Assembly (NCBI GenBank): GCA_016871685.1
Contig: VHCM01000007.1
Span: 1 to 45,393, forward strand
Length of the DNA: 45,393 bases
Reading direction: 5' to 3'
From: Verrucomicrobiota bacterium
Lineage (GTDB): Bacteria; Verrucomicrobiota; Verrucomicrobiia; Verrucomicrobiales; Akkermansiaceae
The notes under the pieces were generated by a model. It was not told the origin of the DNA, ran no database searches, and was given only the letters and a program-made list of their open reading frames with translations. A program made the position numbers and the translations under genes. The number at the start of each line of letters is the position of its first letter. The stretch's first letter is position 1. This document shows positions 1 to 45,393 of this stretch, in pieces.

Positions 1-79
1 CCGCCACTCCGCCAGCCATCGTGCGCGCCTCATCGTCCAACACTGGACCACCACCCGACCCAGCGCAAGCCTAAAATCG

Positions 80-100
80 ATAAAAGGACTGTCCCTTTAT
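80..100 (-). terminator. weak hairpin downstream of the glycosylase gene
   Basis: An AT-rich imperfect inverted repeat lies just beyond the stop codon of the minus-strand glycosylase gene. Read on the minus strand, AAAGG and CCTTT pair around a six-base loop, with one bulge in the outer AT pairs, and a short T run follows. It could end the upstream transcript, but the stem is only about five to seven pairs. Confidence 0.25.
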
Positions 101-115
101 TGATCAAGGGTGGGT

Positions 116-682
116 TTATGTGAATTTTCGGCTCAGAGCCGGGGAGTTTGGATCGCCGAAACGCCAAGGCAGGTGGGTGGCCTGCGAGATGCCGATGCGC
201 GTCCCGCAGATGGGGGTCGTCGATTTCCCGAGGGTGATACCGCATTCGTGTGATCCAAGAAAGGTCACTCCATGGGTGGACCCATCAATGCCCAGCGCAC
301 GGGTGAGTTTGCCCGGACCCGCGCCCAGTTGGTGGTCGGGTACCCCCGGTCGCCTGGCCCGCATCCGCTCGATGCCCAAGAGTGGCTCGATGGCGCGCAA
401 CAAGACGAATCCCGAACGTCGTGGTCCTTTGACCAAAAGGTTGAACAGCCAGTGGACCCCGTAGTTGAGGTAGACATAGGCATCGCCGGCTTGCTGCGCT
501 TCAACGAAAGCCCGCGCACTCGGGCGGAACCAGGTGTGGCAGGCCGGGTCGTCCCGCGAGTCGTATGCCTCGGTCTCGACAATCCGCACCGTGCAGTCCC
601 GCCAGCGGAAATGGCAGCCGATCAGCTCCGAGGCGCAGGACACCGGATCGCGGGTGAAGAAACCTTGGTCGAGTTCAGGCAT
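116..682 (-). CDS. DNA-3-methyladenine glycosylase (AAG/Mpg family)
   Basis: This 188-residue protein belongs to the alkyladenine glycosylase family, which removes 3-methyladenine and related damaged bases from DNA and so starts base-excision repair in the cytoplasm. The family signature is clear: VETEAY near residue 35 contains the catalytic glutamate, CHTWFR follows, and YVYLNYGVHW near residue 70 belongs to the nucleotide-flipping core; a GAGPGKLTRALGI stretch follows at about residue 120. Length is normal for bacterial members. It is transcribed away from the pilin-like gene that begins at 793, so roughly 110 bp between them must hold both promoters. It appears intact and monocistronic within the window. 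Confidence 0.93.
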   Translation of the reverse strand: MPELDQGFFTRDPVSCASELIGCHFRWRDCTVRIVETEAYDSRDDPACHTWFRPSARAFVEAQQAGDAYVYLNYGVHWLFNLLVKGPRRSGFVLLRAIEPLLGIERMRARRPGVPDHQLGAGPGKLTRALGIDGSTHGVTFLGSHECGITLGKSTTPICGTRIGISQATHLPWRFGDPNSPALSRKFT

Positions 683-792
683 GGAGGCATCGATTTCCGC
701 ATTTCAGTCCACGACAAGCGAAAACCGGAATCGAGAAGACGTTCGCCGATTGTGTATTTACATCCGCCATCATTTTGTGAGAGTTGATTTTG

Positions 793-3700
793 ATGAGGGC
801 ACGATCGCAAGCGGGCTTCGCTTTGGTCACCGTGCTGGCGCTGATGGTGGTGATTGTGGTCGTGGCGGTGGGTCTGCTCGGTCTGTCGGCGGTGTCGTTG
901 CGGGTTTCCTCATCGTCCGAAGCGGCGGCGCAAGCGAGGGCCAACGCCCGCACTGCGCTGACCCTTGCTCTCGGCCGTCTTCAGGAAGCCGCTGGTCCCG
1001 ACGAACGTATCACCGCGCGGGCGGATTTGCTCGGTGCGGATGTGAAACGGCCGCGACTGACCGGCGTCTGGAAATCCCGCGCGTTTGATGTGGCGCAGCC
1101 TCCCGGTCCCACGGATGGCGAGCGCGCCACCAAGGAACGAATGTTCGAGGGTTGGTTGGTGTCATCAGCTGATCCCGCGACGACCCGCTTGCATGCGTTT
1201 GTCGAGAGAACGTCAGCCGGGCGCAAGGTGTTGATGCTGGGTCAGGGCACCTTGGGATCCGAGGCAAAGGATGAGGATCGTGTTGAGGCGGAAATCGTCC
1301 CGGTTGACGGATCCCGCGATGGTCTGGCGTGGGTGGTGGCTGACGAGGGGGTCAAGGCGCGGATCAATACGACGTGGAGGGACGCGATCGACAGCCAAGC
1401 CGCGCAGACGTCGCTGCTGGGTGAGGGAAAGCGTGCGGCGGTTGAGAAACTCGAGGGCATGGACGGTCTCGATCGCGCGCAATTCGAATCGGCGGCCCCG
1501 GAGGCACGGCGATGGGAGAAATCGGCGACGATGGGGAGTGTCGTGCTGGCGGCGGATCCGTTCGTCGCTGATGCGGCGGGTATGATGCGAAGGCATCATC
1601 ACGACATCAGCGCGCATGCCGCGGGGTTGTTTACCGATGTCGCCCGCGGCGGGCTCATGGAGGACATGAATTCGATCGCCGACCTGCGGTTGCGCTCGCC
1701 CCGCAGCATGCCGGCCGCGTATTCCGGATGGATCTATGAAAAACTGCTGGGCATGGATGCGGTGTCCGCATCGACGGGCCCGCGATGGGAGAACTTCCTC
1801 GACTTCGCGAACAGCTACCGCACCATGATGAAGCGGCTCGGCCGCTCGACGCCGGTGGTGTCCGCGGTCTGGCCCGGCGACTGGCGTGCGGTGGTTTCCG
1901 CAGGCGGCAGCCTCCGCGCGAACACAACGCCGCCTTCCGGCATGGTCTTGTTTCCTGTGGTGGCGCGCGTGCAGATGATCTTCTCACTCGTCGCGCGGGA
2001 CATCTACGGCTACTCGGGCGGGGCCGGCAGCCCGATCCCGTCGAATGCGCCCGGCATCCACGAGCCGCAAGCGGGATACTTCCGCGGCACGCGCTATCAA
2101 TACGATCTGCAGCTGGTTTACACGCCGGTGGTCACGCTCCACAACCCGTACAACACGATGCTCGAGTTCAACAACCTCGAGGTCGAGTTCGCCAATGTCC
2201 CGTTCGCCGCGACCGTGTACCGCAACGGCATCCCGCAGAACCGCGGTCTCACTCCGATCGACAAGATGTACGCCAACAACGAGTCCGGGCGATCATCGAA
2301 GAGTTTCAAGATGAAGCTCAAGTCGGCGTCGGGGAGCGGTCAACCCGGCAGCGCGACCTTCCGCATGCTGCCCGGAGAGACCAAGTTGTTTTCGCCCTAC
2401 ATCGATCCCAACCGCACGTACGCCGAGGACCTGCGCAATCCGCAGTTCTGGGATTACAATTTCACGACTTCCGACGACAGCATGACGCGCCGCATCGAGG
2501 CGACTCCCGGTTGGCGCGGTGATGGCATCGGCTTTTCGCTCGACTGGTGGAATCCCGCGGATGTGCGCATCGCCGGACCCGACAAGGAGAACGGGCGCTG
2601 GGCGGGTTGCATCGGGCTGGCGCGCGATGACGAAATCCACCTCGAGTTTGCGCCGCTCAGCGTGCCGCAGACGAGCAACAACCGGTTCCTCACCATCCTG
2701 CGCGCCACGCCCACCGCGAGCAGCGCGCGGCCGGTCGAAGTCTCGGCGCTCGAGTTCGATTATGAAAAGCCCGACGGCCTCACGCAGTTCCTGCTCGATG
2801 GCAAGACCACGCTGCGCTACCCGAAACAGGGTACAGTCAACACGTTGGAGATGCTCGATCACTCGAGCACACCGATCAAGAACTACACGCGGGTGAAGCC
2901 GTTCGCGTTGTTCACCATCGAGGGCAAAACCACCTCCGGCGGGCGCGACCCGGACCATCTTGACGGACGTCATGCCTCGAAACCCTGGAGTCTGGCGCAT
3001 CCGGTGGCCGCCGTCTCGACCCAGAAGATCCTCACCGAGCATCCGGCGTGGCATTCGCACGAGATCGACCTGCGGCGGCTCGACAACGGGTCGGCCGACA
3101 TCCTGCAGCTCGACTCACGCGACCGTGCGAACTTTGTCACCGGCCACACTTCGTTCAACGGCGTGAAGTTCGGCATGCTTTACGACCTGCCGCTGCATCC
3201 GCCGCAGACGCTGGCGTCGCTCAACAGCGCGAACCCAGCGGGTGCCTCGGCCTATCCGCCGCGATTCGCCCAGCCGATCGGCAATTCCTGGGCGCATCCG
3301 ATGCTGGCGGCGGGTCGCGTGGTCGACACGACGAAGCAACCGGCGTGGATCGATCATTCCTATCTTCTTAATGCCGCGATGGCCGACCGCTTTTATTTTT
3401 CCGGATTCGGCGACCGCGGCGGAACATTCGGGGCGAGCGGCCGCGACACGACGCCGGACAAGCTGGCTGAGCAGTTTGCCGATGGTGGCGCCACTTGGCA
3501 CGATCCACGCATGAAGTTCCACGCTGCCGACGGCGGTGAGGCGGAGGATTTCGTGAAGCTCCTCGCCCAGCCATCGGGCGAGACGCCGTCACAGGTCGCC
3601 GCGTGGCAGATCATGGAGGGCCGGTTCAACATCCACTCGACCTCGGTGGCGGCGTGGAAGGCGATGCTGGCGTCCGTGCACGACACGCAGGCATTGGTCA

Positions 3701-4416
3701 ACCTCGTCGACAGCCGCCGGTCGCCGACATCCGCGCTGGAGACGTTGCGCGCCGATCCGGATGCGGTCCGCCTCAGCCGCTTCCGCATGCCCGCCGCGCA
3801 TCCGCCGCCATATGGCGAAAGCGAGGCGATGTCCTATTGGCTGGGGAGTCGGTCACTCGACGATCGTGAGCTCGATCTGCTGGCGCGGAGCATTGTCGAC
3901 CGCATTCGCGAGCGTGGCCCGTTTTTGTCGCTGGCCGAATTCGTGAACCGCACGCCCAGCAGCGGCGCGGCCGCACTCAAGGGTGTGTTGCAGGAGGCGA
4001 TCGACGTCTCTGGCATCAACAACGCCCTTGCGGCGCAAGCCAATGCGGGCTGGGACATCCCGGCCGACGCGGTGAGGACCCACAAGTACGCCCATCCCGA
4101 AGCCGCCATGGGTCCGTCGTGGCAGGGGGCACCCGGCGCGCTTTCGCAGGCCGACATCCTCAGCGTGCTTGGAAACGCCGCGTCCGCGCGATCCGACACC
4201 TTCGTGATCCGCGCGTATGGCGAGACAGCGGCGGCGGATGGATCGATCGTCGTGCGTGCTTGGTGCGAGGCGGTTGTGCAGCGTCATCCCGAATGGATCG
4301 ATCCGGCCGATGCCGCAGTGACACGTCCCGAGGGGCTCACCCGTCCGGTGAACCGTACTTTTGGCAGGCGCTTCGAAGTCGTTGGTTTCCGCTGGCTTGA
4401 CCCCGACGAAACATGA
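793..4416 (+). CDS. Verru_Chthon cassette protein A (pilin-like N-terminus)
   Basis: A protein of about 1,207 residues. Its N-terminus is type IV pilin/pseudopilin-like: a short basic leader, then GFALVTVLALMVV and a long hydrophobic helix to about residue 35, followed by an alanine-rich amphipathic stretch with ARTALTLALGRLQE. This matches the lineage-specific family called Verru_Chthon cassette protein A, known from Verrucomicrobia and Chthoniobacter. Cassette proteins are thought to be exported or assembled by a type II/IV-pilus-like system; their role is not established. ATG 793 is preferred to the in-frame TTG at 784 because a GAGAG lies at the proper distance and the leader is then short. 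The next gene overlaps by four bases (ATGA). The usual partners B, C and D are not in this window. Confidence 0.85.
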   Translation: MRARSQAGFALVTVLALMVVIVVVAVGLLGLSAVSLRVSSSSEAAAQARANARTALTLALGRLQEAAGPDERITARADLLGADVKRPRLTGVWKSRAFDVAQPPGPTDGERATKERMFEGWLVSSADPATTRLHAFVERTSAGRKVLMLGQGTLGSEAKDEDRVEAEIVPVDGSRDGLAWVVADEGVKARINTTWRDAIDSQAAQTSLLGEGKRAAVEKLEGMDGLDRAQFESAAPEARRWEKSATMGSVVLAADPFVADAAGMMRRHHHDISAHAAGLFTDVARGGLMEDMNSIADLRLRSPRSMPAAYSGWIYEKLLGMDAVSASTGPRWENFLDFANSYRTMMKRLGRSTPVVSAVWPGDWRAVVSAGGSLRANTTPPSGMVLFPVVARVQMIFSLVARDIYGYSGGAGSPIPSNAPGIHEPQAGYFRGTRYQYDLQLVYTPVVTLHNPYNTMLEFNNLEVEFANVPFAATVYRNGIPQNRGLTPIDKMYANNESGRSSKSFKMKLKSASGSGQPGSATFRMLPGETKLFSPYIDPNRTYAEDLRNPQFWDYNFTTSDDSMTRRIEATPGWRGDGIGFSLDWWNPADVRIAGPDKENGRWAGCIGLARDDEIHLEFAPLSVPQTSNNRFLTILRATPTASSARPVEVSALEFDYEKPDGLTQFLLDGKTTLRYPKQGTVNTLEMLDHSSTPIKNYTRVKPFALFTIEGKTTSGGRDPDHLDGRHASKPWSLAHPVAAVSTQKILTEHPAWHSHEIDLRRLDNGSADILQLDSRDRANFVTGHTSFNGVKFGMLYDLPLHPPQTLASLNSANPAGASAYPPRFAQPIGNSWAHPMLAAGRVVDTTKQPAWIDHSYLLNAAMADRFYFSGFGDRGGTFGASGRDTTPDKLAEQFADGGATWHDPRMKFHAADGGEAEDFVKLLAQPSGETPSQVAAWQIMEGRFNIHSTSVAAWKAMLASVHDTQALVNLVDSRRSPTSALETLRADPDAVRLSRFRMPAAHPPPYGESEAMSYWLGSRSLDDRELDLLARSIVDRIRERGPFLSLAEFVNRTPSSGAAALKGVLQEAIDVSGINNALAAQANAGWDIPADAVRTHKYAHPEAAMGPSWQGAPGALSQADILSVLGNAASARSDTFVIRAYGETAAADGSIVVRAWCEAVVQRHPEWIDPADAAVTRPEGLTRPVNRTFGRRFEVVGFRWLDPDET

Positions 4417-5126
4417 TTGTGTTCCATTCCATTCGCTCCATCGCAACCCGCTCGCTGAGATTCGTCGTGCCGATGATCGTTCTCGCGCATGCCACTGTCC
4501 GCGCCGCGGTCGAGTGCCGGTTGCTCTGGTGCGATCCGCAACAGGAGGCACCGGGATTGGTGCATGCGGATTTGGAAAACACGCTGCGGCCGGTGTCGCT
4601 CGCCGCGCTGAAGATCCAGCCGCCGGTGCTGCTGCATCCGCGCGAGGGAACGATCCGCTTGTTTCATGCCGACGACTGCTCGGCTGCTTGCACGGTGACG
4701 GTGCCGTCCGCGGTCCGCCGCGCGCTGTTGTTGTTGATGCCCGGTGAAACGCCGCGCTCGTTGCGAGCGATGCTCGTGGATGACTCGCCCGGCCGTGTTC
4801 CCGATGCCGGGGCCTGTGTGGTCAACCTCTCGAAAGTCCACATCCGGCTTGCGGTGGGCGAGCACCGCGCGTTGATCGTCCCCGGTGCCGATCATCCGCT
4901 GGTTTGCCCGCAGGAGCGCGATGATTTCAACATGGCGCAAGTGCTGTTCCAGTTCGAGCGCGACGGTGCATGGCGGACCGCGAGCGAGACCCGTCTGCGA
5001 TTCGCGCCGGGGATGCGCCATTTGATCCTTGCCGAGCACGATGTCCGCTCCGGACGTCCGCGCGTGCGCACGTTCACCGACGCGGGTGTGGCGCGACCGG
5101 TGGCCGACGCCGCCGCGGCGGAATGA
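4413..5126 (+). CDS. secreted protein of unknown function, coupled to cassette protein A
   Basis: A 237-residue protein with a basic N-terminus and a hydrophobic segment at about residues 15-31 ending near AVRAA, which looks like a cleavable signal peptide. The rest has several beta-strand-like stretches, a few cysteines (RLLWCDPQ, DDCSAACT, LVCPQE) and no catalytic motif I recognise. The start codon overlaps the stop of the cassette gene as ATGA, so the two are almost certainly translated together and probably act in the same surface or export process. No specific function can be assigned. Confidence 0.75.
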   Translation: MIVFHSIRSIATRSLRFVVPMIVLAHATVRAAVECRLLWCDPQQEAPGLVHADLENTLRPVSLAALKIQPPVLLHPREGTIRLFHADDCSAACTVTVPSAVRRALLLLMPGETPRSLRAMLVDDSPGRVPDAGACVVNLSKVHIRLAVGEHRALIVPGADHPLVCPQERDDFNMAQVLFQFERDGAWRTASETRLRFAPGMRHLILAEHDVRSGRPRVRTFTDAGVARPVADAAAAE

Positions 5127-5211
5127 GCGGTGATTCGGTGCGGACGGATTTCCCGGAGTTGACGTCGGGTGCCGCTTGTGGTTTTTCTTTGCGCCGACCC
5201 GCAGGGTCCTA

Positions 5212-5299
5212 GGAACGGTGGCTGAGTGGTCGAAAGCACTCCCTTGCTAAGGGAGCGTAGCCCAAAAGGTTACCGAGGGTTCGAATCCCTCCCGTTCCG
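5212..5299 (+). tRNA. tRNA-Ser (anticodon GCU)
   Basis: The cloverleaf can be drawn directly. The acceptor stem is GGAACGG (5212-5218) with CCGTTCC (5292-5298) and G as discriminator; the anticodon stem is CTCCC/GGGAG around loop TTGCTAA with GCT at 5246-5248. A long variable arm and the T-arm GAGGGTTCGAATCCCTC follow. The long variable arm fits a serine tRNA, reading AGC and AGU. CCA is not encoded. No integrase or att-like direct repeat is seen nearby. Confidence 0.97.
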
Positions 5300-5361
5300 C
5301 ATTTTCCGCCGTGACTTCTGGCGGGCTTGATCGCCCCGCGTTCCGAAACCATGGTTCCTGC

Positions 5362-6105
5362 ATGAAATCGAGCGGCATCGGTCATCGTGCGGATTCCTTT
5401 TTCCGTTGGATCGGCGTGCTGCTTGCGGCATCGGCGTTGGCGACATGGATTGTCCGTCCGCCGGTGCGGATTACGCATCGGCTTTCGATGGTGGCGGAGG
5501 ATCGGCTCGACCACCGGTTGTTGATGCCTTGTGCCTGGCAGCGCGCAAGGATCCCGACCGCGCTGCGGTTCGATCCGCCGATGGGGGGAGAGCACGGGGC
5601 GCTTGCCTACAACGCCCAACGGTTTCTCGAGATGAACGAGAAGCGGGGCGGGCCTCATCTCGGTGACGATCTCAACGGCATTGGCGGCGGCGACAGCGAT
5701 TTCGGTGATCCGGTGTGTTCGGTGGCCGACGGTCTGGTGCTCTACGCGGGTGTGCCATCGCCGGGGTGGGGCGGCACTGTCGTGGTCGCGCACCGTCTCG
5801 CCGAAGGTCGGACACTGCATTCGATGCACGCGCATCTCGACCGCATCGAGGCCGGCGTGGGGGATTTGGTGGCGCGCGGACAAGTGATCGGCACGGTGGG
5901 CTCGGCCCGAGGGCTTTATCTCGCACACCTGCATTTCGAAATGCGCGACAGCGATCAGGTCGACATCGGTCCGGGCTATTCTTTTCATCCGATGAACCGG
6001 CTCGACCCGACGGTGACGATTGCCGCGTTGCGCGGTGCCGCTGAGTCGGACTTGTCGCCCTCTCCAATGGCGGCGGTTCGCGCAAGTCGGCCGGAAACCC
6101 GCTGA
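5362..6105 (+). CDS. M23 family peptidase (LytM domain), membrane-anchored
   Basis: A 247-residue protein with an N-terminal hydrophobic segment (about residues 14-32) that anchors or exports it, followed by an M23 peptidase domain. The zinc-site motif HxGxD is present as H99 and D103, and the second motif HLHFE has H191; SMHAHL near 155 supplies the usual additional histidine. The intervening strands DPVCSVADGLVLYAG and GQVIGTVGSARG are typical of LytM. Such enzymes cut peptide cross-links in peptidoglycan in the periplasm. ATG 5362 gives a sensible signal anchor; a GTG at 5311 would add 17 residues too close to the tRNA. It converges on fabH. Confidence 0.9.
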   Translation: MKSSGIGHRADSFFRWIGVLLAASALATWIVRPPVRITHRLSMVAEDRLDHRLLMPCAWQRARIPTALRFDPPMGGEHGALAYNAQRFLEMNEKRGGPHLGDDLNGIGGGDSDFGDPVCSVADGLVLYAGVPSPGWGGTVVVAHRLAEGRTLHSMHAHLDRIEAGVGDLVARGQVIGTVGSARGLYLAHLHFEMRDSDQVDIGPGYSFHPMNRLDPTVTIAALRGAAESDLSPSPMAAVRASRPETR

Positions 6106-6142
6106 ATCCTGAGTAGCGGTGTGCCCGGGTGCGCGAGGCCGC

Positions 6143-7144
6143 TCACCACTCGACCGCTGCGGCGGCCCAGGTGAGGCCTGCGCCGAAGACGACCAGCACG
6201 ATGCGATCACCGCGGTGGAACCGTCCGCCGCGTTGCGCCTCGTCGAGCGCGATCGCGACCGCCGCGGCCGAGGTGTTGCCGTACTTGTGGAGGTTGACGA
6301 AGACGCGTTCGTTGGGCACCGCCAAGCGGTCGGCAATCGCGTCGATGATCCGCAGGTTTGCCTGGTGCGGGATGACGCAGGCGATGTCGTCGGCCTGCCA
6401 ACCGGCTCGCTCGATCACTTTTTCCGCCGCCTCCTTCATGCGGGTGACGGCGAACTTGAACACCTCCTTGCCCTGCATGGTGAAGGCGTTGAGGTGGAGG
6501 TGTGCGTTCTTCTCGGTGATCGGGCAGGCGCTGCCGCCGCCGGGCATCTCGATGAGGCGGGTGAGGTTGCCGTCGGTGCCGATCTCGGTGGCGACGATCG
6601 ATCCTTCACCGGGTTGCGCGCGGCGCAGCACCGCGGCACCCGCGCCGTCGCCGAAGAGCACGCAGGTGGTGCGGTCCTCCCAGTTGAGGAACGACGAGAG
6701 TTTTTCCGCGCCGATGATGAGTGCGTTTTCAAACGCACCGTCGGAGATCATCCGTTTGCACACCTTCATTGCGTAGAGGAATCCCGAGCAGGCGGCCGAG
6801 ATGTCGAAGGCGACGGCGCGGTGCGCGCCGAGGTTGCGCTGGACGTGGCACGCGGTGGCGGGCGTGAGTGTGTCGGGCGTGACGGTGGCCACGACGATGA
6901 GCTGGATGTCCTCCGCGGCAAGTCCCGCCTGCTCGAGCGCCTTGAGCGCTGCCTTGGTGGCCATGTGCGACGTGAATTCGTCCTCGGCGGCGATGCGGCG
7001 CTCGCGGATGCCGGTTCGCGTGACGATCCACTCGTCGCTGGTGTCGACGGTCTTCGAGAGTTCCTCGTTGGTGAGCACTCTCTCCGGAAGGTAGCTGCCG
7101 GTGCCCGCGATGTGGATGGCCGCCTTCGAAGAGTTTGCGCTCAT
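6143..7144 (-). CDS. fabH: 3-oxoacyl-ACP synthase III
   Basis: FabH condenses acetyl-CoA with malonyl-ACP to start fatty-acid synthesis. The 333-residue protein has the full catalytic triad: C119 in AACSGFLYAM, H260 in VIPHQANLR and N290 in KYGNTSAA. GDGAGAAVL and the C-terminal GAGLTWAA are also family hallmarks. ATG 7144 gives the usual start a few residues before the first strand (AIHIAGTGSYLP); a GTG at 7180 would add 12 residues with no homology value. It is the last gene of the operon DUF177-rpmF-plsX-fabH, 57 bp after plsX, an order shared by many bacteria. Confidence 0.97.
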   Translation of the reverse strand: MSANSSKAAIHIAGTGSYLPERVLTNEELSKTVDTSDEWIVTRTGIRERRIAAEDEFTSHMATKAALKALEQAGLAAEDIQLIVVATVTPDTLTPATACHVQRNLGAHRAVAFDISAACSGFLYAMKVCKRMISDGAFENALIIGAEKLSSFLNWEDRTTCVLFGDGAGAAVLRRAQPGEGSIVATEIGTDGNLTRLIEMPGGGSACPITEKNAHLHLNAFTMQGKEVFKFAVTRMKEAAEKVIERAGWQADDIACVIPHQANLRIIDAIADRLAVPNERVFVNLHKYGNTSAAAVAIALDEAQRGGRFHRGDRIVLVVFGAGLTWAAAAVEW

Positions 7145-7201
7145 GCGGCGTGCAGCATGCTCGGCCGGAGTGTGCCCCACAAGTCCGAAGTTGCCGGCGG
7201 C

Positions 7202-8242
7202 TCAGGGATCCGCCGCACTTTGCGCCGCGGTGTTCGCCGCGATTTCAGCCATCGCCGATTCGATGCGTGCGTTGACTTGTTTCTCGACGGTTTCCATCGC
7301 GACGCGCACCGCGTTGCGCACGGCGAGCGCGGTGGACGATCCGTGCGCGATGATGGCGACGCCGTTGACGCCGAGCAGCGGGCTGCCGCCGTAGGTTTCG
7401 TAGCTGCTCTTTTCCTTGAGCGCCTTGAACGCACCGTTGGCGAGGATCGCGCCGCACAGGCGCAGCGGGTTGCCCTTGATCTCCGTCTTGAGCCATTTCG
7501 AGACCGCCTTGGCGGTCGCCTCGAGCGTCTTGAGCATGATGTTGCCGACAAACCCGTCGCACAGCACGATGTCGAGTTCGGTTTCGAACAAGTCGCGTCC
7601 CTCGACGTTGCCGACGAAGCGGATGCCCGGCGTCTGCTTGAGCAGGCGGAACGTCTCCTTGGTGAACGCGGTGCCCTTTTCTTCTTCGCCGCCGTTCGAC
7701 ATGAGGCCGACCTTCGGATCGGGCACGCCGAGGACGTTGCGCGAGAACGCGGTGCCCATCACCGCGTAGGCGACGAGGTGTTCCGGCTTGGCGTCGGGAT
7801 TGGCTCCCGCGTCGAGGATGTGGCAGATGCCGTACTCGTTGGGCACCGCGGTGGCGATGCCGGCGCGGTCCACGCCGGTGAGCGTGCGTAGCTTGAGTGT
7901 CGCCGAGGCCACGGCCGCTCCGGTGTTGCCGGCAGAGACGAACGCGTCGGCCTCACCGCTGCGGACGAGGTCCATCGCCACATTGATCGACGATTGTTTC
8001 TTGCGCCGCACCGCCTTGGCGCCGGGTTCACCCATGCCGATCGTTTCCGGCGCATGCACCACCTCGAGGCGCGGGTCCTTGAGGCTCAGGCCGTGCTTCG
8101 CAGCCTCGGCGTGCAGAGCGCCGCTGTCGCCGACGAGAAACAACCGCCTGAGCCGCGGGTAGTAGCGCAGTGCGTCGATGGCACCGTGCAGGTTCACCGT
8201 GGGGGCGTGGTCGCCGCCCATCGCGTCGAGTGCGACTTTCAT
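7202..8242 (-). CDS. plsX: phosphate acyltransferase PlsX
   Basis: PlsX makes acyl-phosphate from acyl-ACP, the donor used by PlsY in phospholipid synthesis, at the inner face of the membrane. The protein has 346 residues and begins MKVALDAMGGDHAP, the invariant family start, so ATG 8242 is chosen over upstream in-frame codons. Other family blocks are DAFVSAGNTGAA, GLMSNGGEEEKG, GNVEGRD and DGFVGNIMLK. The gene lies between rpmF (93 bp upstream) and fabH, forming a lipid-synthesis unit. Confidence 0.97.
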   Translation of the reverse strand: MKVALDAMGGDHAPTVNLHGAIDALRYYPRLRRLFLVGDSGALHAEAAKHGLSLKDPRLEVVHAPETIGMGEPGAKAVRRKKQSSINVAMDLVRSGEADAFVSAGNTGAAVASATLKLRTLTGVDRAGIATAVPNEYGICHILDAGANPDAKPEHLVAYAVMGTAFSRNVLGVPDPKVGLMSNGGEEEKGTAFTKETFRLLKQTPGIRFVGNVEGRDLFETELDIVLCDGFVGNIMLKTLEATAKAVSKWLKTEIKGNPLRLCGAILANGAFKALKEKSSYETYGGSPLLGVNGVAIIAHGSSTALAVRNAVRVAMETVEKQVNARIESAMAEIAANTAAQSAADP

Positions 8243-8334
8243 GCGGTTGGTCTCGGGTGGACCCGGAGCGAGGCCGACGGGCGGTTCCGCCCGGGCTGCA
8301 GGGCGGACGCCGACACCCGTCCGGGTGCTACGGC

Positions 8335-8517
8335 TCAGAGGACTTCGACGTCGAGCACCTGGCGGTCGCGATAATAACCGCAGGACGGGCAGGCGATGTG
8401 CGAGGGCACGCGGCTGCCGCATTCCGGGCAGCTTTTGAAAATCGGCGCGCGCCAGCGCTTCGCGCCACGGCGCATTTTCTGACGGCTTTTCGATTGGCGG
8501 CGCTTCGGTACGGCCAT
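8335..8517 (-). CDS. rpmF: 50S ribosomal protein L32
   Basis: A 60-residue protein beginning MAVPKRRQSKSRQKMRR, the standard L32 start. Two CxxC pairs (CPECG and CPSCG) form the zinc ribbon of the C+ type. It sits 13 bp after the DUF177 gene and upstream of plsX, the usual order in the operon that couples ribosome assembly and lipid synthesis. Confidence 0.97.
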   Translation of the reverse strand: MAVPKRRQSKSRQKMRRGAKRWRAPIFKSCPECGSRVPSHIACPSCGYYRDRQVLDVEVL

Positions 8518-8530
8518 GGGGTCGGTTGAG

Positions 8531-9034
8531 TTAGAGTTGATCCTTCAGGTTGCCAAGGCCGTCGAGAGCCGACCAGCGGTCGTCCGCGTCGGCGCGGGGG
8601 GGAGTGGTTAGCCCATCGCCGACGGGTTTGTCCACCGATAAATACCGGGGATCGATCCGGCAGGTTTCGGGGACGTCCCCGAGGTCGCAGCGGGGATCGA
8701 CGGGAAAATGGATCAGGATTTCCTCGCGGAGCGCTTCAGTGGCGTCGATTTCGGTGCTTTGACCGACATCCAGCGACAGCGCCGCGGCTGGCAGGCGGAT
8801 CGTCTGGCGGTAGGGATGGAGGGTGCGCACGCAGGTGAATTCGAAGGGTGCCTCGAGGGTGCCGGTCATCAGCAACTCGCAGCCGAAGCGCTGCACCCAC
8901 AGGTCGTAGGCGAGCGGGCCGAGCGGCACGGCATCTCCCTCGGGCAGGTCGAACACCGACGTTGGCAACTCGCCGGCATGGCGCTTGCCCTCCTCAGGCA
9001 GGGTTGTCAGGTCGATGCGGAGCCGATCCTTCAC
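8531..9034 (-). CDS. DUF177 (YceD-like) protein
   Basis: A 167-residue YceD/DUF177 protein, a family almost always found directly upstream of rpmF and implicated in 23S rRNA accumulation or ribosome assembly. Family features are a central cysteine-containing strand (FTCVRTLHPY), an acidic block with DPRCDLGDVPETC, and a C-terminal DDRWSALDGLGNL. It is the first gene of the minus-strand operon; the 110 bp between its start and the divergent M42 gene should hold the promoters for both. Confidence 0.9.
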   Translation of the reverse strand: MKDRLRIDLTTLPEEGKRHAGELPTSVFDLPEGDAVPLGPLAYDLWVQRFGCELLMTGTLEAPFEFTCVRTLHPYRQTIRLPAAALSLDVGQSTEIDATEALREEILIHFPVDPRCDLGDVPETCRIDPRYLSVDKPVGDGLTTPPRADADDRWSALDGLGNLKDQL

Positions 9035-9144
9035 GGCGTCATCCTATCGCGCGGACGCCTCCCGCCAAGCGGCAATTCCGGCCGCGGAGTGCGCCGCATT
9101 TGCCGCTGGCCAGCCGACGGCGCATCCAGCAACCTGCGCGCGCC

Positions 9145-10203
9145 ATGAACATCGACATCCCTCTCCTCGCGCGCATCTGCGAAGCACCCGGCGCCCCCGG
9201 CCACGAACGGAAGATCCGCGAACTCGTGCTCAAGGAACTCAAGGGCCTCGCCGACTCCGTCCACACCGACAACATGGGCAACGTCGTGGCGTTGAAGAAA
9301 GGCCGCTCGTCGCGCAAAAAGGCGATGGCCGCCGCACACATGGACGAGATCGGATTCATCGTCACCCACGTAGACGACAAGGGTTTTGTCCGCTTCAACC
9401 CGCTTGGTGGATTCGATCCGAAGACGCTCACCTCGCAGCGGGTCATCATTCACGGACGCAAGGACGTGATGGGTGTGATGGGTTCCAAGCCGGTGCACAT
9501 CATGTCGCCTGAGGAGCGCGGCAAGATGCCGCAGATCAAGGATTACTTCATCGATACCGGCCTGCCGAAAAAGGATCTCGAAAAGCTGGTCGAGGTCGGC
9601 GATTTCATCACCCGCCATTCGCCGCTCGTCCAGATGGGCGAATGCGTGAACGTGAAGTCGCTCGACAACCGCGCCTCGGTCTTCGTGCTCATCGAGACGC
9701 TGCGCCTGCTCAAAAAGCGCCGCGTGAAGCCAGCCTATGACTTTCACGCCGCCTTCACCGTGCAGGAGGAGGTCGGCTTGCGCGGCGCGCAGACATCGGC
9801 GTTGCGCGTGCAGCCAGACTTCAGCTTCGGACTCGACACCACCATCGCCTATGACGTGCCGGGCTCGACACCGCAGGAACGCTGCACTGCCCTAGGTGAG
9901 GGCGCGGCGATCAAGCTGATGGATTCCTCGGTGATCTGCGACTACCGCATGGTCGAGTTCATGAAGGCCACCGCGAAGCGCCACAAGATCCGCTGGCAAC
10001 CTGAGATCCTCGCCGCGGGCGGCACCGACACCGCCAGCCTGCAGCGCATGGTCGCGGGCGGATCCATCGCTGGCGCGATCTCCGTGCCAACGCGCCACAT
10101 CCACCAGACGATCGAAACCTGTCACAAGCAGGACCTCGCCGCCTGCGTCGAATTGCTCGCCGCCTGCGTGTGTGATCTCGACCAGCACCGCTGGTCTTTC
10201 TGA
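9145..10203 (+). CDS. M42 family metallopeptidase (glutamyl aminopeptidase/endoglucanase family)
   Basis: A 352-residue cytosolic co-catalytic aminopeptidase of the M42 family, which builds large tetrahedral complexes that trim peptides. Metal ligands and catalytic residues are visible: H65 and D67 in AAHMDEIG, the bridging aspartate in KSLDNRAS, the catalytic glutamate pair in VQEEVGLRG, an aspartate in FGLDTT and the C-terminal histidine in PTRHIHQT. ATG 9145 starts a compact N-terminus (LLARICEAPGAPGHE); the open frame upstream overlaps the DUF177 gene in antisense and is not coding. No signal peptide is seen. Confidence 0.94.
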   Translation: MNIDIPLLARICEAPGAPGHERKIRELVLKELKGLADSVHTDNMGNVVALKKGRSSRKKAMAAAHMDEIGFIVTHVDDKGFVRFNPLGGFDPKTLTSQRVIIHGRKDVMGVMGSKPVHIMSPEERGKMPQIKDYFIDTGLPKKDLEKLVEVGDFITRHSPLVQMGECVNVKSLDNRASVFVLIETLRLLKKRRVKPAYDFHAAFTVQEEVGLRGAQTSALRVQPDFSFGLDTTIAYDVPGSTPQERCTALGEGAAIKLMDSSVICDYRMVEFMKATAKRHKIRWQPEILAAGGTDTASLQRMVAGGSIAGAISVPTRHIHQTIETCHKQDLAACVELLAACVCDLDQHRWSF

Positions 10204-10252
10204 GGAACACTCCCCGGGGGGGGCGCTCGCCAGGATGGGGCGTTCGCGATCG

Positions 10253-10293
10253 CTCTCACGCGGATCTTCCGCCGTGGGAGAGCAATGCTCTCC
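10253..10293 (+). promoter_or_regulatory. two mutually exclusive hairpins
   Basis: The segment GGAGAG at 10277-10282 can pair upstream with CTCTC at 10253-10257, giving a bulged stem of about 11 pairs around ATCTT. It can also pair downstream in GGAGAGC-AAT-GCTCTCC (10277-10293), a perfect seven-pair stem. The two structures share one arm and cannot form together. There is no T run, so a simple terminator is unlikely. It lies 50 bp after the M42 gene and about 420 bp before nrdB. Confidence 0.4.
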
Positions 10294-10548
10294 GGTCATT
10301 GCCCGACCGATAAATTTTTATCCGGATGATTCTTCAAGTCTGACCGCATCGATGTGCGGACTTCGATCTTTTGGGTCCGTCGTTATTCCGGAAACACGAA
10401 TGAATTTTTTCAAATTTTGTCGTCGGCTCAATCCGGCATTCTGTTGAAGCGATTTTTCGGCCCCTAGCGGTGGTCGCCCACCGGGGCAGGGTGGTGCTCC
10501 GCAGCTCTGGATTTGAAGATTGTTGACATTGTAAATACCAAACAAAAA

Positions 10549-10564
10549 CCACAACATGTAGTAT
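10549..10564 (+). promoter_or_regulatory. candidate NrdR box upstream of nrdB
   Basis: CCACAACATGTAGTAT agrees with 12 of 16 positions of the NrdR operator consensus ACACwATATATwGTGT. NrdR represses ribonucleotide reductase genes in many bacteria, normally through two boxes about 31 bp apart. No good second box is visible at that spacing, so the call is tentative. Confidence 0.4.
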
Positions 10565-10575
10565 TGGAAATTATT

Positions 10576-10588
10576 TGTGGATACCACA
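10576..10588 (+). promoter_or_regulatory. palindrome TGTGGATACCACA, DnaA-box-like
   Basis: TGTGG-ATA-CCACA is a perfect inverted repeat. Its first nine bases, TGTGGATAC, match eight of nine bases of a DnaA box (TGTGGATAA in this orientation). DnaA is known to control nrdAB in Escherichia coli. Whether this palindrome binds DnaA or another factor cannot be told from sequence. Confidence 0.35.
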
Positions 10589-10713
10589 TGAGCAAAAATC
10601 GCGTTGACCTGATCGGATAGATTTCCCAAAGGTTTCCTCCGCTGCGTTTCTCGCGCTGCTCCGGGTCTGATGCCCGGAATTCCGCCTTCGACTCACCCGA
10701 ACCAGAACCCGCC

Positions 10714-11802
10714 ATGTCCGCCACGACCACCGTTTCAATTGGAAACCGCAACTTCGTCCTGGACCGCAGCAAGGCCGAGGAGGCCTTCGCCGCCAAGAAG
10801 GTCATCAACGGCCGCGACACGATGTTCTTCAACATCCTGCCGCTCAAGTACCAGTGGGCCTACGACCTCTACAAGACGATGAAAAACAACCACTGGGAGC
10901 CCGAGGACATCACGATGCAGAAGGATGTCGAACAGTGGCGCTCGGACGAGATCACCGACGTCGAGCGGTGGATCATCAAGATGGGCATCGGCTACTTCTC
11001 GGCGGCCGAAGGCATCGTTGGCGACAACATCCTCCATGTCGTACGCGAGGTCGTCACCGCCCCCGAACTCAAGCTCGTGCTCGGCCGCCACGCCCACGAG
11101 GAAAACATCCATGCGGACAGCCTGGTCTACATGCTGTCGTCGCTGGGCCTCAATCCGCACGAGTGCGAGGCGATGTTCGAGGACATCCCGACCATCCGCG
11201 AGAAGAACCATTTCGTGGTTTCCAACAGCCGCTCGCTGCGCCGCGACATCGACCTCACCGACACCGCCAACAAGCAGGCGCTCGCCAAGAACATCTTCAT
11301 GTTCGGCCAGGTGATGGAGGGCACGCAATTCTACGGCCTGTTCGGCATGATCCTCTCGCTCTACCGCCAGAACAAGTTTCCGGGCATCGGCACGATGTTC
11401 CGCTACACGTTGCGCGACGAGTCGAACCACATCGAGGTGTTCCGCAACCTGCTCATGGACCTCATCGACGAGAACCCGGACATCTGGACCGAAGCGTTCC
11501 GCGAGGACCTGCGCTCGACGATGAGCGAGGGCATCGAGCTGGAGAAGCGCTTCATCCGCGACTGCCTGCCGGTGGCCGCCGTCGGACTCAACGCTTCCGA
11601 CTTCGAAAGCTACATCGATTACATCGCCGACCGCCGTCTCACCTCGTGCGGGCTCGCGCCGCTCAATCCTTCGGCCAACAACCCGTTCCCCTGGCTCGCC
11701 GAGATGATGGACATCAAGAAGGAGACCAACTTCTTCGAGGGCCGCGTCACCGAATACCAGAAGGCATCGGCGCTTTCCAACGTGAGCGATGACGAGCTGT
11801 AA
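10714..11802 (+). CDS. nrdB: ribonucleotide reductase small subunit, class Ic-like
   Basis: A 362-residue R2 subunit that builds the metal cofactor starting radical chemistry for deoxyribonucleotide synthesis. Expected metal ligands are present: E99 (SAAEGIVGDN), E130 and H133 (EENIHADSLVY), E202 (VMEGTQFYG), E236 and H239 (RDESNHIEVF). The position of the stable tyrosyl radical of class Ia enzymes holds L137, two residues before Y139. The chlamydial class Ic enzyme has phenylalanine there and a tyrosine two residues later, and uses a Mn/Fe cofactor; the first ligand is glutamate rather than aspartate in both. So a class Ic-type metal cofactor without a tyrosyl radical is inferred. The C-terminal VTEYQKASALS holds the radical-transfer tyrosine Y348. 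nrdA follows after a four-helix-bundle gene. Confidence 0.93.
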   Translation: MSATTTVSIGNRNFVLDRSKAEEAFAAKKVINGRDTMFFNILPLKYQWAYDLYKTMKNNHWEPEDITMQKDVEQWRSDEITDVERWIIKMGIGYFSAAEGIVGDNILHVVREVVTAPELKLVLGRHAHEENIHADSLVYMLSSLGLNPHECEAMFEDIPTIREKNHFVVSNSRSLRRDIDLTDTANKQALAKNIFMFGQVMEGTQFYGLFGMILSLYRQNKFPGIGTMFRYTLRDESNHIEVFRNLLMDLIDENPDIWTEAFREDLRSTMSEGIELEKRFIRDCLPVAAVGLNASDFESYIDYIADRRLTSCGLAPLNPSANNPFPWLAEMMDIKKETNFFEGRVTEYQKASALSNVSDDEL

Positions 11803-11803
11803 A

Positions 11804-11820
11804 CCGCCGCGAAGCGGCGG
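11804..11820 (+). terminator. GC hairpin right after nrdB
   Basis: CCGCCGC-GAA-GCGGCGG forms a perfect seven-pair stem beginning two bases after the nrdB stop codon. No T run follows, so it may be a weak terminator, an mRNA-stabilising structure, or the outer edge of the inverted-repeat unit that begins at 11822: GCGGCGGA recurs, in reverse complement, just beyond the right arm. Confidence 0.4.
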
Positions 11821-11821
11821 A

Positions 11822-12265
11822 GTGCCGAGTGAGAAGTGAGAAGTGAATCAATGAACGAAATCGAGACATTTGAAGATTTGGACGTTTGGAAACGTGGCTA
11901 CCAACTGGCCGTGGACGTCCATGTCGCGCTTGCCGAGTCAAAAGACTTCGCCTTGCGCGGTCAAATGGAGCGCTCATCTCTTTCGATTCCCTCGAATATC
12001 GCTGAAGGCGCGGAGAGAGACAACACGGCCGAATTTATCAACTTCCTTCGCTATTCAAAAGGCTCCTGTGGCGAACTCCGCACGCAACTCTACGTCGCCG
12101 AGCGCGTCCGGCAACGTCTTGGTGCCCCTCCGCTCGAAGGCTCTCGCGAAATGATCGCCGAAACCCGCGAAATCTCCCGCATGATCCGCGGCCTGATCAA
12201 CTCTCTCAAACGCCGACTCAAAGCCTGATTCTTCCACTTCTCACTTGTCACTTCTCACTCGGCAC
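11822..12265. repeat. inverted-repeat unit enclosing the four-helix-bundle gene
   Basis: The left arm GTGCCGAGTGAGAAGTGA (11822-11839) and the right arm TCACTTCTCACTCGGCAC (12248-12265) are exact reverse complements over 18 bases. Inside each arm the heptamer GTGAGAA is repeated. Outside the arms GCGGCGGA (11814-11821) reappears inverted at about 12273, so the symmetry continues with an insertion. The unit contains only the four-helix-bundle gene and sits between nrdB and nrdA. No transposase is present. Confidence 0.75.
11851..12228 (+). CDS. four helix bundle protein (S23/IVS-type, TIGR02436-like)
   Basis: A 125-residue helical protein of the family found as intervening-sequence proteins in 23S rRNA genes and as free-standing genes, related to accessory variability determinants. 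Typical blocks are FEDLDVWKRGYQLAVDV at the start, then SSLSIPSNIAEGAER and FLRYSKGSCGELRTQL. The molecular role of free-standing members is unknown. ATG 11851 follows the heptamer GTGAGAAGTGA, which can act as the ribosome-binding site. The gene is wholly enclosed by an 18-bp inverted repeat and splits nrdB from nrdA, so it looks like a small inserted cassette rather than part of nucleotide metabolism. Confidence 0.88.
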   Translation: MNEIETFEDLDVWKRGYQLAVDVHVALAESKDFALRGQMERSSLSIPSNIAEGAERDNTAEFINFLRYSKGSCGELRTQLYVAERVRQRLGAPPLEGSREMIAETREISRMIRGLINSLKRRLKA

Positions 12266-12328
12266 GAACACCTCCGCCGCATCTCCTAATCTCCCTTTTC
12301 CAAAAACTCCACTTCTCCATCACACCTC

Positions 12329-15300
12329 ATGTACCACTCCATCGATCCCGCAGAAGACCAGATCCTCAAACAGGTCATCACCGACCGCTTTTCACTGCCT
12401 GCCGCCGACCGCGGGTTCTCCTGGCGCGAGGTGCTGCCGCGCGAGAAACGCGTGCCCGTCGCCGACATCATCGTCACCCGCGGCAACGAGGACACCCAGT
12501 TCTCGCTCGAGGATGTCGCCGACGCGATCGGCAACTCGCTCACCGACCTGCTCATCTCGCGGAGTGAGGACGAGCAGTCAATCTTCACCGAGCAGAACCG
12601 CCAGTTCGTCTCGGACGTCGCCCACAGTGTGGCCAACTCGCTGACCCGCTCGCTCGACGACGGCGGACGCCTGCGCTTGTCGGAGGCCGATCTCTACCTG
12701 CTCATCGAGAAGGCGTTGTTGGAAAGTGAGGCGTACGATGTGGCGAAGTCGCTGGCCTTCCGCCGCTCGATGGAGAAGCACGGCAGTGTCGACCTCAACG
12801 CCGGTCCCGGTACCCTGCCGGTGCGCCTGATCCGCCGCAACGGCAATGTCGTCCCCTGGTCAGAGACCAAGATCGAGATCGCCGTGCGCAAGGCGTTCCT
12901 CACCATCAAGGCCAACCCCGAGCCCGCGATCGACATCGCGCGCGGCGTCACCGAGCGCGTCCGCCGCGGCGACCAGTCGTTCGTCCACATCGAGGATGTG
13001 CAGGACATGGTGCAGGAGGAACTCATGCGCCAAGGCCACTTCAAGGCGGCCGAGCACTACATTCTCTACCGTGCGCAGCGCTCCCGCCTGCGCGAGGAGG
13101 CCGAGGCCAATGCCGAGGATCCCAATCAGGACTTCATGGTCACCGTCACCACCGAGGACGGGCGTTCCTCGTTCTGGGACGGCATCGAACTCAAAAAGCG
13201 CATCTCCTTCGCCTCCATCGGCCTCGACCTCTGCCTCGGCGAGGCCGAGATCGAACGCGAACTGCGCCGCTCCGTCGGCTCGGAAATTTCGGATAAAGAC
13301 CTCAAAAACACCATCATCCTCAACGCCAAGGCGCTCATCGAGAAGGATGCCGACTTCGCCAAATTCGCCGGACGCATTCTGCTTTCCTATCTGTACGAGG
13401 AGGTGCTCGACTGGTCCATTTCCAAAGACGGCATCGACAAGCTCAAAGCCGCCCACAAGAAGGCGTTCAAGTCCTACCTGAAGCATGGCGTCGCCATCAA
13501 ACGCCTGCATCCCGAACTGCTCGAAGTTTACAATCTCGACAAGCTGGCCGACGCCTTCGATCCCACCGCCGACCTCGACTTCGACTATCTCGGCATCCAG
13601 ACGCTGTACGACCGCTATCTCATCGTCGACAAGACCGGGCAGAAACCACGCCGCCTCGAGACGCCGCAGTTCTTCTGGATGCGCGTCGCCATGGGTTTGT
13701 TCAAGAAGGAGGAGAAGGACGCCGAAAGCTGGGTGATCCGCCTTTACAACCTCTACAAGGGCCGCCGCTTCTGCTCCTCCACGCCCACGCTTTTCAACTC
13801 GGGCACCCTGCACTCGCAGCTCTCGTCCTGCTACCTCTACAAGGTGGACGACTCGATCGAGTCGATCATGATCCGCGGCGTCGCCGAAAACGCGTTCCTC
13901 TCCAAGTGGGCCGGCGGCCTCGGCGGATCGTGGACCGCCGTGCGCGGCACCGGCGGCTACATCCAAGGCACCAACGGCGAGTCACAGGGCATCATCCCGT
14001 TCCTCAAACTTCACAACGACCAACTCGTCGCGGTGAACCAGGGCGGCAAGCGCCGCGGTTCCGGCTGCGCCTACCTCGAGTCGTGGCACAATGACATCGA
14101 GGACTTCCTCGAGCTGCGCAAGAACACCGGCGACGAGCGTCGCCGCTGCCACGACATGAACACCGCGAACTGGATCCCGGATTTGTTCATGAAGCGGATG
14201 GAGGAGCGCCAGCATTGGACCTTGTTCCGTTCCAACGAAGTGCCCGACCTCCACGACCTCTACGGCAAGGCGTTCGAGCGCCGCTACACCGAGTACGAAC
14301 AGATGGCCGCGCAGGGACTCATCTGGTCGCGCCAGATCCCCGCGATCGAATTGTGGAAATCGATGCTCAAGATGGTGTTCGAAACCGGCCACCCCTGGAT
14401 CACCTTCAAGGATCCCTGCAATGTGAGATCCCCGCAGGATCATGTCGGAGTCATCCATTCATCCAACTTGTGCACCGAAATCACTTTGAATACAAGTGAT
14501 GAGGAAACCGCGGTTTGCAACCTCGGTTCGGTGATCCTCGATTCCCACATCACCCGGGACGGGGCCATCGACCACGAGATGCTCAAGGAAACGATCACCG
14601 TCGCGATCCGTGCGCTCGACAACGTGATCGACATCAACTTCTACCCGACCACCGCCGCCAGGACCGCGAACTCGCGCCATCGCCCCATCGGCCTCGGCGT
14701 GATGGGCCTGCAGAACGCGCTTTACAAGCGCGGCCTTGCCTTCGCCTCGGATGCCGCCGTCGATTTCAACGACGAAGTCATGGAAGCCGTCGCCTACTAC
14801 GCCTACAGCGCGTCGAGCGACCTTGCGGCCGAGCTCGGCACTTACTCGACTTACAAAGGCTCGAAATGGGACCGCGGACTGCTTCCGCAGGATACCGTCG
14901 ATCTGCTCGAAGACGAACGCGGCCGAGCGATCGACGTCCCGCGCGGCGGTAAGATGGACTGGTCGGTGGTCAGGGAAAAAATCGCCAAACACGGCATGCG
15001 CAACTCCAACGTGCTCGCCATCGCCCCCACCGCGACGATTTCCAACATCATGGGCACCACGCCCTGCATCGAGCCGAACTACAAGAACCTTTATGTGAAA
15101 TCCAACCTCTCCGGGGATTTCATCGTGCTCAATGCCGAACTCGTCAAAGACCTGAAAAAGGCCGGCCTTTGGAATCAGGAAATGCTCGACCAGTTGAAAT
15201 ACTTCGACGGCGAGCTCGACGCGATCGAGGACATCCCGGAAACGCTCAAGCAGAAGCACAAGACCGTCTTCGGCATCGCCCACGAATTCATCATCGACGC

Positions 15301-15616
15301 CGCCGCCCGCCGCCAGAAGTGGATCGACCAGTCGCAGTCGGTCAATCTCTTCCTCGCCACCCCGGACATGAAGACCCTGTCGCACATGTACCGCCGCGCC
15401 TGGGACAAGGGGTTGAAGACCACCTACTACCTCCGCACGCTCCAGGCCTCCAACATCGAGAAGGCGACCATCGACGTGAAAAAGGAGCAGCGCGGAGTGA
15501 TGGCGAAACAAACGGCGGCAACTGCCGTCGGCGTCAAGCAGTTCTCCGAGGCAGAGAAAAACGCCTGCTCCCTCGAGGCGATGCTCAACGGCGGCGAGTG
15601 CGAAGCGTGTCAGTAG
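12329..15616 (+). CDS. nrdA: ribonucleoside-diphosphate reductase, large subunit
   Basis: A 1,095-residue catalytic subunit. The canonical ATP-cone lies at about residues 164-255 (VRLIRRNGNVVPWSETKIE). Before it, residues 45-148 (IIVTRGNEDTQFSLEDV, then DVAHSVANSL and YDVAKSLAFRR) resemble a second, more divergent cone, so activity control by dATP/ATP is likely. The catalytic barrel has C501 (SSCYL), N713-C715-E717 (NLCTE), C730 (VCNLGS) and Y1033/Y1034 (TTYYLRT). The C-terminal pair C1091/C1094 (GECEAC) reduces the active site. Large N-terminal extensions with multiple cones are also known in chlamydial NrdA, which fits the class Ic-like NrdB partner. The separation from nrdB is due to the four-helix-bundle unit. 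Confidence 0.95.
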   Translation: MYHSIDPAEDQILKQVITDRFSLPAADRGFSWREVLPREKRVPVADIIVTRGNEDTQFSLEDVADAIGNSLTDLLISRSEDEQSIFTEQNRQFVSDVAHSVANSLTRSLDDGGRLRLSEADLYLLIEKALLESEAYDVAKSLAFRRSMEKHGSVDLNAGPGTLPVRLIRRNGNVVPWSETKIEIAVRKAFLTIKANPEPAIDIARGVTERVRRGDQSFVHIEDVQDMVQEELMRQGHFKAAEHYILYRAQRSRLREEAEANAEDPNQDFMVTVTTEDGRSSFWDGIELKKRISFASIGLDLCLGEAEIERELRRSVGSEISDKDLKNTIILNAKALIEKDADFAKFAGRILLSYLYEEVLDWSISKDGIDKLKAAHKKAFKSYLKHGVAIKRLHPELLEVYNLDKLADAFDPTADLDFDYLGIQTLYDRYLIVDKTGQKPRRLETPQFFWMRVAMGLFKKEEKDAESWVIRLYNLYKGRRFCSSTPTLFNSGTLHSQLSSCYLYKVDDSIESIMIRGVAENAFLSKWAGGLGGSWTAVRGTGGYIQGTNGESQGIIPFLKLHNDQLVAVNQGGKRRGSGCAYLESWHNDIEDFLELRKNTGDERRRCHDMNTANWIPDLFMKRMEERQHWTLFRSNEVPDLHDLYGKAFERRYTEYEQMAAQGLIWSRQIPAIELWKSMLKMVFETGHPWITFKDPCNVRSPQDHVGVIHSSNLCTEITLNTSDEETAVCNLGSVILDSHITRDGAIDHEMLKETITVAIRALDNVIDINFYPTTAARTANSRHRPIGLGVMGLQNALYKRGLAFASDAAVDFNDEVMEAVAYYAYSASSDLAAELGTYSTYKGSKWDRGLLPQDTVDLLEDERGRAIDVPRGGKMDWSVVREKIAKHGMRNSNVLAIAPTATISNIMGTTPCIEPNYKNLYVKSNLSGDFIVLNAELVKDLKKAGLWNQEMLDQLKYFDGELDAIEDIPETLKQKHKTVFGIAHEFIIDAAARRQKWIDQSQSVNLFLATPDMKTLSHMYRRAWDKGLKTTYYLRTLQASNIEKATIDVKKEQRGVMAKQTAATAVGVKQFSEAEKNACSLEAMLNGGECEACQ

Positions 15617-15880
15617 CGGAATTGTAGCGGCGGACTCTGGAAGACGCCGAGGCATCGGCGCACGCCGGCTTCCAACCAGGTGGCGTCATCGAGGGCGGGA
15701 CAGTCGCGGCGGTGTTTGGCGGCGTGGCGCTTTGGAGTGCTACAACCCTTGAAAACACTGGGGCGGACCGCGCGAAGGGCTGAGTGAAGACCAACCCCCT
15801 TCACCTCCGCGGGATTGGCGGTATGGCACCTCCAAAATGCTCAAATCGTCATGCGTTGACGACGAAGAGCCCACTCTCCA
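15617..15880. other. 264-bp gene-free stretch, possible lineage-specific repeat
   Basis: No convincing gene. Segments such as GGCGCTTTGGAGTGC and GGACTCTGGAAGACGCC resemble, from memory, a GC-rich dispersed repeat common between genes in Verrucomicrobia. The minus-strand reading frames here look like translations of that repeat rather than proteins. Copy number elsewhere in the genome would decide it. Confidence 0.35.
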
Positions 15881-16384
15881 TCACTCGAGAGGCGCGAGAA
15901 TTTTCAGGTAGCCACCGTAGGCATAGAGACGGCCGTATTTGCCGCCGGTGGTTTCCTTGACGATCCCCGCCTTTCCGAGTTTGGCAAGTGATGCGGCGGT
16001 CGTGGTCGGCGTGAGTCCTGTGGCCTCGCCCCTCGTGGAAACGGTCACATAACGCCCCGTTTTGCGTGCCTTCACCCCCACAGGCTGCCAGAAAACTTGG
16101 ATTTTAGAAAGCTCTAATTCCAACTTTGTCAAAAACTTGGAATTTACGAGCTCGAAATTCCAAGTTCCCATCATTTCAAACAAACCACCCCCCTTCGGGT
16201 TTCGCGAAAGAGGATGATGGATGCCAATCGAGCTCCAAGGAAGCTCATGGTTGACGATGCGTTCGAGAGTGCCGGTCTTCGTCTGGGCGAAGCCGTAGAG
16301 GCATTCGAGGGTGATGAACACCTTGTCGGCACGGATGTCCGTGAAACGCAGGTAGAACGGTTTGCTCTCGTTGAGAGTCTTCAC
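15881..16384 (-). pseudogene. remnant ending in a Fic-type winged-helix domain
   Basis: The C-terminal 60 residues of this 167-residue frame look like the winged-helix tail of Fic/DOC proteins: an HTH-like segment (GLTPTTTAASLAKLGKAGI) followed by VKETTGGKYGRLYAYGGYLKIL. The Fic catalytic motif HPFxxGNGR is absent. Upstream in the same frame, the residues around NFELVNSKF are encoded by AT-rich palindromes, and the first 60 residues match nothing I recognise. I read this as a Fic gene truncated and interrupted by a palindromic element, though a small intact HTH protein cannot be excluded. Confidence 0.5.
16094..16166. repeat. two adjacent AT-rich palindromes
   Basis: AACTTGGAATTT (16134-16145) and AAATTCCAAGTT (16155-16166) are exact inverted repeats around a nine-base loop that itself contains CGAGCTCG. 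Just left, 16094-16126 holds a related imperfect hairpin starting AACTTGGATTTT and ending CCAACTT. Base composition is strongly unlike the GC-rich surroundings, which suggests an inserted palindromic element. Confidence 0.7.
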
Positions 16385-16453
16385 CGCCGACGGATTCTAC
16401 GATCCGGATGCCTCCAATGGCCGCCGCGCCAGTCCTGCTGCTTCAGCAGTGGG

Positions 16454-17704
16454 TCAATGCCGACCACGCGTGGGGCCCTTGTTGCGGGCGGTGTCGCGAG
16501 GACGGCCGGGGCGCTGCACTTTGGGTTCCGGCCGGGCTTGGGCGCCGCTGGCGTTGCGGGCGGTCTCGGAGTGGAAGGGATGGTTGGTGTCCACCGGAAT
16601 GGATTTGCGGATCATTCGTTCGATGTCGCGCAGTTGCTCGCGTTCGCGCGCGGCGCAGAAGGCGATGGCGTCACCTTCGGTTCCGGCCCGGGCGGTGCGG
16701 CCGATCCGGTGCACGTAGGTTTCCGGTTCCTCCGGGAGTTCGTAATTGATGACGTGGGTCACGCCATCGACATCGATGCCTCGCGCGGCGATGTCGGTCG
16801 CGACCAGGGCCCGGATCCCGCCCGTCTTGAAACCGGTGAGCGCCCGGATGCGCGCATTCTGTGATTTGTTGCCGTGAATCGCGGCACAGGTGATTCCGGT
16901 GGCAGCGAGCTTTCTGGCCAGCTTGTCAGCGCCGTGCTTGGTGCGCGCGAACACGATGACCCGGTTCATGTCGTGCTTGCGGATCAGATCGGCCAGCAGC
17001 GCGTCCTTGTCCTGTTTGTCCACGAACAACACCTTCTGGGCGATTCGGTCAACGGTCGGTTTCTCAGGCTCGATCGTGATCTCGACCGGATGTTTCAGGA
17101 GATCCTTCGCAAGCTGCGCAACCACCGGCGGCATCGTTGCCGAAAAGAACAGCGAGTGCCGCTTTGCGGGAAGCCGGGCGATCACGCGTCGCACATCGGG
17201 GATGAATCCCATGTCCAGCATCCGGTCGGCCTCGTCGAGCACGAAGAATTCGATCTTGTCGAGGTGCAGTTGACCCTGGTTCAACAGATCGAGCAAACGA
17301 CCCGGGGAGGCGACCACCACATCGACTCCGCGGCGCAGCGCCTGAATCTGCGGATGTTGGCTGACTCCACCGAAGAGGACGGTGTGGGATACCCTGACGT
17401 ATCGGCCATACTTGTGGATGCTTTCGCCGATTTGCGCCGCCAGCTCACGGGTCGGGGCGAGGATCAGCGACCGCGGATGTCCCGGCAGCGTCGGTCGGTG
17501 CCGGGTGGTCATTTCGTGCAGCAACGGGAGGGTGAAGGCCGCCGTTTTGCCGGTGCCGGTCTGCGCGCAGCCCAAAAGGTCGCGCCCCTGCAACAGGTGC
17601 GGGATCGCCTGCTGCTGGATCGGTGTCGGGGTGGTGTAGCCTTCTTCGGTCAGGGCGCGGCGGATCGGTTCAACCAACCCCGCGAAGATGCTGTGATCGT
17701 CCAT
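16454..17704 (-). CDS. DEAD-box ATP-dependent RNA helicase, RhlE type
   Basis: A 416-residue RNA helicase with all superfamily 2 motifs in order: Q motif TPTPIQQQAIP, motif I AQTGTGKTAAF, PTRELAAQ, ASPGRLLDL, motif II DEADRMLDMGF, motif III SATMP, ARTKHGADKLA, and motif VI HRIGRTARAG. RhlE-type helicases remodel RNA in ribosome assembly and decay. The C-terminal 35 residues are basic and rich in arginine, glycine and proline, as expected for an RNA-binding tail. ATG 17704 lies two residues before DDHSIFAGL. It is flanked by decayed genes but is itself intact. Confidence 0.94.
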   Translation of the reverse strand: MDDHSIFAGLVEPIRRALTEEGYTTPTPIQQQAIPHLLQGRDLLGCAQTGTGKTAAFTLPLLHEMTTRHRPTLPGHPRSLILAPTRELAAQIGESIHKYGRYVRVSHTVLFGGVSQHPQIQALRRGVDVVVASPGRLLDLLNQGQLHLDKIEFFVLDEADRMLDMGFIPDVRRVIARLPAKRHSLFFSATMPPVVAQLAKDLLKHPVEITIEPEKPTVDRIAQKVLFVDKQDKDALLADLIRKHDMNRVIVFARTKHGADKLARKLAATGITCAAIHGNKSQNARIRALTGFKTGGIRALVATDIAARGIDVDGVTHVINYELPEEPETYVHRIGRTARAGTEGDAIAFCAAREREQLRDIERMIRKSIPVDTNHPFHSETARNASGAQARPEPKVQRPGRPRDTARNKGPTRGRH

Positions 17705-17927
17705 GTGGTTTCTCTCTGGATGGTCCGGTGGTTGTCGTCATTCACAAACTCAACCTGCCGGACATCGAGGGAAAGAGCATGCGGCGCTGCGAAGTGCGCG
17801 CCAATGGCCCGGTGGCGGTAAAGGCGCAGTCGGCACCTGTCAAGGATGGCGATCATCGGGCGGGATTGCCGGGATTCATCCCGTTCATCCGTGGTTCCTT
17901 CTTGCGAGTGATGCCTGATCTGTCAGG

Positions 17928-18242
17928 ATGAATGTCGTGCCCGGCGATGACCACCATTTCCGTCGCGAGGACCGCGCCAGGCTGTGGCAGCGCATCGCGC
18001 TTCACATCGAGAACCGGCCGCAGGACCTCGCCATCGCACTCGAGAATCTCGACCGATGGGAAAGGCTCGGCCGCGTTCACCTGGGGCCGATCCACGACTG
18101 GCGGCGACGCATCCTCGCCGCCCAGGCGTCCGCCGAGGGCATGGGCTTGTTTCTCCGGTTTCTGTCGGAACCCAATCACGACGCCGAACCGATCAAGTCC
18201 TGCTCGCCTTTTGTCGGTTTGCCGATGCCGACGCCGTCATGA
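17928..18242 (+). CDS. small uncharacterised protein, first gene of a two-gene module
   Basis: A 104-residue protein, probably helical, with a WERLGRVHLGPIHDWRRRI core and a C-terminal PIKSCSPFVGLP. I do not recognise a named family, but the layout is that of the small first gene of a toxin-antitoxin-like pair: its stop codon overlaps the start of the nucleotidyltransferase-like gene in TCATGA. A CAGG lies directly before ATG 17928, rather close for a ribosome site. The pair sits among decayed genes. Confidence 0.65.
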   Translation: MNVVPGDDHHFRREDRARLWQRIALHIENRPQDLAIALENLDRWERLGRVHLGPIHDWRRRILAAQASAEGMGLFLRFLSEPNHDAEPIKSCSPFVGLPMPTPS

Positions 18243-18778
18243 CACTTATCGCATTGCAACACCTGCTTCGCTCCGCCGCGGCGCTGGCGGACGATCGGCA
18301 ATTCCTCGTCCTCGGATCGGCTGCCCTGCTGGCATCCTTGCCCGAGTTGGGGGAAGCCGAAGGTTTGCTGACCAGCACCTATGACGCGGACCTTTGTCCG
18401 GATCCGTTCGACGAACTCACCGCCGTCATGCTCGACGAGGCGCTGGGAGAAGATCGGGCCTATTTCCGCAAACACGGCTATCACGCCGACATTCTCAGGG
18501 ATTCTATTCTCCAGACCCTTCCCGCCGGATGGCGCGGGCGTCTTGTCGACGTGCCCGGTTGTCCCGATGCGCATGCACTCGACCCTCATGATCTGGCCGC
18601 AGTCAAGCTGCTCGTCGGTCGTCCCAAGGACCTCGCCTTGGTACGCCAACTCCTTGCGTCCGGCAGGCTCGACCCGCGGATCCTGCGCGAGCGCACCGAA
18701 GCTCTGGATCTTCCCGTCGAATCCAAACCCGCACTCTTCGTCCGCTTTGATGCGGTGGCTGGCGCGGGCAACGGCTGA
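18239..18778 (+). CDS. nucleotidyltransferase-like protein (DUF6036-like)
   Basis: A 179-residue protein. VLGSAALLASL followed by TSTYDADLC resembles the GS...DxD core of the nucleotidyltransferase fold used by MNT/AbiEii-type toxins and antitoxin enzymes; the later block HALDPHDLAAVKLLVGRPKDLALVRQLL is typical of DUF6036-like proteins, where it closes the active-site domain. By analogy it could transfer nucleotides to RNA or protein as part of a toxin-antitoxin or abortive-infection module with the preceding gene, with which it shares an ATGA overlap. Substrate and role are unknown. Confidence 0.6.
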   Translation: MTLIALQHLLRSAAALADDRQFLVLGSAALLASLPELGEAEGLLTSTYDADLCPDPFDELTAVMLDEALGEDRAYFRKHGYHADILRDSILQTLPAGWRGRLVDVPGCPDAHALDPHDLAAVKLLVGRPKDLALVRQLLASGRLDPRILRERTEALDLPVESKPALFVRFDAVAGAGNG

Positions 18779-18863
18779 TGGACAACCATGAGAAATCTGG
18801 TGGATGCCGCAGGCTGAAAACCCGCGGACCATGACAGGCAAGATACCCGTCCTCCGATGTAAG

Positions 18864-18995
18864 CGATCGATTCGCGGCAGGGACACGCGGCCGGAACGGG
18901 GCGTCCGTCCGATTCTCCACCGGCTCGGCACCCGCTTCACCGTAAACGGCCCGAAGAACCGCTCGCTGCCGGGCAAGCCCGACATCGTCTGTCGA
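18864..18995 (+). pseudogene. fragment of a very-short-patch-repair endonuclease (vsr)
   Basis: Residues encoded here read RSIRGRDTRPERGVRPILHRLG and, after a short gap, LPGKPDIV. These are the two N-terminal signature blocks of Vsr-type nucleases, which nick T:G mismatches made by cytosine methyltransferases. The later FVHGCFWH catalytic block is missing and there is no partner methyltransferase, so this is a relic. Confidence 0.65.
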
Positions 18996-19018
18996 AACAC
19001 CGCGCATCCCGGTGCGGG

Positions 19019-19132
19019 CGGCTTCGGGGCAGTGTGGAAGTTCAACGAATCATCGGCCAGAAACTCGCGGGCCAGGGTTGTCTTTCCCACCTGACGCGGA
19101 CCCGTAAGCACGACCACCTGCCGCCGCTTCAA
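19019..19132 (-). pseudogene. N-terminal fragment of an AAA_14-type ATPase
   Basis: On the minus strand this encodes KRRQVVVLTGPRQVGKTTL followed by AREFL, the Walker A region of the AAA_14/DUF4143 ATPase family found in mobile islands. Reading continues into sequence antisense to the vsr fragment without Walker B or the DUF4143 part, so only about 40 residues survive. The open frame extends past the relic but is not homologous there. Confidence 0.65.
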
Positions 19133-19173
19133 CGCGGAAGAAATGCGGTTTTTTCCATCGAGTCCGGTCTTCG

Positions 19174-20394
19174 TCAGCGCAGCATCTTCACGGAGCGCGC
19201 GACGGCATCGGCGATGGCCTCGACATCGGAGGTGTCGTTGTACACGGCGAATGAAGCGCGGACGGTGCCGCTGATGCCGAAGCGCGCCATGAGCGGTTGG
19301 CAGCAGTGGTGGCCGGTGCGCACGGCGACACCGCGTTGGTCCATGAGCGTGCCGAGATCGTAGGGATGGATGCCGTCGACGAGGAACGAGAGCGAGCCCG
19401 AGCGATCGGCGGGACCAAAGAAACGAATGCCGTCGATGTCGGTCAGTGCGGACTCCGCCGCGCGCATCAGCAACGATTCGTGAGCGTGGATGGCATCGAG
19501 TCCGATGTCATTGACGAAATCGACCGCCGCGGCGAGTGCGATGGCGCCTTCGATGTTCGGGGTGCCGGCTTCGAATTTGAACGGCGGATCGTTGTAAGTG
19601 GTGTGTTCGAAGGTGACTTCACGAATCATTTCGCCGCCACCTTGCCAAGGGGGCAGGGATTCAAGCAGGTCGCGTCGGCCCCACAGCACGCCGATGCCGG
19701 TGGGTGCATACAGCTTGTGGCCGGAGAAGACGAGGAGGTCGGCGCCGAGGCCCACCACATCGATGCCGATATGCGGTGCGGCCTGCGCGGCGTCGATGAG
19801 GACGAGGGCGCCGGCGTCGCGCGCGGCCTGCGTCATTTGGCCGACCGGGTTGACCGTGCCGAACGCGTTCGAGATCCAGGTGATGGCCATGACGCGCACG
19901 CGGCCTTCGGCGAGCCATTGGTGAAAGCGGGATTGGTCGAGTGTGCCGTCGTCGTGGCACGGGATCACCTTGAGTTGTGCGCCGGTGCGTTGGCAGAGCA
20001 TTTGCCAGGGCACGATGTTCGAATGGTGTTCGAGGGCGGAGATGAGGACGACATCGCCTTCGGTGATTCGTCCCGAGAGCGCCAGCGACGAGGCCGCCAA
20101 GTTGATGCCCGCGGTGGTGCCGGAGGTGAAGATGATTTCCTCGGGCGACGTGGCGTTGAGGTGGCGGGCGACGGTGCCGCGCGCCGCTTCGAATGCGTCG
20201 GTGGCCGCGCGCGCGAGGTGGTGGGTGCCGCGGTGGATGTTGGCGTTGAGCGACTCGTAGTAGTGGCGCGACGCCTCGAGCACCTTCAGCGGTTTCTGTG
20301 TGGTCGCGGCGTTGTCGAGGTAGACGAGCCGGTTCGCGCCGACTTTGCGGTCCAGGATCGGAAACGCACTGCGGATGGAAGCGAGGTCGTTCAT
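19174..20394 (-). CDS. sufS: cysteine desulfurase SufS
   Basis: A 406-residue PLP enzyme that takes sulfur from cysteine for iron-sulfur cluster assembly. The PLP lysine is K227 in FSGHKLYAPTGIG, the substrate-binding block LEHHSNIVPW is at 121-130, and the persulfide cysteine is C364 in RTGHHCCQPLM, the group II (SufS) arrangement. ATG 20394 gives the standard N-terminus ending in YLDNAATTQKP. Its sulfur acceptor SufE is encoded about 9 kb away at 29000-29416. The gene is alone here; no sufBCD is in the window. Confidence 0.95.
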   Translation of the reverse strand: MNDLASIRSAFPILDRKVGANRLVYLDNAATTQKPLKVLEASRHYYESLNANIHRGTHHLARAATDAFEAARGTVARHLNATSPEEIIFTSGTTAGINLAASSLALSGRITEGDVVLISALEHHSNIVPWQMLCQRTGAQLKVIPCHDDGTLDQSRFHQWLAEGRVRVMAITWISNAFGTVNPVGQMTQAARDAGALVLIDAAQAAPHIGIDVVGLGADLLVFSGHKLYAPTGIGVLWGRRDLLESLPPWQGGGEMIREVTFEHTTYNDPPFKFEAGTPNIEGAIALAAAVDFVNDIGLDAIHAHESLLMRAAESALTDIDGIRFFGPADRSGSLSFLVDGIHPYDLGTLMDQRGVAVRTGHHCCQPLMARFGISGTVRASFAVYNDTSDVEAIADAVARSVKMLR

Positions 20395-20565
20395 GGAAAC
20401 AGAGGGGTGCGGGGGAGGCGCAGGCACCACAAGGTGGCGCATCCGATGCAGAGTCGCAACGCCGGAATCACTTCCGACACCCCCGATCGCGCGGCACCCC
20501 GGCCGAACAGGACGCGTGACATCATCAGGCGATCCGGTCAGACTCGCGCACGCCTTCACCGACCC

Positions 20566-21426
20566 ATGCCCCATCCCCCTTCCTCTTCCAACGATTCGTT
20601 TGTTCCGCTGACCCTGCCGCGCCGCGGGTTCCTGGGTTTGGCGGCCGCCTCGCTGGCTTCCTGCACGCAGGCCTCGCCGATTCCCGATTTCTCCGACAAA
20701 CGGCCGACCGCGCCTGCGGAGCCCAGGCCGATGCGCAACCCGGACATGAGTCTGAGTTCGGAATTTTCGCGCAGCGCCGGGATCACCTTCACTCGTCTGG
20801 CGGTGCATCAACATTACATCGCGATGACCTTTGACGACGGACCGCATCCGCAGAACACGCCGCGACTGCTCGACATCCTGCGCGCCCGCAACATCAAGGC
20901 CACCTTCTACGTGATCGGCCGCAGTGTGAACGCCCATCCGCACATTGTGCGTCGCACCGCCGCCGAGGGCCACGAGATCGGCAATCATTCGCAGACCCAC
21001 CGCCTGCTCACCCGCCTCGGCGATGCCGAACTGCGCAACGAATTCGCACGCTGCCGGGATGCGGTGCAGCGCGCCGCCGGAGTGCGGATGCGCACGATGC
21101 GCCCGCCTTATGGCGGACTCAGCCAGCGGCAGCGCGAACTCGCGCACCGTGAATTCGGCTACCCGACGATCCTGTGGTCGGTCGACCCGCTCGATTGGCG
21201 ACGACCCGGTGCCGGAGTGATCACCTCACGCATTCTGGCCGGCACGCGGCCGGGCGGGATCATCCTCGCGCACGACCTGCACGCGCAAACGGTCGACGCG
21301 ATGCCCGCGACGCTCGACGGCCTCCTCCGCCGCGGCTACCGCTTCGTCACGGTTTCGCAACTCATCGCGATCAGCCGCGCGGACAAACGCATGGATGCCA
21401 TCGCCATGGCCACGCCAGGGGCGTGA
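20566..21426 (+). CDS. polysaccharide deacetylase (NodB domain), probable Tat lipoprotein
   Basis: A 286-residue exported enzyme. The signal has a twin-arginine motif (LPRRGFLGL, R19-R20) and a lipobox ending at C33 (LASC), suggesting a lipoprotein sent through Tat. The NodB domain has the metal and catalytic residues: D90-D91 in MTFDDGPH, H141 and H145 in GNHSQTH, RPPYGG, SVDPLDW and ILAHD. It probably removes acetyl groups from peptidoglycan or another polysaccharide in the periplasm. tatC is encoded 2.5 kb downstream on the same strand. The longer open frame upstream is antisense to sufS and non-coding. Confidence 0.92.
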   Translation: MPHPPSSSNDSFVPLTLPRRGFLGLAAASLASCTQASPIPDFSDKRPTAPAEPRPMRNPDMSLSSEFSRSAGITFTRLAVHQHYIAMTFDDGPHPQNTPRLLDILRARNIKATFYVIGRSVNAHPHIVRRTAAEGHEIGNHSQTHRLLTRLGDAELRNEFARCRDAVQRAAGVRMRTMRPPYGGLSQRQRELAHREFGYPTILWSVDPLDWRRPGAGVITSRILAGTRPGGIILAHDLHAQTVDAMPATLDGLLRRGYRFVTVSQLIAISRADKRMDAIAMATPGA

Positions 21427-21430
21427 GGAT

Positions 21431-21450
21431 CGGTCATCGGTCATCGGTCA
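21431..21450. repeat. heptamer array, left (CGGTCAT x 3)
   Basis: Almost three tandem copies of CGGTCAT directly follow the deacetylase gene. The unit is the reverse complement of the ATGACCG unit repeated ten times at 22625-22694, so the two arrays face each other across the transpeptidase-rhodanese pair. Confidence 0.85.
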
Positions 21451-21466
21451 AACTCACGTCACTCTG

Positions 21467-21494
21467 ATTTCAGCATTTCAGTATTTCAGCATTT
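21467..21494. repeat. octamer array (ATTTCAGC/T x 3)
   Basis: ATTTCAGC, ATTTCAGT and ATTTCAGC follow one another, with a partial fourth unit. The stretch is AT-rich within GC-rich surroundings and lies 55 bp before the L,D-transpeptidase start. Confidence 0.75.
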
Positions 21495-21548
21495 ACCCCA
21501 CATCCTCTCTCTTGACGTCACGGCCGCGCGGGGGCAAGTTTCGCCGCC

Positions 21549-22184
21549 ATGATTCGCACGATTCCGTTCGCTCCGTGCCTGCGGATGGTCCTGCCCTTGG
21601 CAGGTGCCGCGCTGCTCGCTTCCTGCCAGCTCGGTGGCCCAGCCCGATCAGGCTACATGGCCGGCATCGGGCCGGTGCACAAACCCGCGACCAACGGGCC
21701 GCACCACCCGCCCCCGGCAGTGCCCGACGACATTTCGTACTGGGATGGTGACAGCGTCTCCGGCGCACCACTCATCCGCATTCACCGCGGCCAACAGAAA
21801 GCGTTCTTCTACAAAGGCAACATCCTTGTCGGCGTGTCGCGCATTTCCAGCGGTACCGAGGGATACGACACGCCCGCAGGCCGCTACAAGATCATTCAGA
21901 AAAGCAAAGACCATCGGTCGTCGATCTACGGCGTGTTCAAGGACAGGGCCACCAACCAGACGATCGATGACGATGTTGACATCCGCGTGAAGAAAGTGCC
22001 GACGGGCGCGTACTTCGTCGCTGCGCCGATGCCCAACTTCATGCGCTTTCACGGCGGCATCGGCATGCACACCGGATATCTCCCCGGCTATGCCGCGTCG
22101 CACGGCTGCATCCGCATGCCGCACCACATGTCGGAGAAGTTTTTCGAAAACGTCGCGCTCGGCACTCCGGTGATCGTCGAATGA
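21549..22184 (+). CDS. L,D-transpeptidase (YkuD) lipoprotein
   Basis: A 211-residue protein with a lipoprotein signal ending LLASC at C26, a proline/histidine-rich linker, and a YkuD domain. The catalytic segment is HTGYLPGYAASHGCIRMP with nucleophile C187 and H174 upstream. L,D-transpeptidases make 3-3 cross-links in peptidoglycan or attach proteins to it, in the periplasm. The start of the rhodanese gene overlaps its stop as ATGA. Heptamer arrays in opposite orientation flank the two genes. Confidence 0.92.
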   Translation: MIRTIPFAPCLRMVLPLAGAALLASCQLGGPARSGYMAGIGPVHKPATNGPHHPPPAVPDDISYWDGDSVSGAPLIRIHRGQQKAFFYKGNILVGVSRISSGTEGYDTPAGRYKIIQKSKDHRSSIYGVFKDRATNQTIDDDVDIRVKKVPTGAYFVAAPMPNFMRFHGGIGMHTGYLPGYAASHGCIRMPHHMSEKFFENVALGTPVIVE

Positions 22185-22549
22185 ACGGGGACCGCCAACT
22201 GCTTCCGGATCCGGAGGAAACCATCGAGATCGGTCCGCGCGATGTCGCCGAATGGATCGGCCTGTCGCCCGGGGATCGTCCGCTGCTCCTCGACTGCCGC
22301 GAGGCCGACGAGGTCGATCTCTGCCGCATCGACGGCCATGTGTGGATCCCTCTGGGACATCTTCCCGATGCTTTGCTGCGCCTCACCGAAGATGCGACAA
22401 AAGGCATCGTCGTCTATTGTCACCACGGTATGCGCTCGCGGCGCGCTGCGGAGTTCCTGCGTGCGCACGGCATTCACACCGCGTTCTCGCTGAGCGGTGG
22501 CATCGACCTCTGGTCGCAGGTCATCGATCCGTCAGTGCCGAGGTATTGA
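22181..22549 (+). CDS. rhodanese domain protein
   Basis: A single-domain rhodanese of 122 residues without a signal peptide, so cytoplasmic. The active-site loop is VVYCHHGMRSR with C80; LLLDCREADEVDLCRIDG is the typical CH2A motif. Such proteins carry persulfide sulfur to acceptors. Coupling to an exported L,D-transpeptidase through a four-base overlap is unexpected biochemically and may only reflect co-expression. Confidence 0.92.
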   Translation: MNGDRQLLPDPEETIEIGPRDVAEWIGLSPGDRPLLLDCREADEVDLCRIDGHVWIPLGHLPDALLRLTEDATKGIVVYCHHGMRSRRAAEFLRAHGIHTAFSLSGGIDLWSQVIDPSVPRY

Positions 22550-22624
22550 GAAGACGTGAGGCACCCGCCAACCGGCTTTCCCGCCGGATGGGTGATTTCT
22601 TCCTTCTTCCTTCTTCCCTCTTCT

Positions 22625-22694
22625 CGATAACCGATAACCGATGACCGATGACCAATGACCGATGACCGATGACCGATGACCGATGACCAATGAC
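22625..22694. repeat. heptamer array, right (CGATGAC x 10)
   Basis: Ten contiguous seven-base units: CGATAAC twice, CGATGAC twice, CAATGAC, CGATGAC four times, CAATGAC. A degenerate CTTCTTC-type repeat lies directly upstream at about 22598-22624. Its orientation is opposite to the array at 21431-21450. The ATG of the next gene (22683) lies inside the ninth unit. Confidence 0.9.
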
Positions 22695-22991
22695 GCACTG
22701 AACTATCTGTGTCCGACCTGCGGATCCGAAGTGCGGGTGGGAGGGAGTTGTCCGCGATGCAAGGCGGGGGAGGGAAAGGGGAGACGTCGGCAGCGTCGGG
22801 TGGCGAAGTCGTGGGAGCAGGATGAGTCGGCGGACGGGCTCGACCTGCCCGACGAGGATTTCGATTACGACGAGTTTGTTGCGCGGGAGTTCGGCAAGGT
22901 GCCTCACCGGAGGCTGGGGGTCTCGCCCTGGTGGTGGCTGCTGGGCGTGCTGGCGCTTGCGGCGATCATCGTCGGCGCGTTTTTCCGCTGA
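22683..22991 (+). CDS. small zinc-ribbon membrane protein, unknown function
   Basis: A 102-residue protein with an N-terminal zinc ribbon (CPTCG and CPRCK, residues 10-26), an acidic middle (LPDEDFDYDEF) and a C-terminal transmembrane segment (WWWLLGVLALAAIIVGAFF, about residues 83-101). Topology suggests a tail-anchored protein with the ribbon in the cytoplasm. It precedes tatC by 84 bp. The start codon lies within the heptamer array; a later start would remove the first cysteine pair, so ATG 22683 is kept. Function unknown. Confidence 0.75.
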   Translation: MTNDALNYLCPTCGSEVRVGGSCPRCKAGEGKGRRRQRRVAKSWEQDESADGLDLPDEDFDYDEFVAREFGKVPHRRLGVSPWWWLLGVLALAAIIVGAFFR

Positions 22992-23075
22992 TCGGGAATC
23001 GACCGCGCCCGCTGCATCCGGATCCGCCTTGCCGCCCGCGCCGACGCCGGATTGAATGCCCCCGCACGCCAACGC

Positions 23076-24527
23076 ATGTACCTGTTCAAAAAGGTGATCC
23101 AGTTCCGGGAACAAGCGGGTCCGGAGCATGAAAAGCCGTTCCTCGAGCACCTTGAGGACCTGCGGATCATGATCACGCGCATCGTGATCACCTTGCTGGT
23201 TTCGATGACCATTTGTTTTTCGTTCCAGAAGCAGCTGATGGAGATGCTGCGCCGCCCGGTCGAGCAAGTGCGGGTGTCGCAAGTGAATGCGTCGTTGCCC
23301 GACACCGCGTCCGGTCGGCGGATCGACGCGGAAGGCTGGGACCGTGCGAAGGCACTCGAGCAGGCTGCGTCGCAGCTCGACCCGGCGCAACGCGACTGGC
23401 TTTACCGGTCGCATCCCGAGCCGGACCTCGTCTTTCATGCGAAATCGATCGCGTGGCTCCGCGCCGCGCGCGCCCTGCCCGAGGACCGTCGGGCGGCGTT
23501 CCTCCAAGGATCCGGTGCCGACCGGGAGCTGGTCGACCGGGTTTCCGCGCTGCTGGCATCGGGTGCCGACCCCGACGGCGTGCTGCGCGGCAATCTGCGG
23601 CTGATGTCCGCGCTCAAGCCCACCGAGACGTTCATGCTGTCGATGAAGTTATCGTTCTTCGGCGGCATCGTCATTTCGTTTCCGCTGCTGTTGATGTTCG
23701 TCCTGCAGTTCGTGCTGCCGGGTTTGCATGACAATGAGAAAAAAATCCTGTGGCCGGCGATGGCGGTTGGCTTCGGACTGTTTCTCTGCGGCGCGCTGTT
23801 CGCTTACTTCGTGGTCTTGCCGCGCGCGCTCGAGTTTTTCTATGGCTGGAGCGACGGGCTCGGTGTTTCGAATGACTGGCGGATCGGTGAATACATTTCA
23901 TTCGCCACTCGCTTCACCCTGCTGTTCGGCTTGTCGTTCGAGCTGCCGGTGGTGGTGATGGTCCTCGTTAAACTCGGCCTGCTTTCCTACGAGACGATGT
24001 CGTCCACACGCATGTACGCGGTGCTCGCGATCTTCGTCATCGCGGCACTCATCACGCCCACGCCCGACGCCTTCACCTTGTTGTTGATGGCGCTGCCGAT
24101 GATCGCCTTGTATGAACTTTGCATCTGGCTCGCCTGGTTCGACCGCCGCCGATTGCGCATCGAGGAAGAGCGGGAGGCGCGCGAGGCGGAGGAGCGAAAA
24201 CTGCTGCTGCCGGTAGCCGACCTGCCGGACCCCGATGATCCTGATCCTGCCGATCGGCCCGATGAAGTTGCGGACGCATCTGCCGTTCCTCAACCGGACG
24301 ATGCCTGGGCCGTGCTGCCTCCGGAGCAAGAGATGCTCGCAGATCCCTTGGATCCGGAGGCTCCGGGGTCTGCCCTGCATCCTGACACGGAAAAAAATGC
24401 GCCATCGGTGAAAGATGACGTCATGCCGTATTTCACCCAACAGGAGTTCCACTACGATGCTTCGTCCACAACCGAACCGCCGCACGATCGCGGCCCGGAC
24501 GAATCGCGCAGCCACCACGACCGATGA
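23076..24527 (+). CDS. tatC: Sec-independent translocase TatC with large periplasmic insertion
   Basis: TatC forms the receptor for twin-arginine signal peptides. Conserved parts are present: HLEDLR near the N-terminus, TM1 at about 32-50, the SFPLLLMFVLQFVLPGLHDNEKK block, and LSFELPVVVMVLVKLGLL. At 483 residues it is nearly twice the usual 240-260. About 110 extra residues (70-178, helical and charged) lie in the first periplasmic loop, and some 125 acidic, proline-rich residues follow the last TM segment. ATG 23076 (MYLFKKVIQFREQ) is preferred to a TTG 24 bp earlier. The stop overlaps the next start as ATGA. tatA/tatB are not in this window. The Tat-lipoprotein deacetylase at 20566 may be a client. 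Confidence 0.9.
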   Translation: MYLFKKVIQFREQAGPEHEKPFLEHLEDLRIMITRIVITLLVSMTICFSFQKQLMEMLRRPVEQVRVSQVNASLPDTASGRRIDAEGWDRAKALEQAASQLDPAQRDWLYRSHPEPDLVFHAKSIAWLRAARALPEDRRAAFLQGSGADRELVDRVSALLASGADPDGVLRGNLRLMSALKPTETFMLSMKLSFFGGIVISFPLLLMFVLQFVLPGLHDNEKKILWPAMAVGFGLFLCGALFAYFVVLPRALEFFYGWSDGLGVSNDWRIGEYISFATRFTLLFGLSFELPVVVMVLVKLGLLSYETMSSTRMYAVLAIFVIAALITPTPDAFTLLLMALPMIALYELCIWLAWFDRRRLRIEEEREAREAEERKLLLPVADLPDPDDPDPADRPDEVADASAVPQPDDAWAVLPPEQEMLADPLDPEAPGSALHPDTEKNAPSVKDDVMPYFTQQEFHYDASSTTEPPHDRGPDESRSHHDR

Positions 24528-25372
24528 GCACTCGCAATCCCGTTGGCGATGAATCGTCGCGATCGCCCTTGGCCGGTTGTCTGATCCTGATCATCGCGGT
24601 GCTCGTGCTGGTGTTTCTGATTGTCTTCTCGACCTTGGTGCTGTTCCGCCAGCATGCGGAAATCGCGAAGTTCACCTTTGCGGAGCCCGTGGCGATCGAG
24701 ATTGCCTCTTTGCCGGGCAACGAGCAACCGCTGGGCTTGCTCGCGGAGGAGCTGCGCCGGTTCCAGCTCGCACTCGATCGCGACGAAACCGCGGAGCTGC
24801 GGCTCGATGCCGCCGCGATCAACCTCGCGATCGCGGCGTTCGACGAGTTCGCCGACCTGCGCGGCACGTTCCGCATCACGGACATCGGAGTCGACACGAT
24901 GCGCGTCGCGATTTCATTTCCGCTCAATGGTCGGCCGCGGTTGGCGCGCGGAGACGAACCGGGTTGGATCGCCTCGGACCGCATGTACCTCAACGGGACG
25001 ATGATCGCACGGCCCGCGCTGACCAATGGTGAATTGGTCCTTGAGGTGATCGCCCTCGAGGTCGAGGGCCGTGTCGTGCCGGAGGAATTCATCGGCCGCC
25101 TGTCGCCATACCGGATTTGCGAGCGCTATCGCGACCACGCGTTCATCGGCCCGGCGATGAAGCGGCTCACCCGCGTCGGCCTGGCCGATGGCCGGTTGGT
25201 CCTCACCAGCATCCCCGGCGAATCGCCGAAGGATACGATCGGCAGGGACCAGGTCGACAGCGCCGCAAGCCGGTTTTTCTCCGTGTTTGCGATCGCCGCG
25301 AGCGTTTTCCTTGTCTTGGCCGGGTCCTTCGTGTTCATCGGGCTCCGCGCCCGGTCGCGTCGGTCCGGTTGA
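24524..25372 (+). CDS. two-TM protein of unknown function, coupled to tatC
   Basis: A 282-residue protein with one transmembrane segment near the N-terminus (GCLILIIAVLVLVFLIVFSTLVLF, about 18-41) and one near the C-terminus (about 247-272). The approximately 200 residues between should lie outside the cytoplasm or fold as a periplasmic domain with beta strands. No catalytic motif is seen. Its start overlaps the tatC stop as ATGA, so the two are co-translated; a role in envelope biogenesis or protein export is an inference from position only. Confidence 0.7.
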   Translation: MSTRNPVGDESSRSPLAGCLILIIAVLVLVFLIVFSTLVLFRQHAEIAKFTFAEPVAIEIASLPGNEQPLGLLAEELRRFQLALDRDETAELRLDAAAINLAIAAFDEFADLRGTFRITDIGVDTMRVAISFPLNGRPRLARGDEPGWIASDRMYLNGTMIARPALTNGELVLEVIALEVEGRVVPEEFIGRLSPYRICERYRDHAFIGPAMKRLTRVGLADGRLVLTSIPGESPKDTIGRDQVDSAASRFFSVFAIAASVFLVLAGSFVFIGLRARSRRSG

Positions 25373-25425
25373 ACTCCCGGATTTCCAGACAATTCACCCG
25401 ATTGGTTCCGTTCACTCATCACCGC

Positions 25426-26901
25426 ATGAATCCCATTGCCTCCCGCCTCCTCGTGCTTTCCCTCGGTCTCGCCCCCGCGCTGTCCGCTCTGGAATCTGCC
25501 GATTCAGCCACCAGCGCCGCCGTCGCCGTCGAGGCGGCAGCCTCGGCATCCGAAGCCAAGCCCAAGCCCGATCCCGAACTGGAGTCCAAGCGCAAGGAGT
25601 TCGAAAAACTCGCCACCGACAACAAGCTCGAAGGCGAGCGCCTCAGCCACCAGCTCAACTCGCTGCGGGCGGAAATCACCAAACTACGCACCGAGCGCGA
25701 ATTGCTCGGCGAGAAGAAAGCCGCCGACGCCGCCAAGCGCGAGGCGGAACTCAACAAGGACCTTGGCCGACTCGAGGCGCTGCAAAAAGAGCAAGAGGCG
25801 CTGTCGATCGAAAACCGACTCGAGGCCGAGCGGCTGACCCGTCAGACCAACGAGCTGCGCGCCAACATCACCCGCACCAAGCTTGAGCGCGAATGGATCG
25901 CCGAGCAGCAAGCGCTCGAAGCCGCCAAACGTCAGGCGGCGATGAAAGAGGAACTCGCCAAGATCGACGGCGAAATGGAGCGCATCGCCAAGGAAAGCGA
26001 ACTCAACAAGGTGCGGGCGGAGAAACTCGCCAACGAACTCAAGGTCGCCCAGACCGAGGCGGCCCTCCAGATCTCGAAACTCCAGGCCGAAATCTCGCGA
26101 TTTGAAACCGCCGACAAACGCGATGGTTTCGCCGACACCCAGCCGGTGTACCTGAAAAAACCGCTGCGCGACGATGGCATCGTCGTGGTCTCCGACCGCC
26201 GCATTTCCCTCAACGGCATGATCATGCGCGGCACCGCGGACTACGTCACCGAGCGCATCCATTACTGGAACAACAAGGACCGCGAACTGCCGATCTTCAT
26301 CGTGATCGACTCCAGCCCGGGCGGCTCGGTGATGGAGGGCTACCGCATCCTCAAGGCGATGCAGTCGAGCGATGCGCCGGTGCACGTCGTCGTCAAGTCG
26401 TTCGCCGCGTCCATGGCCGCCGCCATCACCACGCTCGCCAAAGAGTCGTACGCATACCCCAATGCCATCATCCTCCACCACCAGATCAGCTCGACACTCT
26501 TCGGTCCATACAACCTCACCCAGCAGCGCGAGTTGCACGAGGAAAGCCAGCGCTGGTGGAACCGCCTGGGCAAGCCGATCGCCGACAAGATGGGCATCTC
26601 GACCGACGAGATGATCAAGCGCATGTACGAACGCTCGACGAGCGGCGACTGGAGCGAATTCGCCACCGAGGCACAGAAGCTCAAGTGGGTGAACCACGTC
26701 GTCAACGGCATCGACGAGACCTCCTTCGTCAAGGACCCCGACGTCGAGAGCGCCAAGGACAAGCCGGCCAACCAGCCGCAGCGCATCACACTCGTCGAGG
26801 AGATCGACGCCAATGGCAAGCCATTCATGTGGCTGCCGCGTCTCGAGTCCAAGGACGTGTACTACCTGCACAACCCGGACGGCTACTACCGCATGCGCTG
26901 A
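25426..26901 (+). CDS. exported ClpP-like serine protease with coiled-coil stalk
   Basis: A 491-residue protein. A signal peptide (about 1-21, LSLGLAPALSALE) is followed by a charged coiled coil from about 50 to 230 and a ClpP/crotonase-fold domain from about 250 to 435. The nucleophile is S329 in KSFAASMAAA and the histidine is H352 in ILHHQIS; IDSSPGGSVMEGYRIL matches the oxyanion-hole strand of ClpP. The coiled coil consists of repeats that begin NKLEGERL (66), NRLEAERL (130) and NKVRAEKL (194), exactly 64 residues apart. Ordinary ClpP is cytoplasmic and lacks both additions. Without a partner unfoldase in the envelope it may cut accessible peptides or be a membrane-protease relative. It lies 53 bp after the two-TM gene. 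Confidence 0.88.
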   Translation: MNPIASRLLVLSLGLAPALSALESADSATSAAVAVEAAASASEAKPKPDPELESKRKEFEKLATDNKLEGERLSHQLNSLRAEITKLRTERELLGEKKAADAAKREAELNKDLGRLEALQKEQEALSIENRLEAERLTRQTNELRANITRTKLEREWIAEQQALEAAKRQAAMKEELAKIDGEMERIAKESELNKVRAEKLANELKVAQTEAALQISKLQAEISRFETADKRDGFADTQPVYLKKPLRDDGIVVVSDRRISLNGMIMRGTADYVTERIHYWNNKDRELPIFIVIDSSPGGSVMEGYRILKAMQSSDAPVHVVVKSFAASMAAAITTLAKESYAYPNAIILHHQISSTLFGPYNLTQQRELHEESQRWWNRLGKPIADKMGISTDEMIKRMYERSTSGDWSEFATEAQKLKWVNHVVNGIDETSFVKDPDVESAKDKPANQPQRITLVEEIDANGKPFMWLPRLESKDVYYLHNPDGYYRMR

Positions 26902-26952
26902 TGCGCCGCGCATCCCGGCCGCGGCACCGCACCGGAGCGCATCGACCCGATC

Positions 26953-27735
26953 ATGCTCGAGGACGACTTCTGCGATGTGCTGCGCAAGGCGCTTGCCGGC
27001 CGCGGCATGACCCCCGACTCGCTCGCAGCCGCGGCCGGTATCGAGATCGACCGCATCCAGCGACTGATGCGCGGGGATGTCGATCCGGAGGCCGCCGCCG
27101 CCGCAGGCAGCGCGCTCGGGCTCGATCCCGATGCCTGTCGCAAGCATCCGTCATACCAACCACCCGATGCGGAAGTCGCGGGCATCACCAGGCTCGAGCT
27201 GCCGTTTGCCGGCGGATCCGTCAACGTCTGGTGCATCGCCTGCGATGATGGTTTTGTCGTTTTTGACGCCGGTTTCGATGTCGACGAATGCCATGCGGCG
27301 TTGCACCAAGTCCGGCCGGATCCGCCGCAGCACGTGTTCGTCACCCACGGTCATCGCGACCACACTGGCGCGCTCGCCGACTGGTCACGGCTCGGTGCCG
27401 TCATCCACGGGCCTGCCGGCATTGCGGCATCGGTCATGCAGCCGGGCGACGCACGGACTTGCGGATCTCTCGTGATCACCGCCTGCGATCTTTCGGGGCA
27501 CGCATCACCCGCGCTGGGCTACCTCGTCTCCGGACTGGACGTGCCGGTACTCGTCACCGGCGACGCGATGTTCGCCGGATCGATCGGCGGATGCGCCACA
27601 CCCGCGGCCTACCGCCACGCACTCGAGCGGCTTCGCGCCGTCCTCGCCCCGCTGCCGGGAGAAACCGTGCTGCTGCCGGGGCATGGTCCGCCCACCACAC
27701 TCGAGGCCGAACGCCGCGCCAATCCGTTTTTGTGA
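26953..27735 (+). CDS. metallo-beta-lactamase-fold hydrolase with N-terminal HTH
   Basis: A 260-residue protein. Residues 1-65 resemble a small Cro/C1-type helix-turn-helix (LAAAAGIEIDRIQRLMRGD and a second helix pair). The MBL domain follows with the complete metal set: H132, H134, D136, H137 in THGHRDHTG, H183, D204 (TGDAMFAGS) and H244 (LPGHGPPT). This is the glyoxalase II-like arrangement with two metals. Substrate is unknown; the fused HTH-like part may be a protein-interaction module rather than DNA-binding. It follows the ClpP-like gene by 51 bp and converges with the carbonic anhydrase gene. Confidence 0.85.
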   Translation: MLEDDFCDVLRKALAGRGMTPDSLAAAAGIEIDRIQRLMRGDVDPEAAAAAGSALGLDPDACRKHPSYQPPDAEVAGITRLELPFAGGSVNVWCIACDDGFVVFDAGFDVDECHAALHQVRPDPPQHVFVTHGHRDHTGALADWSRLGAVIHGPAGIAASVMQPGDARTCGSLVITACDLSGHASPALGYLVSGLDVPVLVTGDAMFAGSIGGCATPAAYRHALERLRAVLAPLPGETVLLPGHGPPTTLEAERRANPFL

Positions 27736-27742
27736 CGCGGCC

Positions 27743-28252
27743 TCAGCGCGCGAGATACTCGCGCGACACCCGCACGTATTTCTCCGCCCAGTAGCGGATG
27801 CCTGCCTGCTGCTCCTTGGTGAGCGCGCGCACCACCTTGGCCGGCGACCCGAGTACCAGCGAGCCAGGCGGGATCACGGTGCCTGCGGTCACCAGCGCCT
27901 TGGCACCGATGATCGAGCGCTCGCCGATCACCGCGCCGTCGAGGATCACCGCACCCATGCCCACCAGCACCTCGTCGCGGATCGTGCAGGCGTGGATCAC
28001 TGCCGAGTGGCCGACGGTGACGAATTCACCGACGTGGCAGCCGTATTCATCGGCCAAGTGCACGACGACGTTGTCCTGGATGTTCGATCGCGCGCCGATG
28101 ACGATTTCATTGATGTCGCCGCGCAGGGTCGTGTGATACCAGACGCTCGATTCCTCGTGCAGGGTCACGCGGCCGATCAGGTCGGCGCTGGACGCGACAA
28201 AGGCGGATGGGTGAATCACGGGCGTGATCCCGCGGAAGGATTCGATGGCCAT
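27743..28252 (-). CDS. gamma-carbonic anhydrase-like hexapeptide protein
   Basis: A 169-residue left-handed beta-helix protein of the gamma-carbonic anhydrase/YrdA family. The three metal histidines fit H65 (VVVHLADE), H82 (TVGHSAVIH) and H87; the arginine/aspartate pair in TLRGDINEI and the repeated [LIV]Gxxxx hexapeptides are typical. It probably forms a trimer in the cytoplasm; whether it hydrates CO2 or is inactive, as several YrdA-like proteins are, cannot be decided. ATG 28252 is used (MAIESFRGITPVIHPSAF), divergent from pdxH with about 90 bp between. Confidence 0.92.
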   Translation of the reverse strand: MAIESFRGITPVIHPSAFVASSADLIGRVTLHEESSVWYHTTLRGDINEIVIGARSNIQDNVVVHLADEYGCHVGEFVTVGHSAVIHACTIRDEVLVGMGAVILDGAVIGERSIIGAKALVTAGTVIPPGSLVLGSPAKVVRALTKEQQAGIRYWAEKYVRVSREYLAR

Positions 28253-28345
28253 GGAGCGAGGGTAGGGGAGGCTTGCCGCTTCCGCAAGTGGCGGAGACGC
28301 GGATGAGCGCTTGCAGGGGAATGCCGGCCCGTCTAGGGAATGGCC

Positions 28346-28981
28346 ATGGATCTTGCCGACCTGCGCAAGGAATACTCGGACCGCGGCTTGCGGCGGGAGG
28401 AATTGGATGCCGACCCGGTGAACCAGTTCGCACTTTGGTTTCGTCAAGCCACGGATGCCGGGGTGCACGAGCCCAACGCGATGACGCTCGCGACTGTGGA
28501 TGCCGGTGGCACGCCGCTGCAGCGCACGGTGCTGCTCAAGCGCTTCGATCGCGATGGCTTCGTCTTCTTCACCAACTATGGCAGCCGAAAGGCCGCGCAG
28601 ATCGCGGCGAATCCGAAGGTCTGCCTGCTGTTCCCGTGGATCACGCTCGAGCGCCAGGTGATCATCCAGGGAGTCGCGGAGAAGATTTCCACTGCTGAAT
28701 CGCTGCGGTACTTCCTCACACGTCCGCGCGAATCGCAGATCGGCGCGTGGGTGTCGAACCAGAGCGATGCGATTGCGTCGCGCAAAGTGCTCATGCAGAA
28801 GCTCGACGAGATCCGCAGCCGGTTCCGCGACGGCGAGGTGCCGCTGCCGTCGTTCTGGGGCGGCTACCGCGTCACCCCCGCAACCATCGAATTCTGGCAG
28901 GGCGGGTCCGCGCGCCTGCACGACCGGTTTCTCTACACGCGCCGGGACGCCGGATGGGAAATCAGCCGGCTCTCCCCTTGA
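28346..28981 (+). CDS. pdxH: pyridoxamine 5'-phosphate oxidase
   Basis: PdxH oxidises pyridoxine or pyridoxamine phosphate to PLP using FMN. The protein has 211 residues with family blocks [49 protein letters not shown] and the C-terminal [24 protein letters not shown] 28346 has an AGGGA about eight bases upstream; an in-frame ATG at 28340 would leave that sequence too close. The PLP made is used by SufS, encoded in the same window, though no direct operon link exists. It converges with sufE. Confidence 0.95.
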
Positions 28982-28999
28982 GGCGCGCGGCAGCCGCAA

Positions 29000-29416
29000 T
29001 CACGCCGACGCATACGCCAGCGCGCGCTGCTTCATCTGCGTGGCCATCAGGTTGAGCGCGTTGGCGCGGGTGGGCGCGAGATGCTCCTTGAGCCCGGTGC
29101 GGTCGATGAACCCGAGGTCGGCGGTGAGGATCGCTTCGGGCGTCTCGCCATCGAGCACGCGGATGAACAACGCGATCATCCCCTTGGTGATCAGCGAGTC
29201 CGAATCCGCGTGGTAGCGTACGTGCCCGTCTTCGCATGTCGCGTCGAGCCACACTTGTGACTGGCAACCGCGGATCAGGTGGTCGGGATTCTTCGAGGCC
29301 TCGGGCATCGGCGGCAAGCGTCTGCCGAGGTCGATCACGTACTCGTAGCGCTCGATCCAGTCTTGGAACACGGAGAGTTCCTCAATCAAGCGGTCTTGTT
29401 TTTCGGTGATGGTCAT
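29000..29416 (-). CDS. sufE: SufE sulfur acceptor
   Basis: A 138-residue SufE-like protein that takes persulfide sulfur from SufS for Fe-S cluster assembly. The active-site loop is LIRGCQSQVWL; TKGMIALFIRVLDGETPEAI is the typical helix-turn after it. ATG 29416 leaves four bases to the upstream DUF1080 gene; a GTG at 29431 would overlap it by 11 bases. It is the last gene of the minus-strand run and was probably joined to it by position; sufS lies 9 kb away. Confidence 0.92.
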   Translation of the reverse strand: MTITEKQDRLIEELSVFQDWIERYEYVIDLGRRLPPMPEASKNPDHLIRGCQSQVWLDATCEDGHVRYHADSDSLITKGMIALFIRVLDGETPEAILTADLGFIDRTGLKEHLAPTRANALNLMATQMKQRALAYASA

Positions 29417-29420
29417 CGTC

Positions 29421-30188
29421 TCACTCGTCACCAGCCGGAGCCTCTTCCGCGCTCTCTTCGCTCGCCTCGTTCTTTGCTTCCTCGGCCTGCTTGCGCTTGC
29501 GCTCCTCGGCCAGTTTCTCCCATGGGCGGATGCGCAACTCCTTGAACTCGACTTTCATCGGCGGACCGGCGTGAAGCTGCAGGGCGATGATGCCCTTGGC
29601 TGCGCGCTTCTCCTTGTCGGTGTCGCGCGTCTCGGCCACCAGATGGCCGTTGACGAAGTGGCGCAGCGACACACCGCGCGCGATGAGCCGGTAACGGTTC
29701 CATTCGCCGAGCCGGGTCGGTCGCATCTCAAGATCGCCCGTGACCTGCGGCCCGCCCTCTGCCGCGACGACGACCCGCTGACCGTGCTGGCAGAGGACAC
29801 CGCGTCCGCGTTCATCATAAAGCATCGCAAGATAGCGGGGGTCGGCATGCAGGTCGAACTGATAGCCGCCGACGATCCACGACCCGGCGTCGATCACCTT
29901 GCTGCGGTACTGCACGCCCGAGTTGTTGTCGCCGGTGACGCGCGCGGAAAATTCGAGTTCGAAATCGCCAACCTCGCCGTCCTGCCAAATCAGAAACGTG
30001 TTTTGCCGGAGCTTGTCTTTCAACTCCTCGGTGCTGCCGACAATCGTGCCATCCTCGACGCGCCATACCCGCGTGTCGCCGGACCAGCCGTCGAGGTCTT
30101 TGCCATTGAACAGCGGCCGCCAGCCGTCGTCGGCGCGGACCTGCTGCAGAATGATGAGGGAACAGCAGGCAATCAGTGCGGATTTCAT
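29421..30188 (-). CDS. DUF1080 / 3-keto-disaccharide hydrolase domain protein, secreted
   Basis: A 255-residue protein with a signal peptide (about 1-19, LIILQQVRAD) and a concanavalin-like beta-sandwich of the DUF1080 family. Family blocks: WRPLFNGKDLDGW, FELEFSARVTGDNNSGVQYRS, YQFDLHADP, GEWNRYRLIARG and GIIALQLHAGPPMKVEFKEL. Members act on 3-keto-glycosides, for example 3-keto-trehalose, in the periplasm or outside. The C-terminal 35 residues are a highly charged Lys/Glu/Ala tail. It follows the TIM-barrel gene by 118 bp in a set that also holds ThuA and a PVC dehydrogenase. Confidence 0.9.
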   Translation of the reverse strand: MKSALIACCSLIILQQVRADDGWRPLFNGKDLDGWSGDTRVWRVEDGTIVGSTEELKDKLRQNTFLIWQDGEVGDFELEFSARVTGDNNSGVQYRSKVIDAGSWIVGGYQFDLHADPRYLAMLYDERGRGVLCQHGQRVVVAAEGGPQVTGDLEMRPTRLGEWNRYRLIARGVSLRHFVNGHLVAETRDTDKEKRAAKGIIALQLHAGPPMKVEFKELRIRPWEKLAEERKRKQAEEAKNEASEESAEEAPAGDE

Positions 30189-30306
30189 GGGAATCGGATG
30201 GGGGAGTGGGATGGGAATGAAATCAAACAGAACGCGGTGGCGAATCGGATCAGCCGGTTCGCATGTCCTGATGATCTTCGTGCATGCGGCTCCGCGCAAG
30301 CCCGCA

Positions 30307-31302
30307 TCACCGGATTGTAGCGAGCCAGCGGGCGGCCTCCGCCAGTCCATCGGCCACCACCTGCGCGTAGCCCCGCCCCCGGCGGGTGTCGACGCCGAAT
30401 CCGCAACCGAGCGCGCGCAGCGGCTCGAGCGCCGGGTCGGCGTGGTCGAACACCTCGACGAGTACCTCGCGGAGTTGCCCGGTCGTGGCGGCGGCCTCCA
30501 GCAAGGTGCCGATCGATCCGTCGTCGGACAGGCAGCCGCGGGTGGTCCGGGCAGAGGCGTGGAAGACGCCGAGTTCACCAGTGGCGGCGATGTCGCGGAT
30601 GAGCGAGACGTTCCGCTCAAGCGGCAAGCCCGAGTCGCCGCAGTGCGCGGCATCGACCATCAGCTTGAAGAACGGTCGGCCAAGCGCACGGTTGATCTCG
30701 CGGACGAAGGTCCACGCGCGCTCGAGACAAGTGAAGGTGTGGAACTCACCGGGACGAAGGAATTCGATGTGCCACGATTCCACGCACGACCCGGGGAGCG
30801 CGGCCTCCTCGACGATCCTGCGGTGGAGGCGCACGTTCTGCGCGACCGCCGCGTCAAAGGCCGCGCCCTCGCGCCGCGTTTCACGGGGATCCATCCATTG
30901 CTCGATCGAGGTGGATGCGATCTGGCGGATCCCGTGGTGCATGGCAAGTCGCACGCCGGGCAGCATTTGCCCAACCACCCGGTCTTCATCGGCGGAATTC
31001 ATCGGGTTGGCCCCGGCAACCATCAGCACCAGCCCGACCTCCATGCCGAGTGCGCGAAGTTGGCTGATGAGTTCCGCCATGTCATCGGCATCAGCACCGG
31101 GAAACGTGGAAACCTGCACGCACTCGATCGCCAACGGCGTGATCCCGCGAAGTGCGGTCAGGCCTGCGACGACCCGCAGTTGGCCGGACTCGTCGCGTGG
31201 CAGTCGGCCATGCGCGTCGGGCACCAGGCTGTGGGCGAATCCGAGATGGGTCGGCACAACGCCGAGCCGCACGGCCGGACGTGGTGGGGGAGTTGCGTTC
31301 AT
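30307..31302 (-). CDS. TIM-barrel protein, sugar phosphate isomerase/epimerase-like
   Basis: A 331-residue cytosolic protein without a signal peptide. Alternating strands and helices, and metal-type residues in WHIEFLRPGEFHTF, KLMVDAAHCGDSG, GVFHASARTTRG and VEVFDHAD (Glu, Asp-His, His, Glu) fit the xylose-isomerase-like AP_endonuc_2 barrel, where divalent metal supports keto-sugar isomerisation or epimerisation. I do not recognise a specific subfamily. Neighbours (ThuA, PVC dehydrogenase, DUF1080) suggest that its substrate is an oxidised or keto sugar. Confidence 0.7.
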   Translation of the reverse strand: MNATPPPRPAVRLGVVPTHLGFAHSLVPDAHGRLPRDESGQLRVVAGLTALRGITPLAIECVQVSTFPGADADDMAELISQLRALGMEVGLVLMVAGANPMNSADEDRVVGQMLPGVRLAMHHGIRQIASTSIEQWMDPRETRREGAAFDAAVAQNVRLHRRIVEEAALPGSCVESWHIEFLRPGEFHTFTCLERAWTFVREINRALGRPFFKLMVDAAHCGDSGLPLERNVSLIRDIAATGELGVFHASARTTRGCLSDDGSIGTLLEAAATTGQLREVLVEVFDHADPALEPLRALGCGFGVDTRRGRGYAQVVADGLAEAARWLATIR

Positions 31303-31353
31303 GGTGTCAAATGAACACGGAATACGTCATTCCCTGTTGATCTTGCGGGAATG

Positions 31354-31474
31354 GAACCACTGATTGCACTGATTTTACAGATGAATGATTCAGATGGATG
31401 AAATCACCAAACCGTACAGAACATGAACCGCATGATCTTTTGAAATCAGTGCCCATCCGCGCAATCAGTGGTTC
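31354..31474. repeat. inverted-repeat element (GAACCACTGATTGC)
   Basis: GAACCACTGATTGC (31354-31367) and GCAATCAGTGGTTC (31461-31474) are exact inverted repeats; GCACTGATTT next to the left arm recurs inverted next to the right arm. The 121-bp unit is AT-rich, holds no gene and fills most of the gap between the TIM-barrel gene and the cytochrome gene. Similar sequences (ACTGATTxCACTGATT) are, from memory, widespread intergenic repeats in several phyla. Confidence 0.7.
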
Positions 31475-31491
31475 TATTTCGATCTTCGGGA

Positions 31492-34400
31492 TCAACGTTC
31501 CATCGGATGCTCGCGCAACAATTCCTCCACCGTGTAGAATCCCTGTTGGTTCACGACCGACTTGCGCACCGCGCCCACGGCCTGCGGGGTCACCGGTGCC
31601 GATCGGTTTCCGAAACGGTGCCTCACGTAGGTGAGCACGGCGGCGAGTTCCTCGTCTCCCAGCATCGGCTCGAATCCGGGCATCGGCGGCACGCCGCGTC
31701 CCGGATCATATGATTTGCCGCCCACCTCGATGGCACCCCACACACCTTTCAATGCCAGCTTGATCAAGCGCTCCTCGCTGCCGGTCACCCATGCGCTTCC
31801 GGCAAGCGGTGGATAGATCCCGTCGCCGATGCCGTCGGCGCGGTGGCAGGTCGCGCAATGCGCGTCGCGCTGGTACACCTCGCGCCCCAGCCGGTAGAGC
31901 CGCAGCGGCTCACCGGTCAGGCCCGTCGGATCTTCGGTCGCGGATGACGGAGGGGCCACCGCGTCGTCGCCTCCGGTCACGCGCACTTGTGCGTTGCCAA
32001 GAAAAGACTTCAGCGTTTCCAACGCCTCCTCACACGCCGGGCGCATCCAGCGGTCGACCGGTTGCTTCAACGCCTCGACGACAATCGACGCGCCGGTGCT
32101 TCCACCGATCCACGACGCCGCGACGATCGCCGCCAGCCGGACGCGCGGATGCGCGTCGTGCGCGGCCTCCATCAGCAACGCGGCGTGGTCGGGAATGTGG
32201 CGCCAGTCGTTGCGGATCACGCCGACCGCTGCCGCCCGCGCCTGGTGCGATCGCGCGCGCAGGCATCGCCGCAGCAGATCGTCGTCGGGCGTGCCGAATC
32301 CGCAGCTCACCCACAGTGCTTCGCAGGCATGCCGGTCATGGCGCGGATCCGCGGGATCAAGCGATGCCGCCCACGCACGCACGGCCGGCATCACGTCCGC
32401 GGACTTGCGTCCGCGCAGTTCGCTTCTCGCGCGCTGTCGCGTGCGCGACTCGGACTCTTCCAATGCCTGGATCAATTGCTCCACCGATGCCTCTGCGATC
32501 ACTGGCGCCCGCACCAGCGGACGCGTCGCATGGGTGACGCGGTAGATCCGGCCGTGCTCACGATCGCGCTTTGGATCGCGCGCCGAATGCTGCATGTGGC
32601 CGATCAGCGCGTTGTGCCAGTCGAGCACGAAGAGCGATCCGTCCGGCGCGAATTCAAGATCGACGAGACGGAAGTTCGGATCACTCGAGGAAATCAGGTC
32701 GCCCACGTGCCGACCGATGAAGCCCGAGCCGTCTTCATCGAGCCGGTGCACACTGGTCCCGAGAAACCCGATCACATTGTGGGTCAGGAACGCGCCCTGC
32801 AATTCGTCCGGAAAATGCCGCGACGAGACCAGCTCGGCACCGCAGGTCGGACGTGTGCGCCGTGGCTGGATCGGCGCGACCTTGGCAAGCTGCCTGCCCG
32901 GCCCGGTCCGCACCGAAAGTGGCAGCATCCACCAGGTTTCACCGCTCGAGGCGTCGTTGAGAAACGGCTGACCCCAATCGTCGAGCACCAGGCCCCACGG
33001 ATTGTAGTAAGCGGTCTGGCTGATGCGCTCGAGCCGTTGGGCGCGCGGATCAAAGCGCCACACGCCCGAGCCGCTGTCGCGACACGGGCCGTAAGCGGTC
33101 TCCACATTCGAGTGCAGGAACGTGCCTTCCAGCAAATGAATGCCGCCCGACGGATCCTCGGCGAACGTGCTGATCGCGTGATGGGTGTCGTGCGTGTCGA
33201 ATCCATGCAGGATCCACTCGCGCACATCGGCAACGTCGTCGCCGTCGCTGTCGCGCAGCCGCATCAGCCCGGGCTGTGCGGATAGATAGACGCCGTCGTA
33301 GCGGAGCGTGAACCCGGTGGGCAAGTGCAGCCGGTCGGCAAACACCGTTTGCGTGTCGGCCCGACCGTCTTCGTCCTGGTCTTCGAAAATCAGGATCTTG
33401 TCATCGGGCGGCGGATCGCCCGGTTTGTGATGCGGGTAGCTCGGCATCACCGCCACCCAGAGACGTCCGCGATGGTCGAAGGTCATCTGTACCGGATTGC
33501 GCAGCTCGGGAAAGCGCCGCTCGCATGCGAACAACCCGATGCGGAACCCGTCCATCATCGTCACCGCCTGCAATGCCTCCTCGCCACTGCGGTAGTGGAT
33601 GTCATGCCGCACATTGGTGGGCACCGGATCAAGCGCGCGCGTGCGCGCGTCTGCCGCAGCCAGATCAAAGGACATTCCGGCGACCATCGCATGGATCGCC
33701 TCGTCGCGGTTCGCCGTCAACTGACGGAGCTTTTCGATTTCCTGCGGGTAGTTCACCATGCCGAACGGCTCGCGCCGACGGCCGTAAACATGCACGCCAT
33801 TTGGAATGCGGCAGTCGTCGCGCCAGTGGCGGTCCTTGTCGATCACCAGACGCCTCAGCGCCTCGGAATCCGCCTGCGAGCGCACCGGAACACTGCCGAA
33901 CAACGCATCGGCGAGTACCTGCGCCAGCCACCGGTTGCCGACCTCGTTGGGAAGAAATCCATTGCTGGTGAGCGGCTCCACCCCGCTCTCCATGCGTGCC
34001 AGGCTCGGCGTGAACACATCGATGCACGCGACGCCGCTGGCCACCGCCACCGCGCGCATCGCATCGGTGATCCGTTGCAAGTTGCGGTTCTCTTCCGTGC
34101 CGTCGGGCAGGTCGCGTCCGGCGGAGTGATCCTCGAAGGCGATCGGCGAGACGAGCACGATCACCGGTGCGTCACGACCGTTGTAGCGCCGACCGCGCGT
34201 GTGATCGATCCACCCCCGCAGTTCCCTGGTGAAACCCGCCACCGCGTCCGGCCCGTCGAACGATTCGTTCCATCCGAAAAACGCGAGAATCATATCGGCC
34301 TTGCACAGCGCGAGCCACTCGTCGGGCGATGGCTCGACCCCGTCGCCGCGATGCTGCGGGGAGTCCGCGCGCAGTGATTCGGCACCGGGAAACGCCCACG

Positions 34401-34668
34401 GGCTCGTCCGCCCCGATCGCGGTCTCCAGGCCGGCGTGTCTCCCGGCACACACAGGTTGCGCAGTACGAGACGCGCCTCGGGATGACGTCGCTGCAGCAA
34501 CGTCTCGAACTGCCCGTCGTACTGCAGTTGCTCGCCAAGCCCGGAACCGATCAACGCAATCCGCAGTCCGGCGGAAGGCGGCGACATCACCTCACCACAC
34601 ACGACCGCGGTCAGCGCGATCCACGCCGCCGCAAGCCGCCCGCACCATCGAAGTCCGCCGCGCATCAT
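31492..34668 (-). CDS. PVC-type dehydrogenase/cytochrome c fusion with N-terminal SGNH-like domain
   Basis: A 1,058-residue secreted protein. A signal peptide (about 1-27) is followed by a GDSL/SGNH-like domain (about 30-290) in which the usual GDS block reads GSG, so its activity is doubtful. Next comes the beta-propeller domain of PVC-type membrane-bound dehydrogenases (about 390-720: NPVQMTFDHRGRLWVA, TGFTLRYDGVYLS, SSDPNFRLVDLEFAPDGSLFVLDW), then HEAT-like helices, and a C-terminal cytochrome c with heme motif CATCH and likely axial methionine in VPPMPGF. Such proteins are thought to oxidise sugars or alcohols outside the cytoplasm and pass electrons on. The start overlaps the ThuA stop (TGATG). 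Confidence 0.9.
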   Translation of the reverse strand: MMRGGLRWCGRLAAAWIALTAVVCGEVMSPPSAGLRIALIGSGLGEQLQYDGQFETLLQRRHPEARLVLRNLCVPGDTPAWRPRSGRTSPWAFPGAESLRADSPQHRGDGVEPSPDEWLALCKADMILAFFGWNESFDGPDAVAGFTRELRGWIDHTRGRRYNGRDAPVIVLVSPIAFEDHSAGRDLPDGTEENRNLQRITDAMRAVAVASGVACIDVFTPSLARMESGVEPLTSNGFLPNEVGNRWLAQVLADALFGSVPVRSQADSEALRRLVIDKDRHWRDDCRIPNGVHVYGRRREPFGMVNYPQEIEKLRQLTANRDEAIHAMVAGMSFDLAAADARTRALDPVPTNVRHDIHYRSGEEALQAVTMMDGFRIGLFACERRFPELRNPVQMTFDHRGRLWVAVMPSYPHHKPGDPPPDDKILIFEDQDEDGRADTQTVFADRLHLPTGFTLRYDGVYLSAQPGLMRLRDSDGDDVADVREWILHGFDTHDTHHAISTFAEDPSGGIHLLEGTFLHSNVETAYGPCRDSGSGVWRFDPRAQRLERISQTAYYNPWGLVLDDWGQPFLNDASSGETWWMLPLSVRTGPGRQLAKVAPIQPRRTRPTCGAELVSSRHFPDELQGAFLTHNVIGFLGTSVHRLDEDGSGFIGRHVGDLISSSDPNFRLVDLEFAPDGSLFVLDWHNALIGHMQHSARDPKRDREHGRIYRVTHATRPLVRAPVIAEASVEQLIQALEESESRTRQRARSELRGRKSADVMPAVRAWAASLDPADPRHDRHACEALWVSCGFGTPDDDLLRRCLRARSHQARAAAVGVIRNDWRHIPDHAALLMEAAHDAHPRVRLAAIVAASWIGGSTGASIVVEALKQPVDRWMRPACEEALETLKSFLGNAQVRVTGGDDAVAPPSSATEDPTGLTGEPLRLYRLGREVYQRDAHCATCHRADGIGDGIYPPLAGSAWVTGSEERLIKLALKGVWGAIEVGGKSYDPGRGVPPMPGFEPMLGDEELAAVLTYVRHRFGNRSAPVTPQAVGAVRKSVVNQQGFYTVEELLREHPMER

Positions 34669-35678
34669 CACTCGAGCCGGTGATCGGTGGGTTTCACACC
34701 ACGTCGATATCCGTTGTAGGCGTAGGGACTCGGCGAATAACTCCCGACGAATCCGACATCGGCTCGCCCGGGAACCTCCGATCCCGCGCACCAGTACACC
34801 GCGTTGATCACCAGCCGACGCAGTCCCTCGCTCAGGAAATCCGTGGCCGACCCCATCGTCGTGCAGAAGATCCGCTGGTTTTTTCCTTCCTCGGACTTCA
34901 ATTCCCTCGTCCACGCGATCGGCATCATCGGATCATTGACCGCCTGTTCACCGCCGTCCGCGCGCCGCTTGCGGTAGTCCGCGGGCGGATCATCGGGCTT
35001 CAAACCTGCGAGCACCTGGCCGCGCAGCAGGATCCGCGCGTCGGCGGGCGGTGCCGCCTCGTACACATCGGTGTCGCCGAAGACATCGCGCACCCCGCGC
35101 AACAATGGATCGTCCGCATGCGCCGCCTCGATCACGCCGCGGGTCGCCTCCTTCTTGTGTTTGCCCCAGTGGCTTACCCACTCTTCGCCGATCACGCGTT
35201 TGCCGAACCGGTTGAACGCCTCAAACCGATGACCTTGCGGAAATTGATACGGGTGCGTGCTCGTGCGTAGCGCGACGATCGGCACGCCGCGCCGCATTGC
35301 CGCATCGAACTTCTCCATCGCCGCGTCGGACCAACGACGGAATCGGATCTGCATCACAATCACGTCCGCGGTGTCGAGCGCCTCGGGATGACTCAAACTC
35401 GCCGACGCATTCGGATCGATGAATCCGTCCGGCGACACCGAAAACAACACCGTGCAGCGGAACCCGTGACGCTGCGAGAGGATCCTGCCCAGCATCGGCA
35501 GCGATTCCTCGGAGCGGTACTCCTCGTCACCCGCGATCAGCACCACATGCCTGCCGCCGCCCGGACCCGAGGCAGGCGGGTATCCCACCCACGGCAACGC
35601 CTCGCCACGCGCCACAAACGAGGTGAACAACCCGAGCAATCCCATCAGCGCGCGAGGTGACATCATCAGCGCCACCAT
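34668..35678 (-). CDS. ThuA-like domain protein, secreted
   Basis: A 336-residue protein with a signal peptide and a ThuA-like (glutamine-amidotransferase-related) fold: HVVLIAGDEEYRSEESLPMLGRIL, then DTADVIVMQIRFRRW, GVPIVALRTSTHPYQF and WGKHKKEATRGVIEAAH. ThuA of rhizobia works with ThuB in trehalose use through 3-keto intermediates; in PVC bacteria ThuA domains accompany dehydrogenase/cytochrome fusions. It is the first gene of the minus-strand sugar set and shares a one-base overlap with the next gene. Start could be 35678, 35666 or 35663; a G-rich run fits the latter two. Confidence 0.85.
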   Translation of the reverse strand: MVALMMSPRALMGLLGLFTSFVARGEALPWVGYPPASGPGGGRHVVLIAGDEEYRSEESLPMLGRILSQRHGFRCTVLFSVSPDGFIDPNASASLSHPEALDTADVIVMQIRFRRWSDAAMEKFDAAMRRGVPIVALRTSTHPYQFPQGHRFEAFNRFGKRVIGEEWVSHWGKHKKEATRGVIEAAHADDPLLRGVRDVFGDTDVYEAAPPADARILLRGQVLAGLKPDDPPADYRKRRADGGEQAVNDPMMPIAWTRELKSEEGKNQRIFCTTMGSATDFLSEGLRRLVINAVYWCAGSEVPGRADVGFVGSYSPSPYAYNGYRRGVKPTDHRLE

Positions 35679-35761
35679 CCCCCGGCCCGCGGCCCCGCTG
35701 CGAGCAAAAATGCGGAATCGGGAGCTTTGATCATTTATTTAGGACAGCGCCTATTCATGGG

Positions 35762-35789
35762 TTGACGCTCACCCGGGGGATTCGATAGT
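35762..35789 (+). promoter_or_regulatory. possible sigma-70 promoter
   Basis: TTGACG (35762-35767) and GATAGT (35784-35789) are separated by 16 bases, matching five and four of six consensus positions. It would give a leader of about 75 bases before ATG 35870 of the secreted Ig-like gene. Confidence 0.35.
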
Positions 35790-35869
35790 TTAGCAGTGCT
35801 TCGATCGCATCCTGAGGCGAATCTTTCCTCTGGCGCGAATCGCATCCCGTCGCATCCATCGATTCGATC

Positions 35870-38800
35870 ATGAAACCCACGATCCGCACGTTTCGCATTC
35901 CCTGGCTCATCGCGTCCGGTCTAATGCCTGCATCGCTGAATGCTGATGAAATTCTCGGGCATCCGACGGCTGCCGGATTCCGGACGAACAACGCCGGCAC
36001 GGCGGTGGCCGTCCGGCCGTGCAATTGTTCGCACTGCCAGGCGCACGCGACGACTCGCTCACCGAGCCGTTCGACGTGGTCGATGGCGACGATAACCACT
36101 TGTCCAACGGCATCCTGATCGATCCGTTGTTCCTCAGTCCCGCGACGCCGCTCGAGCAGTTCATCGGCACCGCGTCGGGCGCCGCGTCGCAACGGCTCGC
36201 CTACTGGCTCAACGAGGCCTACGCGGGCGGTGCCAACGCCGGCAAATTCGTTTTCCTGCGGCTCAGTCCGAACGCGTTGGAGATCCCCGAAGGTTTTAGC
36301 TTCGCCATCACCACCGGCGACGACATCGAGGAAAACGCGCCCGGGATCGACTTCGCATTCGATCCCGAGGCCTCCGCGCCTGCCGCGCCCGCGATCGAGT
36401 ATTTCAACACGCTTTCCACGGTGATCCACGAAGGCGCGTCGGCCACGCTGCAATGGGGTGTCTCGGGAGCTTCCTCGGTCTCGATCGATCAAGGACTGGG
36501 CGGTGTCGCATCATCGGGATCGGTCGTGGTCTCCCCATCGGCAACGACCACCTACACGCTCAGCGCATCCGTTGGAGGCGCTCCCGTCACTGCGGCTGTC
36601 CAAGTCACGGTCGTTCCCGCGGGCACGCTGCGCCATGCGCGATTGACGGTGCTTTCGGCGCGCGGCGGCGACAGCCTTCCGGCCGCCGCCGCAGCGATCC
36701 GGTTTTACGCCAACGGCACGGAGCTTCCCGGTCCCGTCCTCAACTGGTCGGAACCGGGCCCCGCGCCGTTCACGCCGGTGGCGGTTGATTTCGGCAGCCA
36801 TCTCTCTCCGACGTCCTATCGCGTCACCACCGGTGCCGGCAGCCACCACAACGATCCGGTTGCATGGCGCATCGAAGGCAGCCTCGACGGGCGGGCATGG
36901 TTTGTCATCGATGAACGCGAGGACGCTGGCGCCGATGTGCCGTTGGCGAGAAACACCGCGTCGGATGACTTCTTCCTGATCCCGGGTGTGCCGAAGGTCT
37001 CGCTCAGCGCGAGCTCGTCGGTCGTCAAGCCGGGCGGCATCGTCGTCCTGAACTGGAATGCAAGCGACGCGGGCGAGGTCTTCATCGACAACGGCATCGG
37101 CGTGCAGCCCGCGGTCGGTTCGGTCGTGGTCTCTCCCACGACATCCGCCACCTACACCGTCTCCGCTACCGGTGCCGGCATCACCGTGAGCAAATCGGTC
37201 TCGATCCTCGTGATTGACGGCGCGCTGCTCGGCACGACCTACGAGGGGCTCGAGAGCGCGACCTATCTCGCGCCGATCTCGAACCTGATTGCCGCGACGC
37301 CGTCCGGGACCTTTCTGCAAACCGGACCGATTCTCTACAACGGGAATTTTTACACCGGCCAACCCTCCGACTTGCCCGGCTTGAACAGCTCGGACAGCTT
37401 CTCGGTGCTGTGGCTTGGATGGTTCGACGCAACGGTCGCGGGCTTCGGCGACTATACCTTCGGCACGAACAGCGACGACGGCAGCGTCATCTACCTCGAC
37501 CTCAACGACGACGGGGACTTTAACGATGCGGGCGAACTCGTAGTCGACAACAACGGCAACCACGGAACACAGGTACGCACGGGCACAGCGGGCCTCAACC
37601 GCGAGTTCACCCGCATTGCCATCGCGTATTACGAGGCCGGCGGCGGCGACGTCATGGAGGCGAGGTTCAAGAAGGGAACGGCGCTGGGTTGGGCGTCACT
37701 CGATGTGATCAACGCCAACAGCGCGTGTTTCCAAACGGAGAGACCGGACAGCTCGCTGCCGTCGATCAGCTTCTCCTCTTCCGTGCCGTTGGTGATCCGG
37801 GGAAACCCGCTGACGCTCACTTGGAATGTCGGCAACGCGAACGTGGTGACCATTACCGGCCTTGGCACCGTTGCTGCGTCCGGGAGCGCGACGGTCTCGC
37901 CGCAGTCGTCGACCACCTACACGCTCACGGCTTCCAATGCGTCGGGCCAGCGGTCGGCGAATCTGGCCATCGATGTCGCGCTCGGTGCGCTCGATGGCAA
38001 GACCTATGACACGCTCACTGGAAGCGCGCTTCTCGATCCAGTCGCCAACCTCATCAACTCGCCCTCCACCGCCACCTTCCTGCAGACCTCGCCGCTCGCC
38101 TACGACGACAACTCGATGCTCGGCGTCCTGCCCGGTCTCACCGACGACGAGGATTTCGCCGTGCTGTGGAGCGGATGGTTCGACGTGTCGGTCGATGGTC
38201 CGGGGGATTACACGTTCGGCACGGGCAGTGACGACGGCAGTGTCATTTACCTCGATCTCAACGACGACGGCGACTTCGCCGACGCCGGCGAGCTCGTGGT
38301 CGACAACAACGGTGGACACGGGTTTCAGACCCGCACCGGCACGGTGGCCCTCGGTGCGACGTGCCGCATCGTGATCGCCTACTTCGAGGGTGTCGGTGAG
38401 GAGATCATGCACGCCCGGTTCAAGAAGGGGGCCAACGTGCCGTGGGGCGACCTCGAGCCGGTGGGCGGCGGATTCGCCCACTTCCAGACCGTGCGGCCGC
38501 AGGATGCGTCCAACCCGGAAATCACCACTGATGTCGCCACACTTGAGGGATTCTCGACCTGCTACGGGTTGCCCTCCGTTCCGCGGCAGTTCCTGCTGTC
38601 CGGGTCCGGCTTGCTCGTTGCGGTCTCGCTCACGGTGACGCCGCCCTTCGAGATCTCCGAGAGCGCGGACGGCGTTTATGGTCAGTCGCTCAGCATTGGC
38701 GGCACCGGCACGCTCGCCGCCACCGCGATCCACGTTCGCCTCGGTGCGGCCGCAGCGGCGGACAACTACGACTCCGGCGGTGCCGTCCATCTCGCAAGCA

Positions 38801-39564
38801 ACGGTGCGGTTTCCAAATCGGTCTCGATCGCGGCGAGCGTCGTCTTGCAGGCTCAACTATCCGTCACCGCGCAGCCCGCCTCGAAGTCCTACGGCGACAC
38901 CGATCCTCCGATCACCTACACGACCAGCGGCTTGGTCGGGTCGGACGGCATTAGCGGAACACTGGCGCGTGCCGCCGGTGACAACGCCGGTGTCTATGCG
39001 ATCAACCAGGGCACGCTCGACGCCGGCGGCAACTACGAGATCACCTTCAGCGGTGCGGACTTCACCATCCTGCCCAAGGCACTGGGCGATGCGGACATCA
39101 CGCTCACCCGCGACGGCAACGCCTACACGGCCTCGGCCGCGGGTGTGGCGAGCTTCAGCTACAGCTACTCGGGCCGCGAGGGCACCAGCTACGGGCCGAG
39201 CGCCGATGCACCGTCGGCCGATGGCGACTACACGGTGACGGCAACCGTCGACGATCCGAACTTCACCGGCTCGAAGAGCGAGGACTTCAGCATCGGCTCG
39301 GTGCAGGAGCACCCGGCATTCAAGGTGACGAGCATCCGCATGTCGGGCACGGTCTGCACGATGATGTGGGAGTCACAGCCCGGTGCGAGCTACACGGTGG
39401 AAGCGTCGGACAATCCGGCCGACGCGCAGTCGTGGACGACGCTGCGGGCCGCCGTGGCGTCACAGGGATCGACGACGACGGTGACCATCGACATCGCCGT
39501 GACATCGCAAGCTGGTGCAGCCAAGTTGTTCATGCGCGTCAGGACCCAAGACAGTGTCGATTGA
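35870..39564 (+). CDS. secreted Ig-like/MBG protein, frameshifted after the signal peptide
   Basis: ATG 35870 starts a signal peptide (IPWLIASGLMPASLNADE) and about 45 residues, but the frame is then lost; the remaining 1,181 residues are open in the next frame from about 36019. Removing one copy of an 8-bp near-duplication at 36007-36022 joins them as GTAVAVQLFALPG. Nucleotide ranges of domains: Ig-like 36388-36625, 36995-37215 and 37755-37985 (each ending VSPxxxTTYTxSA); PA14-like modules from 37217 and 37984, about 770 bp apart, each with DDGSVIYLDLNDDGDF; MBG-type 38850-39075 (SKSYGDTDPPITYT). A C-terminal beta domain ends without a recognisable sorting tail. Probably a surface adhesin or carbohydrate-binding protein; whether it is made depends on the frameshift. 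Confidence 0.75.
36007..36022 (+). repeat. 8-bp tandem duplication causing a frameshift
   Basis: GGCCGTCC is followed directly by GGCCGTGC. Six of the first eight bases are repeated exactly (GGCCGT twice, eight bases apart). Deleting eight bases restores one continuous reading frame from the signal peptide into the large secreted protein. Confidence 0.8.
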
Positions 39565-39661
39565 TTTCGGCATGGATACCCAAGTGGCAGGGACGACCAG
39601 CCCTACCTTGGATGCAATGCGCTGCCGCGGATCTGCCTGATCTGTCGCGCTTCAGACAGGC

Positions 39662-39689
39662 AAATGGGGTCAGGCTGCAAATCTTGACA
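39662..39689. repeat. GGGGTCAGGCTGCAAATCTTGACA-like element fragment
   Basis: The block around ATGGGGTCAGG followed by CTGCAAATCTTGACA resembles end sequences I associate with REP-associated tyrosine transposase (RAYT) elements in several phyla. No transposase gene is nearby, so it would be a solo end or a relic. The attribution is from memory. The surrounding 230 bp between the secreted protein and the next gene hold nothing else I can name apart from a CCCGC/GCGGG hairpin at about 39696-39714. Confidence 0.35.
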
Positions 39690-39795
39690 AAAAGTCCCGC
39701 ATGGGGGGGGCGGGAAGAGTCTCTACGCTTCATCGATGACGATGCAGTCGCAGTATCGGTATCGCCTGTGAGCCTTGAAACTCCTTGAGGCGTCT

Positions 39796-42006
39796 TCACT
39801 CCGTCATCGTAGGCTCGCCGTCTGGAAAGATCGCCCCGATGGGGGTTTCGATGTGTTGGTCGATCCATGCTTCCAGTGCGCCGCGCATCGCGGCGAGCAC
39901 TTTGGGTTTGGATTCCGCCAGATCGTTCATGCAGTGCGGGTCGCCGGTGATGTGGAACAACCGGAAATGCCGCGATCCATCGGCTGCGGGTGTGCACACC
40001 AGTTTCCAGTCGCGGGTGCGCAAGCAGCGCGGTTTGGCCTGCACGATGCGTTCGCGGTACTCCGGTTTCACCACGAACTGGTAGTTGAAGGATTTGTCGA
40101 TGAAGGTCATTTCGTCCATCGGTGCCAGAGCGGGCCGCTCGACGCCGGGCACGCTGAACTGGATGAACGGGAAACCCGTCTCCGCATAGACGGGCAGATC
40201 CTGCGGTGGTGAATCGCCGCGGATCCATCCGGACAAATCCCGTCCTTCCCACGCGGCGGCTGGTTCGATTCCCGCGAGGCCGGCCAAGGTGGGTGCCAGG
40301 TCGAGCAGTCGCACCGTCTCACCGATCCGCCTCGGCTCCACGCCCGGCACATGCAGCACCAGCGGCACGTGATACGAATGCATGCCGCCGTCGAGGGTGA
40401 GCCCGTGGCCGAGTGTCACGCCCGGTTCGTAGAGATCGTCGCCATGATCGGCGGTGATCACGACGATGGTGTTGTTCTCGAGCCCGTTGGCAGCGAGGGA
40501 TGCGAGGATGCGGGCGACGCAGTCGTCGAACTGGCGCGTGCAGCCGTCGTAGAGCGCGCGGATCCGGCGGATGTCCTGCTCCGGCAGCGCCTTCCACTTC
40601 GACTCGAGGTCGGTGCCGCCAATGAAGCGGTCGATGTCGAAGGCCACTTTGCTGCGGTGCGGCCCGGCGTAGTCAGGGTCGGCGAACATCCCCGCATACG
40701 GCTCGGGGCTGCCGTAGGGCAGGTGGTTGCACGAGTAGAAGACGTGCCAGAAGAACGGGCGCTGCGAGCGGGACGCGCTGGCGATCCGCTTTTCGACCCG
40801 GCGCGTCACCACCTCCGGCGTCACGAATTGGGCGAAGGAGCGGATTTCCGGAAACAGGGAATGACCGACGGGGTTGTCGAAATAGAGCGGAATGATGAAG
40901 TGCGACATCAGCACGACCTGGCTCATGTAGATCTTGAAATTGTCGAAACTCGAGACCGCGACGTCCTCGAAGCCCATCGGCATGATGTCGTAATAGCCCG
41001 CGCACCAGTCGCCGATGGCGGCGGTGTCGTAGCCGGCCGCGGCAAAGCGCGCAGCGAGCGGATCGATCGTGCGTGTCGCCGACGCGACCGATTTCCGGTC
41101 GGGATACATTTGGCGGATGCCGTGGGTGTGCGGGTACACCGATGCCATTGTCTGGATGCCGGACTCCAGCGTTGAGGCGATCGACGTGAAGCAGCGCTCG
41201 AACGACACCGAGCGCGCGGCCAGTGCGTCGATGGTCGGCGAGACACCTACCGCGGCGGGGCCGTCGTGGCGCCCCGGCCGGTGACCGGCGAAGCCGAGCT
41301 TGTCGCCGCGCAGCGAATCGGAGCCGATGACGATGAGGTTCGGCCTTGCGGATCCGGGCGATGCGGGTGTGTTTCCATGATTGTCGATCCTCGCGACGAG
41401 GGCGGTGGTGCCGATGATCACCGCGGCTGATCCCGAGGCGATCCATGATTTCCTGCCGAAGCGCCGCAGGTGCCACACGCAGGCCGCGACCAGCCCGATC
41501 GCGGGAAGCACCGTGAATCCGGCCATGAGGAATCCCGGGCCGGTGAGGTCGGCGATGAAATCGACGATCCGGTAATGCCAGCGGCCGAATTCCTGTTCGT
41601 TGATGAAATACGGGCGGGTGTGCAGCAGCCGCAGTCCGGCGAATCCGTGGATCGCCGCGCAGATGGCGAAGGCTGCACCTGCCGTTGGCAGCGGACGACG
41701 CCAGCTGGCCTTGCGCAGCGGTGGGAGTTCGAAGGCCGGTCGGACCACCAGTGCGGCCGCGGTACCGAGCAAGATGTATGCCGGAAGCGTCAGCAGGTTT
41801 CTACCGATGAGGAACCCGAGGTATTCACCACGCGCAAGCGAGCTGAATTTGTTGGTCATTGTGCCCGAGCTGTCGTCGAGCTTCCAGACAGCGGAGACGA
41901 ATTGCATGACGAGGAACGCCGCGATGCCGGTCAGCATGGGCAACAGCAACGGGTTGCCAGCGGGGGACCGCTCGTTCGATGGTCGGTTGGAGGATTCGGA
42001 TCGCAC
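39796..42006 (-). CDS. membrane alkaline-phosphatase-superfamily transferase (sulfatase fold)
   Basis: A 736-residue protein with about five membrane segments in residues 20-205 and a sulfatase-fold domain from about 222. Metal-site residues: D230 in VIGSDSLRGDK, D520-H521 in ITADHGDD, and H534 in LGHGLTLDGG. Aligned on YPHTHG, the nucleophile position of the sulfatase CxPxR motif is T279 (STLES), and the proline and arginine are E281 and G283. So this is unlikely to be a formylglycine sulfatase; a threonine nucleophile is found in LtaS- and EptA-type phosphoglycerol or phosphoethanolamine transferases, which share this membrane topology. Start is GTG. The membrane protein gene 28 bp upstream is probably co-transcribed. 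Confidence 0.8.
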   Translation of the reverse strand: MRSESSNRPSNERSPAGNPLLLPMLTGIAAFLVMQFVSAVWKLDDSSGTMTNKFSSLARGEYLGFLIGRNLLTLPAYILLGTAAALVVRPAFELPPLRKASWRRPLPTAGAAFAICAAIHGFAGLRLLHTRPYFINEQEFGRWHYRIVDFIADLTGPGFLMAGFTVLPAIGLVAACVWHLRRFGRKSWIASGSAAVIIGTTALVARIDNHGNTPASPGSARPNLIVIGSDSLRGDKLGFAGHRPGRHDGPAAVGVSPTIDALAARSVSFERCFTSIASTLESGIQTMASVYPHTHGIRQMYPDRKSVASATRTIDPLAARFAAAGYDTAAIGDWCAGYYDIMPMGFEDVAVSSFDNFKIYMSQVVLMSHFIIPLYFDNPVGHSLFPEIRSFAQFVTPEVVTRRVEKRIASASRSQRPFFWHVFYSCNHLPYGSPEPYAGMFADPDYAGPHRSKVAFDIDRFIGGTDLESKWKALPEQDIRRIRALYDGCTRQFDDCVARILASLAANGLENNTIVVITADHGDDLYEPGVTLGHGLTLDGGMHSYHVPLVLHVPGVEPRRIGETVRLLDLAPTLAGLAGIEPAAAWEGRDLSGWIRGDSPPQDLPVYAETGFPFIQFSVPGVERPALAPMDEMTFIDKSFNYQFVVKPEYRERIVQAKPRCLRTRDWKLVCTPAADGSRHFRLFHITGDPHCMNDLAESKPKVLAAMRGALEAWIDQHIETPIGAIFPDGEPTMTE

Positions 42007-42034
42007 GTGCCGGGTGGATGGCGTTTCGTCCGTC

Positions 42035-43147
42035 TCAAGGCGGATCGAGATGGATCCAGCGGTCGTTGATCACCGCCTCGATCACCGCGGAGCGCCGTGC
42101 CGTGAGTTGATCCGGGATTCTCAGCCTCAGGATCGCGCTTGCCCTGCCGGAGGCCGAGCCGGCAAGCAGGTCGAGAACCAACAGTTCGGTCATGGTGCCC
42201 TTCATGACGTAGCCGAACATCGGTTCGTCGCTGCCGTTCGCGGTGAGGCGGAAGCACGACCACTTGTCCGAAGATCCAAATTCATGCGCGTGGAACGTAT
42301 CGGCTTCGATGAACACGCGGAAGTCCAGCGACACGCCGGCGGGTCCTTGCGTGACGAAGGTGTCCCACGCCATCGGCTGGTGGCACACCAGGGTTTCCCA
42401 ATCGATGAGCACTTGGCCATCGGGCATGACCTCGAGGTAGAGATTGCGGATGGATCCATCCACCAGCTCGACCGATGCGGCCCAGAACTCCGTGCGGATT
42501 CCAATGGTGAGAGGGACGAGCTGGCGGATGTCGCGCACCGGAACGGGTGTGGGCCAGCGCCCGCCCTCGTGCGCGCGGGCCAGTGGCATGACCCGCTCGG
42601 CATGGCGGATCCACGGTGCGATCTCTTCGACGGACCCGGCTTTGAAAAACGCGCGCAACGCGGATTCGGCGTTCTCGACGATGCGCTCGGCCTCGATCTC
42701 GTCGGCTTGATTGCGGGCGACGGCGGTCTCCGCATCCGTCCGGAATCCCGCGACGGTCTTGTCCGCCTGCTTTACCCGGCTGAGCGACCAGACCAGCGCC
42801 CCGCCCAGCATGAGCACGGCGAGGACGACCCAGCCGACGGTGATCGGTTTGTCCCTCCAAGGATTGCCCCAGCCGCGCTCGTTCGAGTCCGCTGCCATCA
42901 CATCATGACCGAGCAATTCATCGATTCCCGGTTCCTGTGATCGCGATCGGACCAGATCCTTGTCGGCCACTTCGAGTTTCGCCGGTTCGTTGCGATCGGT
43001 ATCGGCCGGACCAAGGTGCACGGGTTTGTTGTCCCGCCCCTTGGTCTGCATCAGCTCCGGATTGAACAGCCTAGCCACGGTCGGCCTCGAGGCCGGCTTG
43101 GTTTCATCGATCGGTCTGAGTTCGACCCGGTTCTTGGATCTTGCCAT
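42035..43147 (-). CDS. single-pass membrane protein of unknown function
   Basis: A 370-residue protein with a basic, disordered N-terminus (about 1-95), one transmembrane segment (PITVGWVVLAVLMLGGALVW, about 101-120) and a C-terminal extracytoplasmic domain with a mixed alpha-beta pattern. A helix rich in Glu and Ala (residues about 135-175) follows the membrane segment. No motif identifies a function. ATG 43147 forms a palindromic CATG with a possible start of the divergent glycosyltransferase gene; the protein start MARSKNRVELRP looks natural. It probably forms an operon with the sulfatase-fold transferase. Confidence 0.7.
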   Translation of the reverse strand: MARSKNRVELRPIDETKPASRPTVARLFNPELMQTKGRDNKPVHLGPADTDRNEPAKLEVADKDLVRSRSQEPGIDELLGHDVMAADSNERGWGNPWRDKPITVGWVVLAVLMLGGALVWSLSRVKQADKTVAGFRTDAETAVARNQADEIEAERIVENAESALRAFFKAGSVEEIAPWIRHAERVMPLARAHEGGRWPTPVPVRDIRQLVPLTIGIRTEFWAASVELVDGSIRNLYLEVMPDGQVLIDWETLVCHQPMAWDTFVTQGPAGVSLDFRVFIEADTFHAHEFGSSDKWSCFRLTANGSDEPMFGYVMKGTMTELLVLDLLAGSASGRASAILRLRIPDQLTARRSAVIEAVINDRWIHLDPP

Positions 43148-43220
43148 GTCCGCAGACAAGAAACACAAGAATCCGTACCCGCGCAACGCCCGACTGGGCC
43201 GGCGCAAAGATCTCTTGGTC

Positions 43221-44378
43221 ATGGAGCACAAGACACCCCGGATTCTGATTGTGACCGCCGCCTTTGGCGAAGGGCACAACAGCGCCGCGCGGCATCTGGC
43301 GCTCGCGCTCGAGTCCGCGGGTGCGATCGCCCGCGTGGCCGATCCCTGCCTGCTGGGACTGCCGGGATTCACGGCACTGGTCAACCGCGCGTACCGGATC
43401 GTCACCGAACGCTTCCCGTGGTTGTGGGGCCGCATTTACCGGTCGGCCGATCGCTGCGATTTCAGCCGTCGGCGGTTGCCCGTGATGCGCGTCCCGGAGC
43501 GGATGCTCGGCGCGCTCATCGACGAGTTCCGTCCATCGGCGTTGGTCACCACCTATCCGATTTACCCGTACTTCATGAAGCGCATCCCGCAGGGAGCGCG
43601 CGGCGCGTTGCCGGTATTCATTGTCGTCACCGATTCGATCGAGATCAACGCCGCATGGACCCGTGCGCCGGGCGACTGGTGGCTGGTGACTGATGCGTTC
43701 ACGCGCGACCGCATGGTGGCGGCCGGATCGGATCCGCGAAACGTGGTGGACACCGGGTTTCCCGTGCATCCGGTGTTCGCATCGTTGACGCGTCTTGCGG
43801 CGGACGCGGAGGTGATGCCGTTCCGCGTCTTGTACTTCGCCACGGCGAACGCGTCGATGCTTGCAAAGCACGGCCGCGCGCTGCTTTCCGCGTCGCCGGT
43901 CGTGCGGCTGACGATCGTGCTCGGCCGCAATGCCCGCCGCTTGTGCCCGGCGGCGCTGCGCCTCAAGCGCGAGCACCCGGGACGGGTCAGGCTGCTGGGC
44001 TGGACCCGCCGCGTGCCGCAGCTGCTCGCGTCGCATCATCTTGCGGTCGGCAAGGCGGGCGGTGCCACAGTGCACGAGGCGATCGCCGCGTGCTGTCCCA
44101 TGCTCATCCACCATCTTGTGCCCGGCCAGGAAGAGGGCAACCTGCGTTTGCTTGAACTCATCGGCGGCGGCGCGCTGGCGGACAGCCCGGCCGGGATGAA
44201 ACGCCGCGTTGAATCGATGCTTGCGGATGATGCCGCGCTTTGGCGCGGGATGAAACACGCGCTTGCCCGCCACGCGCGTGATTCGGGAGCCTCGATGGCC
44301 GCACGATTCATTTTGCAAAACACGCCTGCCGCTGGCGGCAACGACGGTGGATCCATCCATCCCGCATTCCATCCATGA
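43221..44378 (+). CDS. GT28-type glycosyltransferase (MGDG synthase/UgtP-like)
   Basis: A 385-residue enzyme of the family that includes MurG, monogalactosyl- and processive diacylglycerol glycosyltransferases. The N-terminal domain begins ILIVTAAFGEGHNSAARHL, the membrane-lipid acceptor loop of MGDG synthases; the C-terminal domain has VGKAGGATVHEAIAACCPMLI and PGQEEGN, the nucleotide-sugar site. It probably adds sugars to a membrane lipid on the cytoplasmic face. ATG 43221 is used; an in-frame ATG at 43146 would overlap the start of the divergent gene. The stop overlaps the HAD gene as ATGA. Confidence 0.88.
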   Translation: MEHKTPRILIVTAAFGEGHNSAARHLALALESAGAIARVADPCLLGLPGFTALVNRAYRIVTERFPWLWGRIYRSADRCDFSRRRLPVMRVPERMLGALIDEFRPSALVTTYPIYPYFMKRIPQGARGALPVFIVVTDSIEINAAWTRAPGDWWLVTDAFTRDRMVAAGSDPRNVVDTGFPVHPVFASLTRLAADAEVMPFRVLYFATANASMLAKHGRALLSASPVVRLTIVLGRNARRLCPAALRLKREHPGRVRLLGWTRRVPQLLASHHLAVGKAGGATVHEAIAACCPMLIHHLVPGQEEGNLRLLELIGGGALADSPAGMKRRVESMLADDAALWRGMKHALARHARDSGASMAARFILQNTPAAGGNDGGSIHPAFHP

Positions 44379-45025
44379 CCTTCCTTTTCGACATCGGCCG
44401 CGTGCTGCTTGATTTTGATTTCGAATCGGCATTGGGCCGATTGATGCCGCCGGACTGTGCCGACGCGTCCGGGCGGATCGCGCGCTTGCTCGAGCGCAAG
44501 GACGAGTTCGAGACCGGCGCGATTCCTGCCGACGAGTACGTCGCTTGGGCTTTGGAGACACTTGGCAGCGATGCTTCGCCTTCGGTGTTTCGCGAGACTT
44601 GGCGGCGGATCTTCACGCCCAACGAGCCGATGTGGCGGGTGGTCGATGCGCTGGCCGACGCAGGCTGCCGCCTGATCCTGTTTTCCAATACGAACGGGAT
44701 CCATTGCCCGTGGATCTTTGAGGAGTTTCCGCGGTTCTCCCGGTTTCACGCCGCGGTGCTTTCGTACGAGGTTGGATCGGTGAAACCGGATCCCGCTTTT
44801 TACCGTCATGCCATCGAGGCGCACGGCCTGGTGCCGCATGAGACGATCTACATTGACGATCTGCCGCAGAACATCGCCACCGGGCTGGAGTTCGGGTTTC
44901 ATTGCCACCTCTACGACCTCAACAACCATGAGGCCTTCGATCGATGGCTTTCGGGATTTGACCTGACCGGCTTCCCGCCTATCTCTGATGCCGCACCCGC
45001 CAAGCATCGGGGACCCCAAGTCTGA
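44375..45025 (+). CDS. HAD-superfamily hydrolase (YihX-like)
   Basis: A 216-residue cytosolic phosphatase of HAD subfamily IA. Motif I is [13 protein letters not shown] with nucleophile D6; motif II LFSNTNG; motif III lysine in [11 protein letters not shown]; motif [11 protein letters not shown] helical cap domain lies at about 15-80. Its substrate may be a sugar phosphate, as for YihX-like enzymes. Coupling to the glycosyltransferase by a four-base overlap suggests a role in the same lipid or cell-surface glycan route. Confidence 0.88.
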
Positions 45026-45036
45026 TCTCTTCCCAC

Positions 45037-45393
45037 ATGTCACCGCTCGTCATCGCTGGCCGCACCTTCCGCTCGCGCCTCATGCTCGGCACGGGCAAGT
45101 TTCCCTCCAACGAATCGATGCGCGACGCGCTCGACGCGAGTGGCGCGGAGATCGTCACCGTGGCATTGCGTCGCGCGGATCTGAGCGGCAATCACGACCC
45201 GTACGCCAACATCCTCGAGTTCATCGATCCGTCGCGCTATCTTTTGCTGCCCAACACGAGCGGTGCGATGAATGCCGAGGAAGCGGTGCGCCTCGCGAGA
45301 CTTGCCGCTGCCGCCGGTCTGCCAAAGTGGGTGAAGCTCGAGATTCATCCCGATCCAACCTGGCTGCTGCCCGATCCGATCGAAACCCTCAAA
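45037..45393 (+). CDS. thiG: thiazole synthase, 5' part
   Basis: The first 119 residues of ThiG, cut by the window end. ThiG makes the thiazole phosphate of thiamin from dehydroglycine, DXP and ThiS thiocarboxylate. The start [19 protein letters not shown] and the block TVALRRADL are diagnostic; VKLEIHPDP contains the Schiff-base lysine and the catalytic glutamate (KLE), and [11 protein letters not shown] follows. It lies 11 bp after the HAD gene; no TPP riboswitch fits in that gap. Confidence 0.95.

What the first reader, a model, noticed from the sequence alone, without database searches (positions are those of the whole stretch)
11822..12265. Four-helix-bundle gene packaged in an exact 18-bp inverted repeat between nrdB and nrdA
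The 444-bp unit has perfect 18-bp terminal inverted repeats built partly from the heptamer GTGAGAA and contains one small gene with its own ribosome site supplied by the repeat. It splits an otherwise compact reductase operon. This is the architecture of a minimal non-autonomous mobile cassette, and the family (TIGR02436-like) is known for being inserted into 23S rRNA genes.
Basis: partly seen in the sequence, partly recalled or inferred. Interest (0 to 1): 0.65.

Follow-up and report, generated by a model that had tools for sequence, protein, structure and literature searches.

The report
Operon-dwelling cassette with heptad-repeat arms
A small gene from a family known for interrupting ribosomal RNA also sits, wrapped in matching arms made of seven-letter repeats, between the genes of ordinary bacterial operons, which links a protein of unknown function to a type of bacterial DNA repeat that has had no explanation.

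Summary
Window 11822-12265 is one S23/TIGR02436 (PF05635) gene in inverted arms, inserted between nrdB and nrdA.

In 125 family loci, mostly from relatives, 94 of 123 testable genes have inverted complementary flanks, against 7 of 114 control genes. The arms are tandem 7-mers that differ from cassette to cassette but share a core (R-G every 7 nt). Both flanking genes run with the S23 gene in 103 of 105 loci (38 of 40 sites). At nrdB-nrdA the protein persists while both arms change together. Empty sites, scars and arm-carrying moves to other operons exist. Similar arms occur in cyanobacterial CRISPR operons and in a 23S rRNA insertion of Azospirillum.

Best reading: an intervening-sequence-like selfish cassette for mRNAs, co-transcribed with its host operon, closed by an arm-arm RNA stem and probably cut by RNase III; S23 probably binds the heptads. 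Anatomy, distribution and arm co-evolution are shown. Processing, heptad binding and the way it moves are inferred.

The parts
10714..11802 (+). nrdB, upstream host gene of the operon; its stop codon lies 19 nt before the 5' arm
   Evidence: ORF list; nrdB-nrdA gap mapped in relatives
11811..11821 (+). outer GC-rich 5' stem segment, pairs with 12273-12283
   Evidence: RNA fold of 11803-12328
11822..11846 (+). 5' arm, heptads AGTGCCG-AGTGAGA-AGTGAGA-AGTGA (read from base 11821); its GAGAAG stretch could serve as ribosome-binding site (inference)
   Evidence: the repeat finder I3; tandem repeat period 7
11851..12228 (+). S23 / TIGR02436 four-helix-bundle gene, 125 aa
   Evidence: PF05635 E 3.2e-27; TIGR02436 E 6.3e-28, NF008912 E 8e-39; dN/dS median 0.197 over 73 pairs of nrd-site genes
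12241..12265 (+). 3' arm, reverse complement of the 5' arm (24 of 25)
   Evidence: the repeat finder I3; fold; period-7 repeat 12231-12259
12273..12283 (+). outer GC-rich 3' stem segment
   Evidence: RNA fold
12329..15616 (+). nrdA, downstream host gene of the operon
   Evidence: ORF list

Best explanation
The unit is a selfish, intervening-sequence-like cassette that lives in messenger RNA units. One S23-family gene is enclosed by inverted arms of about 4-5 heptad repeats and inserted between the stop codon of one operon gene and the start codon of the next, in the window's relatives nearly always in the sense direction. SHOWN: the anatomy, the operon-internal sense position, empty and filled sites, carriage of arms with the gene to other operons, joint turnover of the two arms, purifying selection on the protein, and the same architecture inside a 23S rRNA gene. 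INFERRED: (1) it is co-transcribed with the host operon and the arms pair to a stem of about 34 bp that closes off the S23 frame; (2) RNase III cuts this stem, freeing the insert from the flanking cistrons, as published for the 23S rRNA intervening sequence of Coxiella, which limits harm to the host operon; (3) the S23 protein (five chains per entry in the two related crystal structures) binds the heptads, one per subunit, and acts in arm maintenance or spread. The route of movement is unknown.
For: Arms: 94 of 123 S23 genes against 7 of 114 control genes; in five of those seven, on reading them, one flank is an arm of the neighbouring S23 cassette. Period 7: identity at lag 7 is 0.59/0.61 in the arms, 0.26-0.29 at lags 2-6 and 9-13, 0.35-0.37 at lags 8 and 15. 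Shared R-G register: 1.63 bits against at most 1.11 in 20 phase-permuted controls. Consensus heptads of the two arms of a cassette differ by at most one base in 70 of 94; with partners re-dealt 4.4 on average, at most 11 in 200 draws. Operon position: 103 of 105 loci, 38 of 40 sites. Arm co-evolution at shared sites: own partner fits better than the mean orthologous partner in 74 of 86; nrd-site pairs 89% standard against 61% with re-dealt partners, maximum 74% of 500. Mobility with arms: L057 in another operon, 85% protein identity and the same AGTGATC arms as nrd-site L045; L112 at metK-ahcY shares AGTTTGCTAGTTTTCAGTGT with nrd-site L051 and L079. Reciprocal filled and empty sites in two 97%-identical Nostoc plasmids, placed between stop and start codons. 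23S rRNA copy with heptad arms in Azospirillum. Purifying selection: medians of dN/dS 0.11-0.22 at six sites, three of them resting on one or two pairs. RNA folds z -4.0 and -4.3. PMC4990558 (passages): 28-bp stem, RNase III excision, GACAGAT heptads before the S23 start.
Against: No RNA data: transcription across the insert and RNase III cutting are not tested. In Coxiella the S23 protein is reported as probably not made, so the protein may not be needed in every case. Three of 12 plasmid cassettes with annotated neighbours are antisense to them. 29 of 123 genes lack significant arms. The own arm partner beats the best orthologous partner in only 26 of 86, and the two arms share an identical consensus heptad in only 30 of 94. 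Heptad arrays also occur without S23, and their density did not follow S23 number in a small sample. Dimensions fit a pentamer only loosely (median 4.6 heptads; 35 of 60 tracts have 4-5). The median net charge of the proteins is only +1.
Confidence: 0.66

Rival explanations
1. A conventional non-autonomous transposon or MITE-like unit: the arms are terminal inverted repeats cut by a transposase acting in trans, and S23 is a passenger.
For: Inverted ends, one gene, empty sites, moves that carry the arms, gene-less arm pairs such as L215 14398/14472 and the nrd site of L172.
Against: Heptads are private to cassette lineages and drift at a fixed site while the arms stay paired; a trans-acting transposase would be expected to need a fixed end. 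The one close filled/empty pair gives no clear target duplication. Near-exclusive sense position inside operons in the relatives is not expected of DNA transposition without further selection.
Confidence: 0.17
2. A domesticated regulator: S23 binds the heptads in the mRNA and adjusts translation or decay of the flanking genes; persistence at nrdB-nrdA, metK-ahcY, gyrB-gyrA and nuoI-nuoJ reflects use by the host.
For: Site-bound clades (15 changes of site on a quick tree, shuffled mean 59.5), purifying selection, sense co-orientation.
Against: The nrd site has no S23 in 19 of 29 relatives and needs 5 state changes on a 29-row tree; host operons are functionally unrelated; decayed copies and scars exist (L156, L151, L172).
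Confidence: 0.1
3. A retroelement mobilised by a reverse transcriptase in trans; S23 resembles the Avd accessory protein of diversity-generating retroelements (recalled).
For: Insertion within transcription units, sense direction.
Against: No RVT_1 match in the window's own genome, which has 4 cassettes. Of 59 genomes (own included) 21 have no RVT_1 match; 19 of these carry S23, 70 genes in all; rank correlation 0.18, p 0.18.
Confidence: 0.04
4. Chance or slippage: heptad arrays arise by replication slippage and merely happen to lie beside S23 genes.
For: [quoted passage not shown]
Against: 94 of 123 against 7 of 114; complementary orientation on both sides, near-matching heptads in the two arms and a shared register.
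Confidence: 0.03

Closest known systems
23S rRNA intervening sequences with an S23 frame (Coxiella and others; PMC4990558 passages)
   Same: S23 gene, 428 or 444 nt in Coxiella, terminal inverted repeats forming a stem, AG-rich motif plus GACAGAT heptads before the start codon. L186 in Azospirillum is an S23 insertion in a 23S rRNA gene and has heptad arms.
   Different: The window's copy lies between protein genes, not in rRNA; its protein is under purifying selection, whereas the Coxiella frame is described as decaying.
Heptameric intergenic repeats: GGGNATC of Xanthomonas and Nostoc (PMC4692102, one section and passages), TAACTGA (PMC4679880, abstract, one section and passages), tandem heptamers at large (PMC6344855, passages)
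   Same: 7-nt tandem units; in Xanthomonas 70-75 inverted pairs per genome; about 65-70% of GGGAATC repeats in the two xanthomonads and 52% in Nostoc lie between aligned genes.
   Different: A term search of the three texts finds no S23 and no helix bundle; here the arrays are the arms of a gene cassette.
23S_rRNA_IVP genes in cas loci (PMC3936711, passages)
   Same: PF05635 genes beside Cas4, Cas6 or Cmr genes; also seen here (L181, L182, L185).
   Different: That paper lists them among functions associated with CRISPR-Cas; here they appear as ordinary operon insertions with heptad arms.
MITEs and other non-autonomous transposons (recalled)
   Same: Short unit with inverted ends, empty sites.
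   Different: Arms not fixed in sequence; no clear target duplication; strong operon and sense preference.

Membership tests
S23 / 23S_rRNA_IVP protein family (PF05635, TIGR02436) | profile match above curated cut-off | tested here: met
   95.3 bits against 33.8; 97.2 against 24
23S rRNA intervening sequence | location inside a 23S rRNA gene | tested here: not met
   lies between nrdB and nrdA; among the loci studied met by the relative L186
23S rRNA intervening sequence | terminal complementary arms forming a closing stem | tested here: met
23S rRNA intervening sequence | excision from RNA by RNase III | not testable with these tools
   needs RNA; reported for Coxiella in PMC4990558
MITE / non-autonomous transposon | terminal repeats of fixed sequence shared among copies | tested here: not met
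   80 different consensus heptads, register-independent, in 94 cassettes
MITE / non-autonomous transposon | target-site duplication | tested here: inconclusive
   one close filled/empty pair; the TTCTA copy may be the arm's own end (similar right end in L184)
MITE / non-autonomous transposon | empty sites in relatives | tested here: met
   19 of 29 readable nrdB loci without S23; Nostoc plasmids
Diversity-generating retroelement (Avd) | reverse transcriptase nearby or in the genome | tested here: not met
   no RVT_1 match in the own genome (assembly 95.6% complete)

The most novel reading that the evidence does not exclude
S23 cassettes are a widespread, unrecognised class of mobile mRNA intervening sequences. 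The S23 pentamer works like a ring-shaped reader that takes one AG-heptad per subunit (about 5 x 7 = 35 nt, median arm 33 nt). The tandem heptamers seen between genes across bacteria are largely its arms, or gene-less derivatives of them. Target choice depends on co-transcription, which is why the cassettes sit inside operons.
Probability: 0.27. Interest if true: 0.9.

Novelty: new variant of a known kind. Interest (0 to 1): 0.74.

Why it matters
Three loose ends meet here: a protein family of unknown function with a solved five-chain structure, the origin of 23S rRNA intervening sequences, and the abundance of 7-nt tandem repeats between bacterial genes, for which a survey of 7006 prokaryotic genomes found no clear clue (PMC6344855, passage). 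If the heptads are what S23 binds, both the repeat and the protein become testable with simple binding and RNase III assays. It also warns against reading S23 genes in CRISPR or metabolic operons as working parts of those systems.

Tried and rejected
Reverse transcriptase in trans: rejected on co-occurrence. Phage origin: no relative of the window protein in IMG/VR by pattern scan or in phage records; single-query searches, so weak. Genome-wide homogenisation of arms: the four cassettes of the own genome use four different heptads, so arms seem to follow the cassette lineage, not the genome. A link of heptad-array density to S23 number: samples from 8 other genomes plus the window gave 11 lag-7 arrays against 0, 0, 2 and 2 at lags 5, 6, 8 and 9, but no clear relation to S23 number (G018 with 9 S23: 6 arrays; G056 with 9 and G041 with 7: none; S23-less G037 and G046: one each, G057: none); left open. 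Target-site duplication from the Nostoc pair: ambiguous, not claimed; one of its two cassettes (L183) has 5' heptads but no significant arm pairing. Arm windows for L055 and L058 were mis-picked by the script; they were kept in the count and lower the own-pair value. The S23 frame of L058 runs on past the arm, which explains its weak value. In one search two loci with only a downstream neighbour (L060, L103) have it on the opposite strand; they are not in the 105. Neighbour strands there rest on a codon-usage gene caller of my own. The S23 tree is a quick one on 129 columns with long-branch warnings.

Selection: the 125 loci are 4 of the own genome, 110 of the remaining 230 PF05635 matches in 58 relatives (taken roughly in order of E-value, so better matches are favoured) and all 11. 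Two of 125 had too little flank for the arm test. All 125 genes differ in DNA. Control genes come from the window, L052-L058 and L173-L185, called as longest open frames.

The claim that L049 shares the 20-nt arm was wrong and is removed.

Full report
OBSERVATION. The two 18-bp arms at 11822-11839 and 12248-12265 are exact reverse complements and extend to 25 nt with one mismatch. They carry tandem 7-nt units. Between them lies one gene, best read from ATG 11851 to 12228, a member of PF05635/TIGR02436, in the gap between nrdB and nrdA. RNA of the interval folds with 24 of 25 arm positions paired plus an outer GC-rich segment, about 34 bp in all (z -4.0; 0 of 100 shuffles as stable).

FOUR CASSETTES IN ONE GENOME. 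The own genome has four PF05635 genes. All four are bracketed by inverted arms (each p 0.005, the smallest value possible with 200 shuffles), each with its own unit: GTGAGAA (window), AAGACGC (metK-ahcY), AGTGATC (nuoI-nuoJ) and CAGTCAT (gyrB-gyrA) (neighbours named). Pieces of the window's arm also occur without an S23 gene at other places (C76, C38, C6, C11).

RELATIVES. PF05635 matches 55 of 59 genomes searched. I studied 125 loci: 4 own, 110 from relatives and 11 from named genomes. Inverted complementary flanks were found in 94 of 123 testable loci, or in at least one locus of 42 of 50 testable sites, against 7 of 114 control genes; on reading these seven, one flank is an arm of the neighbouring S23 cassette in five. 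Inside the arms, identity at lag 7 is 0.59 (5') and 0.61 (3'), at lag 14 0.56 and 0.59, at lags 8 and 15 0.35-0.37, and 0.26-0.29 at the other lags from 2 to 13. The consensus units are nearly all different: 80 among 94, register-independent. Yet they share a register N-R-G-W-NNN with 1.63 bits against at most 1.11 in 20 phase-permuted controls. The 5' arm has more G than C in 84 of 94. The periodic tract measures 4-5 heptads in 35 of 60 scorable 5' arms (median 4.6). The consensus heptads of the two arms of a cassette are identical in 30 of 94 and within one base in 70 of 94; re-dealing partners gives 4.4 of 94 within one base on average and at most 11 in 200 draws.

POSITION. In 103 of 105 loci with both neighbours called, both run in the direction of the S23 gene; the other two have a divergent upstream gene. 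Collapsed to sites this is 38 of 40. In the window and L052-L058 about 60% of intergenic bases lie between codirectional genes, so random place and strand would give about 30% (binomial P 4e-18), and random strand within such gaps 50% (7e-10). Neighbours include metK-ahcY, gyrB-gyrA, nuoI-nuoJ, livG-livF-like ABC genes, and cysD-cysN-like and argD-argF-like pairs (Pfam domains). The 5' arm starts a median of 5 nt after the upstream stop codon (83 loci, 25 of them overlapping it slightly).

HISTORY OF THE nrd SITE. Of 59 genomes (own included) 44 have a NrdB match; 30 loci were fetched and 29 reach past the nrdB stop. Ten are filled (gap 303-681 nt, one with an internally deleted S23 frame, L156) and 19 have no S23; same-genus empty gaps are 45-133 nt. 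L151 is empty but keeps heptads at the site. L172 has a 503-nt gap with heptads of one vocabulary on both sides, in inverted orientation, and no S23 match: a gene-less cassette. On the S23 tree, sites cluster (15 changes; least possible 12; shuffled mean 59.5). On the NrdB tree, filled/empty needs 5 changes. So cassettes are mostly inherited at old sites and often lost.

ARMS EVOLVE TOGETHER AND TRAVEL WITH THE GENE. In six named genomes at the nrd site (proteins 82-89% identical to the window's) the arms read GTGAGAA, GTAAAAA/GTAGAAA, GGAAAAA or GTGATCA/GTGATCG, matched on both sides. At shared sites the own partner fits better than the mean orthologous partner in 74 of 86, and better than the best one in 26 of 86. 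For 12 nrd-site cassettes 89% of positions pair, against 61% with re-dealt partners (maximum 74% of 500). Arm similarity rises with protein identity. In the 60-70% identity band it is as high for cassettes at different sites (0.215, 48 pairs) as at the same site (0.235, 67 pairs), and similar at 70-80% (0.389, 12 pairs; 0.433, 90 pairs); at 50-60% and above 80% (5 different-site pairs) it is lower at different sites. L057, in an operon with a type II/IV secretion ATPase gene, is 85% identical to nrd-site L045 with the same AGTGATC arms; L112 at metK-ahcY shares 20 nt of arm with nrd-site L051 and L079 of another family. The cassette with its arms is therefore the unit that moves.

OTHER PHYLA. 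Of 21 plasmid records with a relative I read 14. Eleven of these have significant arms (L178, L183 and L184 do not). In the 12 with annotated neighbours on both sides (the PLSDB gene table is incomplete), all lie between codirectional genes, 9 sense and 3 antisense; in one antisense case, L179, the neighbour is a transposase gene. Three are in CRISPR operons (cas6-S23-cas4 twice, cas10-S23-cmr3). One Nostoc case is again between nrdA and nrdB, but with the operon order nrdA-nrdB and antisense, so most likely an independent insertion. L186 of Azospirillum lies inside a 23S rRNA gene (Rfam LSU match 1292-4490, S23 match 2501-2854) and has heptad arms. Two Nostoc plasmids, 97% identical over this region, are filled and empty at two neighbouring sites in opposite ways; each insertion lies between a stop and a start codon that are only 3 nt apart in the empty copy.

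PROTEIN. Medians of dN/dS are 0.11-0.22 at six sites, three of them resting on one or two pairs. The PDB relatives 2gsc and 2rld have five chains each, and the Xanthomonas protein is described as a homopentamer (PMC4990558). That S23 reads one heptad per subunit is my inference; the comparison with a ring reader such as TRAP is recalled.

LITERATURE. I read passages or named sections only. PMC4990558 reports a 28-bp stem, RNase III excision and GACAGAT heptads in the Coxiella intervening sequence. PMC4692102 and PMC4679880 describe heptamer repeats; a term search of their text finds no S23 or helix bundle. PMC3936711 lists 18 PF05635 genes in cas loci. [quoted passage not shown] Term searches in PMC11270868 and PMC3542288 gave nothing on S23. 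Ten searches of the open-access library: in their listings and in the papers opened I saw none that joins S23 genes, heptad arms and operon insertion; subscription journals are not covered.

VERDICT. The surprising part is that the arms are heptad arrays that renew themselves in step, common to a family of operon-dwelling, intervening-sequence-like elements. RNA processing and protein binding remain to be shown.

Noticed in passing
window 21429-21450 and 22597-22694: Two heptad arrays of one vocabulary (GGTCATC / CCGATGA) in inverted orientation flank an L,D-transpeptidase gene and a rhodanese gene, with no S23 gene; the second array runs into the start codon of the next gene.
   Followed up: partly
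L172 (G044), 500 nt after the nrdB stop: Inverted heptad arms of the GTCAATA/TTGACCA type about 350 nt apart with no S23 match between them: a gene-less cassette at the nrd site.
   Followed up: partly
L156 (G010) nrdB-nrdA interval: Cassette with an internally deleted S23 frame, i.e. a decaying copy.
   Followed up: no
L151 (G008) nrdB-nrdA interval: Empty site that keeps AGTGATC-type heptads, a likely deletion scar.
   Followed up: no
L181, L182, L185: S23 cassettes inside type I-D and III-B CRISPR operons of cyanobacterial plasmids.
   Followed up: partly
L173: Antisense S23 cassette between nrdA and nrdB on a Nostoc plasmid, apparently an independent insertion.
   Followed up: partly
L215 14398-14506: Gene-less inverted pair of heptad arms about 36 nt apart, like the inverted pairs described for Xanthomonas.
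   Followed up: no
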